64,000 nucleotides of DNA from Plicaturopsis crispa FD-325 SS-3. Lineage: Eukaryota; Basidiomycota; Agaricomycetes; Amylocorticiales; Amylocorticiaceae. The notes under the pieces were generated by a model. That model had not been told where the DNA came from, ran no database searches, and saw only the letters and a program-made list of their open reading frames with translations. This document shows positions 1-64,000 of this stretch, piece after piece; the stretch's first letter is position 1; each line of letters begins with the position of its first letter. The stretch covers positions 17,092 to 81,091 of the forward strand of contig KN832579.1 of assembly GCA_000827205.1 (NCBI GenBank). The letters are read 5' to 3'. The translations under genes and the position numbers were made by a program.

Positions 1-313
1 TGGTGAAGTGGATTGAAATGAAGCGGTTCGTCTTCAGGAGATGCAGGAGTTCATCGAGGAAGTAGTCCGGATTTTGTCGCACAAGACGGAGAAGATACTG
101 AACATCGTCATGGGCGAGAAGACGTACACGGCCAGTGGATCTTTTGCGGTGGCCCACGACATCGCCAGTGGTGCGCCAGAGGTTGAGTATACGGTACCAG
201 GTTCTTTCGGAGAAGCCGCAGCAGTTCAGGATGTCAGGCAGATGAAGCAGGTCGTTCTCGTAAAGCTTTATAGCCGCCAGTTTCACGTCGCGACTGATCT
301 TTCGGAATGGCAT
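1..313 (-). mobile_element. Tc1/mariner-like transposase, 5' part, runs off window start
   Basis: Read on the minus strand from an ATG at 313, an open frame of about 104 codons continues to the window edge. The protein begins MPFRKISRDVKLAAIKLY and contains CGFSERTWYRI and LVRQNPDYFLDELLHLLK. That is the layout of the N-terminal paired helix-turn-helix DNA-binding region of fungal Tc1/mariner (DDE_3) transposases; the catalytic DDE core would lie outside the window. The frame is open as far as visible, so it may be a recent copy. No terminal inverted repeat could be fixed between here and the copia fossil that starts at 585. The family call rests on recognising the motif pattern, not on a search. 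Confidence 0.8.
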
Positions 314-584
314 TATAGAGTCAACGAGGCAGAGCTAAGCAGAGGAGCCGGACGACGTCCTGTAAGCTGGATTTCACTGTTTTGCGGAATTTCTATATAT
401 ATCGAGAAATCGCCGCGACTGCCAACCTTTCTTAAAATGGCTGTAAGTCCTGGACTGGCACCATTCGAGGATTAATACATAAGGTCGGGGGAAATGTTTC
501 AGTACTTAATGTATTAATGGTACATCATGAGGTGGTTACAGAGCTAGATACTGTAATGCGGTGTGCCTCTACTACTCTAGTACA
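314..584. other. Spacer between two transposable elements
   Basis: AT-rich stretch between the transposase start and the end of the copia fossil. It probably holds the 5' end of the Tc1-like element and the junction with the copia sequence. I see no gene and could not define an inverted repeat. Confidence 0.4.
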
Positions 585-2321
585 TTACAATATAGGTACA
601 AAGACTGGTGTGCTGGCATCGATCACCACCAGCGCGTACTCCATGCCAGTCCAGGTGGACACTGACATGGGCCCGGTGAGATCCGTGACAACTAACTCCA
701 TCTTCTCGTAGGTTGTAGTGCTCGCCTTCGGGAAGGGTAGCCGATGCGACTTCCCGAGGACGCAGCCTTCGCAAACGTGGTCGTATTCGCCGGGCGCCGT
801 GATGGTGAGTCCGTCAACCATCTGCTTCCGCGATAACTCCCTGATCGCGCCCAGGTTAAGGTGACCCAGACGCCGATGCCAGAGGCGCAAGCTCCCACTC
901 GAAGCTGCGCGTAACGCCACATCACCGCCGTTCTCGTGAACGCGGTCGATGTAATACAGCGTGCCCGTGAGTGTTGCGCGGAACAACTCGTCGGCACCCG
1001 TGCTGACCGACAGCCCGCCTCGATAGCTGCGCACTTCCGCCCCCTCCAGCTGCAACGTGCCGAGACTGACAAGATTAGCTGCGAGGTTCGGAACGTGTAG
1101 CGCCCGGTGGAGGACGACTGTCCGGTATCCGTCCTGAAGACGGCTTCGGAACGTCACGCTGCCGCTGCCGCGGACAGGTACGTTGCGCGCATCTCCCACT
1201 GAAATCGTTTCCCCAGTCGTTGACGCCGTGTACGAACGAAAGAACGCCCGATCGCAGAACATATGCGCGGACGCGCCGCAATCCAAGATCACGTCGGCGG
1301 GCTTCGTCTTCCCGTTCGTCGCCATATACACACGTCCGACCTCGTGGGTACCGAGATCGCGGAGACCGCTGACGGTGAGATTCGCGGAATCTCCACCGCC
1401 CTTCTTCTTTTCCTCCTTCTCTTTTCGTTTAGGACACTGGTTCGCCCAATGCCCTTTCTCGTGGCAGTAGCGGCACTCGTCCTTGTCAAGATCGACGCTC
1501 GACGACTTGCCCTTGCCGCCACCGCCGCCGTTGCCCTTCCCTTTCTTCCCCTTGGACTGGGCGAAGAGAGCGGAGTCCCCTCCCGACTTATCGCGGAGAC
1601 GACGATTGGCTTCGGCCTGAAGTTTGGTGCTGACGATTTCGGAGGTAAGATTTTCCAGGTTGAAGAGCTGGATTTTGATGACTTCCCAGGTCGGAGTGCG
1701 CGGGAGCGATAGGACCAGAGCACGGGCGATGTGGATGTCCTTGATCTCCTCACCGGACTGCTCGATGCGATAGCGGAGATCCAGCATGGACGCGATGTGG
1801 TCCGCCATGGGCGTGCCGTCGGAGTATTTGCGGGTATAGAGCTCCTCGAAGAAATAATGGACGTTGATACTCTGCTGATTGGTGACATGGACTTTCTTCC
1901 AGGTATCCCAAATCTCCTTCGACGACTTGCAGTCGCGTACGTGCGGCCACTGCGAGATTTCCGCTGCGCCTTTCATCAATCCTTGCGCCGCCTCGTCCCT
2001 CAACTGCCACTCAAGCCAATCCTTCTTGGCCTGCTTCCAGTCCGACACCGATCCGCCCGCTGGGGGCGATTCGTCGCTCGGCTTATCCGGGCACGGCTCG
2101 CGACCGGTGACGATGAGCCAGAAGAACTTCGACTGCAGTGCCGACTGCATATGCGTCGACCACTCGGCGTAGTTCGAGCCCTTGAGCTTGGGGAATCGGA
2201 AGGCATCGGAGGAGGACGACATTGTGAGTAGCTCGCTGCCGGGGCTCATAACCTCACAGCAGTTTGTGTATGCGCAGGTAGGTCGAGTGAACGAGGAGGC
2301 TGGGAGTTCACGCGCAGACAA
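585..2321 (-). mobile_element. Ty1/copia LTR retrotransposon fossil (gag-protease-start of integrase)
   Basis: A minus-strand coding remnant of a copia-type element. The parts in order are: a gag region; one CCHC zinc knuckle (CRYCHEKGHWANQCPKR); an aspartic protease motif (ILDCGASAH); and a GAG-pre-integrase/integrase zinc region with HRRLGHLN and a later CEGC. The polyprotein stops being recognisable soon after the integrase core begins, and no reverse transcriptase or RNase H is present in the window, so the element is broken and partial. I could not identify LTRs. The well-kept gag/protease reading suggests a fairly young fossil. A Tc1/mariner-like piece lies directly beyond its end. Confidence 0.85.
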
Positions 2322-3179
2322 AGAAAACGGTAAAAGCGTGAACTCCCCTCGAGAAAGGGCGTAGCGTATATGTGAGGCAAAAACGGGGGAACGCGCACAG
2401 TGCGTGTATCAGTAAGTAAAAGACCGCGAAATATAGAAATCAAAAACGTGCAAAGTATTGCGGGTGAACCGCATCAGAGTCCCGACGTGCTATCGCGTCA
2501 GGACAACGATGGTGACGAGGACGCTGCTCACCATAGTAATCGTCGGACGCGGGGAGAGGGCAATGATATGACCCGTATCTTGGTATCTCATTTTCCATCA
2601 TTGATGTTGCACTAACTTTCCTTTTTCTGCCAGCGTGGGTCGACTATGCAGGTTCATACCCCCGTCCAGCGCCAAACCAATACAAGAACGCAATTGACTG
2701 CATGTGACGCTCTCATGGTAGTAAGCCGCGAACTTCTGTGTCTTGTTTGCCTCTGATGTATGCCTACCGCAGTGTTCGCAGCTAATCTCACCGCTGGACC
2801 TAAACGGGGATACGGTAAGTGAGTGTGCTCTCTAAAGGTTACACTACCTAACACAACTCTCTCTGTACTTCCACAGATATACTAACAATTGATGATGAGG
2901 AAGAGATCGACGAGGTACTCCAGCCATTCTTCCCTTTCTCCCCGTGATCTCAGATGCCTTCTCGATAGCACCGTGTGATGCTGTCTGATCCAGCGTCCGA
3001 TGACAAAGAAGACCGAACACAGGAACACAACCCGAAAGACAGGAACAACAAATCGAAACCAATGCCCGACCAAACGATGTCGCAACGTGATGAGCAGCCT
3101 GAGGAGCTCGAATGCGATAATGACCACGGGCTCGACATCAGGAAAATCACTTTGTCTATATAGACAAACTTGAAATAAG
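2322..3179. other. Gene-free stretch upstream of the copia fossil
   Basis: This may contain leader or LTR sequence of the copia element at its left edge, but no repeat partner is visible in the window. The short open frames on both strands have no recognisable motif and overlap one another. Confidence 0.35.
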
Positions 3180-3340
3180 ATCATCTATAATAGCTACTTT
3201 GGGCAATTTTGTTGCTATAGGAGCTATAAGAGCTACTATAGCTACTGTAAGGAAAAGCACCAGAAATCAAAAGTAAGGCAAGTTACTATAATAGCTCCCA
3301 TAGCTGCCATAGTTTACATAGATGTAAAATCAAAGTATAG
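3180..3340. repeat. AT-rich 'gctata'-word dispersed repeat, copy 1
   Basis: The stretch is dense in variants of gagctataagagctactat and tagctgccatag. The same vocabulary recurs at 19210-19510 and 20110-20510. It is non-coding and probably a member of a dispersed repeat family, or a degenerate tandem of a short AT-rich word. Confidence 0.5.
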
Positions 3341-3419
3341 ATGGTCTAGCAGTCCAAAATACATATATTAACATACAAAACATATTCCTAGTAGTATTGC
3401 AGAGACGGTACGGCAGAGT

Positions 3420-4193
3420 ATGGCTCATGCACGGATGTCCGGTTGTTGCAGTGTGGACACGCAGGGTACTGTGGAGTTGTGGGAGGCCGCGCGACTGCCA
3501 CCGTGGATGACGACCCGCTGACGGGATGCGCAGCGCCTACACAAAGGAGTTTGTGCACACAATGCGCGCACTTGTGTGGGCGTTTTCCCACCGAGACCGT
3601 CACCTCTCGGACGTGCTTCCTCCTTGTGCATTTGCACAACGAGCCTGTCCACGCCGTGCTGGCGGGGCGGCGGAGGCGTTGTGCGCTGCGCTTGGATGTG
3701 CTGCGCGGCCAAAGCCAATCAAGCGCAGCTGTGCGCCAACGCCGTCTCGGAGGGCCTGGGCTGCGTGGTTGTGCGCATGCGTCTTTGTGTTGGCAATGCG
3801 CGCGGGCGTTCACATCGACAATGCAGGCGTGTGCATTGCCAACACTGCACGCGAATGGGCGGGACCGTGCTGCATCCACAAGTGGGCCTGCTCCTGATGC
3901 GAGTGGGGGGTGTGCTCCTGATAGGAGCAGGGGCGTGTACGTTGGTATGCACACGGGTGTTTGCGCCGACGATGCACGTACGGGCATGGCCGTCGCCGTT
4001 GCGGTGCGGGCATCAGCAGCAGACGTGTGGCCCTGCACGGGTGGGAACGCTCGCCCGTCGGGGCGTGATTCCGCGCGTCAATAAGGGGAATGTGGGCATG
4101 GGCGCTCACAATAGATGGGGGTGTTGCACCGACGCGTCGCTCTTGCGCGTGCAGGTGCGGGTGTCGTCGAGCACATGTGCGGGTGGGGCACCA
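3420..4193. repeat. GC-rich minisatellite-like block, left of KDZ element
   Basis: High-GC, purine/pyrimidine-biased repeats. The part around 4118-4186 (including gctcttgcgcgtgcagg and gtcgtcgagcacatg) closely matches 18018-18088 in the same orientation. This suggests that one array was split by the transposon between them. Long open frames here are by-products of base composition. Confidence 0.6.
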
Positions 4194-4263
4194 GTCCCTG
4201 TAGTTGTATTGTAATATGATATGGTCGTGGTAACTGACTGAGTTACAATGTATACGGCTGCTC
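4194..4263. repeat. Left terminal inverted repeat of KDZ element
   Basis: Reading inward: GTCCCTGTAG, then TATTGTAAT, then a second TTACAATGTATACGGC. The reverse complement of the right end gives GTCCATGTAG, TATTGTAAT and TTACAATGTATGCGGCC in the same order. The match is imperfect, roughly two thirds to three quarters by eye, with small gaps. Confidence 0.6.
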
Positions 4264-4707
4264 TCCACATGGCCACACATTGAAATGCGACCCTCTGGCT
4301 AAATACCGGCCATTCTCAGCCACTTCGGCCCCTTCAGCCACATTGGCTACCTTGGCAGAATCTTGGTGAATCCGGCACCCAATCTGACCCCTAGGCTTAC
4401 TAATCTACTCATCGACGCAAACCTGCGCTTGCCGTGTACTCAACAATGGTAAACATCCCTCAAATTCGGTCCAAATATATTTTGCCCCCATTTTCCTGTC
4501 AAATTCGAACCACTTTTTGGCCTCACTCAAGATAACCAAGCTCAAAGATCAAGATAGCGCAAATCAAAGATAGCATCTATTAAGAGCGAGTCCGCGCGAG
4601 CGAAAAGACATAAAAAAAAACCCCCCTCTAACTCGAGCCCCCAGTCTTCTGCCTACAAAAAAACAGTCTTTAGCATCAAGCACATCAAGAAATTGCATAC
4701 GAACGAC

Positions 4708-7156
4708 TTACTTTTTATTTCTCCTTGTCTCCACCCCTCCGGCAGTCGACGATCTGAGCATTCTGCCCATCTGACGCCTCGGGGCTGAAAAGGGGAGGGG
4801 GCCCTGCACCTTTCTCTTTGCGGGTACCGTTTTCCCAGGGCCAGCCTTCGATGCGGGTTTCTTTCGTGGAGCGCCACCGGTAGCACTCATCTGCCCTAGC
4901 ACCCATCCGACGTCGCGAACGAGCCGCGCCCAGTAGATGGCCTCCCTCGGATTTTCCTCAAAGCTTGAGTAATCCCCAGTATCTTCCTCGCCATGTACGC
5001 GCCACCAGGCAAGGCCTAACACGACGAGGAGCACCCCGCAGGAGCCGCACGCCTTGAGCACGGCCCAGTCGCACGGGATCGGCTCCTGCGAGTACCGGGC
5101 AAACCCGTCATTGTCGTCGTCGTCCACGATGCTCCTTGCGTCTGGCTGCATGGAGACCCACCACATGCGAAGCTGTGAGCCGAAGCCGGCCGTCACGGTC
5201 CAGTCGATAGGAGGACGCCCGTTCTTCATCCAGTCCTGTATCGCGGATGGACGTTGTAGCGTGGGCAAGCGTATCCCGTCACTCTGTAAAGTACATTAGC
5301 GACGACAATATGATACCATTTACTCGAATACATACCTGGTGCCCGGATTTTGCCTCAAACTCTACGAGCCTCCATAACAGCTGCACCCAATCCAAGCCCC
5401 ATGCCTTTCCTGCCAGATAATCGAAGATTGACCGCGGAAGAGACCACCTCTCCTGGGGAAACGACGCGGTGATGCTCTCAAGCGTTGTCCCTGGGATGGT
5501 GGCGACCGGTAGAGGGCCAGGCCCGTCGTCAATGCCGCCCGTGTTGCCGAAGTTGTCGTCGTCATCGTCCATATCATCGTCCCTCTCGTTCGAGTGGTTT
5601 CCCGCGCCGGCGTTCCAGTTGTTGTCGTTTTCGTCGTTATCGTCGTCGTTTGCGCCGATGTTCAAGTTATTGTCGTCACCGCCTGCGCCGCCTGACGGTG
5701 CTGGGGTTGATGGTGCCCCCGGACGAGCGGTTCTCCTCGGCATTGGGCGAGGTACAGCGGGAGCGACGCCGGGTACCCTTTGTGCGCCTCCAACGGGCGT
5801 AGCGGGTGGCCCTGCCTCCGGTGAGATGATGCGCTCGGGCTGGGAGGTGGATCCCGCCACGCCGGGCCCAGTTGTGCCGGTGGGTGCGGGTGTGCCGGTG
5901 GGTGCGGGTGTGCCGGTGGGTGCAGGCGTGCCGGAAGCCCTCGAACCACCAACCATAGACCTCGTCCCAGGCAGAGCGCGCGCGCGCTGAATCTCTTCAC
6001 CTGCAATGCTTATCAGCGCGTGCCCCCGTTCCTTCGTAGAAACTTTGCCAACACACCGTAGACTGCTCGCCCGAATGCCCCCATGGATGCCTCAACGGCC
6101 GCATATCCGTCGTGGTCGTACTCGAACCATTTCTTTGGGCAAACACCCGGGGTTGTTCCTGCATGTACACTGAGGACGGGTGTCAGTATATGTAGAACAA
6201 TTTACAGACGATAGTACGTACCTTCGAACACCAATTGCTCCACCCAGCTCTGGAATTGGGGTCGTAATGATGATAGCGGCGGCGCAGTGATAGAGATGAG
6301 AGATGTAGTCCGCGGTCGCCTGCAGACGCGCGGGAGAAATATCCAACAGCCTATTTATCCAAATGTCAGCCATCAATAAAAAAAACTCGAACGTAGGTGC
6401 GCACCTTTGATACTCCTCCGGAGTGAGCTCCGTCAGCGCCGCCAACTTTGCCTCCTCCTCCGCCTGCGCCTTTTTCAGTTGGTAGTGCGCCTCTAGATCC
6501 GCCTTCAGCTGCTCCTTGAACTCCTCGGACTCGCGGTTGAGGTACTCGGTTGCAACCTCGGTTCGTATCCTAACTGCGACTGGGCCGGGGCCTTGCTCAC
6601 CGCCCGCGACATAGCTTGCAACCGCCGCTTTCCAGCGCTTTTTGTACTCCTCCTGCAAGCGCGACGCGTAATACTGTTTTTGGTAGAACTGGACCAGGGA
6701 CAGACGGCGCACGTCCGAGTTAATCTCCTCGGAGTCTACAAGAAGTGGCGTGGGGTTTGACTTCGTGGCTAGGCTATAGTTGCGAAACCAATTGCTTAGT
6801 CTCTGTTAGAACGAGTAAGTACAGACTATCTTCATCACCGGAACCATGATTCTCACCTGCCGTGTCTTCTCGTAGATCTCCAGGCGTCGCGCCCGTTCCA
6901 CCTCGTCATAGTGCCGAGCCTCCTCCTCCGCTCTCGCTTCCTCCTCCGTTGTCCGTGGTTCCGCGTCTTCCTCGTATGGGAGGTCGTGGCTCCAGTGCTT
7001 GAACCACTGACATGTCACGCGGTTGTAGAACACCCCCGTGTCTTTCTTGTTCCCGGATAACGCGGTCCATTGGGGGACCAACCCTACGACAAACGCAAGT
7101 TTGGCGCCTGTGAGTTTTGACTTGGCTCCGCGTTTTTTCTTGTCCGTTGTAGACAT
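4708..7156 (-). CDS. KDZ-associated protein of unknown function, 726 aa
   Basis: Six exons (7156-6857, 6802-6405, 6350-6222, 6169-6057, 6000-5336, 5283-4708) sum to 727 codons with matching phases. The N-terminal third is Lys/Glu-rich and likely coiled-coil (REEEARAEEEA-like acidic stretch, then YKKRWKAAV). The middle has a short PTGTPA repeat and a long Asn/Asp-rich acidic low-complexity tract. The C-terminal part has SIFDYLAGKAWGLDWVQLLW, RPSAIQDWMKNGR and VLLVVLGLAWW. That spacing of Trp-rich blocks resembles a large family of uncharacterised basidiomycete proteins often seen in repeats, but I know no function. It is transcribed divergently from the RNase H1-N-like gene, with about 250 bp between start codons, so they may share a promoter. 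The tail after GQMSATGG is basic and could bind nucleic acid. Confidence 0.75.
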
Positions 7157-7410
7157 TACTGAGGGCAGTCATGCACCAGGTCTGGCGCGTCAAGCTAGGA
7201 ATAGGGTAGACAAAAATGTGCACCGATATTCGCGGTACGTCCGACCCTATTTCCTCCGTTCACGTAAAATCTACCTCGGGGCGCTAGCGCTATAGCCGTG
7301 TGAATTCGATCTTGGACCGCCGTCGAGCCATCAAACACCAACGCAACACCCCTTGTCCTCGCCCCTCACTCATCTCCCCCTCAGGCCTCAGACCCAGCTC
7401 AGACCTCACC

Positions 7411-8758
7411 ATGGCTCCTAGCCGCACCGATGGTAGCGATGACCCCCCCGGTGTCGACGATGTCCTCGACCGCATTATGGGATCTCTTAGGCTGGACGAC
7501 AACTCAACGCCGAGTGAGTTCTACCCCACGCCCATCATATCCTTGATACTCATGTGCTCTCATAGTTCTCCCCTCATCCGATTCTTCGCCATCCGCGCCT
7601 GCATTGCCTGAGGCATCATCCACCCCTTCTTTGCGTCCGTCGACGTCGTCGCCGCCAACCAAACCCCCTCCGCCATCGAGCCCTACTCTGCCGCCGCCGC
7701 CGCCGACCAATCCCCCTCCGCCTTCGAGGCCTACTCTGCCGCCGCCGCCTTCTCCACCTACCACACCGCCCCCTGCGAGTCAAGATTCACCTGCCAAGGA
7801 TGTTTACAACGTCTCCTCAGGTCTGGAAGTCGGCCTCATTCCCCACTGGTGAGCTAACTGACTTTTTCACCAAATGGTTCTCACCTATCGCTCATAGGTA
7901 TCGTGCTGGACATGCCACACAAGGCGTCCCGGGTGCGATCTTCGAGAAGGTCCAGATTCCCCTCCCGGAAGGGATGCATAGCCGGCACCGGAACTATACC
8001 ACACCGCCCTCCACCCCGCGATCACCCTCTACTCCGAGACCGCCCCCAGCACAGCCTAGGTTGAGGCCGGCCTATTTCCCGTATGATCCTAGGAAAGTCG
8101 ACACCAACGAGGCAATTGACGGCAAGGGGATTGAACGTCTGCTCGCCGACGTCAACAGTAACAGGCTCGAGATGCCCGTCCCTCGGCCTCTCCTGTCCCC
8201 CCATCGCGGCCCCGTGTACGTAGTTGCTAGGGGCAAAGTGCCGGGCGTCTTCCTCTCATAGTGAGTACTCATCATTTTTCCCGCTCGCACGTAATAATTT
8301 CTCTCATTAGCTCCGACTATGACCTCTCGATCAAGGGAGTTTCGGGCGCCGTCCATCAGAAGTACAACACTCTGCTGCACGGCCTCGGCGCTTGGTCTAT
8401 TGTGTGGAAGGCTGGCAGAGTCGGAGCTCCGCTTCCGCCTGGTCGCAGTGGGACCACGAAAGCAGGAAGCATTCCCCGCCCGTGGTATACGGCAAACGCC
8501 CCCGACCGCCGCGCTAATCAACTTGCACCCCGCCCCGTCGTCGTGTTCAAGGGCACCCAGACCGGGGTATTCGCCGACTGGTACGCTGTGCCCACCATCC
8601 CCATGTTCTCGTATTAATAGGCGAACAGGCTCCAGTGCGCCGACTGTGTTGTAGGTGTTTCGTGCGCCATATACAATCATTTCGATAGCTTGAGCGAGGC
8701 TCGGGAGGCGTATGCGACTGCGTTGGCGGAGAACTACGTTGCCATTCTTCGCCGGTAG
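7411..8758 (+). CDS. Protein with three RNase H1 N-terminal (viroplasmin-like) modules, 382 aa
   Basis: Five exons (7411-7513, 7566-7848, 7898-8260, 8311-8580, 8629-8758) give 382 aa in frame. After a Pro-rich linker (about residues 50-105) come three copies of a small module. Module 1 (about 112-147) has YNVSSGLEVGL..W and GVPGAIFEKV. Module 2 (about 234-280) has VYVVARGKVPGVF, then KGVSGAVHQKYNTL. Module 3 (about 325-372) has VVVFKGTQTGVFADW, then VGVSCAIYNHFDSLSEAREAY. The pattern G-x-x-x-G-[VI]-[FY]..W..V.G[VF]..A....F....EA is that of the RNase H1 hybrid-binding domain, which binds RNA/DNA duplexes. No RNase H catalytic domain follows. In module 2 the Trp is replaced by Tyr. The acceptor of the last intron was chosen because it opens module 3. 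Role in transposition is inferred only. Confidence 0.75.
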
Positions 8759-9991
8759 ATACACTCTAGTTATATTTTTGCTGTGCCATCTATGCTTTGA
8801 ATAAACGTTTTGTGTACCCCCTCCCCCAATGATTTGATTGGAATGCTCGCACAAATGAATATGAAGACATTGAATGCAGGCTTTGAACATGCGTTGCAGT
8901 AGAAAATAGCCCGACCGACGGATAACCGATTGCTCGGTCAGCTGGAAGTGTGCACCGGACTGTTAGACTTGAAGCGTCGCACCTCAACATTTCAATGGTC
9001 CTAAATTTCGAATAAATTACAAAAATATTCGTATGTGTCCTTACAGATTAAAGACCATAAGTGCAGCAAAATTTACACACATATATGTGCATAGAGGGTG
9101 AGTACTGGTGGACGCTAGGTGTTGCAAACTGTTGCAAACTTCCACCAGCACACCGGGATCAATGAAAGGTCCGAATGCGCGCACGGACCAGTAAATCCAA
9201 CCAAACATGACACGCGCGCACGGACCCCATTCAACATATATATAAGCTTGCAAAAATTGAACAAGCATCCCATCCTCGCCCAATTTCTGGCGTTCCGGCT
9301 GTCCCCTGCGTCATTACAATTTCTTCGTCGTCGCTGTAAGTTTTCTTGTCTACGCTCCCGCGCTGATTCTTACCTGTCATGCGTAGATCTGTGTTTGCAC
9401 TGGGCTCAGCGTCTTCAGTGAGTGGTAAGGCAGTTGTGTTTAGGTGAGAGATATCTTCTATTGTTTTGTGCATGTTACTGATTGTCCTTATCTTTGTTAT
9501 AGAGCGCTGAGCCTGCGCCTCCCTGGCGGACGTCTTCGAGACAGAGGGAGGGCGAGTGCCTGTTGGGGGTAGTGTCCGTGCATGTTGAGACTGGTAGGGG
9601 GAGGGTATGGCGTTTTGGCTCACGCGTAGCTAAGTTATGCCCGTTCAGCTTGGTGTTGGGGAGGGGCCCGATTGAAGAAAGCAAGCGGGAACTTATGGCA
9701 TTTCTACTGACCAGTTCCGCACGTACGCCTGTTGAATGCGGTGCGGTGGGCCGGTGGTTCGTCGGGATGGTCTCGTTTTGTGGCCCGGGGAATGTGTATA
9801 TATGTTCGCTGTTGTTAGTAGTACTTCAATATATATGATTTTAACGCATTTCGTGGTTGATGAGTCGATTCAAATGATGCGGTTTGGCAGTGAATTTATC
9901 GGCGACCGCCTTGCGTGAGAAGCGTTGTGCACGTATGTTTGTTTTTGTAGTTCAGTTGGCTGAGTAACATGTCCTGCTCCCTCCCCCCATC
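8759..9991. other. Internal non-coding stretch of the KDZ element
   Basis: About 1.2 kb without a gene I can support. Short open frames on both strands lack recognisable motifs. It contains the 3' flank of the RNase H1-N-like gene and the promoter of the basic protein gene. Confidence 0.4.
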
Positions 9992-10827
9992 ATGTCTCGG
10001 CGTCGTCGACTTACCGCTGAGCAGCGTGCTACGGCGCGAAAGAAAACATACTCGGACAACTATTACAAGTGAGTGTTTTCGTTGCGCCAGTTTATTTCAC
10101 TCATGCATACGTCTTAGGTATCGTGCAGAAAAGTTAGCGAAACAGCGAGTGCGGAGTCGAAAGAACAGGGAGGAAAAGTGAGTCCCTATTGTCTGTTTCA
10201 CAAGTAACTTATTCACTTCTCTCGTCTTTGCAAAACAGGAAGACTAGGGATCAGCTCTTGAAGGAGGATTTGACCGCGCTCCAGCTGTACGACTCGTACG
10301 TCGTCTCTGATCCGCCGTGTGCATGTTCACTCATGTTTTCTAGTGAGGCAACGACGTCCCTGTTTCTCGGTGACATCCCCCATGCATGTACAGAGCAGGC
10401 AAAGCCCCTCTGTCTGCTCTGTACCCCCGATCTGCGTCTTTCGCCCTTCACCCCCGCCTCCGTCACAGAATCCTCCATTAACGACGAAGTTTCCGACGCT
10501 CCTCTTGACGACTCCCCTCTTGGCCAACTCAAGTATTTTGTTGGCGATCTTCGCATCTGGGCTGATTCTTGGGGAACGCCTACGGACATTGCCTCGTCGC
10601 TTGACAGTGAGCATCACTTGGCAGACTCCCGCGGGACCCTCGATACTTGGCTACAAAGGCAACGCGGGGAGGCTGCGAAAGGGCGCCGAATGTTATCTGA
10701 GGTGCACGAGGCTTGCTGTCGAGCTGGCGCATTTGGGGGAGAGATGGCGGAGTTGGTTTCAGGGACTCTCTCGTTGGCTCATCGAGTTATCGCATTATTA
10801 GAAGTACATGTTGGCTATAACATTTAG
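9992..10827 (+). CDS. Small basic KDZ-associated protein, unknown function, about 241 aa
   Basis: Exons 9992-10068, 10118-10177 and 10239-10827 join in phase (a further in-frame 48-nt intron from about 10298 is possible). The N-terminus is strongly basic (MSRRRRLTAEQRATARKK, then YYKYRAEKLAKQRVRSRKN), helical and bZIP-basic-region-like, followed by a Leu-containing helix. The middle is Pro/Ser/Asp-rich. The C-terminus is helical (LDTWLQRQRGEAAKGRRML). I do not recognise a named family. Position between the RNase H1-N-like and TET/JBP genes, on the same strand and inside the inverted ends, makes it element cargo. DNA binding through the basic segment is plausible but unproven. Confidence 0.6.
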
Positions 10828-11480
10828 GACGCGTATACAACGTCCCGCCCCTTGAGTTACCCCACCCGTCGGTGGCACGTGAGCGTGAGTTGCATTGATT
10901 GTTGAACGCGGCGCTTTGCGGCGCCATTTGAATTTGTTCTCTAAACCCCCCTCTGTCCGCCGCTTTTTTTCTCCCCCCCATCATCGCCTACTTTTCTATG
11001 CTCATCCCTCCTTTCAACGCTGGAAGGCGCGCCCTCATTTACTAAGGTGAGCCTCATCCAGTATACACCATTTTCTGTTTTCTCTTCTCCCCTTGCCTGT
11101 CCACCGTACTCCCTTGCAAACCAAAGCTGTGTCAAACACAGGCACTACGGCGGGGCGCAGGGGTCTTTCGGACGCGACATTTTATGGCACGGTGCATATA
11201 CTCCCCCGCAATCTAATGCTGTGTCAAACAAAGGCACTACAGCGGTGCGCGGGGGTCAAGGCGCCTTGTTTTAACCCGTCGACGCGTTTTTACGGCTGCT
11301 TGACGCGTCTTGAACACACACTAATGGTGCCATTTTGTCCTAGAGCCGCAATGCCCGTATCTCCCCCAGAAACCGTGAGTTCTGCCGCGTCTTTGCAGAT
11401 AGCGCGCGCGCTGATCAGCCCTACAGACCGGGCCCAACCGTGCGTCCTCGCCTTACAGCACTACAGTTGTTGCTGTGCGC
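10828..11480. other. Intergenic stretch upstream of the TET/JBP gene
   Basis: It contains a short direct repeat (tgtgtcaaaca.aggcactac around 11131 and 11221). It may hold a 5' exon of the TET/JBP gene: an ATG at about 11351 followed by possible splice sites was considered, but I could not join it convincingly. Confidence 0.35.
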
Positions 11481-13079
11481 ATGGACTTTAACATCGAGGA
11501 CGCCGTGCGAGAAGCAATAGAGAAGGCGGACGCGCGGGACGCCTTGGGTGAAGGGGACTGCGAGGGCGCAGGGGTAGACTCGGAATCTCGGCCCTCGACG
11601 CCGTGGCAGGCTGCGGTCGGCTTTCCCGGCGCGACGCCTCCCCCCACACGCGTGCAGTCTCCTGCCCCCCTCTCCCCTCTTTCTCCTTTAACCCCACTCC
11701 CACCTGGGTTTGGCCAGTCCCCTGCACCTCTCGAGGATATCCCTCCGCTCGATCTACCTCCTACGGCCATGCCTCCCACACAAGAAACATCCACCGTTGA
11801 GGAGCACAAGAGGGCTGGCGCCCGCAACCGCCGCCGTATCAAAAGGCAGAAGGCGAAGGCCACGCAGGATCCCCATACCTACAAAGTTCGCTCGTCGTTG
11901 TCAAAAAACCACACTATCACCCGCGCCTGGAAAGTGGCATTCTCAGCAACCAAGCTTCATATCGCGAAAGGGGCGTTCATTGGGCGTCGTGTGCCGGAGG
12001 GTAGACAGAGCGCCTATACATTGCCGGAGCTGAAGAAGCAGGGGTTTGAGGTGCACGCGTGGAACGGGACGTGCGTGCAATGGTCTATGCATCTGCGTCA
12101 TCCCCAGCTAATCGTGTTGTCATTTTTTTAGGGCCGCAGAGGTCTTTGTTGATGAGGACGGCGCAATCATCCTAGCGCTCCCCGGCCGCCCCGATGAACC
12201 CACTTGGAATGGCGACGCCGACGACGCCGCAGAAACGGTGCGCGGGTTAGGGCATCGCGTCCACGCGGACGATGCTCACCGCAGAGGGGAGTTCAAGGCG
12301 GTGGCTGTGGGCGTGTCATACGGGGGTGGCCAGGCGGTGCGTGGATGCCTCGCGTAGTTTTCACTCTTTCACTGACACGTTCTGCATTAGGCGCCTGGGA
12401 ACTTAACGCAAAGCAAAGCAAATCAGCGCGTATTGCAGGAGCTCATGGGCAGGGCGTCCATCAAGAGGATTGTGGGGTTTCAAAGCAGTACGTTCATGCC
12501 CCTTCATTGTCGCGAAGGCCTACTGACGGGGCGCTAGGCGCCCTGGCCTTCTACGGCCCCAAAATCTATCAGGACATCTCCGAAAATATTGAGAAACTGC
12601 ACAAGCGCCACCCCCACCTCCGCCGCAACTTCACAAACAGCATATACCCCACCCTCACTGTCAACTTCGGCCCGCAAACGGTCTGCTTCGACCACACAGA
12701 TTCGGGCAATGGGCCCGTCTACTGGTGTGCCGTCACCAGCGGCGGGCGCTTCAACCCGAAGCTGGGGGGCCACCTTGTCCTGTTCGACTTGAAGTTGATC
12801 ATCGAATTCCCGCCGGGCTCCACGATCCTCCTTCCTTCGGGCAGCCTGCGCCATGGTAACATCGCGATCCAGCCTGATGAATGGAGGATCTCCCTGACGC
12901 AGTATTGCCCTGGAGGCCTGACACGCTGGGTCCGGTATGGGTTCCAAACCGCAGAGGCACTGGGGAAAGCCGGCGTCGCGAGAATAGTTGGCGACGGCCA
13001 AAAGAGATGGCGCCGCGCTCTCCGGAAGTTCTCGAAAATTGACGAGCTGCAGCAGGATCGGGAGCGTGTATTTTCATAA
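11481..13079 (+). CDS. TET/JBP family Fe(II)/2-oxoglutarate dioxygenase, 477 aa
   Basis: Four exons (11481-12070, 12132-12336, 12391-12487, 12538-13079) give 477 aa. The N-terminal half is Pro-rich, then basic (AGARNRRRIKRQKAKA). The C-terminal half is a double-stranded beta-helix dioxygenase. It has an LTVNFGPQTVCFDHTDSGN segment with the HxD iron ligands (H and D in DHTDS), a PPGSTILLPSGSLRHGN segment with the distal iron-binding His, and an Arg-containing ISLTQYCPGGLTRW segment expected to hold 2-oxoglutarate. All key residues are present. Members of this family oxidise 5-methylcytosine (TET) or thymine (JBP) in DNA; fungal members act on 5-methylcytosine. It sits next to the KDZ transposase, the arrangement known from basidiomycetes, so it may relieve methylation silencing of the element. 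That role is inference. Confidence 0.88.
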
Positions 13080-13285
13080 TTCGTCTTTGTTGTCTTGCTT
13101 TGCCATGTACCATCCGTCTTGTATATTGCCCTCTTTCTTGCTGAAATCTAGTGCATTCTCGGATGCTTTTCGCGGGCGCCGCAAAAAGACGTCGCAGTCT
13201 ATCCCCGGGTGAAACGCGAGTTTGTTGATTCCAGTCGCGTAGCTGAGCACCGAGGCTCGGCAAAAACTTGTACAGCGTCCACACA

Positions 13286-16200
13286 ATGGGCAGGAAAAGT
13301 CGAAAAAAAAACCCCCCTCCTGCATTTCACATCCACGAGCCCGCTCGCCCTGCGGTGTCTCAGATTGTGTCGGTCTCGTCCTCCTCTCGGCGCATACATA
13401 TTATCACGAATCAAATTGCTCTCCCACCGCCTCAGCCTGTGGACCCGGTCGTCACACCCCCCTCAATGCCATGGTTTGATTTTACGTCCGACAATTACGA
13501 CGACCCTCGTACAGAGGGCATTGGAGCGGAGGATATCGCAGGCGTCGAGGTCTGCACAAAGACCCATGCAAAGCGATACCAAAACTCCGTAAGTTTTTTC
13601 AAGTTCGCAGACATACGTGGGGCCTGACGTGAATTTTTCTCAGGACGAACCCCTGCGCACGTACATGCCCTTCCGCGATGAATACGCGTTAGAGCTGTTG
13701 CGCCTCGAAGGGCGGGGGGATTTTGCAGAGGATGCAGGGTGCGCCGACTGTAAAGCCGCCTCACCCTGTTTTCGCTGCCGGGATTGCGGGCGCGGGGTCC
13801 TCTTGTGCAAACCCTGCATCATAGAGCGCCACCGCTGCCTTCCGCTGCATATAGTGGAGGTGTGTCAATTACGCCCTTTCTTAATGCTACCTTTCATGCT
13901 GATTTTCCCTAGGGATGGGTGGGCGGTTTCTTTCGCCGTGTGAGCCTTCGCGACTTAGGGTTGCGTGTCCAATTCGGCCACAGCGGGGGCGAAGTGTGCA
14001 TGCACAAGCAGGCTGGCCACCAAAACTTTGTGGTCATCCACGTGAATGGCATCCATCGCGTTGCGGTGGACTTTTGCGGGTGCAAGGTCGGCTTTGACCG
14101 GTTTCGCCAGGTTCTTCGTATGAGCTGGTGGCCGGCAACACCTTTGGAGCCGCAGAGCTGTGCTACCATGGAGCTCCTGCGGCTTTTTCATATCATGAAC
14201 TTGCAAGGACGAATCAACGCATTCGACTTTTACAAAGGTCTTGAAGCCATGTCTGACCCGAGCAAGCTGTATCCTTTACCGGTGCGTACCTTTTTTGTTC
14301 TTCTCGACTGTCGGGGTGTCTGAGGAATGCCGATTTTAGGATCGTCGGCAGGCTTTAATGATTATGATTAGGGAGTGGCGCAATATTGTGATGCTCAAAC
14401 GTGCAGGGCGGTTTCATCAGGGAGGGGCGGCGGGTACCGGCGTGGGCGAGCTAGCGCTCAAGTGTAGAGTGTGCCCCGAGCCCGGGGTTAATCTGCCGGT
14501 TGATTGGGAAAGTATGCCACAGAAGGACCGGTACGTTTGTTGCACTATATGTCCATCCATTTGGCTAACGTTGATTCAGCTACCTCATCCGGACCACCTT
14601 GCACGAGGACGCCAACTTCCGACTTTCTAACAAAGCGCGTGCTAACGGTCACCGCGACCCCGTTCTAGGCCCGGGTTGGGCGTTCCTTGTGGAGAGAACA
14701 ATGTATACCGACCACCTCAAGCGCTACGTTCACCAGGATGAGGTGATTTTTTCGCTTGTCAGTGGTTGCCACTACTGAAGCATATGATCCTCGTAGATCG
14801 GTACCTGTTCTGGATTTGCCGCGATGATCCTCGCCAACCTCAAGCGAAAAAAGGGTGTAGTATCGACGGGGGTGGGTGGTGTAATGTGCGACGACGAGTT
14901 CTGGCGTGCACAAGGGGTGGGGGATCTGCAAAAGGGCGAAAGGTGCACAATCCGTCTCCGTTACCAGGCGTTCGCTAACGTTCCCATTAAGGTTTGCAAA
15001 TATGGACTATTTGTTTTTCTCGGCCGCGAAAGGCGTCAAGACCCCGCTCCTCGTTACCTACGACATTGCATGCCAGTGGGGGCGTAATCTATGGACGCGA
15101 GCACCTAGCATGCCCTCACACCTCACACCATCCTTCGACCGGTCTCTAGTCACCCTGAAGGTCCCCAAGATGCATTTGCACGGTCACGAAGACAAGTGCC
15201 AAGCCCCGTTCTCGCTCAACTACACCCCAGGTGCGGGTCTCAAGGACGGGGAGGGTATCGAGCGCGGGTGGGCATCGATTAACGGCGCATCGAAGAGCAC
15301 CAAGGAAATGGGGCCTGGTGCCAGAAGCGACACCCTCGACGACTTCTTTCAATACGATAATTACAAGAAGTTGACCGGCCTTGGTGAGTTTTCTCATAAC
15401 CGTTCGAGCGTAACTTACACGCGCTTTGGTGGTAGGGGATCGTCTCCTTCGACGCCTTCTAGAGGCCATACCGGAGGCAATCTCGCGCCTTGAAGAATTC
15501 GAGGCATTCGACAAGATGCTTCGCGAGCATCGACCGCGGGAGGTGGAGGATTGGGTGCGGATGGTGGAGGAATGGGAGGAGGACCACGATCTGCCATGCC
15601 CGTATACGCTGGCACGTTCTAGTAAGTCTTCTTGAGTTCTTATACCCTGATGCGCGCTAATGTGTGGAGCCAGCGCTCACCATCGCGGACGTTCGCCTAC
15701 AACTGGCAAAGGAAGAGCAAGCAAAAGCGGAGAAAGGGGAGGTTGGGCTACACGAGACAACGCCAAGTGCGTTCGTTATGCTGGGTCTGGAGATAGAGGC
15801 GGCGCAGTGCGTGGCTTTTTCGTACATCTTTGCTTGTTCTGACATACCCTAGGCTGGCGCTACGCCGGGACGTGAAATCCAAAATCCGATTGACGTCGCT
15901 ACAAGACACCTCGATATACGAACGCCGCACCGCCCTACATAAGAAGATCCGGAGGTTCCTCGTACTGCAACAGGTGTACATGCCGCGCTTGCCCGCCGTC
16001 CTGCCCGCAACCGTTCCGACGCCTCAAGACGGGGGTGGTGCAATTATGGACGCCGAGAACGTTGACATTCACATGCCCTCCTCCCTTGACGACGCCCCTC
16101 GTACGGCTGCATGCGCCGCTGGCCTAGCAGATATCGAAGAACGTCTCAGGTTTGCGGAGAGCATCGAAACTCTGGAAGAGCTCCGCCGCCACCTTCGAAC

Positions 16201-17101
16201 CCGCACCTACATGAATCGGTTCAAGATCAAGAACGTCACGGGGGTGAGGGCGAATACCCGTGCTAGGGTATCTCAAGGCTCTGTCGATGAGCAGACGTTC
16301 CAGTGCAAGATTCGGTACCAGCAGTCGCGTGCAGCATATCTTCGACTACATGGCCCAGGACCCTGGGAGAAGGAGCTGCAAGTACTCAAAGATGAAGACG
16401 TGCGGGGCCTCAACGAGCGGGCGCTCACGCAGCAGGAGATAGACGACAGGGACCGGATTCGGAGGCTTGGGGGGCTCGACGAAGAGGACGGGGCCGACCT
16501 CGAAGCCGAAAATCTACGGGGTGTGGTCATGGAGACACCTGCGCAGGCTGGCGAGTCGCGGCGCACCGTCTCTTGGCTATGGATGTCGGGTGCTTCGTGC
16601 GAGGACGAAACGGATCCCCGCATGCATGAAGGTAAGCCATGATGCAAATGAAATTCGTCGATCTAACGGTTTGTTGCAGCGCTGCGAGTCGAATGGGCCA
16701 AGACGAGAGCGCGATCACATCGATGGACGGAGGAGGTCCACATCGTCCTCGAGAAGATGCGTCGTGTGATAGCCTACGGGACGTGGCAGGCAGAATGGTG
16801 GCGACACCTAGCACGCGACCTGGACGACACCACCCGCCCACTCGAAATCCTGCGCGGTACTGCACTGTCAGGGAAATACGGCGAATTCGGCGACGCAAGC
16901 ATGCGGGAAGGGTTTGTCGCGTTTGCCCTCGAGCACGCAGCAATCGAGGACGCCAGGAATCGGTTCTTCGAGAACAAATGGGCGGGCGCTATCTATCGTG
17001 CGCGTACCTCGGTGCTAGGTGAGGATCTTCCGATGCCGGCGATGGAGGTGAGAAGGCAGCCGATTGTGCTGGAAATCGAGGATACCGATGATTTCGACTG
17101 A
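13286..17101 (+). CDS. KDZ transposase with CxC2-type cysteine cluster, 1,099 aa, intact
   Basis: Eleven exons (13286-13588, 13644-13859, 13913-14281, 14340-14530, 14580-14742, 14797-14942, 14992-15383, 15436-15621, 15674-15806, 15853-16631, 16680-17101) sum to exactly 1,100 codons. A Cys cluster near residues 130-165 (CADCKAASPCFRCRDCG, then CKPC) matches the CxC2 domain linked to KDZ transposases. The RNase-H-fold core shows EDANFRLSNK, GVGDLQKGER, YDIACQW, PKMHLHGHEDKCQ and DGEGIERGWASIN with TKEMGPGAR. The Asp of EDANF, the Asp of YDIACQW and the Glu of GIERGW are the likely catalytic triad. The C-terminal third is helical and charged. With an uninterrupted frame and recognisable element ends, it could be active. 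Last gene on the plus strand of the element. Confidence 0.92.
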
Positions 17102-17390
17102 TTTTGGTTTCGGTGCATGCCGCGGATCTTGCTGATGCCTCGGTGTTTACTTTTTTGTGTCATCCATCTATTGCGGGCGTTTCGTACGATAAAAGTTCAA
17201 ATTGTATTGTAGTGTAAAAATCCTTGGACCCTGACCCTCTGGGGTTCAACACTGGTGGCTGAGGAAACCTTTTGTTATGTAAATTGCCTTGAGGTTTGAG
17301 GGTCACGTGAATGAGCGGGTGGCTTCAGCCACTCAGCGGAAATCGCCTGTTTGCCGGCCATGTACAATTCAATGCGAAATAAGCAGGACT

Positions 17391-17460
17391 GGCAGTGGCC
17401 GCATACATTGTAATGCATAGGTGGCCATGGCCGCATACATTACAATAGTCCTACATGGAC
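17391..17460. repeat. Right terminal inverted repeat of KDZ element
   Basis: Contains ggccgcatacattgtaatg and a second ggccgcatacattacaat about 30 bp further on. Its reverse complement matches the left end from the outer GTCC..TGTAG inward. The gene-free 290 bp before it is the transposase 3' flank. Confidence 0.6.
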
Positions 17461-18340
17461 GCCTGGGTGGGGGCGTCGTCGAGGACGCGCGCGGGCGCGG
17501 ATGTCATCGAGGACGTGCGCGGGCGTCGTTGAGGACCTGCACGGGCACCCATACAGAGTGTGGGCGTGCAGGCGTGGGCCTCGTCGAGAACGTGCGTGGG
17601 CGTGGGCCTCGTCGAGGACGCGCGCGGGCATGGGTGTCATCGAGGACGCACGCGGGCGTAGGCGTCATTGAGGACGTGCGCGGGCGTAGGCGTCACGCGG
17701 ACGTGCGCGGGTGTGGGCGTTGTCGAGGACGACGTGCGCGGGCGCGGCCGTCGCTGTTGCGCGTGCAGGCGTGGCGTTGTCGAGGACGTGTGCAGGCGCG
17801 GGCGTCGTTTGAGAATGTGCGCGGGTGGGGGCGTCGTCGAGGACGCGCGCGGGCGCGGGTGTCATCGAGGACGTGCGCAGGTGCAGCCGTTGCAGTTGCG
17901 CGTGCAGGCGCGGTGTCGTCGAGGACGTGCGCGGCGTGGGCCTCGTCGAGGACGTGCGTGGGCGTGGGCCTCGTCGAGGATGTGCACGGGCGCCCGACCA
18001 GAGTGTGGGCATGCAGGTGTTGCACTGACGCGGTGCGGCCGTCGCTCTTGCGCGTGCAGGCGCGGCGTCGTCGAGCACATGCGCGGGCATGGGTGTCGTT
18101 TAAGACGTGCGCGGGTGTGGGTGTCGTCGAGGACGTGCACAGGTGCCCGTCCAGAGTGTGGGCGTGCAGGCGCCTTGGCGTCGTCGAAAACTCGCACAGG
18201 TGTGGGAGTTGTCGAGGATGTGCGCGGGCGTGGGCGTCGTCGAGGACGTGCGCGGGTGTGGGCGTCGTCGAGGATGTGCACGGGCACCCATCCACAATGC
18301 ACGGGTGGGTGTGCTCACGCATGTGTAGCGCGAGCTGGGT
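17461..18340. repeat. GC-rich minisatellite, about 28-bp unit
   Basis: Tandem variants of gtgggcgtcgtcgaggacgt plus gcgcggg, roughly 28 bp per unit, repeated across about 0.9 kb. An intercalated longer unit carries cagagtgtgggcgtgcagg. It resembles 3420-4193 in the same orientation. Base composition leaves all frames nearly stop-free. Confidence 0.8.
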
Positions 18341-19209
18341 GCATTAGTTATGGAAGATCTGGGAAAACAAAGGCATTTTTACTCACCTGTTCCAAAACCT
18401 CTTCGCAGACGCCCGCTACCCCAAGTTCGTCCCTCGCTCTGCGGACGCGGACGGTTGTGGAAAACAGCAAAGACGCAAGATAAGATGAAACAATGGACTT
18501 GTGGAAATTCGACGAGAGTCGACGCGCGGGAAATTAGCGTGGGAATGATTGCAGGACTCTGCACATTGATGCCACGTCAATTTTTCATTCTTTGCTTTAC
18601 TCTCAACGTTCATGCTCATTGTCTTGGACGACGACAAGTGACTCCCTACTCACCATCCTCAGCTTAGGAGTCAGGACTGGGGTGATCCTATTTCATTCCA
18701 TTCAAGGTGAGTACCATTATCTTTCTTTGTTGTTGAAAACATGCTCACAAGCTACCGCCATGTTCGCGTCGCGCCGTGTATTGTGGAGTGCGCGCTCGTT
18801 GCCGGTGCCCTTTTATAAACGCCCCTCCCAAATGCTGACGCTCATGCCAGCTTCAAGTGTCCCACCACCAGCACTCTTGTGGGTAGCTGGGCAACATGAG
18901 CTGCGACGCCGGGGCGCTGCTACTTGTCTGGTGGTAAGTGTACTCCCCCCTCTCTACTCTCTCTCTCTCAATTCCTAATTTTTTTCCTTATCCCCTCAGG
19001 GCGTAGCTCGGACCTATCTTACTGACATTATGTTGTATGTGTCGCCCCATATAGGCAAAAACCATCTTCGCGTCGCGTGCGGTGGGACGCCGAAGGCTCG
19101 GTGAGTTGTGGAACCTATTTGCAAGGATAATGTGCTAACCACCCTGTGTTTGCTGTTTGTGAGGGTAGGAATCATACTGGTCATGATTGCATTATGTGGG
19201 CTATAATAG
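18341..19209. other. Gene-free stretch between minisatellite and AT-rich repeat
   Basis: Several potential GT...AG pairs occur, but no frame gives a recognisable protein. Confidence 0.35.
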
Positions 19210-19510
19210 TAGACTAGTACTTGTATTAAATTAGCACAAATAAATCGATTTTGAACCTACCTCTATATGTGCAATTAGAGCTGTTATAGCTATTATAGCA
19301 AGGGAAAATGCTGTAAAATCACTGGAATCTAGTGTAACTATACGAGCTATAATAGCACAACACCCAAAAGGTGCCATCTATCCGGTGCTATATAGTTGGC
19401 GCCTACCTATAGTGTCTATGTGAACTATATGAGCTATATAGCAACTTAGGGTAATTTAGAGCAACTTATAGCAACTTTGGAACCAGTTTGATTTTCCTGA
19501 TGCTGTTGCC
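19210..19510. repeat. AT-rich 'gctata'-word repeat, copy 2
   Basis: Direct, diverged partner of 20110-20510. Shared landmarks in order are an atcgattttgaa / attgattttgaa segment, clustered gagctata words, and gcaacttatagc with tttggaacc and tttcctgatg at the right end. Confidence 0.6.
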
Positions 19511-20109
19511 TCCCCTCCACAAACGCCCTGCTGCAGGCACTCTAGCACGTCGTTGCTGTGCTTTGACGCGCTGCCGCAGGACAGTATCCCGGCTGCTCGT
19601 GCCATCCTGCTGCACTTTTGCTGCACAGATGCCCAGGCCCAGGCCGCATACCTGGTGTGTGACGGTTCATGCACACCCTCTCCCCCTTCTCATTTACAGG
19701 TGCTAATTCAGCTCCGGTGTTGTGCTGCGCAGGAGGGGCTCATGGCGGGAAGCCTGAAAAATTTCAAGTCACAACGCGGTAAGCCCCCTCTTCACCACTT
19801 GCTCACGCCATTTGACACATGCCCCGCGTACTACAGAAGCACCGCCAACATGTCCTGCGCACATGCACTCGCGTGTCGTCTTGCGCATTCACCAGCACAT
19901 CCCCAGGCCGGCCCACTCATTCACACCCAATGCTGTCTTGCACGCTCTCACCCCAACGTTAAGTGAGTTTTTTCTTGTTCTGGCATGTGCTTATGACTGA
20001 CATAACAATGATGTTTTTGTAGGGTATCCATGTCATAGGCCAGTGCATCTGCATATTGGGTAAGCCTCATATCTCCTCTAATGTGGTACTATGCCTGATT
20101 ATATTATAA
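19511..20109. other. Gene-free stretch between two AT-rich repeat copies
   Basis: No supported gene. One short Cys-containing open frame on the plus strand at 19553-19966 has no recognisable motif. Confidence 0.35.
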
Positions 20110-20510
20110 TTTAGATTGAAGGACTTTTATAGAGTGCTAGATTGACAAATGGTCAATTTCTAGCAGTAGCATGTATTTTGTAGCTAGAAGCTAGATTAGC
20201 ACTTGTATCTAGCTAGTGAAATAGATTGATTTTGAATGTTTTTCTTTTCATTTCTGCTATAAGAGTCTATAAGAGCTATCATAGCCTAAGATATTATGCT
20301 AGAAACTCTCTCTTCCATTGTAGCTATATGAGCTATAATGGTAAAGATAGCCAACAATGGCCATATAAAGTGTCTATATAGACAGGACCACTCTAGTGTA
20401 GCTATTGGAACTATAAGAACTATATGGTGCTCTATAGCAACTTATAGCTCTGTATAGCAACCTTGGAACATTTTTATTTTTCCTGATGTTCTTTGCTTAG
20501 TTCAGCCTAA
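20110..20510. repeat. AT-rich 'gctata'-word repeat, copy 3
   Basis: Same order of landmarks as copy 2: attgattttgaatg, gagctatc/gagctataatgg clusters, tgtctatatagac, then gcaacttatagc and cttggaac with tttcctgatg. Diverged, direct orientation, about 0.95 kb downstream of copy 2. Confidence 0.6.
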
Positions 20511-20656
20511 TTTAGAGTAAAGTGGAAGGGTAAATACAATCTGGATTATATGGATACTATACAGATGTTGGAGTAAGCAAGGGATACCCTGTCCTTGTAT
20601 ACAATGCTGCCTAGTTAAACTGTATAACGGTCCCTGAACGATGATATTGACCCTAA

Positions 20657-20730
20657 GGACTGGCAGCTCAGTTGGTTAGAGTGCTGGTATATATAACCGG
20701 AGGTCCCGGGTTCAATCCCTGGTCGGTTCA
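20657..20730 (+). tRNA. tRNA-like gene, anticodon ATA (Tyr by code), possibly a tRNA-derived element
   Basis: 74 nt fold as a complete cloverleaf. The acceptor GGACTGG pairs with TCGGTTC (with G-U pairs). The D arm is GCTC/GAGT. The anticodon stem is CTGGT/ACCGG with loop ATATATA, and the variable loop has 5 nt. The T arm is CCGGG/CCTGG with loop TTCAATC, and the discriminator is A. Internal A and B boxes are present, and a TTTT lies just downstream. No intron is present. The anticodon ATA would read Tyr, but eukaryotic tRNA-Tyr normally uses GTA with an intron, and U at position 37 is odd. A pseudogene or the head of a tRNA-derived SINE is therefore as likely as a working tRNA. Confidence 0.6.
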
Positions 20731-21241
20731 TTACTTTTCACCGCACATGTTCGAGGTCATGGAATCACAGATTCCTACAACAGAATCAAATTCTAGAGTG
20801 CTATATTGCTAGGGGAGACTATAATACCACTATAGAGCACTGTATAGAATGTACGCGGCCTGGGCACTGTACAGTGTTAGATAATCCCGGACCTAGCTAT
20901 GAGCACTGTAACGCTATACAGCACTTGACAGTGCTACCAAGTGCTGGGAAGTTTTGCTGATAGACATACTTGCCTCATCGCACGTAGCTTCAAGACCTTT
21001 GCCAAATACTCAGAATGTGTTAATATCTGTAGAGGGCAGATACATTTGTGTACTGTTGCAAATCACGCACTTATCAGAAATTCATTGGCAATTCTAGCTG
21101 GCCTATAGTCTTTACGTTTCTACCAAACCTCTTACATTCAAGAAATATACACTAATCTTTATTGGCACTTGGCTAAACCTGAACAACGGGACTCGATCCG
21201 AACAACGTTACTTCCAGTAGTAGTTCTTGTGATTATTGTTT
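20731..21241. other. AT-rich gene-free stretch
   Basis: It contains several partial repeats of agcactgta and tatagagcactgtat around 20790-20950. No gene seen. Confidence 0.35.
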
Positions 21242-21446
21242 TCACTCAATAACACAACACACACACAAAACCCAACAATTCTCTTCTCCAAGAACACTCT
21301 TTTTAGCATGCATCATAGAAAGTCCTAATTCTTCTGCCTCTTGTAAGCAGCCCTGATCATGGTATGTCTGTGCTAGATTGCTCATGCTCATCAGAGTCTG
21401 TGGATTATCTTCTCCAAGGGCCATCCTCTTCTCCAAAGACCCTCTT
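21242..21446 (-). pseudogene. Out-of-frame TPR tail of the NLR gene
   Basis: Directly after the stop of the NLR gene, another minus-strand frame continues TPR sequence (LMSMSNLAQTYHDQG, then EEAELGL-like text and KKSVLGEE). This shows the ancestral repeat array was longer. The junction duplicates the KRVFGEE / KRMALGE repeat start, consistent with unequal recombination between repeats. Confidence 0.6.
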
Positions 21447-24400
21447 CTAAGCATTTGTCACCACAAGTTGAAGCTCCTCTGCCTCTTTGAATTTGCCCTG
21501 ATGACGAAAGGTTTGTGCTAGATTTGCCATGTTTTCGAGGGTGACAGGATGCTCTTCTCCAAAGACCCTCTTGCAAGCATATATCACTCCAAGTAAAAGC
21601 TCCTCTGCCTCTTTGAATTTGCCCTGCTGAAGAAAGGTTTGTGCTAGATTTGCCATGTTTTGGAGGGTGACAGGATGCTCTTCTCCAAAGGCAATCTTGC
21701 AAGCGTATATCACCACAAGTAAAAGCTCCTCTACCTCTTTGAATTTGCCCAGCTGACGAAAGGTTTGTGCTAGATTTGCCATGTTTCGGAGGGTGACAGG
21801 ATGCTCTTCTCCAAAGACCCTCTTGCAAGCATATATCACTCCAAGTAAAAGCTCCTCTGCCTCTTTAAATTTGCCCTGCTGAAAAAAGGTTTGTGCCAGT
21901 TTTGCCATGCTTTTGAGGATGGCAGGTTGATCGTCTCTAAACACTCTCTGTCTAATATGCATCACTGCAAGTTCAAGCTTCTCTGTCTCCTGGAATAGGC
22001 CTAGCTGAGCATATGTCACTGCTAGATCTTCCATGCTTGAAAGAGTCTCTGCATGCTCTTCATTAAAGGCCTTTTTCTTAGCATCTACTAATAAAATTTC
22101 TAGCTTTAATGCCTTTTCCAGATGACCTAGCTGATGATATGTCATTGCTAGGTCTTTCATACTTGCAAAGGTCTTTGGATGCTCTTCTCCAAGGGATTTC
22201 TTGCTAGCACACACTACTGCAAGTTCTAGCTCCTCAGCCTTTTTGTAGTTCCCAAGTTTTCCATAGATTTTAGCTAATTTGAGAGTGTTATCTAATGTTC
22301 TTTCATTTTCTATCCCAAACATATGTTCAGATGTTTCAACTGCCAGTGTAGCCATCATATGTGCTTTTTGCCAGGAGCCAGCTTCTCCATACACAAGTCC
22401 AAAATTCTCTTTCTGATCAAGTGACAAATCTCTCAACTCAAACTCTTTGCAAACTTCCTCTATATGAGATAAAAGCATTTTGTGGAAGGCATAGTCTTGA
22501 CTTTTGTACTCTTCAGTGATTGATTGAGAAAGTATCTGTATGGCTACAAGATGTGTTGTTTTACTCTTGCTATCCGTCATTGTAAAGTTTGCCCATTTTT
22601 GCACCAAGGGATGAATTGATAATGCAGAATGTAACTCATGCAAGTCAATCAGAGAATATGATGTTATCTCTTCAAGCATAGCTGAGAATCCAACCTTGCT
22701 CCAACTATTGCTAGATCTATCTATGAACTGATCTAGAAAGTCTGATACAGTCTGGCTTTTAGAATGATCCTTAAGCCCATTAAGTGCAGCCATCTCAAAT
22801 ATCTTTTTGGATATATTCCGATGATGAAAAAAGGCACAGAGCTGAAGAAACTTTTGGGCTGTAGAGCTCAGCTTATCAAAGCTCATTTGCCAAGTTGCAT
22901 ATACACTCCTTGCATAATTATCAGGGCTTTGTGTCGGATGATAGTCGAGCAGTTTGTTATGCTCCATCCTATAAATACTGCTATATTCTGTGATATTTTT
23001 GTTTTGGTAGATATATGCACCAGCGTGGGTGACAGCAAGCGCCAGACAGTTTAGATCCTATTAGATATTTAGCATTATTGCAAAGGCAAAGTAAAACAGT
23101 CCACACCTGAACAATAGTTTGTGCATGTATTCTCATGTCTATATTTTGGTCAAGTTTTGCTCTGCTAAGTAGCAGTTTTACTGCATCTTGCTCCAGCATA
23201 TTTGAGACATGAATAATGGCCTTAGGATTTTCAATCACGTGAGAGCCCATCTGTGGGTTCCGGGAAGTAATGAGAATACATCCACGTGAACAATGTGGGA
23301 AGTATTTATAAAGATTAGCATTTGGATCATCTGCATTGTCAAACACCATTAACCATTCCTTTGTTTGACCTGAAATCCAAATAAGGGCTTCTTCTGGTGA
23401 ATTTCCTGTTCCAGTACTGATGATAATGTTTTTTAGACTTGAGATGATATTCTCTGTTGTAGATGCATCCACAAAAAAGAAAAAATGAAAGCTTATACAA
23501 AGTGAGCTCATGCCATCAGTGTCATCATGAAATGACTTACCGGTTTCTTTGCCGACATTCCGAGATGAATTTGCAAGCTATTTGAGTTTTTCCAGATCCA
23601 CCAAGCCCATGCAAAACTGCAATATACTGCTTCATGCTAGAGTCCACAGAGAAACATGCATGCAGCTTTGCCAGAATGTCATCTCTGCCAATGAAAAGAT
23701 ATGATGATTGAGGACTCTGACCAAATGTAGTTTGAGTGCGCTCTAGCTGTGCTTTTCCACCTAAGATGAACATTTCTAGGTGAAAAGTTGGTCATTTACA
23801 TCAGAAGGAGCTTACCAATGGCTGAAGTAGATATTTTCTTCTTTCTCTCAGAAATAGATATTACTGCAGCAGCCAACTTCTGGCCAACCTCATATCCTAA
23901 AAGATACTGCTCAGTGTGAGCCTTGATCTCCCCCATCCTCTCCCATTGTGCTACTGCAACATCTTGAAGTCCTTGATCCACATTGAAGCGGAAATAAACA
24001 TTATCCTCTTCTGAAAATCTACCTGCAACATCCTGTGCAATTTTTTCACAGTCTGTAGCAATGGCAGCCATAGTGTCTGCAAGGCCAGGAGGCATATTCT
24101 TCTGAAACAAAGCTCTAGGCCTAGGTGCAATGGCTCTATGCACCTGCCCAGCCCCAATACTGATAATGCAAGCAGCAAATTGAGAGGGAAATATGAAATT
24201 GGCTTCTTTCAACAACTCTGCTGTAGGGTTATTGTAGCCAGTGCCTGCATCTACATATGAAATTGGGATGCCATCTGAGACAATTTCAATCTTCTTGAAA
24301 AGACCTATAGTGGCTGATGTAGCACGAGCTGCTTGCCAAATTGTACAGCAAATGGATGGCTGGTTTCCATGATTGTAAGTGCGAAGATGCACAGGGAGAC

Positions 24401-25027
24401 CCATGCTTGGAGAAAGCAAGGTGCAGACAAACCTAAAGAACAATTTGTTAGCTCCACTCATGACTACATTCACAATGCCTGAGACATACACTTTGCAAAG
24501 TTCATCCTCAGTTTCAGGATCAATCATGAGAGTGCCTGCATCCTGATTCTTTGAGTGACGCTTCACAATAGCCTTGAGTGTCTCCTCAAGTTTGGTTGCC
24601 TTCAAAATGTTACCACTTTTGCTCCGCAACTTGACGTCTGAAAAGACCGTTTCTACGAGCTCATTGTAGCAGGTGATGGCCTCATCAACGGTGAGCTGAA
24701 GTTTTCCGAGCATAAGGGCAATCAGTCTGACCAAAAGAAATTCAGCAACGATTTGTGATTAGTGCATGGGACGTACCCTCCGGTGCCGGTGCCCGCGATC
24801 ATGTCAAATCGTTCGCAGGGGCGCGGCATCACTGGGAGTTTATCCTTCATCTGGATGCGATGCATGATCGTCTTCAGGATGATGAGCTCGGATAAGCCCC
24901 GTGTCCCGCCGCCGTCTGGGCGCCGACCAGAAGTCAGACATACATTGGACTGCGAGACATGAACGGACGCACCTAGCGCGAGTAATGTCAATCCTTTGTT
25001 CTCATTCTGGTTCTTGTTCTGGTCCAT
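21447..25027 (-). CDS. Patatin-like / NB-ARC / TPR protein (fungal NLR-like), 1,111 aa
   Basis: Six exons (25027-24973, 24915-24777, 24726-23816, 23775-23541, 23491-23107, 23057-21447) sum to 1,112 codons. A patatin-like phospholipase domain comes first: DGGGTRG oxyanion loop about residue 18, then FDMIAGTGTGG about 55-65, and a YVDAGTGYNNP Asp region. The usual GxSxG nucleophile Ser is Gly here. An NB-ARC ATPase follows, with P-loop GLGGSGKTQ about 425, Walker B LMVFDNADD about 500 and ILITSRNP. C-terminal TPRs (about 775-1111) are built on the unit GEEHPVTL..MANLAQTF..QGKFKEAEEL, with the last four units nearly identical. Such STAND proteins act in fungal nonself recognition or cell death. 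The first in-frame ATG was used. The stop falls where a Cys codon is expected in the next repeat unit, so the C-terminus is probably shortened. Confidence 0.85.
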
Positions 25028-25745
25028 GTTATCTGTCGTTCTTGAAAGTTCTTGTGTTAGCTGTTCGATTGTAGTCGATGGTAAGCGCACGAAGACAAGA
25101 TGAGTCGACGACGAGCGCGCGCTCAGAGACCTGTTATCGATCTCCCACGCTCAATGTCCCACGCTCAACAGTGGCGTTCATCGTATCAGGGAATATTCAT
25201 ACCTCGAGCTCACTGCTGCGTCACCGTCTCTCTCGTGAAATGCAATCGCACCATCGCATCAGGTCCTAGGACACCCTCGCGGCGGGTTGAAATGCAAAGA
25301 AGTCGATGGCAGCAGAAGTAGGTCGGCACAGGTGGACATGCCAATGGGGTTGCGGATTCACCAGGTGAGTCCTGCATTCGCTCATTGCGCCGTACCTGTC
25401 TCACACGCGAGGCAGAAATATATGACGGCGTTGTCGTCGCACAGAGAATTTGGCAACGGTCGTTATCACTCGTGTATGCGCTACCGCGCCTGTCCACCAA
25501 TGTTTTGCCTTGAACTTGTTTCGTCATTTTATTCACTCGTGTCTCGACCATGCTTGACGAATGCACTTCGAGCAAGTAGTCGCCATGCAGTATCAGGACG
25601 CGCTGACTGATCAGTCGCATGGTGAGTACAGTACCTTTTGACTCTTGCTCCTCTATATCTTCCCCCACCGCCGCCCTCAAAACCCTTCACTCCAGCCTGC
25701 GCTCAAACCACCACTTGAACGGAGTGCCGTCTTTGATACCGCGCG
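25028..25745. other. Divergent intergenic region
   Basis: Lies between the start of the minus-strand NLR gene and the first plus-strand OYE gene. It presumably holds both promoters. No gene recognised. Confidence 0.4.
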
Positions 25746-27040
25746 ATGTCGAATTCCAAGCTATTTCAGCCAGTCAAAATCGGCGACATCACACTCGCCC
25801 ACCGCGTCGTCCTCGCCCCGCTCACACGCATCCGCGCAGACGATGCCCACGTACCCAGCGATCTAGCCGCAGAGTACTACTCCCAACGCGGCAGCACCCC
25901 TGGCACGCTCCTCATCTCCGAAGCGACCTTCATCAGCCCGCAAGCTGGAGGCTTCCCCCACGTCCCCGGCATATACACCGATGCCCAGATCGCCGGCTGG
26001 AAAACGGTGCGCATTAATTAATAATTTCCTGACAATGGCGGAATCTGACGAAGTGGGTATGTGGGGTAGGTGACAGACGCGGTGCACGCGAAGGGCTCGT
26101 ACATCTTCCTCCAGCAGTGGGCGCTCGGCCGCGCCTCCCGCCCGGAGATCCTAGCGCAAGAAGGCCTCCCCTACGTATCTGCTTCAGATGTCAAATTAAC
26201 AGATCAGCCCATCGCCCCCCGGCCCTTGACTATTCCCGAAATCAAGGAATACGTGCAGCAATACGTTACCGCTGCAAAGAATGCAATCAAGGCTGGGTTC
26301 GACGGCGTGGAGGTGCACTGCGCGCACGGGTACCTCATCGACCAGTTCCTGCAGGACGTGAGCAACAAGCGCACAGATGAGTATGGCGGGTCCGTCGAGA
26401 ACCGCGCGAGGTTCGGGCTGGAGGTGATCGAGGCCGTCACGAACGCCATCGGCGTGAAGAAGACGGGCTTGCGTATCAGCCCGTGGAGTCGTTTCCAAGG
26501 TACGCTCTTATACCCTTGAACTGAGGAATAGTATATCTCAATTTACGACGGCGCGGGAAGACATGGCGATGCCCGACCCGGTGCCCACCTTCTCCTACTT
26601 CGTGCAGCGCCTCCGCGAACTCCACCCAGACCTCGCGTACGTACACGTCGTGGAGCCGCGCGTCGATGCCGGGACGACGCGCGAGGGCGGCGTCCCCGCG
26701 GGCCAATCAAACGACTTCGTGCGCGCGATATGGGCACCGCGGCCGCTGATCAGCGCGGGGGCGTACACAAGGGAGAGCGCGATAGAGGTGGTGGAGGAGA
26801 AGGGCGATTTGGTCGCGTTTGGGCGGCCGTTTATCTCTAACGTACGTTTGGCTAGCTGAGTGTGTTACTAAGGTGCTGATGGAATGGGGTGAATTGAAGC
26901 CGGACCTGCCGATACGCCTGAAGTACGGTATCCCGCTGACGCCGTATAATCGGGAGAGGTTCTATGAGCAGGGCCCGCCGGCGGATAATGGGTACACGGA
27001 CTATCCGTTCGCGGAGGAGGCGGCTGGGCTCAAGATCTAA
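25746..27040 (+). CDS. Old yellow enzyme (NADH:flavin oxidoreductase), OYE copy 1
   Basis: FMN-dependent ene-reductase of the OYE TIM-barrel family, which reduces activated C=C bonds with NAD(P)H. Four exons; introns begin at about 26008, 26500 and 26840. Motifs: KLFQPVKIGDITLAHRVVLAPLTR at the N-terminus (cut at LTR), [30 protein letters not shown] carrying the two substrate-binding His and the catalytic Tyr, then [23 protein letters not shown] and GRPFISN. It ends FAEEAAGLKI. Length of about 370 aa is normal. No signal peptide, so cytosolic. First of a cluster of paralogs with the same intron positions. Confidence 0.9.
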
Positions 27041-27155
27041 ATATTGGGGATCAAGACTTAGAGCGGCTGCGCGAGAGTTCCAGAGGTTGGGCGAGAGATT
27101 CAGAAGTTGGGGACTAAGATCTAGAGGCTGGGGCTCAAGATCTAGAGGTTGGGGA
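27041..27155. repeat. Short degenerate tandem repeat at OYE copy 1 stop codon
   Basis: Successive variants of aagatctagaggttgggg and gagattcagaagttgggg start at the last codons of OYE copy 1 and run for about 110 bp. The unit is about 24 bp and includes the stop-codon context ctcaagatcta, so it looks like repeated slippage of the gene's 3' end. Confidence 0.55.
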
Positions 27156-27738
27156 TATACAGTATGTGTATGGCTCGCTCCTGCAGTCAATTTTCGACAC
27201 TGACAAATTATCGGCCGATAGATGTTGTAGAATCACTTGCGCTTGCGGGATGCGTGAAAGTGTTAAAATTAGTGTGCTGTATCCAATTCGAATGACTTAC
27301 AGGCCGCGACTTGAGGGCGAGCGAGCACCAGAGAGCTCACGGTGCGACTCGAGCTCGATGTGTACGACTGATATTCGATGGTGCCCACTCCCATTGGGCT
27401 CAATCCAAATCCACCACCTATGTGTCGCACGAAGTATGTGGTATTTCACTCATTATCTTACCACGAGCCTGATCTAATCTCTGCTTCATATGCGATAGGT
27501 GTGATGGCTCTCTGCTCGAGAACTGAGACTAAGAAGTGAGAAGTCATGTCGTGATGCTGCTTACATGCAGGCCAGGCAACCTAGGAAACCACTCGCATGC
27601 TACTCCTGGGAATGGGTAAGTCTCGACATTCGTCAGCAACCCAGCTTGCTTTATTAATATCCGTCGACGTCGAGTCCTGCTTCCGTCGTTTATAAGAACC
27701 CAAGGCCTTTTTTGCAGTGCCAAACAACGACTCCCACC
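27156..27738. other. Intergenic region between OYE copies 1 and 2
   Basis: No gene seen. A TTTATAAG element lies about 50 bp before the OYE copy 2 ATG. Confidence 0.35.
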
Positions 27739-29105
<1,367 letters not shown>

Positions 29106-29566
29106 TAGCCCGAATAGATGTTGTAGAATTGCTTGCAGAATGTGTCGAAATGTCAAAGTCTGTGCTGTATTCGTGTCCACTCAAAGACTAACGACATGAG
29201 ATCGAGCGAGAGTCAACACGTTAACGGTGCGCGTGTGTGATTGACATTCGGTGGTGCTGACGACCCCTTGGGCTTAATTCAGCATTTCTTGCGAAACATG
29301 TTGCGTTCCTCCCATATCCTCCCGCGAGCCTCAGGATATCTCTTCCTCAGACCTCGGGCTCGCCGTCGAAGCTTCTTTGCTCCATTCGATTCGAAGTAAT
29401 GCCATAATGCTGCTTACAGTCCCCGCACGATGTCACGGCGAGCAGACAGCACGACATAGTGCGCAATCACTGCTACCTTCCCCACGCCATTGAACTTCAA
29501 AGCAGTGGCACAACTCGTTCCTGCTCATCTACTTACCCTCCTAGCTATCAGCATCTCTTTCTCCAG
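29106..29566. other. Intergenic region between OYE copies 2 and 3
   Basis: It contains sequence resembling the flank after OYE copy 1 (for example gatgttgtagaat and a ttcg.tggtgc stretch), consistent with tandem duplication of gene plus flank. No gene. Confidence 0.4.
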
Positions 29567-30876
29567 ATGTCGACTCCAAAGCTTTTCCAGCCCATCAAGG
29601 TGGGCGAGTGCGATCTCGCCCACCGCGTCGTCCTCGCCCCGCTCACACGCACCCGTGCCAAAGACAGCCATCTGCCGAGCGACCAAGCTGCCGAGTACTA
29701 CGCGCAGCGGGGCAGCGCACCGGGCACGCTCCTTATATCCGAGGCGACGTATGTCAGTGCCCATGATGCAGCTGGAGGGCGCGTCAGCATTCCGGGTATA
29801 TACACGGAGGAACAGGTCACAGGATGGAGAACTGTATGTGTGCCCGCCCGCATGCATGTGATCGATGTGCTGCCAATGATGGATGGATTTATGCAGATCG
29901 CAGACGCGGTGCACGCGAAGGGCTCGTACTTATTCATGCAGATATACGTGCTAGGGCGCGCAGCCCGGCGTCTGGAGAATCTGGAGGAACAGGGTTTCCC
30001 CTACGTGTCCGCGTCGGACGTGCAGATGTCCGGAAGGGCGAAGCCTCCTCGGCCCTTGACCATCCCCGAGATACAGGAAGCAGTCCAGCAATACGCCAGA
30101 GCTGCGCAGAACGCGATCAGAGCCGGGGTCGACGGCGTGGAGCTGCACGGCGCGCACGGGTACCTCATAGACCAGTTCCTGCAGGACGTGAGCAACAAGC
30201 GCACGGACGCTTACGGCGGGTCTGTCGAGAACCGCGCGAGGTTTGGGCTGGAGGTAGTCGAGGCGGTCACGAAGGCCATTGGCGCGAAGAGGACGGGCAT
30301 CCGTATCAGCCCGTGGAGTCGGTTCCAAGGTGTGTTGTGCTCACACACAACGCTCCCTCCGTAACTTTGGACTGATACCTCGATCAGACATGGCGATGGA
30401 CGACCCGAAGCCGACGTTCGCGTACTTTGTGCGCCGTCTACGGGAGCTGTATCCCGACCTCGCGTATCTCCATGTCGTCGAGCCCGTTGTCGATGCTGGG
30501 ACGACGCGCAAGAACGGCGTGCCGGAGGGGCAGTCGAACGACTTCATACGCGAGATATGGGCGCCGCTGCCGCTCATTAGTGCGGGCGTGTACACCCGGG
30601 AGTCTGGGATACAGACTGCCGATGAAAAGGGCGATCTCATCGCATACGGCCGGCCATTTATCGCGAATGTAAGATCCTCAAAACTCTTTTTCTCCCTTTG
30701 CTAAAGCGCGCGTGCTGATGATCTGTATGTTCCAGCCCGATCTTCCTGCGCGATTGAAGCACGATATCCCGTTGACTCCCTATGACCAGGAGACTTTCTA
30801 CGTGCAGGGACCACCTGGTGCCAACGGCTATACCGACTACCCTTTCGCGGCAGCTTCGGCTTCACTCGTCGTCTAG
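29567..30876 (+). CDS. Old yellow enzyme, OYE copy 3
   Basis: Starts MSTPKLFQPIKVGE. Four exons at the same positions as copy 1. Motifs: [35 protein letters not shown] (substrate His pair and Tyr), [52 protein letters not shown] and GRPFIAN. It ends AASASLVV. An extra residue pair in SAHDAAGGR distinguishes it from copies 1, 5 and 6. It appears functional. Predicted FMN ene-reductase, substrate unknown. Confidence 0.9.
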
Positions 30877-31132
30877 AAGGCGGTTGTGCGATGGACGACC
30901 ACATCACCTGGAAGGTACAATTTCCGTGTTCTTGGAGTCTCGTGAACTAAATGAATGGCATTGACTGGGCATTATTAGCCCGGGGCTGGTTGGGTGGTGC
31001 TGCGTACAACCAATCATGCCAAGGATATCTCAACGCTCTGTACATAGAAAGAGCAATGACGACAATCAGTTTAGCGCAAGCTAGCAGAAGGGCAGCGCAA
31101 GGCTCAATAACGCGGACACCGCTGGGATCTCC

Positions 31133-32833
31133 TCATTGAGACGGAAAGAATCGGTATCTTCCCTCCTTTGGCTCCCAGCCGAGATACTCGTGGGGCGGTT
31201 GACCATACCCGCGCTCAAGGAATACGCCCACGTCAAGCCCCTCCTCTCTCAAATCCTCGAACGGTCTGAGCTCATCCTCGACGAAAAGGATATTAAAGCA
31301 ATTACTGAACGTGAGCTTCACGTGCGCAAGGGACGTGCGCCCTGGTGGCGCTGCGAGTCCAGGATCCTGAGCAGTGGCAGTCCATCGTGAGCGGATCATG
31401 GCATGGACCCGGCTAGGAAAGAGCTGATGTGCTTCACCGTAAAGGTCGAGCACAATGGTGGACAATTGAGGCAGCAAGCTAGGAGTTCGCGTCGGCTCAT
31501 TGCTTGAGAGGAGGGATAAAACCTTGCCGCCGATATGCGGGCTGCCCGGGTATCCTTCTGATGTCGAACCGCGCAATTCGAGCCGTAGCAAGCAGGGCAT
31601 CTCTACTAAGCAGCGGATGAGTTCGTCCTCGTCGATTGTTACATTGCGCAGACACAGCTCCTTAATATTGCATCTAGAGCGATGTAAGAAGCCGACAAAC
31701 GCGTCGACGAGTGCCAGGCAATCAAATTCCGACTCTGAGGAGTAGCTGCGAAGTTCGACTGTGGCAGATCGTAGAGATGGCATTGTTGTATGGCGAAATA
31801 GATAATCCGCGAGTGATGAGCGCATTGCAACGATTCGGAAACTGGTGAGGTGGGAATGTGTGACGCTGTCTTCGCTACTTTGCATGTGGGGAGCGAGTGA
31901 CGGGTGAAGATTGGGATCCGACGGCATATCTAGTGCGGAGTACTCCTGCAGATTGGGCGACAGGTGGAGAACGTGTACGAACTCCTCCAAAAAAGACAGG
32001 TACACTTGAAGTCGCGTCAATTGATGCCATGGGAGGGCCACGCGAGATAGAGGAACCAGTAGCTCGAGGTTAACCTCGTATAGTTGCGGAGAGTTTTGAA
32101 AGACAGTCAGCACAGAGTCGCCAGTTCTACGTCTGGTAAAATGCAAGGCCAGCTTCTGAAGATCGGGGAAGAAGAGTTGTTGCGATGCGGAGACTTCATC
32201 ACCGCAACAAGCAGAACGCACGGAAAGCTCCCGTAGTCTGGGCGGAGGAGGAGCAATGGCTTCTAGCAAGACCTTCTCAGCCCCACGATAGACCCAGTCA
32301 GGCTCTCGCAAGCTCATCGACGTGGGCAGATTCCCAGCACGTGCAATCCAATCATGGATTCGGGGTATACGATCTCTGTAGACCTGGGTAGCGATGGATG
32401 ACCATAATTCCGGCGTAGACAGCGATATCGAGCGCCATCGGCGGCAGACACGGCCGAGAAGTAGTGGGGCACGGTCAATACTGGGCTCCTCCTCTTCGAG
32501 GCAATGGATGAAGATTTGGGAAAGCAGCTCGGGGGGCAGAGCGCGAGCTGGGGTAAGGAGGTCTCTGTGGCCCTCCATCATGTCCTTCAATTCGTCGCGT
32601 TCTAGCACCAGCCGGTCGACCACAGCCTGCATCCGGGCCAGCTCTGTCTCGACGCGCGGTAGGTTCTCGGCTAGCTTGCTGATTAAATCGCGGATGGCCG
32701 GGACTTTCGATGGCGGCGGAACACTATTTGTACCCAGTACATCAGGGACGGGCGATGTACGGATAGGTTCAGGGATCTCGAAGAGCGGGGCATTACAGCG
32801 CCTGCATGTGTGCGGCCCCGGATCCATGTTCAT
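31133..32833 (-). CDS. F-box-like domain protein, 566 aa
   Basis: Single open frame beginning MNMDPGPHTCRRCNAPLF. After a Pro/Ser linker comes a coiled coil (LPRVETELARMQAVVDRLV). An F-box-like motif follows (LLTPARALPPELLSQIFIHC, then VCRRWRSISLSTPELWSSI). The rest is Leu-rich and may form irregular LRR-like repeats. This layout is very common in agaricomycete genomes, where it forms large families. F-box proteins usually present substrates to SCF ubiquitin ligases; the target here is unknown. It sits inside the OYE cluster on the opposite strand. An upstream coding exon beyond 32833 cannot be excluded. Confidence 0.8.
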   Translation of the reverse strand: MNMDPGPHTCRRCNAPLFEIPEPIRTSPVPDVLGTNSVPPPSKVPAIRDLISKLAENLPRVETELARMQAVVDRLVLERDELKDMMEGHRDLLTPARALPPELLSQIFIHCLEEEEPSIDRAPLLLGRVCRRWRSISLSTPELWSSIATQVYRDRIPRIHDWIARAGNLPTSMSLREPDWVYRGAEKVLLEAIAPPPPRLRELSVRSACCGDEVSASQQLFFPDLQKLALHFTRRRTGDSVLTVFQNSPQLYEVNLELLVPLSRVALPWHQLTRLQVYLSFLEEFVHVLHLSPNLQEYSALDMPSDPNLHPSLAPHMQSSEDSVTHSHLTSFRIVAMRSSLADYLFRHTTMPSLRSATVELRSYSSESEFDCLALVDAFVGFLHRSRCNIKELCLRNVTIDEDELIRCLVEMPCLLRLELRGSTSEGYPGSPHIGGKVLSLLSSNEPTRTPSLLPQLSTIVLDLYGEAHQLFPSRVHAMIRSRWTATAQDPGLAAPPGRTSLAHVKLTFSNCFNILFVEDELRPFEDLREEGLDVGVFLERGYGQPPHEYLGWEPKEGRYRFFPSQ

Positions 32834-33284
32834 ATTGTTCTGAAGATAGATAGATATACAGCGGACGGGTGTCAGTGACCTCGTTCGGGTTGATAAGAAA
32901 CAAGGAACAACTCACTGCTTTCTCCAACGATCGCAGATTGGAGGCAGGTATGTAGGCGGTACAGGATTAGGATTTATACGGCGACGATCCGATAGAGTCT
33001 ATAACGCTTCAGTGTGCTTGTTCAATGCGCATGCAACGAGGACGCTGTAATCACCTCAGTAACACGCAGCGAAAGTGGTCCAGTCTTGATTCCAATTCCT
33101 CTATCCAGCGATCCAGCCAGGATCCAGCGACAGGGAACTCAAGATATGCCAGAGAACAATGAAGCAAGAACGAAGAACTTGGCTGGAATTTGTTCTCGCG
33201 AATCTGAAAGCGGCGATACGACGCGTCGCGCGGCACCAGCTCGTCTATCTATTCGCCTCTTCCTACCACTTTCATTGCACTTTC
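32834..33284. other. Intergenic region upstream of the F-box-like gene
   Basis: Promoter side of the minus-strand F-box-like gene. No gene seen. Confidence 0.35.
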
Positions 33285-33540
33285 ATCTCCAAAGCTTTTC
33301 TTGCCTATCAAGATGGGCGAGAGGACACTCGCACATCGTGTTGTACTCGCCCTGCCCACCTGGACCCAGCACATCTACCAGCCGAGCGACTATTAAGCTG
33401 CGCAGTGATATTCCAGCGGGCAGCACATTGCCTGGCGTCCTCTCTCGTGTTGAGGTCACGTCTATGAGCTCGCGAGAGGGAGGACGTATCCACGTTCCAG
33501 GCATCTTCACAAAGGAGGAAACTCAAAGCTGAAAACGGTA
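33285..33540 (+). pseudogene. Relic first exon of an OYE gene
   Basis: Scattered across frames are clear remains of OYE exon 1: ccaaagcttttcttgcctat (SKLFLPI), gatgggcgagaggacactcg (MGERTLA), catcgtgttgtactcgcc (HRVVLA), a degraded Q..R.S...LPG stretch, then GRIHVPGIFTKEE. The remainder of the gene is absent or unrecognisable. It marks a dead seventh copy between OYE copies 3 and 5. Confidence 0.65.
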
Positions 33541-34182
33541 AGTATGTGTCCGAGTCTCTCACTGTCGTGCAATGCGATCTAATGAACGTCTGCTGCAAAG
33601 CATTTTAAGGGAAAGGCGACTGCCACGCATGAGGCTGGTCGTCGTTCAACGTTTGAGCGATTACTATGAGGGCTGCCTCTGGGAAAGCTTCGCTCTACAA
33701 TTCCCCAGGTCACGTCGTCGTCCGTTTGATCGAAGTGAGGTCGGCGAATTGTGCCATCCTCCCAAAATACTTTCTACGTACGTGTCCAAATGAAACATTG
33801 CGTGCTATTTGGCGGAGCTGACGCACAGTGATCCAGGCTCTAACGGAGGTAGATCTCCTTCACATGGTCCTGGCCCGGAGTCGACTTCCAAATGTTGACC
33901 TGGCCACTCTCGGCGAAGACCCGATCGTGTTTGGCAACTCCCTCACGCGCCTCGATATTGTGGCGCTGGTCCTCGACGTTATTTCTTACCAATGTTCTGC
34001 GGGGGATGACTGTTCAAATCGCATGTTTCTATGGTGTTCTCGTTGATGGAGTACCTGTTAAGTATGTCGGGCAGGGAAGGTATTTAAGGTCACCCGTCAT
34101 TGCAGAATATTTTCCCTGACAATTATTTCCCAAGGTTTTCAGCCGCCCCCCAAAGCCCGTAGCCCTCCATCCCCAGGACCAT
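33541..34182. other. Gene-free stretch upstream of OYE copy 5
   Basis: May be the decayed body of the OYE relic, but no motif is readable. A GGTATTTAAGG sequence lies about 100 bp before the next ATG. Confidence 0.35.
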
Positions 34183-35466
34183 ATGTCTACTCCTAAACTC
34201 TTCCAGCCTATCAAAGTGGGCACTGTCACATTGGGACACCGCGTCGTTCACCCGCCCATGACCCGTTATCGGGTCCGCGACTCCAACCACATTCCACACC
34301 CTATCGTGACGGAATACTACACGCAGCGTTCCAGTATACCTGGGACGCTCGTCATTTCCGAGGCGCTATTCATTAGCCCCCAAGCAGGTGGAATGCGCAA
34401 TGTACCCGGCATCTGGAATGCTGAACAGGTTGCAGCTTGGAAACAGGTATGTATAGCAATTCTGAGAGTATGTATGCGATAATTAAACCCCTGCTGTATG
34501 TTTTAGATCACAGATGCCGTGCATGCGAATGGATCGTACATCTTCGCGCAGCTCTGGGCCTTAGGGCGTTCGGCAGAGCCATCGATTCTTGAGGAAGAAG
34601 GCGGCTATCCCTATGTGTCTTCGTCAGACGTCAGGCTGACGGAGAATCAACCGGCCCCTCGCCCTCTGACAATTCAAGAAATCAAGGAATATATCCAGCA
34701 GTACGCGACCGCTGCTGTTAACGCGATAGAGGCGGGCTTCGACGGTATAGAAGTGCATGGCGCCCATGGATATCTCCCGGATCAGTTCTTTCAGCCAGTG
34801 TGCAACACGCGCACCGATGAGTACGGTGGTTCGGTGGAGAATCGCACCCGCTTTGCGCTCGAAATCATCGAGGCTGTTTCAAACGCTATCGGAGCGAACA
34901 GGACAGCTTTCCGTATCAGCCCCTGGAGGAGCGTTGGGGGTACGTCGTACAATCTTTTTGCATGCTCCTGTACTCAATAGGCGCGTTATGCATTCCGTAG
35001 GTGTCGGCATGTCGAATCCCATACCGACGTTCGGGTATTTCGTGGAACAGCTACGGGACAGACACCCAGATCTCGCGTACCTTCACGTGCTCGACGCGCG
35101 TATCGACGACCGTCCAAACCCCCCTCCCGAGGAGACCGTCGGGCGTTCGAACCAGTTCATTCGTGACATATGGGCGCCCCGTCCGCTCATCAGCGCTGGC
35201 GGGTACACTCGGGAGCTCGCAATCGAGGCGGGAGAGAAGGGGGATCTCGTCGCTTTCGGGAGGCTCTTCATCGCAAATGTGAGTCGAACAATCTTGTCTT
35301 GCTTGAATGTTGTAGACTGACCGGTGAGGCGCTGCGACAGCCCGATCTGCCATACCGCTTGAAGAATGACCTATGGCTTGCGAAGCCCGACCGGTCCCAG
35401 TTTTATGTCCACCGTAGCGTAGACCCCGCCGGGTACACCGACTGGCCTTTCGCAGAGACAGCCTGA
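34183..35466 (+). CDS. Old yellow enzyme, divergent OYE copy 5
   Basis: Same gene structure as the other copies: [68 protein letters not shown] and GDLVAFGRLFIAN. It ends GYTDWPFAETA. It is more divergent than its neighbours. HPPMTRYR replaces the usual LAPLTRxR, QPVCNTRT replaces [24 protein letters not shown] replaces the SRFQ/DMAMPDP stretch, and a Pro-rich insertion NPPPEETVG lies in the cap loop. Catalytic His pair and Tyr are kept. It may have a shifted substrate range. Confidence 0.85.
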
Positions 35467-36135
35467 CGAGGCGCATCCATAGAAGCGCGCTGTCTGTAAC
35501 TGGGTCTGAGTGCATCTGGCATTGTACTTTGATATGGATGGAAGGAATTGATGACTACACCAACGGGTTACTTGTAGAGGATTGCTTCAACCTGAAAGGC
35601 TCGTATTTAGATGTGTAGCAGATGTATGCTTCAACACGATCTTGTAAGCTTCAGTATCTTCGAACGAGCGTTGAGTTGCGCCGACGATCCCGACGGAGGA
35701 ACACATCGGCTAATTGTTCTTTCATCCTATACTTTGTACGCTCATGTCAATAATCTTTTTGCCTCGAATGTGCGCACGAATACCGGCGTTGCGAATATGT
35801 GGACTCGAACTGGGCAAACGCTATCTCCACGTAGCTGAGAAATGACATTGCCAGCCTGTATCAGCCCGAGTCTTGTCAGACTCTCGTCTGTCCTGGCACG
35901 GCGCTACCCCGGTAATGCAATGCCGGAACTCGACATATGGGCGAAGGAAGAGAAGGTGCTGGTGAGTGCTTACAAGCTCAACTGCGCTGTAAGCAGGCGA
36001 CTGACATATCAAGTTTCGCCATCCCGGCTAGGCCGAGTCTCTTGGGTATAAATTCCCATCCGTTTTCCTCTGAGTGCACTCCAGCACAAGGTTCCCAAAC
36101 GCCCCGATAAGACTACCATCCAAGCCCCAGCTACA
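35467..36135. other. Intergenic region with promoter of OYE copy 6
   Basis: No gene seen. A TATAAA lies near the right end. Confidence 0.4.
36047..36052 (+). promoter_or_regulatory. Possible TATA box of OYE copy 6
   Basis: TATAAA in the context gggTATAAAttccc, about 84 bp upstream of the OYE copy 6 ATG. Position and sequence only. Confidence 0.4.
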
Positions 36136-37435
36136 ATGTCGATAGTCCCGAAGCTCTTCCAGCCTACGAAAGTGGGCAACCTCACGCTGGGTCACCGCGT
36201 CGTCCTCGCGCCTTTGACCCGTTTCCGCGCAGACGATGCGCACGTACACACTCCCATCGCCATCGAATACTACTCGCAGCGTGCGAGCACGCCGGGGACG
36301 CTCCTTATTTCTGAGGCCACGTTCATCAGCCCCCAGTCAGGTGGAATGCCAAACGTTCCTGGGTTATGGAACGACGCGCAGGTTGAAGCATGGAAGCCAG
36401 TACGTGCTGTTGTAAATCTGGACAAGTGTTAATGGGTTGCTAACTCACTATTCTTTAGATTACTGCAGCCGTGCACGCAAAAGGATCGTTCATATACACT
36501 CAACTATGGGCTCTAGGACGCGCCGCAGACCCAGAAGTCTTGAAGAAGGAAGGCGGACTTCCCTACGTATCTGCATCAGATGTTCAGTTAACAGGGAAAC
36601 CCATCGCGCCCCGGCCCCTGACCATCCCCGAAATCAAGGAGTACGTCCAGCAGTACGCCACCGCTGCGACCAATGCTGTCAGGGCGGGCTTCGACGGTGT
36701 GGAGATACATGGTGCACACGGATATTTGCTGGACCAGTTTTTCCAGGACCTCAGCAACAAGCGCACAGACGAGTACGGCGGCTCTGTAGAAAACCGTACA
36801 CGGTTTGCGCTCGAGGCCATCGAGGCGGTCGTAAAAGCCATTGGTGCGAACAAGGTCGCCATCCGTATCAGTCCCTGGAGCAAAACACAAGGTGAGTCTG
36901 AGGTCAGTTTTCCTCGAGCCTTTTGTTTGCTGATTGGCCCTGGCGTTGTGTAGACATGGCTATGCCGGATCCCAAACCGACATTTGGATATTTTGTGCGG
37001 CGTCTACGCGAGCTATACCCGGACTTCGCGTATCTTCACGTCGTAGAACCCCGTGTCGACGGGCAGACTACTCGTAAGGACGGCGTTCCTGAGGGACAGT
37101 CCAACGACTTCATTCGGGAAATATGGGCGCCGCTTCCACTCGTCAGTGCGGGCGCGTACACGCGCGAGCTCGCGCTCGCAGCTGCGGAGAAGGGCGACCT
37201 TACAGCATTTGGGCGGCTGTTTATCTCGAACGTGAGTTCTTTCTGCCAGTGTTTTGCATTCACATCTTGCAGTGCTCAATGTTCGTTCCAGCCCGATCTC
37301 CCATACCGATTGAAGCATAACATTCCGCTTGCGCACTACGACAGGAGCACGTTCTATGTATACGGAAGCTCCGATCCGAAGGGTTACACTGACTATCCGT
37401 TCGCCGATGCTCAGGCGATAACAGCGAATCTTTGA
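36136..37435 (+). CDS. Old yellow enzyme, OYE copy 6
   Basis: Starts MSIVPKLFQPTKVGNLTLGH. Four exons as in the other copies. Motifs: [100 protein letters not shown] and GRLFISN. It ends DAQAITANL. Catalytic residues are present. Intact, about 370 aa, cytosolic ene-reductase by family. Confidence 0.9.
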
Positions 37436-37608
37436 CCAGCCATACTTGCATCAAATGTAATAGACTAGACGGTATAATTATATTGCTCTCTATCCCGCTC
37501 TCTTTGAAGGAGGATGATCATGCCCGTGAAATAACACTACCAGATCGTTACATGTACAGTTTAACACGCTCGCTAAAAACCTTCCGGCAACCTTTCGTGT
37601 CGCGTCGT

Positions 37609-38921
37609 CTACAGCTTTGCGACATCGGCGAAGGGGTAGTCAATGTATCCCTTGGTATCTGTGCTGCCGTACACATAGTATGTGCGCCGGTCCGGCACCG
37701 CCAGCGGGATGTCATATTTCAGACGGAAAGGAAGATCAGGCTGACAAGACTTAGCATATGCCAGCATTATATCAGAATGCCACGGGATTCACTCACGTTG
37801 GCGATGTACGGCCTTCCGTACGCAATGAGATCACCCTTATGGTCCGCAAAGTCGATACCCAGTGCCCTATCAAATCCTCCGGCGCTGATGAGGGGCAGTG
37901 GGGCCCACAAGGCACGGATGAAATCGTTCGACTGGCCCTGCGGGACACCGGCCTCGCGCGTGTTGGGCCCGTCGACCCGCGGCTCGACGACGTGCAGATA
38001 CGCTAGGTCTGGATGGCGCTCGCGGAGGTGCTGCACGAAGTACGTGAACGTCGGTTTCGGATCCGGCATGCCCATGTCTGTCGGGTAGAAGTGGGTGAGG
38101 ACGCATATATTCTCTTGTAAAGTATTTTGGAGGTAGTATGTACCTTGATAGCGACTCCACGGGCTGATTCGAATGGCGGTCTTGTTCGCGCCGATGGCCT
38201 CTGAGATGGCATCGATGACCTCCAGCCCGAACCGTGCTCTGTTCTCGATGGAGCCGCCGTACTCGTCCGTACGCTTATTCGACACGTCCTGTAAAAATTG
38301 ATCGACGAGGTATCCGTGCGCCCCGTGCACCTCTACGCCGTCGAAGCCAACATTGACTGCGTTAGTAGCGGCGGTCGCGTAGTCTTGGATATATTGCTTG
38401 ATCTCAGGAATAGTCAAGGGGCGGGGAGCGACGGGCTCTCTTGTCTGTTCAACCCCCGGGTCGAAGAGCTGAATGTCGGAGGCAGACACGTAAGGGTGCC
38501 CTTCTTTCCTGAGCACCCCAAGGTAGGCTGCTCGCCCGACGGCCCAGAGCTGCAGGTAAATATAGGAGCCCTTGGCGTGCACGCCATCCACAATCTACAG
38601 GAGGGCACAGTCAGCTCGCTCGTTTCCACGATACGCAGAAGGTGTGGGGGTGCTTTATACCTTGCGCCATGCAGCCAATTGTTCCTCTGAGTAGATCCCT
38701 GGAACGTTCGTGAATCCACCCGCTTGCGGGCTAATCAACGTCGCTTCAGCTATCAGCAGCGTCCCCGGCGTGCTGGCGCGCTGGGCGTAGTACTCGGACG
38801 TAAGCGGACTGGGCACGTAGACGTCATTTGCGCGGAAGCGAGTAAGCGGGGCGTGGACGACACGGTGTCGGAGGGTGAGCTCGCCGACTTGGATGGGCTT
38901 GAAGAGCGCGGAGGTCGACAT
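37609..38921 (-). CDS. Old yellow enzyme, OYE copy 7, inverted
   Basis: The only copy on the minus strand; convergent with copy 6, with about 170 bp between stop codons. [107 protein letters not shown] and GRPYIAN. The last exon (from about 37740 to 37609) ends [10 protein letters not shown] short insertion with [10 protein letters not shown] lies before [10 protein letters not shown]. Frame intact, catalytic residues kept. Confidence 0.9.
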
Positions 38922-39359
38922 TGAGCGTGGTTGGGGTGAGAGTGGCGAGGCAAGGTGGGACGTACCGAGGATGAAGAGCTAGTTATATACTTCTCTACGA
39001 AAGAATCCGCTAATGGGAATTCCTCGGTGACGCCGGCGCGTAGAACGGACGCTGGTGGAGATCCAGGTGGGTCAGCCAGTGCAATTTGCACACAACGGCG
39101 CCAAACTGTGCCATATGAGAGACCTGACTCAGCGCGTCCTTCTGCACAAGCGACTTCGCCGTGGGGATGTTGCTTGTGACATCCCGCAGACCTTGTGTTA
39201 TAGCACAATAAATGCGTATATCAAAAAGCCCGCGTACTCCGTACAATGCGTATTGTATTCCTGGTGTAGATATAAATGCGCAAGTAAGAAAAGTCGCAAA
39301 ACATAATCACTTACGCCACAGAATACGCATCCCATCACACAAACCGTAATCCGTCCGAA
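38922..39359. other. Divergent intergenic region
   Basis: Promoter region shared by OYE copy 7 (minus) and the small membrane protein gene (plus). No gene. Confidence 0.35.
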
Positions 39360-39822
39360 ATGAACACCAGAATTACTCTATTTCCTCTGCTCAGATTCGC
39401 ATTATGCGCTGCGAGACCTGCTCAAGCATCCGTGTGGGTCATCGAGCTCTGCTACGACGCGCAGTGAGTATCCTCGCTTCGTAAATCATAACCCGCGCGA
39501 CTCATCGACTGATCTTCACGTCGCAGGGGGAAAGAGATCGCATGCCCTTATAACAAGCTCGCACTCATCATATCCTTTTCCATCATTGGTCCGTAAAAAT
39601 GTGGCACTCACCAAATGGCGGCTAAATTAACAATCCAACACAGGCGCGCTGGCGCTACCGTTTATATATCTCGGGGTGATGTTTCTCGTGCGGGAATGCA
39701 TCGAATCTCGGAAGCGCAAGCGTCAACGCAGAGCACATATTCAAGCCCTGGGAGATGCAGTGGTGCCAGCAGATATAGAGGTCGGGCTGCTCTCCCCACC
39801 GACTTCGCCTTTGCGAAAATGA
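39360..39822 (+). CDS. Small predicted membrane protein, 114 aa
   Basis: Exons 39360-39463, 39527-39588 and 39644-39822 sum to 115 codons. The N-terminus (MNTRITLFPLLRFALCAA) looks like a signal sequence. A short lumenal part with two Cys follows (ELCYDAQGKEIACPYNK). A hydrophobic stretch comes next (LALIISFSIIGALALPFIY and beyond), then a basic stop-transfer ESRKRKRQRRAH and a cytosolic tail ending SPPTSPLRK. I do not recognise the family. Intron 2 uses an unusual GTCCGT donor, chosen because it keeps the membrane segment open. A GTAAAA donor would give a different, non-hydrophobic tail. Confidence 0.45.
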
Positions 39823-40575
39823 GACCTTCATCGTGAGTGCCTTCCGGACAAGGACTGACGACGAATCAAGGTGCCGCATAGTCTGCGTAGGATATTCAAT
39901 ATATCGTTCGGCGACGGAGACCTTCGTCGGGGACCAAAGGCGTGCATACGACGCTGAGATCCTCTTCTGGTCAGTTCCTAGTAGAAAATACAACAGTCCA
40001 GTCAAGTGGATGAGCAAGACAGAGTTAAACGTCGATGCGGGGTCGTGTTTACGCGGCCATGGACCTTTGAGAAAGCAAGGAAAGACAATGTGATCGTCCA
40101 CGAGGCGTTGACGGGTTGGCGACGTGTCACGTATGGCGTAGCCAAAATTCCGCATAAGCTGAAGTGACATTCGGATGTGCTAATTTCAACAAAATCTAAC
40201 TGTGTCTCGGTCAGCATCGATTCCCTGTGACGAGATTTGACCAACTTATTGCGAAGTACTGACTCGCCTGTGTGCTACGCATCTCGAGGGATTGTCTCGA
40301 CGTCCCGGCGTCTGAGGGCACTTCGGGTCCCTTGAGTCCTATGTGTCCAATGGCGTCTAGAAAGCCGTACTTTCTTCAGTCCGAACAAGAGTCACACATG
40401 GAGGTTAAGAGGAACGAACGTTGTAAGTTTTGGCATCGGCGTCGAGCAAGCTGCGAAGGCGATGACGTAATTTCCGGTCGGATGGGCGTAACTAGAAAGT
40501 GCTTAAGTTCCGCAGCCTTTCAACGCAGCTGCCCTTTCTTTCCTACCACCATCATCTCCCTCAGCGCTCAGAATC
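39823..40575. other. Intergenic region
   Basis: No gene recognised. A minus-strand open frame at 39655-40170 overlaps the small membrane gene and has no motif. Confidence 0.35.
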
Positions 40576-41542
40576 ATGGCAGACACTTGGAAGGACGGAA
40601 TTTTGCTCAAGGTCAGTAGAACTCTTGGTAGTTCTGACAAGAGCGCTTACAGTTCAGCAGCTCGTTAATATCGTAGTTTACCTCCTTTTCTTGGGGTCTA
40701 ATATCTACACGGTCGCTGCACCGTCCGAGATATACTACACTGGAAAGGAGACATACCTCACCCCCGCACCCTGGGCGTTCCTCATTTGGTCTGTTTTCCT
40801 GCCTTTGGTGCAAACCGAACGCTAACGTTCAAGCGCGTCTCCAGGTCTTTGATTCACGTGTTGCTATTCGGAACGATTGTTTACCAGTTCTTCCCCGGTG
40901 GAAAACGCGTCATTGTTGATGGCATTTCATGGCGCTTGCCCCTGCTCGGCGTGTTGAATGCGATATACGTCAACTTGTGGGCTAGCCACCACTACATTGT
41001 CGCGTTCATCTTCTCGCTACTCGTCAGCTCTGTCGTCACAGTAAGTCTCTACGTCATTTGCCGCGTGCATTTCTAATTCGCGTATTTAGCACATCTACTA
41101 CGTCGTCAAAAAGCATCACGCCCCGTCGAGCATCCCCGACGAGCTTTTCATCCACCTGCCGTTCTCGCTCTACCACGGCTGGACCACCGTCCTCGCCGTC
41201 CTCTCCGCGTTCACGGCCTTCGGCGTCAACAGCATCGACCACTCTGCCGGAATCTGGACCAAAGTCTTCGTCTTCCTCGCGTTGTTCTTCCTCGAGGCCA
41301 CGGCCGGCACGTACGCGTTCAGCTCGCCCGAGGGCGACCTCCCCGCAGGCATCTCCATCGCCTGGGCGCTCTGGGCGATCTTCGCGCACCAGACCGCCAG
41401 CGGGTTCGTGCACTGGAGCGCGCTCGCCTTCGCTATCCTGTCGCTGTTCTGGGTCGTCAAGGGCGCCGCGGGCCTGTTCAGGCGCGGTGGTGGGGTTAGG
41501 CTTGAGGACGCGGAGCGTGCGCCGTTAATTGGGAGCACTTAA
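40576..41542 (+). CDS. Polytopic membrane protein, TspO / Trp-rich sensory protein-like, 271 aa
   Basis: Exons 40576-40611, 40658-40788, 40845-41040 and 41090-41542 sum to 272 codons. About seven hydrophobic segments run along the whole chain. The early block [20 protein letters not shown] followed by GTIVYQFF resembles the first helices of bacterial and eukaryotic Trp-rich sensory (TspO/MBR-like) proteins, where xTPAxWxFxIW is typical. Later segments include [26 protein letters not shown] and [11 protein letters not shown]. The short cytosolic tail is [12 protein letters not shown]. Ligand and function are unknown; the family name rests on motif resemblance only. Confidence 0.7.
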
Positions 41543-41997
41543 GTTGTTCTGCTGGATTGTTGCATTTCTTGAAAGGCTCTGTTTTATTTCGCCAAGTGTA
41601 GTGTATATCACGTCATTGGGACTGCTGTCACCGGTTCACCTGTAGGCACACCACCGTACAATTCGTCTTGTCTCTTCAAAATCCATTCGGAAGTTGTTCA
41701 TTTTCGTCTCTCTCGGTCCATCGTATTGAGACGATTGAGACGTTGGCATCGCATCGTTGTCCAAGTCTACGCCAACAATGCGAGGGAAACCCGTGGGGTT
41801 GGAAGCATGCCATGTTGAGGTCAACGTTAGCTCGAGAGCATTTTGCGGCGTTGGATAGAGTCATTCTCGTTCCCTTGTAAGGACCCGGCGGGGAGGTATG
41901 CAAATAAATGTAACATTAATAGCTGATCATCCCGAGCGTGACAACAACAATAATACTTGGTATAAATAAAGTGCAATAAATATCATGACCTGCCCGT

Positions 41998-42831
41998 TTA
42001 GCAGTATGTAATGGTGAGGCCAGCCTGCACGAAGACCATTAGTACACGAAAATAAAAGTAGATACCATGGTAAGTGAGCTCACATCGTTAGCCTGGCAGG
42101 CCTCCTGGACTGTGGTGTCCGTAGACTGGTGGAACGCAGTCGTGCAATCCGCCGAATCGCCTAAACAATACAAATCGCTCAATATGCGGAGAAAAAAAAG
42201 AAGAGCTAATGAGACGTATACGCACAGGCCTTCCCGTTGGTGCAACCGTTCTTGTATGCGAAAGTCGCCTTAACGGAGAAGGCGAGGCTGCGGGGCAGCA
42301 GAGTCAGTACGACGTTGGTGTTATGCGATGGGAAGGAGGCTTACGGGGCGATCAAGGAAATGTCAGTGCTCGAGCCGCTACCAGCCGTCGTGGGGTTCTG
42401 GAGGGTCGTCTCGACGAGCGTGCATCCGTCCCCATTGGCGCCGCAGCCTAAAAATGGGCGGACGCTAGTAAGCAGAGCGGCGGTACACTAAATCGGATCA
42501 GAACTAACCGGTGTCTAGGTATGAGATGGCAGCGGAGAGGGGGCCGTTCGCGGTGTAGTCACCGCCGGTGGAGAGCGTGTTTCCATTCTGCTTGAGCACG
42601 GGCTGATAGGTTGCGCATTAGTGAAGCCCCAATCTTTCCGGTTAGAGGTCAAACATACCGTTCCCTTTCCACAGCTACGATGATGAGAAGATGAATTAGA
42701 ATGAAATGGCTGCAGTGCAGCATTTATTATACGCACTTGTTGACGAGAGTGACGGTGTGCGACTCGGCGCTGACCTGGAGGACGGCGACGGAGGCGACAA
42801 GGAGAGCGGTGGCGAGTTTAGTGAAAGACAT
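41998..42831 (-). CDS. Secreted glycopeptide-like Cys-containing protein, 157 aa
   Basis: Seven short exons (42831-42737, 42674-42659, 42602-42509, 42447-42345, 42287-42226, 42160-42084, 42024-41998) sum to 158 codons. Signal peptide MSFTKLATALLVASVAVLQVSA. The mature part has VNNCGKGTPVLKQNGN, STGGDYTANGPL, YLDTGCGANGDGCTLVETTL, a Ser/Thr-rich stretch, DSADCTTAFHQS and CQANDAGLTITYC; eight or more Cys fit disulfides. The pattern matches proteins annotated 'glycopeptide' in polypores and relatives. These are extracellular, and I know of no established enzymatic role. A 16-nt exon is unusual but required by the frame. Confidence 0.75.
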
Positions 42832-42927
42832 TTTGGTGGATGGTCGTAAAATATGAGGGGGACGGAGGAGTTGTGTGTGGAGGTCGGGAGAGGTGTGAGG
42901 TTAATGTTCAGGCTCTGCATTGCCTGC

Positions 42928-42934
42928 CTTTATA
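42928..42934 (-). promoter_or_regulatory. Possible TATA box of the glycopeptide-like gene
   Basis: TATAAAG on the minus strand, about 100 bp upstream of the start codon at 42831. Confidence 0.4.
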
Positions 42935-43947
42935 GCGATTCGACTCTCGGTATGGCCGCCGGGAGTGCTTTCGACTCGGCCCCAAAATCACGATGCGGAT
43001 GATTGGGAAGCTGTGAAAATCATTCAATGCAATGAGCGACTGCCGAGAGCTGCACGATTCTGAGCACTGGCCCTCGGGTGGGGTCGACAGCTCGAACTTG
43101 AATCACAGAAAATAATCAAATCAAATTTGATGACCGACGACTTTGGGCCAGCAGCTGTAGGACTTGCCATGGCCGAGATAATGGTTTTGGCTGTGTCTGC
43201 ACGGCGAAGCTGCTGTATCAGATGTATAGACGCGACGTCAAGAGTTGGCATCGCTTACCTACTTTAGCTTGACGATGTCCGTGAGCTCAGTACTCCCTGG
43301 CAGCGGGAAGCGTTGACTCAAGTGTAGTCTGCAGTGGGACCATAACGGTGCAGCCGACTGTGTTGTTTGCTGTGCCGTTCCAAAATTTGGAGAGAGCGCA
43401 GCAGCAGTGCTTCTCGTTCACATCCTAACTGCTCATCAGCGATGTTAGTAGAGTCGGTTAGAGCATAGCAAAGAGCAGAATAGATACACCACGCGTTTCC
43501 GCTCCACAAACGCGCTCTTTGGCACTGCCAATAAAAGATGCGCCAAGTAATTGAAATCCGCTCAACATCGAGCTGTCGTAGACAAGTCGTAGAGGTTGAT
43601 ATCGTCGAGCGTAAGCGGTTGCTGGGTGCCGTCCTCGGAGAGGCGCTGACCCCGTACGTAGTCGAGGAACTTACTCAACATCGCGCCACGTGCTACGGAG
43701 GAAGAAGCCAACCGGAAATTACGACTGGAGCAAGACTGGCGAGCGAAATCCGATCCATCATGCTAGGAGAATAGTTGTCCGAGGTACACTAAGCATTATT
43801 CGTCCACAAATTACCACAATGTGAGACGTCCTTCATATCACCGCACCGATGTAGCCCAATCCCACGGAACCAGTGAACACAACAGAAAGAGGAAAAAGAA
43901 GAAAGTACGGGTTGGACGAGATAAAACAGTTCAAGCTGTGTCCAAGA
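42935..43947. other. Intergenic region
   Basis: No gene I can support. A 78-codon plus-strand frame at 43538-43774 has no motif and no splicing partners. Confidence 0.35.
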
Positions 43948-45677
43948 TTAGAGCAGTTCTTTCCACCCGGCATCGCGGCACTTCTTGACGAGGCGTTTGA
44001 CCTCCTGGGAGCGAGCGCGCGTGGTGACGAGTAGGGTATCGGGCATGTCGACGATGACCAGATCGTCGACACCGAGGCAGGCGATGAGCCGTCCAGATCC
44101 GGGAACGACGATGCCTCCGGCGACTTGCTCAGTTAGCACTACGAAAAAGTCATGTAAGCTTGGGTGAAATCATGCCTAAGATCAAGCACTAACCGAGATT
44201 GTGGTCGCCCAGCACACGAGGTTGGTTCGCCTCGGCGGGGATGAGGTCCGCGAGGGACGAGAAGTCACCAACATCGTCCCAACCTAGGAAGAGAAATCAG
44301 TAGATGCTCCAATTTGCTGTGATGACAGAACTTACCGAAAGTTGCGGGCACAACAGCGACCTTACCTTCCATGGCTGCTGGCTCCGCCACGGCGTTGTCA
44401 ATAGCAATTTTCTCCAGTCCAGGCCAGACTTCGTTGAGCACGGTCTGCCTCAGCGTTTCGTCGTCCCAGACCGCAGCAATTTTTTGCAACCCGTCATGCA
44501 ACTCCGGGCGGTATTCCTTGAGCAGTTCGAGTAGGAACGTCGCCTTCGTCACGAACATACCGGCGTTCCATCTGTAGTTTCCGGTGGCGATGTACGCCGC
44601 GGCAGTGCGCGCGTCGGGCTTCTCCTTGAAGCTAGACACTAGTCGCGCGTTGGGCGCCTCCTTGATGCGCAACTTCTCGCCGAGACGCACGTATCCGAAA
44701 CCAGTGGAGGGGTGCGAGGGCGCGATACCGATGGTGACGAGGTAGTCCTTGCGCGCGACCTCGACCGCCTCCGCGACGGCGGACAGGAACGCGTCGTCGC
44801 CGGAGATCATGTGGTCCGCAGCAAACGAGCCGATCACGGCGTCCGGGTCCCGTCGCGCGAGCACCGCCGCGGCGAGACCGATGGCGGCCATCGAGTCTTT
44901 GGGCCCGGGCTCGCAGATGAGGTTGTGTGCGAGTAGGTCCGGTAGCTGTTCGCGGATCGACTTGATGTGGCCAGGCCCGGCGACGACCGTGGTGCGCGTG
45001 GGCCCGGAAAGCGGCAGAAGACGGTCCCACGTCGCTTGAATGAGCGAGCGGCCTTTCAGCGTGAGGTCGAGGAGGAATTTAGGGTGGTCCTCGCGCGACA
45101 GCGGCCACAGACGCGTGCCTGCACCACCGGCGGGGATGACGACGTAGAAGCCGGGCACATCGCGCGTCGTAAAGGGGTATGACGTGATACTGCTGTCGCC
45201 GAGTGGCGATGGTACGTATATCGTCGGCGGGGCTGCGAGGGCGGGAATGGAATTGGGAGAGAGGAAGGGCGACTTCGCCTTGAGCAGCGGGCTGCCTGGC
45301 GCCGGGGTCATAAATCCAGGACTCCCTCGTCCGTGAGAGTGCTGCAGCGTGTGTTAGTGCGGTCATCCGGTATATACATACGTCCGACCGTGCGCAGTAG
45401 TAATAGACGGACAGCGTTACCTGTAAGCCCTCGCGCACTTGACGCTCAAGACTCGCGTTGGCAAGGCGTAGTTCGTTGCACTCTTGCCTCAAGTCCGCAA
45501 TCTCGACATGCTATACCCCTCGTCAGCTGGCATTGAATACGGAGCAAATTCCGCCCTGCTCACCGATTTCTGCACGGCTCCCATGATCTGCTGGAACATG
45601 TCCTCGATCCTAAGTCCGTTGGGCGCGCCGTTGCCAGCGGCGGACCCGCTGGGCAAAAAACTTTCGGCAAGAGACAT
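43948..45677 (-). CDS. Bacterial-type mannose-1-phosphate guanylyltransferase (ManC-like) with N-terminal coiled coil, 496 aa
   Basis: Exons 45677-45564, 45510-45421, 45341-44336, 44283-44194 and 44138-43948 sum to 497 codons. Residues 1-68 carry a predicted coiled coil (VEIADLRQECNELRLANASL). From about 125 on is a nucleotidyltransferase: signature GGAGTRLWPLSREDHPKFLL, then CEPGPKDSMAAIGLAA, SFAADHMI, STGFGYV, FKEKPDA, YRWNAGMF and FGWDDVGDFSSL. This forms GDP-mannose from mannose-1-phosphate and GTP. The class is ManC/RfbM without a phosphomannose isomerase domain, closest in feel to actinobacterial enzymes, and not the eukaryotic Mpg1/Psa1 type with a beta-helix tail. Five introns-and-extension features show it is settled in the fungal genome. 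Confidence 0.85.
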
Positions 45678-46035
45678 GTTTTCAAGATACGAATGAGAGT
45701 GAGCGCCGCAAAAACGCGAATATATGGCGGATAAAAAGGTATGGAGAAAAAGTCGAGTGGGTGGAGGTTTGAAACGTGTGTGCCGGACAGCAACTTTCGT
45801 TTAGCGTACCGAGGGTGTTCTCGTTTGGGCGAAAGCCCCTGATGCGCAGTTGGCGGCTGCCGTTCGCGGCAAGGTCGCGACCTGTTCGCGACAGTCACAG
45901 CGTTGTATAGCTGCCTAGTCCACACTTAATGTCATGTATTCACTCAAGACTCAGGCCGCGGCTAGACACCGAGATAAATGGATGGATTGGAGCAGAGGCT
46001 AGACCGAAATGAGAACAGAAAAGTCATATCCTCGT
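45678..46035. other. Short intergenic region
   Basis: Between the 3' end of the MDR gene and the 5' end of the ManC-like gene, both minus strand. No gene. Confidence 0.4.
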
Positions 46036-47465
46036 TCAGTATTCCAGCATATTGACAAGGACCTTCCCTTTTGCCTGCTTTCTATTGTCAGAATCGGACA
46101 GTCGGGAATGTATACGTGACGCACCCTCGAGGACAATATCCGGTCGTAGGCAGCCAACACACCTTCTCGGTTTGATTTATGTACCGAATCGACTGGCACC
46201 CGTAGTTTTCCTGCGTCAGAAGAATGTCAATCTAGAACCGCAGAAGTATATGGAGGACCACGAAATACCTTGTTGTGCAAGGTCCGCAACCATTTCCAGA
46301 TCCTCTTTGGACATACGCCCGTTCACAAAATAGAATTTTCGCGGTATTCCGCCTGCCCATGCAGGCCATATAAAGTTACCCAGGAATCGAAAGAGCTCCT
46401 TCGTAAACCGCTTGAATCCATCTTTGTGCATAGGTTCGAATGCAATAGAAAGATATTTTCCAGACGGCACGAGATAGTCTGCGGATGACGCGTATAGATC
46501 CTGGATGCCGATTGCATCGAAAATGATGTCAAAGGATGCCTTCAAGTCGCGGAGCTGGTCGACCAGAGGCGACTTCGTGTAGTCGAGAGCCTACATTCGC
46601 ATCCAGTGAGCTTCCGGTCAGGTAAGCCGGAAGGAAACTCACGATGTCGGCTCCAAGACTCTTCACCAAGTCAAAGTTTCCCGCGGAGCAGCTGGTCACA
46701 ACCTCGGTCGCTCCCATAGCCTTCGCGATCTGTATCGCGCATGAGCCGGTCGGGCTGCTTCCGCCGTTGACGAATACTCTTTGCCCCCGTGTGAGCTTGC
46801 CAACCGTGATCAGAGATTGCCAAGCAGTGAGGCCTGCGCCAGGAAGCCCTGAAGCATCTCTGAGAGATACGCCAGCAGGTTTTTTGACGACCTCTTCGGC
46901 CTAATTATCGACGCGTAAGTTGCTATACACCGAGGAGTAATGTCGTAGCATACATCAATAGCAATGTATTCGGCCATAGTACCCCGTCCGCGCTTGAGGT
47001 GCGGAGGGACTTGAACCATACCGATGACCTCTGTGAAACGCAGTTTATTAGTGATGAGACGTATGAACAGCAGACGCACGTACCGTCATTCTCATTGAAA
47101 CGTGGGTTGCCATTCGTGTTGGCTACCCAGCCACCAAACTCGAGCTCGGTGATGGCAGGTCCTGACCGGAGAGGCCAATGCACGATCCCCATAAGCCGAC
47201 CGAGGGAAGGCGTAAGTGCAGAGAAATGCACTGAAGGCGCGTTAGCATTGTATACTATGGTCATACCAAGCAGCGCGTCACGCACCTTTGACGAGGATTT
47301 CACCCTTCTCCAACGAAGGAATCGGGTCATTCTCCACTAACTGGAGCGCCTCTGCAGGCGTGCCCCGTTTCGTTACAAGCCATTCTATTGCAAAATGTTA
47401 ACCATGGTACCAAAGCTCCTGAAAGGACAGGACTCACTGCGTCGATGGGTTGGCAAATTGGCCAT
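46036..47465 (-). CDS. MDR-superfamily oxidoreductase (quinone oxidoreductase-like)
   Basis: About eight exons from an ATG at 47465 (MANLPTHRR, then KWLVTKRGTPAEALQLVE). A GroES-like domain follows: GEILVKVHFSALTPSLGRLMG (cut at LMG) and LEFGGWVANTN. The Rossmann domain has GLTAWQSLI, GQRVFVNGGSSPTGSCAIQIAK (GGSSPTG dinucleotide loop), GATEVVTSCSAGN and FDIIFDAIG. The last exon restores LSSRAKGKVLVNMLEY after an intron at about 46074-46120. No zinc-binding Cys cluster is evident, so it is the zinc-free quinone oxidoreductase / reticulon-4-interacting-like branch using NADP(H). Substrate unknown. Length of about 350 aa is typical. Confidence 0.8.
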
Positions 47466-47636
47466 CGGACAGAAAGTAAAGCTGCTGGGCTTCAGAGAGA
47501 ATGGTGCGCTGGAACGAGACGCGTTATGATTTGCATGCAGCTATTGTGTCGCGGTGCCGGGTGCCTGTATGCTATACGCGTCAGCGCGCGACTTATATGC
47601 GTCTGTCAGCAGTATTTAATTGACACCGATATACAT

Positions 47637-47896
47637 TACTGTAGCTGCGTGTATGGAAGCAACGGTCACGCGTCACGCGGGGTCCGTTGCGTTGCTTATT
47701 TTCCGTGGTGTCACGCATAACGCAGGGTTTTGGACGGGAAAACCTTCCAAATATGTCAATTTTTTCGGACCGGGCAGCCTCCGGCTGCCCATTTATAGTA
47801 ATTGTCACGCTTCCGGACCTCCCCGTTGCCTAACTCGGGGAAGTTCAGACCTGTCACGCCCCTCGAGCCGTTGCTTCCATACATGCAGCTACAGTA
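47637..47896. mobile_element. MITE, 260 bp, 29-bp terminal inverted repeats
   Basis: The left end tactgtagctgcgtgtatgg plus aagcaacgg (47637-47665) and the reverse complement of the right end (47868-47896) differ at one base in 29. The ends can be read as a TA target duplication plus CTGTAGC..., as in Tc1/mariner-type MITEs. No coding capacity. The near-perfect ends suggest recent insertion. It lies in the intergenic space between the MDR gene and the PAXX-like gene. Confidence 0.85.
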
Positions 47897-48194
47897 CTTG
47901 GTAAGTAGTAGCTCTCGGCAACATCAATTCGTCAGATTCCTGAGCACTGCATCAAGGCGTAAAACGATAAATAGGATACGTCCGAGTGCTGAGCGCTGAG
48001 CTTTGAAGAACAAGAACTGGAGAGCTCGAGGTCTGGGGATTGTCTGAGGAAATTGAACTTGAAGGACATCCGATCTAAATAACCGATACTTCCGAGCGCC
48101 GATTCAGACTCCGTGCATTTCGCAGCGTGCTCGGAAATTGCGTCCGGATCCAGCTGGACGTGCGTTCTTCTGCCACTTGCTTTCATCTGACACC

Positions 48195-49287
48195 ATGTCT
48201 GATACTTTGGAACAATTCGCATCACTTGACGAGCTCACACAGGTGATATACCAGGGACCGTACAAATTTGTCGTACTCTCCAAGGTCAACGACGAGGCTT
48301 GGACCATTCACCTAGGACTTTCAGGCGCCGAAGGACGCTGGTGGCGAGGAGAGCGCGTCGAGGATGACATCCTTCGCGTCGTGGTGCGTGGTTAACCGTT
48401 CGCTTCTAGATATATGGACATGAATCTACAATATAGGGTCATAAAGCATCGAGTACGATCCTCGAGGCGTTCGCGGATAAGTTGGAGCAGGCGTTTGTGC
48501 AAGGCGAACTCTACGTGAACAATTGGAGTTCCGAGAAGGGCGCGGATATCAAAGTGAGCCCTGGAGTACAGTAACGATACCGCAGACGACTCACAATTCA
48601 GCACGCAGTTAACATTCGACCCTTCCGGCAAGAACCCACTCCACATCCCACTGACAGAGTTATCACCGGAAGCAGCTGCCTCACATGCCACCTCTATATT
48701 TTTCGATGTAATGTTTCTCCTTCTGCGCTCTATGACTACTTCTAATTTACGAATGTCGTTTAAGATTGCTCGCGAAGCACAATCGCGAAAGTGTAGATAC
48801 AACCCTGCTTCATTCGCACCTGTGTCCGCTGTGGCGCCTGCCCGCGGGGCTCCAGGTACGCTTCTCTTGCATTTTAGTCGATCTTTCTCCAGGAAGTTTG
48901 CATGGGGCGACAGCTCGAATATCTACTGTCAAGTCCGCTAAGGATCCAGGCACCAGTAAAACCTCTCCACCCACGGCAGCTACGAAGCCAGTCACAACCG
49001 CTGCCGCCTCTAGCAATCAAAGCAAAGACTCGGAGGAAGTGCAGAAACTCAAAGCAGAACTTGCGAAAGCACAACTACAAAACAAGAAGCCTTTGTCGTC
49101 GTCGTCGAATGCCTCTAGTTCCAGTACGTGCACCTGGTGTCAGAAGTGGCTGTTAAGCTCATTGTCATTAACAGAGCCGGGAACTAGCGCGAAACGTCCG
49201 CCGAAAGGCGCATCTCTTGCTAATCCGAACAAAAAGGCGAGGAAATACCAGGCAATCGAATTCGAGAGTGACGACGACGACGGGTAA
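48195..49287 (+). CDS. Candidate PAXX-like NHEJ factor (XRCC4 superfamily)
   Basis: Exons near 48195-48383, 48437-48553, 48609-48708, 48765-48855, 48893-49123 and 49175-49287. The head is beta-rich: YKFVVLSKVNDEAWTIHLGL, a helix STILEAFADKLEQAF, strands, then LSPEAAASHATSIFFDIARE leading to a helix. A short coiled coil follows (EEVQKLKAELAKAQLQ). The C-terminus reads KGASLANPNKKARKY, then AIEFESDDDDG. Human PAXX ends with a Ku-binding SLINP...VDFDET, and the order SL-NP / basic / [VI]-acidic-F is the same here. One extra T at about 48660 puts the LTE and LSPEAAA parts of exon 3 in different frames. This may be a sequence error or a real mutation. Function by resemblance only: Ku-dependent end joining in the nucleus. 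Confidence 0.55.
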
Positions 49288-49747
49288 ACATAACAGCACC
49301 CTTTGGCTTCCGTAAAATGGTATTCTCGCCCATTTTTGTGCCAGGATAAAGATGAAATGCATAGAGGAGCAAAATAAAAAAAGGTATATTTCGCTTTTTA
49401 GTATTGTTTCGACTGTCATGGTGAGCACAGCGGATACACTTCTCAAACCTTTCCTCTGCATCTACATTGAGGAAAAGGTCGTTAACGTTTCCTGACCCAT
49501 CCGATGGTCTTATCCGTCGTCGATTCCGAAGCTTCTACGAATGCCCTTATTGAGCATCCGCTTGTGCTCGGGCGGCTATCGATCTGACGGATATGTTCAT
49601 CTGAACCATGGCCTCCCTTCTAATGACTCGAGTATCGTCTTCGCCGGTAGCCGCTGCGTCAGGGCATCTACGACATGGATCGAGAAATCTCGATACCGAG
49701 CAGCGCTACATTCCTTCGACGATCGCCTCGCGGACGCCACAGTATTT
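49288..49747. other. Intergenic region
   Basis: Upstream of TM-family member A. The open frame containing its start extends back to about 49541 but lacks a better initiation context. No other gene. Confidence 0.35.
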
Positions 49748-50926
49748 ATGGCCGTTATCTCTTTCTCGACTTTCTCTGCGTATATTGGTGTGGTGAGTGG
49801 CCTCATTGCGCTGCTCAGCACCGTCTTTGCCGTGTATTTCTGTCGCTTTCATCTACCGAGCACGAGAATCAAACATTTGGAGGACCTGCTCAAAGACACG
49901 GAGAGTATCTATAACTCAGGCGTAGAAAGCAATTTACTGCCCTCCCACTCATTTCGCAGGGATGCACAGGCTCGCCTAATCTCGTGAGTGTCGCTCTCTT
50001 CATACGAATGATGTGGCGCTGATCATATATATATAGCCTGCAGTACGAGATGTATCGGCACCGGCAGCGTGCTCATCGTGCGTTCAGCCTCCGCCAGCAA
50101 TGGGCAGAGTTCTTCAAAGGCTTGTCGTCGGAAATTAATCGCACTTGCGATAAGGTCAAAGTGCTCCGCGCAGACGTGAATGTGAGTCCTCGTATTCGAA
50201 CGTATATACTTAGGACCTCTGATGTACCGTATCTACTCAGGATGCCTGTGAAGCGGAACGCTTTCATCTGTCGGATGCAAGGATGGTCGGGAGCTACCCG
50301 GGAGTGCATGGGGGCAGCCATATGATCGGAAATGGTACGAGAATCCTTGTGGGCGTCGTATATGCTGCTTACTTTGGTCTCTAGGATTGCAGTTTACCGT
50401 CAACTCTGTGAAAGACATTGCTTCCACCGCACTGCCTCCAGTCTCATGCAGTCAAGGTCAGCCCCACGAGAAGCCAGGAACGTTTACGATCTTGAATAAC
50501 AGGCGCTTGTATCTAGACTCGGCCGACGAAGAAAGTCCGTCAGACACAAGCATTACGCTGAAGTCAGACCTCTCTCACGACAAACATGACCTCACCCACC
50601 CGTCGTCATTTGGGAACGAGACCGCGCTCAGCACTGCAATCGCTCGCGGCATGCGTTCTGCGGGTCTTCGCTCTACTGGCCTGCGCTCCAGGGCCGCTAC
50701 ACATGGGCCTTCATTTGTCGCGCTGGATATCGCGGATTCGTGGCCGGCTTCTGCGGCGGATGATGTATCGGTTTCTTCAAGTCGCCGAGTTTTGGACGAC
50801 ACTGTCCGAGTAGCGTTCATGAAGGAGATATTTTACTCCTCGCGTGCAGATCGATGCTCGCCACAGGACTTGGCCGTGCTCGCGGCAATGCTTCGCATAT
50901 CGAGAAAGAGCGTGCGTGATCTGTAG
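49748..50926 (+). CDS. Lineage-specific single-TM protein family, member A, 338 aa
   Basis: Exons 49748-49983, 50037-50181, 50241-50334 and 50385-50926 sum to 339 codons. An N-terminal TM helix (FSAYIGVVSGLIALLSTVFA) leads into RFHLPSTRIKHLEDLLKDTE. After the first intron comes RAHRAFSLRQQWAEFFKGLS then a basic helix ending LRADVN, a block shared with members B, C and D. The C-terminal half (LQFTVNSVKDIAS to SRKSVRDL) is unique to this copy: Ser/Asp-rich, likely disordered, with tandem GLRSTGLRS. I do not recognise the family. Topology suggests a short N-terminus and long cytosolic coiled tail. The first Met in the aligned region was used as start. Confidence 0.65.
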
Positions 50927-51600
50927 GTGCTCGGTAGTTTGTGTCCGTCATTTCCTTTACTGACGAGGGTGTCACCTTAGGATAAGTGTCAAGAGATGTA
51001 TGATGGAGCCAGAATCACATTTGCATGGCGAGCGTTTAGTAACCTCTCGTAGTGCGATCAAGTCCTGAATGCCCTCATAGCTTCACATCAAAGTCGATGC
51101 CGTTTTATCGAAATGTTCGGCGCCCCCGAAGCAGTCAGCTGGAGACATGAGAAGAGCGTGTCTCGTTCCTCCACTCTATGGACTTCGTCTCTCAGCAGTC
51201 AGTCTCTTCGCTCGTCTCGCTTGAATGACTGGCTTTGATCTTGGTGATACAGTCGGTAATCGTGAATATGCCAAAGCGTCCGCCGGTCGAAAGAAACGCG
51301 CCTCCGAATTGGCCTCATGCAAGGTAATCGAATTCCTGCGCGTGCATATGATGGAAATCATGGACATCGAGGATTCATTATCACATACGCGGTACGCTGC
51401 ACTATTTCATTGTATTCTCCTATCTCTCTCTACATGTGCTGAGCTAGCCGGCTCGACACAGGAATAAATGGCTGTCGGAGAGGCTGAATGAACACAGTGA
51501 CTCGTGAAAGTCGAAGGAATTTTGTTTCAAATATCCAACCTGATTGCTGTAAGCTCTCCGAGCCAGACGTTCAGTGCCGCGCTCATGTACTCACATTTCT
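50927..51600. other. Intergenic region
   Basis: No gene supported; short frames only. Confidence 0.35.
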
Positions 51601-51908
51601 TCAAGGGAACGGGGGAGGAGCCACAATCGCACAAGCGGCCGAGCATTTCCCGAGCCCTGCATTGCAGGCGAGGATCGCAGGGGGTGCAGCTGGTGCAACA
51701 ACGGTGCCAAACGTGAAGCCAGCGCCGGAATAGCACGCCACGGCGAGGCTGTTGCATCCTTTGGAAAGCGTTGATTCGTGTGATCGGTGACAGAAAAAAA
51801 GAACGACTGACCGGTCTGGCACACACCATACGCGACAGGACCCGCAGACGTGATGGCGGGAAGGGCGACAGCGACAATGGTAGCCGAAATGAGGTGAAGA
51901 GGGTTCAT
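51601..51908 (-). CDS. Small secreted Cys-rich protein A, 84 aa
   Basis: Two exons (51908-51812, 51758-51601). Signal peptide MNPLHLISATIVAVALPAIT; mature part AGPVAYGVCQTGCNSLAVAC, then GAGFTFGTV, ACNAGLGKCSAACAIV, ending PPPFP. Six Cys. Paralog of the gene at 52425-52741 with the intron at the same codon (in CQTG). Proteins of this pattern are common in agaricomycetes as small secreted proteins, sometimes labelled zygote-specific-like. Function unknown. Confidence 0.85.
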
Positions 51909-51991
51909 GGTCTGAAATTTCAAAAGGGCGAGTGTGTTTGGGGTGGGTGGGCGCGCGTTGTGAAAGCGCTGGAGTACTAGTTTGGGCGCTG

Positions 51992-51997
51992 CTTATA
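51992..51997 (-). promoter_or_regulatory. Possible TATA box of small secreted protein A gene
   Basis: TATAAG on the minus strand about 85 bp before the ATG, matching the spacing at its paralog. Confidence 0.35.
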
Positions 51998-52424
51998 CAA
52001 ATCTGTCGGCGCAGCGTTTAATTTATATGTAGTTGAGAAAGAATAATTGCAACACGATAAGCAACGCCTCGCGGCCGAAGTTACATACTGAGTCGCTCGG
52101 TTTTGGTTTCTACCTTTCCTCATCGGCCAGCAAACTTTTACGCGGAACGCGTTTTGCAGCTGCGGTCTAATCGCTCATCAACGCGTCACCGATCGTCTTG
52201 AGACGCCATGGCCGGCCGACGTTGATCTCGCCACCAGATGCTAACGAGCAGCGTATATTGTGTAGCAGGCGCCGACACGTACGTATGCTATACCGAGAAT
52301 CAAGAAGATAAGAGTACAATGCAGCCTACGAAATGAAATCCGCAAGCGCAATCAAGGTTTTTTGAACGCCTGCTGGTTAATTAGAAAGTAGACAAAATAA
52401 GCAATAAATGATGCTCGCCTTCCT
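51998..52424. other. Intergenic region between the two secreted-protein genes
   Basis: Promoter side of gene A and 3' side of gene B. No gene. Confidence 0.35.
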
Positions 52425-52741
52425 TCAAGGAGTCGGGGCGAAGAGCGCGACGGTCGCGCAGGTGGCCGAACAGGTGCCGAGGGCTGCGTTGCATGCAACG
52501 AGCGCGGCAGGGGTGGCTGCAGCTGCAATGACGGTGCCGAAGGTGAAGCCGGCGCCGGCGTAGCAAGCTACGGCGAGGGTGTTACAACCTAAGACGAATG
52601 TGAGTCAAGGCGATCGATGAGCGTGTGCAGAAGAGACGACTCACCGGTCTGGCATAGACCATATGCTAGGGGTCCCGCCGACGTGACGGCGGGAAGGGCG
52701 GCGACGATGAGGGCCGTGGAAAAGAAGCGGGTGGGGTTCAT
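52425..52741 (-). CDS. Small secreted Cys-rich protein B, 86 aa
   Basis: Two exons (52741-52645, 52588-52425). Signal peptide MNPTRFFSTALIVAALPAVT; mature part AGPLAYGLCQTGCNTLAVAC, YAGAGFTFGTVIAAA, ACNAALGTCSATCATV, ending LFAPTP. Six Cys at the same positions as paralog A, same intron position, same orientation: a tandem duplicate. Secreted, function unknown. Confidence 0.85.
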
Positions 52742-52843
52742 CGTATGGAGTGGCTTTGGAGAGTGCGAAGGCGCAGGAGTAACCGGGGTGGGGATGTAAT
52801 AGTTGTGAAACCGATGAAGGAGGAGTTGATCGTTCTGCAGTCC

Positions 52844-52850
52844 TTTTATA
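52844..52850 (-). promoter_or_regulatory. Possible TATA box of small secreted protein B gene
   Basis: TATAAAA on the minus strand, about 103 bp before the start codon. Confidence 0.45.
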
Positions 52851-53916
52851 CATCGTCGCGGCGCAGTGTCCGGACCATTCATGGTCTGCAGACGCCCGTC
52901 ATGCACGATAAACTATCGCCGCAGCAGGGAATGCGCCCAGACGGCGAGGTTATCTAGCTTTGGTGTCCACCTTTCCGCGTCGGTCGTCAAGGTAGTGCTG
53001 CGCAGTGCGCATGCCTGCGCATGGTAGATATCGTCCGTCTATTGTGATGATAGCAATGTCAAATCCGGCGCTTTTGAGACGCGGTCTTCGTGGGGGATGT
53101 CGCGCACTGGCAGTCGTCAGTACTACTACTTAGTAGCGATCAGTCACTGGGTTGCGATTTGAGGCGTGTAGGCACTATACTCTACAGTTTGTCTCCAAAG
53201 GTTCATCATGCATGCAGATCAGTCACAAGCACAATTGAATATTGAGGACCCTACGCAGTTTCCAGGTGGCTCGGAAGTGAAGGTCAGGTCAAGATTTTTG
53301 CGGGGAAATAGAGTGTGATTTATTTGCGCTGCTTTGGTCCTCGGGTCTCTGAGCCAATGGCGAGCCGCCGTCCATCTCTTGTTTTCTTTCTTCATTACTA
53401 CCATGACCGCTCCGCAAGTGTTTTCGTATCGCCATCCTCCTCGGACTCGAAATATCACTCAGAAGGCGGGTTTAAGCAATTTGCTAACTAAACAACCTGC
53501 TATAAACGAGAACGCACGCCGCGAGCACTGGACAAATCGTCAGGACACTTATAAGTAAGTAAGTACCCACAGTAAGTATGAGTGTCGTGCGTCGCCCCAG
53601 GTATCCAAGTACTGCTCGAATGCTGGCTCGAAACTTGAAGCCTGACGAGAAACGACCTCGAGAAGTGCGAGGCGGGGCAGAGGCTGTGAATCCAAAGCCT
53701 TCGGCCCGTCGCACTCTCTTCTTCTTCGTACATCAGATTCTGGCATAGCCACAGTAGGTACTAGGTACTGGCCGCAAATGTTTGACATATTTAAGTTCGT
53801 ATCTACCCGGGTATGTCACTGTACCCATCTTTCCTCCCATCCACCCACTTACGAGTTGCAACGAATCCACGACCGCGACACGACGACCTCAGCTTTGACA
53901 CTGAGTTAGCCCATTG
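52851..53916. other. Intergenic region
   Basis: No gene supported. Short overlapping frames on both strands lack motifs. Confidence 0.35.
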
Positions 53917-54666
53917 ATGACCGCCGTCGACACCGACGCGTTCGCATCCTTCGCCACCCTCGTCGGCGTGATCAGCGGACTCGTCGGGATCCTGACCTGC
54001 CTCTACGGGCTCTTCTTCTGTATCTGGCACCTCCCCGACGCGCAGTACCGCCAGCTCGAGGAGGTCCTGCGCGAGACGGACGACTATTATCGGTGGGCGA
54101 TCGACGACGGCGCTCCTGATAAGGACCTTGCCGCAGTTCGAGAGGAGCTTGGCGCGTACGTTCGGCCGGGGGACACTGGGGGGGAGGATGCAGGTTTGCT
54201 AATGGTTATTCGCAGGATTTTGCACGAGGCGCGTGAGCTGCGTATCCGTGCGCACCGCGCGGTCGGTCACTGGCAGCAATGGGCTGAGTGTGTGAAGGGT
54301 CTTTCGTTGAAGATATACCGTCTGCGATATCGAACGCGGGTACTGCGTGCGCGAATCATGGTGTGTGGCTCTCTATCTATCTTGCTATGTATAAGATCGA
54401 TTAAATAATCCAATCCTCCTCCTTGCTTCCAGGATCTCGAAGAAGACGATGACGCGCCCGTAACCGACATATGGAGCCGCGCCGCTGGGCCTGGTCTGCC
54501 GCTATCCGTGTACCGCTATAACGAGCGCACGCCTGGCCATGTAGCTCCCGCGGATAGCAGCGAGACCTTGGTCTCGTCCAGGGAGATGGATGATAAGATG
54601 GATGACAAGGGGTGTTGGACGGATGGGGAGGATGATGTGGGGCTGGAGGGTGATGGTGCGATTTAG
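53917..54666 (+). CDS. Lineage-specific single-TM protein family, member B, 225 aa
   Basis: Exons 53917-54360 and 54433-54666 sum to 226 codons. MTAVDTDAFASFATLVGVIS starts a TM helix (GVISGLVGILTCLYGLFFCI), followed by WHLPDAQYRQLEEVLRETDD, a variable loop, then RAHRAVGHWQQWAECVKGLS and LRYRTRVLRARIM. The last exon encodes an acidic tail (DLEEDDDAPVTDIW, then DDKMDDKGCWTDGEDD). Best-preserved example of the family together with member C. No known domain recognised. Confidence 0.75.
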
Positions 54667-55517
54667 CGGATATGTCCTTGCGTGAACTAACTATAGTATG
54701 AGTAGATGCATGAGTAAAAATTACTGCCTCGGATGGTTGTAGGCTTGGTGAGTGGGCCTCCAGCAAATATATCTATGCGAGACTGACAAGATCATTCCAA
54801 ATTTCAGCAGTTGGGCACTTTCGGGCCATGCCACTTCTGTGACATGCTGTAAACCTCAGTCATTTATGACCCTTACGAAACGAATACAACGAACTTTCTT
54901 CCCGTTTAGCAGGAAGGTACACGGATCGAAAGTGCGATGCTTGCGCCGCGGGGAAGATATGGCGCAAGGTAAGCCCGCTGGAGTAGCTTCGATGCGTATG
55001 CTAAGTGAACGTTCAGTTAGGTGGTTATATTATGTGCCATGTCATTCTGCTTAGGACCGTAGAGAATGCACACTACTGCGTCCGTTCAATGTACCAGATG
55101 GTGAGTACCCACAATGCATATCTGTCTCTGTCTATGACATTATGCTAATCTTGTGACTCGTCCACAGGCGTATATTTTCATTGCAGAACATTGAGAACAT
55201 CATGAATGTATTCATGTTTCGATGATCAAACTGCAGCAGCAACGACGTCGAGCACGCAGTGCTCACCGCTAGGAAATGAAGCTCGACAAAGAGCAAGAGA
55301 AGCTATGCTCCGCCTCGACTTACACGTGTAATCTATGCAGTGCGTTCGATGTGAGTCCACCGCGTTATTGTCTTGACGGCTCTGCTCGCTACTGCACCGC
55401 ATCCATGCAGGCAGGTCCTTAACGCAAGCACAGAACGTAGAGCAACATCACGGTCCGTTCATACTAAGCCATATTTTACAGATTGAGACAGCGATATGAG
55501 TTTCCTCCGTTACGGAT
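54667..55517. other. Gene-free stretch
   Basis: No supported gene. Confidence 0.35.
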
Positions 55518-55763
55518 CTACGACCGCCGTGCAGCCTTCTCCCTGATCATCGCGTCAGACGCCTTGCTCTCGCCCCACCCGAGCCAGCTGATCCACCCCG
55601 CCTTGCCCTCCTCGTCCTTCGCGTCCGCCCGCCCCACCGCGTTATCCACCCGCCCCGCCGCGTTATCACCGCGACTCTCCACCCTCGACCTCTCCGCGCC
55701 CCACCTCGCCTTCTGCGCATCCCACTCGCCCGCAAACTCTGATTTCGCAGACTCATAGTCCAC
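55518..55763 (-). pseudogene. Inverted partial copy of the mitochondrial coiled-coil protein gene
   Basis: On the minus strand, SEFAGEWDAQKARWGAERSR, DNAAGRVDNAVGR and EGKAGWISWLGWGESKASDA match the C-terminal exon of the gene at 57184-58154 almost word for word, with fewer of the DNAK-type repeats. The mitochondrial targeting exon and TM segment are missing. Orientation is opposite to the parent. It looks like a recent inverted partial duplication. Confidence 0.75.
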
Positions 55764-56048
55764 TTTGGACGACTCGTACGATTGTTCATGGTTAACAACC
55801 TCTAAGTCTCCCGTGACATCGGCACCAAATTAAGCGCTGAGGCTTGCGTCGCGTGCACTGGCTTTCCCAATCCATATATGTCAGGCATTATATGTAGTGA
55901 GACAACGTTTGCACCCGGACAACTCGAGGCAGGCTGTGTGACACCCAGCGGTCAAAGTTGTATTTTCACCCTGGTATCTCGCTTTCACTTCTCTCCCCAC
56001 TCTAGTCGTCCAGAAACTCACGATCGAGATACTGTCCCATGCTAGCTG

Positions 56049-56753
56049 ATGACTGCCACCATGGATGCCGCAGCGTTCACATCATTCTCTACCCTAGTCG
56101 GCGTGATCAGCGGGCTGGCCGGGATCCTGACGTTCCTCTACGCCATCTTCTTTTGCAGCTGGCATCTCCCAGACGCACAATACAAGCAACTCCAAGACAC
56201 TCTACGAGAAACGGAGTGGTACTACGAGCGCATCGGGCAGGCCGTGCCTAACGGCCTCGTAAATGAGCTTTCCTCGTGCGCCAACTTACAAAACTCCTTC
56301 GATTTTTGCTCGGCCTCTCACAGCTGGCACAGGATCCAGAGCGAGGAGCGCAGACTGCACACCCGTGTCCATCGTGCCGTTAGCCACTTGCAGCAATGGA
56401 TGGAGTTCATCTGGGGCCTCTCGATTGAGTTATACCATCTGCGCTACAGAGCGCGAATGCTGCGCGCTCGACTCACAGTGCGTCGCTCAAAATCCATCCC
56501 ACTGACTCTAGTTTCGGTTGGGCTGATGCGATGGTCTCCGCCTCTCTTTCCTCGTGTCTAGGGTTTCGTGCAAGCTGACGAGCGTCTGGTCATAAACACA
56601 CGCCAGGGAAGTGCCGTAGGGCCCGACCCGCCGCTAGAGGTCCACCGACACATACCTCCTGCGATGGCGACCGGCTTCCCTCCTAAGCCGTATCGCTTTG
56701 GAAGGGAGTTGAAGGATCCTGATTCCCGTAGGCGGAGAGCCACTGCCAGGTAG
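56049..56753 (+). CDS. Lineage-specific single-TM protein family, member C, 206 aa
   Basis: Exons 56049-56477 and 56562-56753 sum to 207 codons. MTATMDAAAFTSFSTLVGVI, TM helix GVISGLAGILTFLYAIFF, WHLPDAQYKQLQDTLRETEW, then VHRAVSHLQQWMEFIWGLSI and LRYRARMLRARLT. The second exon gives a basic Pro-rich tail (PPLEVHRHIPPAMATG, KDPDSRRRRATAR), unlike the acidic tail of member B. The intron sits at the same place as in member B. Function unknown. Confidence 0.75.
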
Positions 56754-57183
56754 TTTGCGTAGGCATCGATTGAAGTCGTTGCATATGGTGGGCCAAGCTT
56801 AAGTGCAATATTTCCAGCTTTGCGTTGCGCGGACAAATAAATGTGTAGAATGTCCTACGATGCGCTGAGGCTTGGATATTTACCAAGTGCCTTATATAAA
56901 TACTCGTGCTCAGCTTGTGTTCAGCCCACTTGGGCGACGCCAACTGCCTCCGTTATGATATCCATATGTAACCACTCTCGGCGACGCGCGCTTAATCACG
57001 CCCCTCAAGACACTCGCCCACGTGACCCTCCTGCTGCTCTTACCCCAGCGACGTCATTCCAGGGCGTCATCGACAGTACTTCCGCCCTGCTCTCAGAGCC
57101 AGAGTTAAAAACGCAGTACTTTGCGCCCTCCCAACCCTTCAATTTTCTCCTCTCCACCACCACATCCCTACCCGAAAATCAAA
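56754..57183. other. Intergenic region
   Basis: Between member C and the mitochondrial protein gene. Promoter of the latter; no gene. Confidence 0.35.
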
Positions 57184-58154
57184 ATGTTCCGCACACAAGC
57201 AATCCGTCCCCTCGCAGCCCGCTTCCCCGCCGTACGTACCGCCCCATCGTACTTACTTTCACCTGACTAGTCATTAATGTGATGTTATAACACACAGGCG
57301 TCGCGAGCATACTCGATCCCCCCACCCCCATCCGGCCAGCCCACACGCGAACCCCAAGGGGGCGGGAGCACATGGCTCTACGCCACCGCCTTCACCTTGC
57401 TCGCGGGTGGCGGCGGGTACTACTACTTCACGCAGACGCCCAGCGGCGAGCGCCTCGCGCGCAAGGCCAAGGCGGACGAGGAGCGCATTGTCGCGAGCGC
57501 GAAGGACCTTGGGGCGAGCGCGAAAGACCTGGGGAAGGCGGGCAAGGCGCGCGCGGAGGACGCGAAGGCGCAGACGGAGGAGAAGTTTGGGGAGTATAAG
57601 GTGCGCTTCCTTCCTTCTTCTTACACTCTCTTAGCCTTCGATTAAACGTTGTTAATTGTGGGTAGGCCGCGAGCAAAGACAAAATCGACGCCCTAACGTC
57701 CGACGCGCGTAAACGCTTCGAGGCAGCCGAGAAACAGCTCGCAGAGGTGCGTGCGCGCGGGGAGTCGGCCGCTGTTGGGGCGCGCGACGCGGCGGAGCGG
57801 CAGTACGAATCCACCAAAGCGGACTACGAGCACGCGAAAGCCAAGTTTGCGGGGGAGTGGGATGCGCAGAAGGCGCGGTGGGGCGCTGAGAGGTCGAGGG
57901 TCGAGGGGCGGGTCGATAACGCTGCGGACAATGCGAAGGCGCATGCGGACAATGCGAAGGCGCAGGCAAACAACGCCGCAGGGAGGGTAGACGCGAAAGT
58001 ACAGGAGGGGAAGGAGGAGGGCAAAGCGGGCTGGTTCAGCTGGCTCGGGTGGGGCGAGAGCAAGGCGTCTGACGCGAAGCGGGGTGCGGCGGGGAAGGTC
58101 GAGGCGGGGGCGGAGGATGTTAGGGAGGGGGCGAGGGATGTGAGGCGGTCGTAG
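57184..58154 (+). CDS. Mitochondrial membrane-anchored coiled-coil (LEA/apolipoprotein-like) protein
   Basis: Three exons; introns start after FPA (about 57232) and after EYK (about 57601). The N-terminus MFRTQAIRPLAARFPA...SRAYS is a classic matrix-targeting presequence with an RxYS cleavage motif. A Pro-rich spacer and one TM segment (WLYATAFTLLAGGGGYYYF) follow. The rest is Ala/Lys/Glu-rich amphipathic helix with tandem ASAKDLG and DNAKAHA/DNAKAQA repeats, then EGKAGWFSWLGWGESKASDA. Composition resembles LEA or MICOS-like lipid-binding helices. In fungi, similar proteins are sometimes annotated 'calcofluor white hypersensitive'. Likely inner-membrane; precise role unknown. Confidence 0.7.
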
Positions 58155-58589
58155 GAGAAGGCGAGGCGGTTGGAGATGTAAAATATTGCTTAGTATGAAT
58201 GGATAACCGCCTGTTGTTCTGCATCTTGCCTGCGTGGATGCAGTTGGCGACGGTAGAGTAGCGCGCAAATCGAACAAGGAAATAACGCACGGGACTCACT
58301 GCATGGATTACAGTTGTAAGTCACATATACATTTTACCAATACACCCGTTCGGTTCTTCACGTCCCTTGGCTTCGGGGCTCCATAATCCCCGAGTACGCA
58401 GCCCGCGAGGAGAATCGGTAATCTGCTACATACACTAGCCAGTGGCCATACAATTCGGTGCCTTACAACATGGAAGTATAACAAACATGTATAACTGCGG
58501 ACCTGAGTAGAGTCAGTGCAAGTTCGGACTTCACAGACGGAGCGCTCACCATTTAGGGTATTCAGGATTTAAATTCGGGACACTCGACG
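58155..58589. other. Gene-free stretch
   Basis: 3' flank of the mitochondrial protein gene. No gene. Confidence 0.35.
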
Positions 58590-58690
58590 GCGTCGTATAC
58601 GCGTGTATCATTCATGGCCGTCGTAATAAACACCCCGCGCCGCATAGGGGTGCGCGATCATCCTACTGCTAGTTCCGTCGCAGATACCTG
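58590..58690. repeat. Diverged segmental duplicate, copy 1 (partner 63160-63270)
   Basis: Shares catggccgtcgta.taaacaccccg..ccgcata and gtcgcaga..ctgaaa in order with 63160-63270, same orientation, with scattered differences and small gaps. Confidence 0.45.
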
Positions 58691-59063
58691 AAACAAAAAG
58701 CGCATTGAAGAGTTCAAAACAAAGTCAGTGATGAGGATGGGTAGCATGGGCGGAGAATCATGAGTACCTTCCCTGCTTTCCCGATCCGACGACGAATCTG
58801 TGAGCGAGATAAAAGTGATCAAGGACTGAGGGATACATGCATGATGTGTCGGCATTGCTTCCGTCCGCATAGGGCAAAGGAGGGTATGAGTCCTCCAAGT
58901 GTGTGGACATCAACGGTGTGTCTACGTGAGTCCCCTGGGTCAGAAATCCACGACTGAGACTGTATGATATGTCCACGTACCTCGTTGCTCTCACGGGCCT
59001 ATGGATGGTCTGCAACGCTCGGAAGTGGAGTCGTAGTATAGTATTCCTGTCGGCGCATTAGCC
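58691..59063. other. Gene-free stretch
   Basis: No supported gene. Confidence 0.3.
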
Positions 59064-59474
59064 CTATGTAAGCGTCATAAGTATTGCAGATGCAGGCGCA
59101 CAAGCAGGTGCCCGTGTCTTCCTCGACGTGCGCCATATTTCTTTCGTGCGACGAGCCCCGGAAGAAGAGGATCCATTGGGCCCGGATACCAATATTAATT
59201 GCACGATGAACATGTCTGCTGTGTCTCTCCGCGAAGCCTGCATCAATACTGTATTCTCAACTTGCATTCTACTTAACAGCCTGAGCCTGAGAGTGAATAG
59301 AAGGCATACGCACGTGTTCAGTTCGTCCCGGATGTCCACCGAGGCCAGTGGACCGAGTGATAGAGTCCCTCCGTGCGTTGATGAGCGTGCACTCGGAAGG
59401 TGTGCGAACGAGCGAGACACCGCAGCGAGTATTCCGCTGATGACGCCGATGATAGTGGACGATGCTTCAGACAT
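59064..59474 (-). pseudogene. Degenerate member of the single-TM protein family
   Basis: On the minus strand, STIIGVISGILAAVSRSFAHLPSAR keeps the family's GVISG...HLP.A signature, but the TM helix is shortened and the downstream RAHRAV..QQW block is not found in frame. Probably a decaying copy (member E). Confidence 0.5.
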
Positions 59475-59959
59475 GGTTTCCTCGCGTCGTGGTGGTTTGC
59501 TCGCGTCGTTGTGGGATTCCTACTGGTCAGGATTGAAAGGGCTTGAGGACATCGATTCGGCCGGACAGCCTTGCAGGTCGGAGAGAAGACCGGATGCGGC
59601 TAGTAAACAAGCGCCCATGTTTCGTGACCAGCACAGCTGCGATGGAGTAGAGTCATTTTACTGATAATGCAGGCAGCAGAAGTTCCAGTGACCAAGTTCA
59701 AAAGCTGCGATGTTGTTCGAAAGCTGGGCGCCAGGCAGTACAGCAAAAGCGACGCGTCAACAACGCGCAAACACCGCGTCAATAATTGGCGTGTCCGACA
59801 GTAGTGAGTACTAGACCACCACGAATTTGTCAAAAACATCGATATGCTGGCGTACACTCTCCGACTCCCTCTTCCACGCATAGGACATCTCGTGGGTATC
59901 ATTCAATGTCGAAAGCTGAGCGGTGACGACTCGTACCACCCAGCACCGACTCGGACTCG
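59475..59959. other. Gene-free stretch
   Basis: No supported gene. Confidence 0.3.
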
Positions 59960-60620
59960 GCGGATCGTGCGATTTTTTTACTTTCGAGTTTGGGTGCCCG
60001 CACCACATATTGCACTCTGGCTGCTGGCGCCTGATATCGAGCAGCCCCCTCTCCTTTACCCTTCCCCGCGCCCGGCCGCACGCCGTAAAAAGATACAAAG
60101 AAAAAAATGGGTCGGAAAAATGGCTACGAAAAATCCCCTCCGAAGCCCCAGTGCCATCGTGACGATGCAGATGCGATTCGTGGAGATGTCCCATAGTGCT
60201 ATTGAGCACGTTCGGATGGTGTGGTTTCACCATCGAGTCTCGAGACCGGGCAGGCGAGCTCGGACTTGAACGGTGCGATTTTTTCCCCCTTACTCTCGAG
60301 TTTGGGTGCCCGCACAGATCGCGCACTGGCACCTGAAATCAACCACCCCGCTGTTCTGTGTCCTCCCCGCGCCCGGCCGCTCGCCGTAGAAAGATATGAG
60401 AGGGTCGGAAAATGGATAAAATCCTTTATCCTGCGAACGCAACGATGCAGATTCAGATGCGCATGCGCGCTGCCCTCAGGCTCGCCGATCGTCCTTCCCC
60501 ATTTCGTCTCCCTGCGCAGTACAGTGCCAGAATGTATAAGCTGGGCGGCCTTGACCCATACTGCCTTTGAGCAGGCGGCACCGGCGGTGCGATTTTTGCT
60601 ATCGAGTTTCGGGACCGGGC
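59960..60620. repeat. Long-period degenerate tandem repeat, about 310-bp unit
   Basis: Two full and one partial copy, marked by cg.tgcgatttttt followed by tcgagtttgggtgcccgca at about 59967 and 60272, and gtgcgatttttgc..tcgagtttcgggac at about 60590. The first two copies also share ccccgcgcccggccgc, gccgtaraaagata and gggtcggaaaa in order. Confidence 0.6.
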
Positions 60621-61452
60621 CTCTGCAACACGCGGCACCATACTACCCTGGACCTCTTGCCGCGCACCTTTTGGCTGTACCGTTTGGCGTCCCCGTCACA
60701 CTTTAAGTACTATCTAAAGCGTGTCCGCACGCTTATACACGGTGCAAATGCAATATCGAGCCTGATGCTCATTGTTTCTTCCACCACGTTGACTGCTATG
60801 TCCCACGCAGTGGAGGTACTAGTCTGCAGCGCACACTCTACCGGCTATACTCCATTATCTCGCCACACGCATTCCTGGTCACCGTCTTGCACCGAATTCA
60901 CACAAGCATTCCTACATGGAATGGCAGAATAAAATGAATGTCCTGTCACATGTCACAGCTGATACACTGTACGGATAGTCATGTTATGGTGGCGGCTGGT
61001 CTGATAATGATGGTCTGGCGACCCCAGAATGTGAAGTTCTGGGCAATTATGGGTTATATAGGGAGTCAGGGGACTGTCTCTCTATTCCTACAGCGTTTCC
61101 ATAATTGACCCTACCTACTGAGGCATGCAAACGAGCAGCCCCGGACCAGGTCAAGAACGTAGCAGCGTCTGGGTAAACCTCTTCACATGTTAAAGGGCCT
61201 TTCGTCGTGGCCTCTTCTATCAGCTGGGACATTACGAAGTGTTAGCTAATTTATTAGATACCATGTAGTAGTTTACCATAGAGGTCACAACTGGCATGTT
61301 CGGGACGCGGACCACGCCAGGATAATACAACTTCCTTCCTTCCTTCCTTCCTAGTGAGTACCAGCAGTGAACTCATTAATATTGCTGCGTGGATAGTAGC
61401 GCGCTATGAACTCGCAAGCCTAGGACCGACGTGTAAAAAAACATGCATGGAT
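60621..61452. other. Gene-free stretch
   Basis: It contains a short ttcc microsatellite at about 61330. No gene. Confidence 0.35.
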
Positions 61453-61692
61453 TTAATACAATCCCAATGAATTCGTATTCGAGGGTATCTTCTCCAACTC
61501 CTCTTCCTCCTCATCGTCGCTGTCAATGAAGCCAGCGCTGAAGTCTGAGCTGACGGATCCAGATGGTGTTCCAACTTCTGTAAAGTCGGAGAAATGTGGC
61601 CAAGGCACGCGGTCTCTCGAGAAAGGCGAGAACCTAGACGGCAGAAATGCGAAATCTTCCCTTCTAACCTCAGTCCTAGCATCGTTCTCCAT
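61453..61692 (-). CDS. Possible small acidic protein, 79 aa
   Basis: Open frame with a good start context (gcagccATGg). Sequence has DFAFLPSRFSPFSRD, then SSDFSAGFIDSDDEEEEELE near the C-terminus. No family recognised and no introns. It could be a real small gene or an exon of a longer one. Confidence 0.3.
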   Translation of the reverse strand: MENDARTEVRREDFAFLPSRFSPFSRDRVPWPHFSDFTEVGTPSGSVSSDFSAGFIDSDDEEEEELEKIPSNTNSLGLY

Positions 61693-61922
61693 GGCTGCCT
61701 ACTCGCAATTAAAGAAAAGCGAGTTGATGTCGATTCAGTTAGTCTCGACAATACGCAGGCATATACGCGCGGACGACTACACACCACAATCTGCGCAAGC
61801 ACAGCATTGTGTGCGTGCATATCGGATGCAGAACCGGCACCATATGGCACGCCCTCGTAGTGAGACCTGCCTCCCCTCGCACGAGGATGGGGGCTAGTCG
61901 AGGAGTCTACGAAGAATGTGTA

Positions 61923-62733
61923 TCAAGAACGCTTTGCACTGTCCGCATATGGCTCACTGTGTAGGTAAGCATCTGCCGTCCTTGAGGCACCCATCCGCGT
62001 CCACCACCGTAGCTGTAGCTGACCTGCGCCTACAAGGCATCATCAGCTTCCACATATCGAGAATAATATGGGCAATGCATCTTACGATCTGACATCGGTC
62101 TCGCAGTCTGCATAGAGCGGACACCCTTATCCGGTGCCGGCCAAGAGATCGTCTTTCGTGGCAGGTCATTCAATTCGACGCCGTCATGCACGTCGATTAC
62201 GATCCCATTCTCGCCTTGCAGGAGATCCTAGGCGAGGTGTAAACCCTGTGTAAGCTACTGTGCAAAAGGATAAAAAGAGGTACGCACGATCATTCGCGCG
62301 CGAAGAGCCCGTGCTTTATAGCAGCTGTATTCAATCTCGAACGACAGGCCCTTGAAGAATTCGGCCCATTGCTGCCAATGGGCGACAGCACGGTGGGCAC
62401 GGTAGCGCAGCCCGCACGCCTCGCGTCTAATACTTTTCCATACGCAAGCGCACGAGGGGATCAGCGACGTAGATATGATAACGATGTCACATCCAAAGGG
62501 ACATACACAGATAGCTCGGCTTGAAGGTCCTTGTCCTCCCTGGCCCGACAATACACCTCCGTCTCGCGCAGAAGCTCATCCAGCCGCCGGATCCGTGCGT
62601 CGGGTAGATGCGAGCAACAAAAGAGTGTAGCGTACAGGCAGCCTAGGATGCCGATGAGTGCGCTGATCACGCTGATAATGGTTGAGAATGATGTGAATGC
62701 GGTGCCGGCCCCATCGCTCGCGAGCGGGGACAT
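61923..62733 (-). CDS. Lineage-specific single-TM protein family, member D, about 204 aa
   Basis: Exons 62733-62507, 62426-62288, 62227-62086 and 62029-61923 sum to 205 codons. MSPLASDGAGTAFTSFSTII, TM helix SVISALIGILGCLYATLFCC, then SHLPDARIRRLDELLRETEV, and after an intron LRYRAHRAVAHWQQWAEFFK, GLSFEIEYSCYKARALRARMI. The tail exon starts DLLQGENGIVIDVHDG, comparable in position to the acidic tail of member B. It is on the opposite strand from A-C. The last two exons are less certain than the first two. Confidence 0.6.
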
Positions 62734-63159
62734 CGGTCCACGCTAAGAGGGGTGCTGAATTTGGTATAGGCGGCGTGCGTGAGGCGTTAGAGTCAGATCC
62801 CTCGTAAGTCGACGACTCGAGTAAGTCGCCGGGATAGAGGTGAGATGCGCACTGCACAGCACATAGTGGTAGAGCTTGCAGGGTGGGAACATACATTTAG
62901 ACGCGCGCTGGGCTATGTGCACTGGCTCCGGTGACGGTTATGCCATCGGGACCGAGTGCAGTCTTCTCTATCATATCACGTTCGTATCTGCAGGACATCC
63001 CGGGCCGAGTCGGATATTCCTCAAGAGTTCCTACAACAAAAGAAGTTCTGCATTCTGGATTCTGGATACAAACCCACTCGTCGTCACTGAGTAGTGGAAT
63101 CAGTGTGTATACAAATACTGTAAGCGGGGCATGTGTCCGCACCAAGTGGAATACACAGC
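62734..63159. other. Gene-free stretch
   Basis: Promoter side of member D. No gene. Confidence 0.3.
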
Positions 63160-63270
63160 GTCTTCGCACGCGTTGCGCGCATCGTCATGTCCGTCGTGAT
63201 ATATACCCCGTGCTGCATACCGGAGAGCAATCAGCCTACTATCGTCGCAGAACTCTGAAAGCGTCCAAAG
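63160..63270. repeat. Diverged segmental duplicate, copy 2 (partner 58590-58690)
   Basis: Contains catgtccgtcgtgatatatac, cccgtgctgcata and gtcgcagaactctgaaag in the same order and orientation as copy 1. Each copy lies close to a TM-family gene or relic, so it may mark the same duplicated block. Confidence 0.45.
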
Positions 63271-64000
63271 TGTGCAATGTCAATTGGAAAGAAGAGCTGC
63301 ATAGGTCGTGGCCAAATTCACCGATATGGATAGGTAGAAGCAGCAAGGCAATCCTTCCTCTGCTGTTCGCGCGGAAGGGAAGTCGAATGCGCGTCATCCG
63401 AGGCTTGTAAATGCCACACCTTCACCGCGTCACCTGTAGCGAAATCAATTTGTTTAAAACGCTACGCCCCAAATGAGACGAGCAGAAACCCTCACAGATG
63501 AAGGTCGACGCGTAGGGAGTCAACGATTCATTATCGTCCTCCGTACAAGACTGGCTTGTACACGACGAGTGACTTCCAATAGATATAACCCAGTCTGTGG
63601 AGTCGTCTATCCTATGGGGCTTTAGTCATGATTTGTAGCGATACGATCGAGCGAGGACTTACCATCGGACAGGCATTCGGAAGGCGGTCTACCGGGGATG
63701 TCAGGCCCAGAAGGTCGCTCGGGCGACAAAGACAGTACAGAAGCTGCATCCGATACTAAATGTCAAGCACCCCTGTATGCAGGCTGGGTAACTGAACGTA
63801 CTGTTGGAATGTGCACTGTGGCCACCAGTTGAGAAGGAGCGACCACCCGACATGGTCAATGCGATGTCCAAGTCTTCTATTGCGCGACGTTCGATAGCTT
63901 GATGTGCCTGACAATATCCGGAAGTGAGCACCACGCAACTGGAATGTCGTATGACTAGCATGTTGTAATCACCTTTAATTGCATATTCACGCGCTGAACG
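63271..64000. other. Gene-free stretch to window end
   Basis: Short overlapping frames on both strands; nothing recognised. Confidence 0.3.

Follow-up and report, generated by a model that had tools for sequence, protein, structure and literature searches.

The locus analysed here raises two questions: whether a KDZ transposase gene and the four genes beside it form a single mobile element, and what kind of dioxygenase that element carries. The window, a stretch of 64,000 nucleotides from Plicaturopsis crispa FD-325 SS-3 (GenBank assembly GCA_000827205.1, contig KN832579.1, positions 17,092 to 81,091, forward strand), contains the following transposase gene. Other loci of this genome are cited by contig label (C5, C9 and so on), the element under study being C26 (C26:21280-34556).

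13286..17101, + strand: CxC2-KDZ transposase, 1,099 aa, 11 exons, full-length
13286-13588, 13644-13859, 13913-14281, 14340-14530, 14580-14742, 14797-14942, + strand: transposase exons 1-6 of 11
14992-15383, 15436-15621, 15674-15806, 15853-16631, 16680-17101, + strand: transposase exons 7-11 of 11

In Pfam searches, the catalytic KDZ domain (PF18758) matches residues 366-586 at 1.6e-55, covering positions 4-217 of 217, and is preceded by a CxC2 domain at residues 185-289 (9.7e-39). A full-length KDZ domain, a CxC zinc cluster ahead of it, and inverted ends with a target-site duplication together place the element in the KDZ superfamily. Its borders are defined by these features:

4189..17465, + strand: whole KDZ element, 13,277 bp, 5'-CACCAG...CGCCTG-3', with CA..TG termini
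4182..4188, no strand: left copy of the target-site duplication, GGTGGGG, equal to 17466-17472
17466..17472, no strand: right copy, GGTGGGG, equal to 4182-4188, a perfect 7-bp duplication
4189..4334, + strand: left end region, of which about 145 nt are conserved at other loci (75-78% identity at C18, C1, C6 and C3; a second C3 copy at 72%)
17371..17465, + strand: right end region, 83-87% identity at C4 and C6
17471..18286, no strand: minisatellite of 28-bp period entered by the element, with its left remnant at about 4144-4188

The preliminary description was right that inverted ends flank the genes, but its borders at 4194 and 17460 each have to be moved 5 bases further out. The inverted ends are short and imperfect, with 11 of the 15 terminal bases pairing and 72% identity over 65 nt. 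The pair 4194-4215/17439-17460 (22 nt, 82%) is no proof by itself, because nine of the 94 inverted pairs in the 3-19 kb range are listed ahead of it. The ends are convincing because the terminal 22-mers, which match at 4189 and 17465 within the window, recur across the genome. With up to 3 mismatches allowed, the left one has 25 matches against 2 for a reversed control, although two of these, at C7:1427 and C36:27715, are ends of the right type and chance may account for some of the three-mismatch ones; the right one has 6 against 0. Joined in silico, the flanks match an uninterrupted stretch of the minisatellite at 88% over 95 bp, resembling an empty site. Subterminal repeats, with 1 and 2 matches at the ends and 1 in the interior, are too few to be of use.

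Perfect 7-bp duplications with CA..TG termini are found in 7/7 elements of the genome whose ends could be paired, a count that leaves aside three further elements for which pairing was tried without success. For C5 and C9, the duplication itself helped to pick among several end-like matches. The 7-bp duplication and the CA..TG termini are the marks of Kyakuja in the parts of PMC12730594 that we draw on. There, TET+ Kyakuja transposons (Kojima 2025) combine a KDZ transposase, CA..TG termini and 7-bp duplications with an internal gene of the TET/JBP superfamily, and our element shares all four. Two Laccaria Kyakuja families are said in the same parts to have no inverted ends; our element, in contrast, has short ones, as seen in its first 15 bases. 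A second point of comparison is offered by Cryptococcus KDZ1-KDZ3, elements of about 9-11 kb with a CxC1 KDZ transposase and demonstrated movement (PMC12810828, in part). Our transposase likewise carries a CxC domain, but of the CxC2 kind, and the Cryptococcus elements have inverted repeats of 139-241 bp and duplications of 4-8 bp, with no TET gene mentioned in those sections, as opposed to short inverted ends, a 7-bp duplication and a TET/JBP-superfamily gene. Judged on these sequence features, C26 is in all likelihood a complete, probably autonomous KDZ-class DNA transposon, Kyakuja-like in duplication length and termini.

Four genes accompany the transposase:

4708..7156, - strand: 726-aa protein gene, 6 exons (7156-6857, 6802-6405, 6350-6222, 6169-6057, 6000-5336, 5283-4708)
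7411..8758, + strand: RNase H1-N protein, 382 aa, 5 exons (7411-7513, 7566-7848, 7898-8260, 8311-8580, 8629-8758)
9992..10827, + strand: basic protein, 225 aa, 4 exons (9992-10068, 10118-10177, 10239-10295, 10344-10827)
11481..13079, + strand: TET/JBP-superfamily dioxygenase, 477 aa, 4 exons (11481-12070, 12132-12336, 12391-12487, 12538-13079)

All five models, which are based on open frames and homologues and have GT..AG introns of 46-61 nt, are free of internal stops and have the lengths first proposed. The RNase H1-N protein has two RNase H1 N-terminal (Cauli_VI) stretches in Pfam (5.1e-22). Pfam yields no known domain for the 726-aa protein and no match for the basic protein, so the latter was rejected as a member of a known DNA-binding family. 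An HMG protein has been remarked on for KDZ elements; we considered the 726-aa protein as a possible divergent form of it, and the domain in its exon 2 finds no support for this in Pfam or PDB.

The element may be active. A serious but rather doubtful alternative is that it is an old copy, complete yet immobile, whose open genes either arrived recently and have had no time to decay or are retained on behalf of the host. No near-identical copy is found in the genome; this single-copy state speaks for the old copy and gives no sign of recent movement. The four aligned relatives are just 42-66% identical over the dioxygenase (the nearest 66%, rising to 79% in the last exon), and certain relatives, as at C3 and C24, seem degraded or have no identifiable partner for their end. 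Against this stand five open frames, two intact ends and a perfect duplication. In addition, pN/pS relative to the counterparts in the C5 element is 0.26-0.51 across all five genes, which look constrained when judged against C5, although synonymous sites are saturated in this comparison, so that the ratio informs on the lineage and not on today's copy.

We now turn to the dioxygenase. Residues H350, D352, H403 and R414 are conserved, and its core has its best profile match in phage Tet_JBP proteins that belong to phrog_24024 or lie close to it, which include Stenotrophomonas phage DLP_6, Caulobacter phage Cr30, phage C48C1 and others. HHalign gives 97.2% (E 3e-11) for this profile, whereas two control profiles reach about 0.1%. 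In the alignment, the metal-binding H, D and H and the 2-oxoglutarate Arg are in register, as expected of the TET/JBP superfamily. The TxN, HxD, GG, HGN and RxS positions are common to both. All six members of the element family match phrog_24024, the window's own only weakly (0.0035) and the best at 1.2e-7; two phage members of this group that we examined match PF12851 at 8e-19 and 3e-17. The fungal proteins differ from those of phages by a long N-terminal part that is basic and rich in proline.

Could the protein instead be another 2-oxoglutarate oxygenase, for example a prolyl-hydroxylase-like enzyme acting on protein or RNA? Two of its five homologues touch 2OG-FeII_Oxy_3 (best 0.0057), while only one touches Tet_JBP (0.028); a further homologue, on C19, reaches Tet_JBP at just 0.011. 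Direct profile comparison of the element family with the classic TETs of the genome stays below significance (0.8% and 7.8%), and we therefore build no claim on it. Nonetheless, the strength of the phage Tet_JBP match and the register of the catalytic residues make this alternative unlikely.

Within the TET/JBP superfamily, the dioxygenase does not behave as an ordinary CcTet-like, AG-type TET, and we rejected that assignment: it has no Pfam or PDB match above threshold, CcTet included, and falls below the Tet_JBP cut-off. The AG type is marked by Gly/Ser at H+5 and Asp at H+11, according to the sections of PMC12730594 used here. CcTet of Coprinopsis cinerea (PDB 7vpn, 8jkk), which acts on 5mC and 6mA, has Gly331 and Asp337 there, as given in the portion of PMC11040006 relied upon. 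Our protein is, like CcTet, a 2-oxoglutarate/Fe(II) oxygenase with HxD, H and R, but shows no detectable sequence match to it and has Asn and Cys at these two positions. Both residues are found in 6/6 rows of the element alignment, as is HxD, so that the PE-type mark HxE is absent. This Asn lies in the pocket at the position of hTet2 Asn1387; among seven aligned phages, the H+5 residue is Asp in five, Ser in one and Asn in one. Five classic CcTet-like loci in the same genome differ, with Gly/Ser at H+5 and Asp at H+11 in 5/5; they exceed the Pfam Tet_JBP cut-off, and a profile made from them detects CcTet at 1.9e-29. Around two of them, C28 and C31, no companion genes were found, in stretches that contain 1,835 and 523 N. 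Compared on the AG and PE marks, the dioxygenase is thus a predicted TET/JBP-superfamily member outside the AG type, and by profile is nearest to phage Tet_JBP proteins, in a branch other than that of CcTet. The first assignment of the protein to TET/JBP holds at the level of the superfamily, but the protein is not of the AG type described for Kyakuja.

The gene content recurs elsewhere in the genome. A sister element at C5:1146067-1161058 has all five genes in identical order and orientation between duplicated-site ends, and the bounded elements on C9 and C10 lack the basic protein but hold the other four genes. The same four genes (726-aa protein, RNase H1-N protein, dioxygenase and transposase) lie at C24, with the transposase as a fragment only and no recognisable ends found; similarly, two left ends on C3 have no mate within 17.4 kb of sequence. 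Among C26, C5 and C10, the intact gene set is seen only in C26: the last exon of the C10 dioxygenase is interrupted by an in-frame stop, and the C5 transposase contains a gap of 501 N. Copies ending inside the borders had been named in advance as grounds for refutation, but C6 holds a copy of 4,267 bp that shares these borders and has its own duplication. The same was said of flanking genes found as separate single-copy loci in relatives; within this genome, 7 of the 8 loci of the 726-aa family (C26 and seven others, with weak homologues on C7 and C43) lie in or beside such elements. That a KDZ element on one side and unrelated neighbour genes came to lie between end-like sequences by chance, as genes pointing both ways, distal genes with no known transposition role and an inverted repeat by itself no better than chance might suggest, is hardly tenable given the C5 element, and the four-gene set on C9 and C10 and the C6 copy with the same two ends argue further against it. 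The paired ends, the 7-bp duplications, the empty-site-like join and the five-gene sister bear out the original proposal that the five open genes form a single mobile KDZ unit.

At the sensitivity of the genome searches made with them, homologues of the RNase H1-N and basic proteins were found only in the C5 element, which holds the one homologue of the basic protein in the genome. Besides the dioxygenase, three genes had been described as cargo. The basic protein was found at 2/5 loci and is, judging by its distribution, an extra of the C26/C5 sub-lineage. Because the gene set recurs in other elements, the genes for the 726-aa and RNase H1-N proteins count as recurrent core content of the lineage and not as loose cargo. 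We did not find either gene as part of a KDZ-TET element in the literature covered, including the parts of PMC12730594 used here.

These data suggest a model in which the transposase would cut at the CA..TG ends and insert with a 7-bp stagger. The dioxygenase would oxidise 5-methylcytosine in the DNA of the element itself or close by, loosening host silencing; activity on 5mC rather than 6mA is expected because of the Asn at the hTet2 Asn1387 position. The RNase H1-N protein may bind an RNA:DNA hybrid or dsRNA, perhaps countering transcriptional or RNA-based silencing, and the 726-aa and basic proteins are putative accessory factors.

TET genes in fungal transposons are thought to let the transposons undo silencing. 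With somewhat less than even confidence, we propose that fungal KDZ transposons took up TET/JBP genes at least twice in the host lineage. The second branch, beside the AG type, would be nearer phage Tet_JBP, with an hTet2-like, 5mC-selective Asn pocket, and stably coupled with the RNase H1-N protein and the large companion as a four-gene anti-silencing set predating the split of C26/C5 from C9/C10. The further gene content of TET-bearing fungal transposons is little described in the literature as far as we found it; four long, duplication-bounded elements with a common gene set in one genome therefore allow a minimal content to be defined. This genome holds two TET branches, one CcTet-like and one with an hTet2-like pocket, and the contrast between them gives a substrate prediction open to a simple enzyme assay.

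Judged by its anatomy, the KDZ element on contig C26, present as one intact copy in the genome, is a complete cut-and-paste unit. Searches covered the whole genome (33.2-Mb assembly, 49 contigs; the window is C26:17092–81091), and each count they give is a minimum. The element's first 145 nt match four other places at 75–78% identity, and its last 95–97 nt match two other places at 83–87%. A copy on contig C6 carries both ends in the same orientation, spanning 4,267 bp with GGAAGCA on either side. The aligned ends place the termini at CACCAGTCC.. and ..GGACGCCTG (window 4189–17465), with GGTGGGG present at each flank. The preliminary description had proposed a single element with inverted ends at 4194–17460; the recurring ends and the duplications uphold the unit, with its borders moved to 4189–17465. 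Allowing up to 3 mismatches, the two terminus patterns have at least 25 and at least 6 matches in the genome, against 2 and 0 when the patterns are reversed; among the 25, two are ends of the right type. Pairing of ends was attempted for ten copies, leaving out those at C1:2123409, C18:619345 and C4:2009504, whose interiors are long runs of N, and the remaining pattern matches. Seven copies were paired, all with a perfect 7-bp duplication, which for C5 and C9 itself aided the choice among several end-like matches. The mates of two left ends on C3 were absent from the 17.4 kb inspected.

Perfect 7-bp duplications at paired ends
C26, GGTGGGG
C6, GGAAGCA
C5, CCTCGGC
C36, CGAGGCA
C7, AGGGATT
C9, AAGATAG
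C10, GTTGCGC

The insertion site of the C26 element is a 28-bp minisatellite. The flanks, joined with one duplication copy removed, align over 95 bp spanning the join with an uninterrupted part of the array (88%), giving a view of the empty site from within the genome itself.

All five gene models of the preliminary description close at the sizes proposed there, and the genome search for other copies that it suggested finds the C6 copy, with its two ends, and an element on contig C5 with the same five genes.

Genes of the C26 element: size of the closed model, and pN/pS against C5 (synonymous sites saturated)
Transposase, 1,099 aa, 0.26
Dioxygenase, 477 aa, 0.33
RNase H1-N protein, 382 aa, 0.48
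Basic protein, 225 aa, 0.51
Further protein, 726 aa, 0.49

The C5 element (C5:1146067–1161058, 14,992 bp as assembled) has an identical layout: a minus-strand homologue of the 726-aa gene, then the RNase H1-N, basic, dioxygenase and transposase genes on the plus strand. A gap of 501 N, flanked on each side by the same 986-bp sequence, splits its transposase; the simplest reading is a fault of the assembly. On C9 and C10, elements of 12,251 and 12,491 bp between ends repeat the C26 layout with four genes: a homologue of the 726-aa gene, one for a protein containing two Cauli_VI stretches, a dioxygenase (with an in-frame stop in C10) and a transposase. A locus on C24 has the first three of these plus a single 73-aa transposase match; recognisable element ends were looked for there and not found. 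The genome search gave no significant match to the basic protein at C9, C10 or C24. At C9:1213771–1226021 and C10:1253498–1265988, the CAGG-type end adjoins the 726-aa gene, with the CACCAG-type end next to the transposase, so that the end types are swapped relative to the genes in comparison with C26 (window 4189–17465) and C5. Genome-wide, 34 dioxygenase exon matches were grouped by hand into 16 loci, 10 of them with a KDZ match within 10 kb, and 21 matches to the 726-aa protein fall into eight loci, seven beside a dioxygenase or KDZ match. The pN/pS values against C5 suggest that selection acting on the element lineage maintains the companion genes.

The TET/JBP label originally given to the dioxygenase is borne out at the level of the superfamily. 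Pfam returned nothing over cut-off for this protein, PDB searches with the single sequence and a profile gave no meaningful match, and one of five aligned homologues of its kind (“window-type”) reached Tet_JBP, at 0.028. A PF12851 search of the genome found five other loci over cut-off; all five of these classic loci pass PF12851, and their profile reaches CcTet at 1.9e-29. Counting from the metal-binding His, they have Gly or Ser five residues on (H+5) and Asp eleven residues on (H+11), corresponding to CcTet Gly331 and Asp337 (with His326 as the His; PMC12730594), residues whose roles are described in PMC11040006. In contrast to CcTet, all six aligned window-type rows have Asn and Cys; the Asn is the residue found in hTet2 (Asn1387; PMC11040006).

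The phage protein family phrog_24024 matches all six window-type members (best 1.2e-7; the C26 protein itself 0.0035), and its members from phages DLP_6 and C48C1 match Tet_JBP at 8e-19 and 3e-17. Against a seven-phage profile, the window-type scored 97.2% (E 3e-11), the classic loci 88.7% (E 2.5e-6) and two control profiles about 0.1%; a phage search with two window-type proteins as single sequences gave nothing significant (best E 0.2). The metal ligands and 2OG arginine are in register between the window-type and phage Tet_JBP sequences. Considered together, the phage bridge and the Asn/Cys pair, as against the classic Gly or Ser/Asp, argue for a TET/JBP-superfamily enzyme on a branch apart from the AG type. 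PHROG 24024 is listed as function unknown, with both tested members (DLP_6, C48C1) matching Tet_JBP strongly, and three phage records (KU682439.2, KF301602.1, MG450654.1) hold kin of Tet_JBP under the annotation “SNF2 DNA repair protein”.

Three of the five classic loci also lie no more than 10 kb from a KDZ match (C28:22529, C31:73867, C1:3185061). Around those on C28 and C31 (20.5 and 13.7 kb, including 1,835 and 523 N), sequence of the 726-aa, RNase H1-N and window-type dioxygenase proteins was not found, so the gene set looks particular to the C26 kind of element. The few end-like matches there, at up to 2 mismatches, formed no pair, and the nearby KDZ pieces are 24–42% identical to the C26 transposase.

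Three elements of ∼4 kb have similar ends and perfect 7-bp duplications:
C36:23782–27736
C7:1427–5439
C6:75039–79305
They look non-autonomous, since neither the C6 copy nor the inspected stretches of the other two gave a match to any of the five proteins. A second KDZ group, with the domain in a single open frame and near-equal scores (204–209 bits), is possibly a recently spread family (C6:1845136, C36:35028, C36:14492, C38:42888, C17:662751, C37:13253, C22:47524, C42:14567, C21:135107). Two further features lie near the left edge of the window:
589–610 (−), a second KDZ-type end (CACCAGTCTTTGTACCTATATT), whose element would extend leftward beyond the window
585–2408 (−), a 607-aa open frame running into that end, which we take from its motifs to resemble a Copia gag-protease

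Some KDZ elements reportedly carry extra genes, among them a divergent HMG domain (Iyer, 2014). The TET+ Kyakuja elements of Kojima (2025) agree with the C26 element in their CA..TG termini and 7-bp duplications, but differ in that their TETs are described as AG type, retaining the Asp (PMC12730594). On this fit and misfit, and with such extra genes in mind, we grade the C26 element as a variant of an already known kind rather than a kind of its own.

RNase H1-N domains bind RNA:DNA hybrids or dsRNA, so R-loops or targeting by small RNAs are possible points of action for the RNase H1-N protein. Judging from their families, the KDZ transposase would make the 7-bp stagger, and the dioxygenase would oxidise 5mC on or near the element, counter to silencing, as Kojima has proposed for TET+ transposons (PMC12730594).
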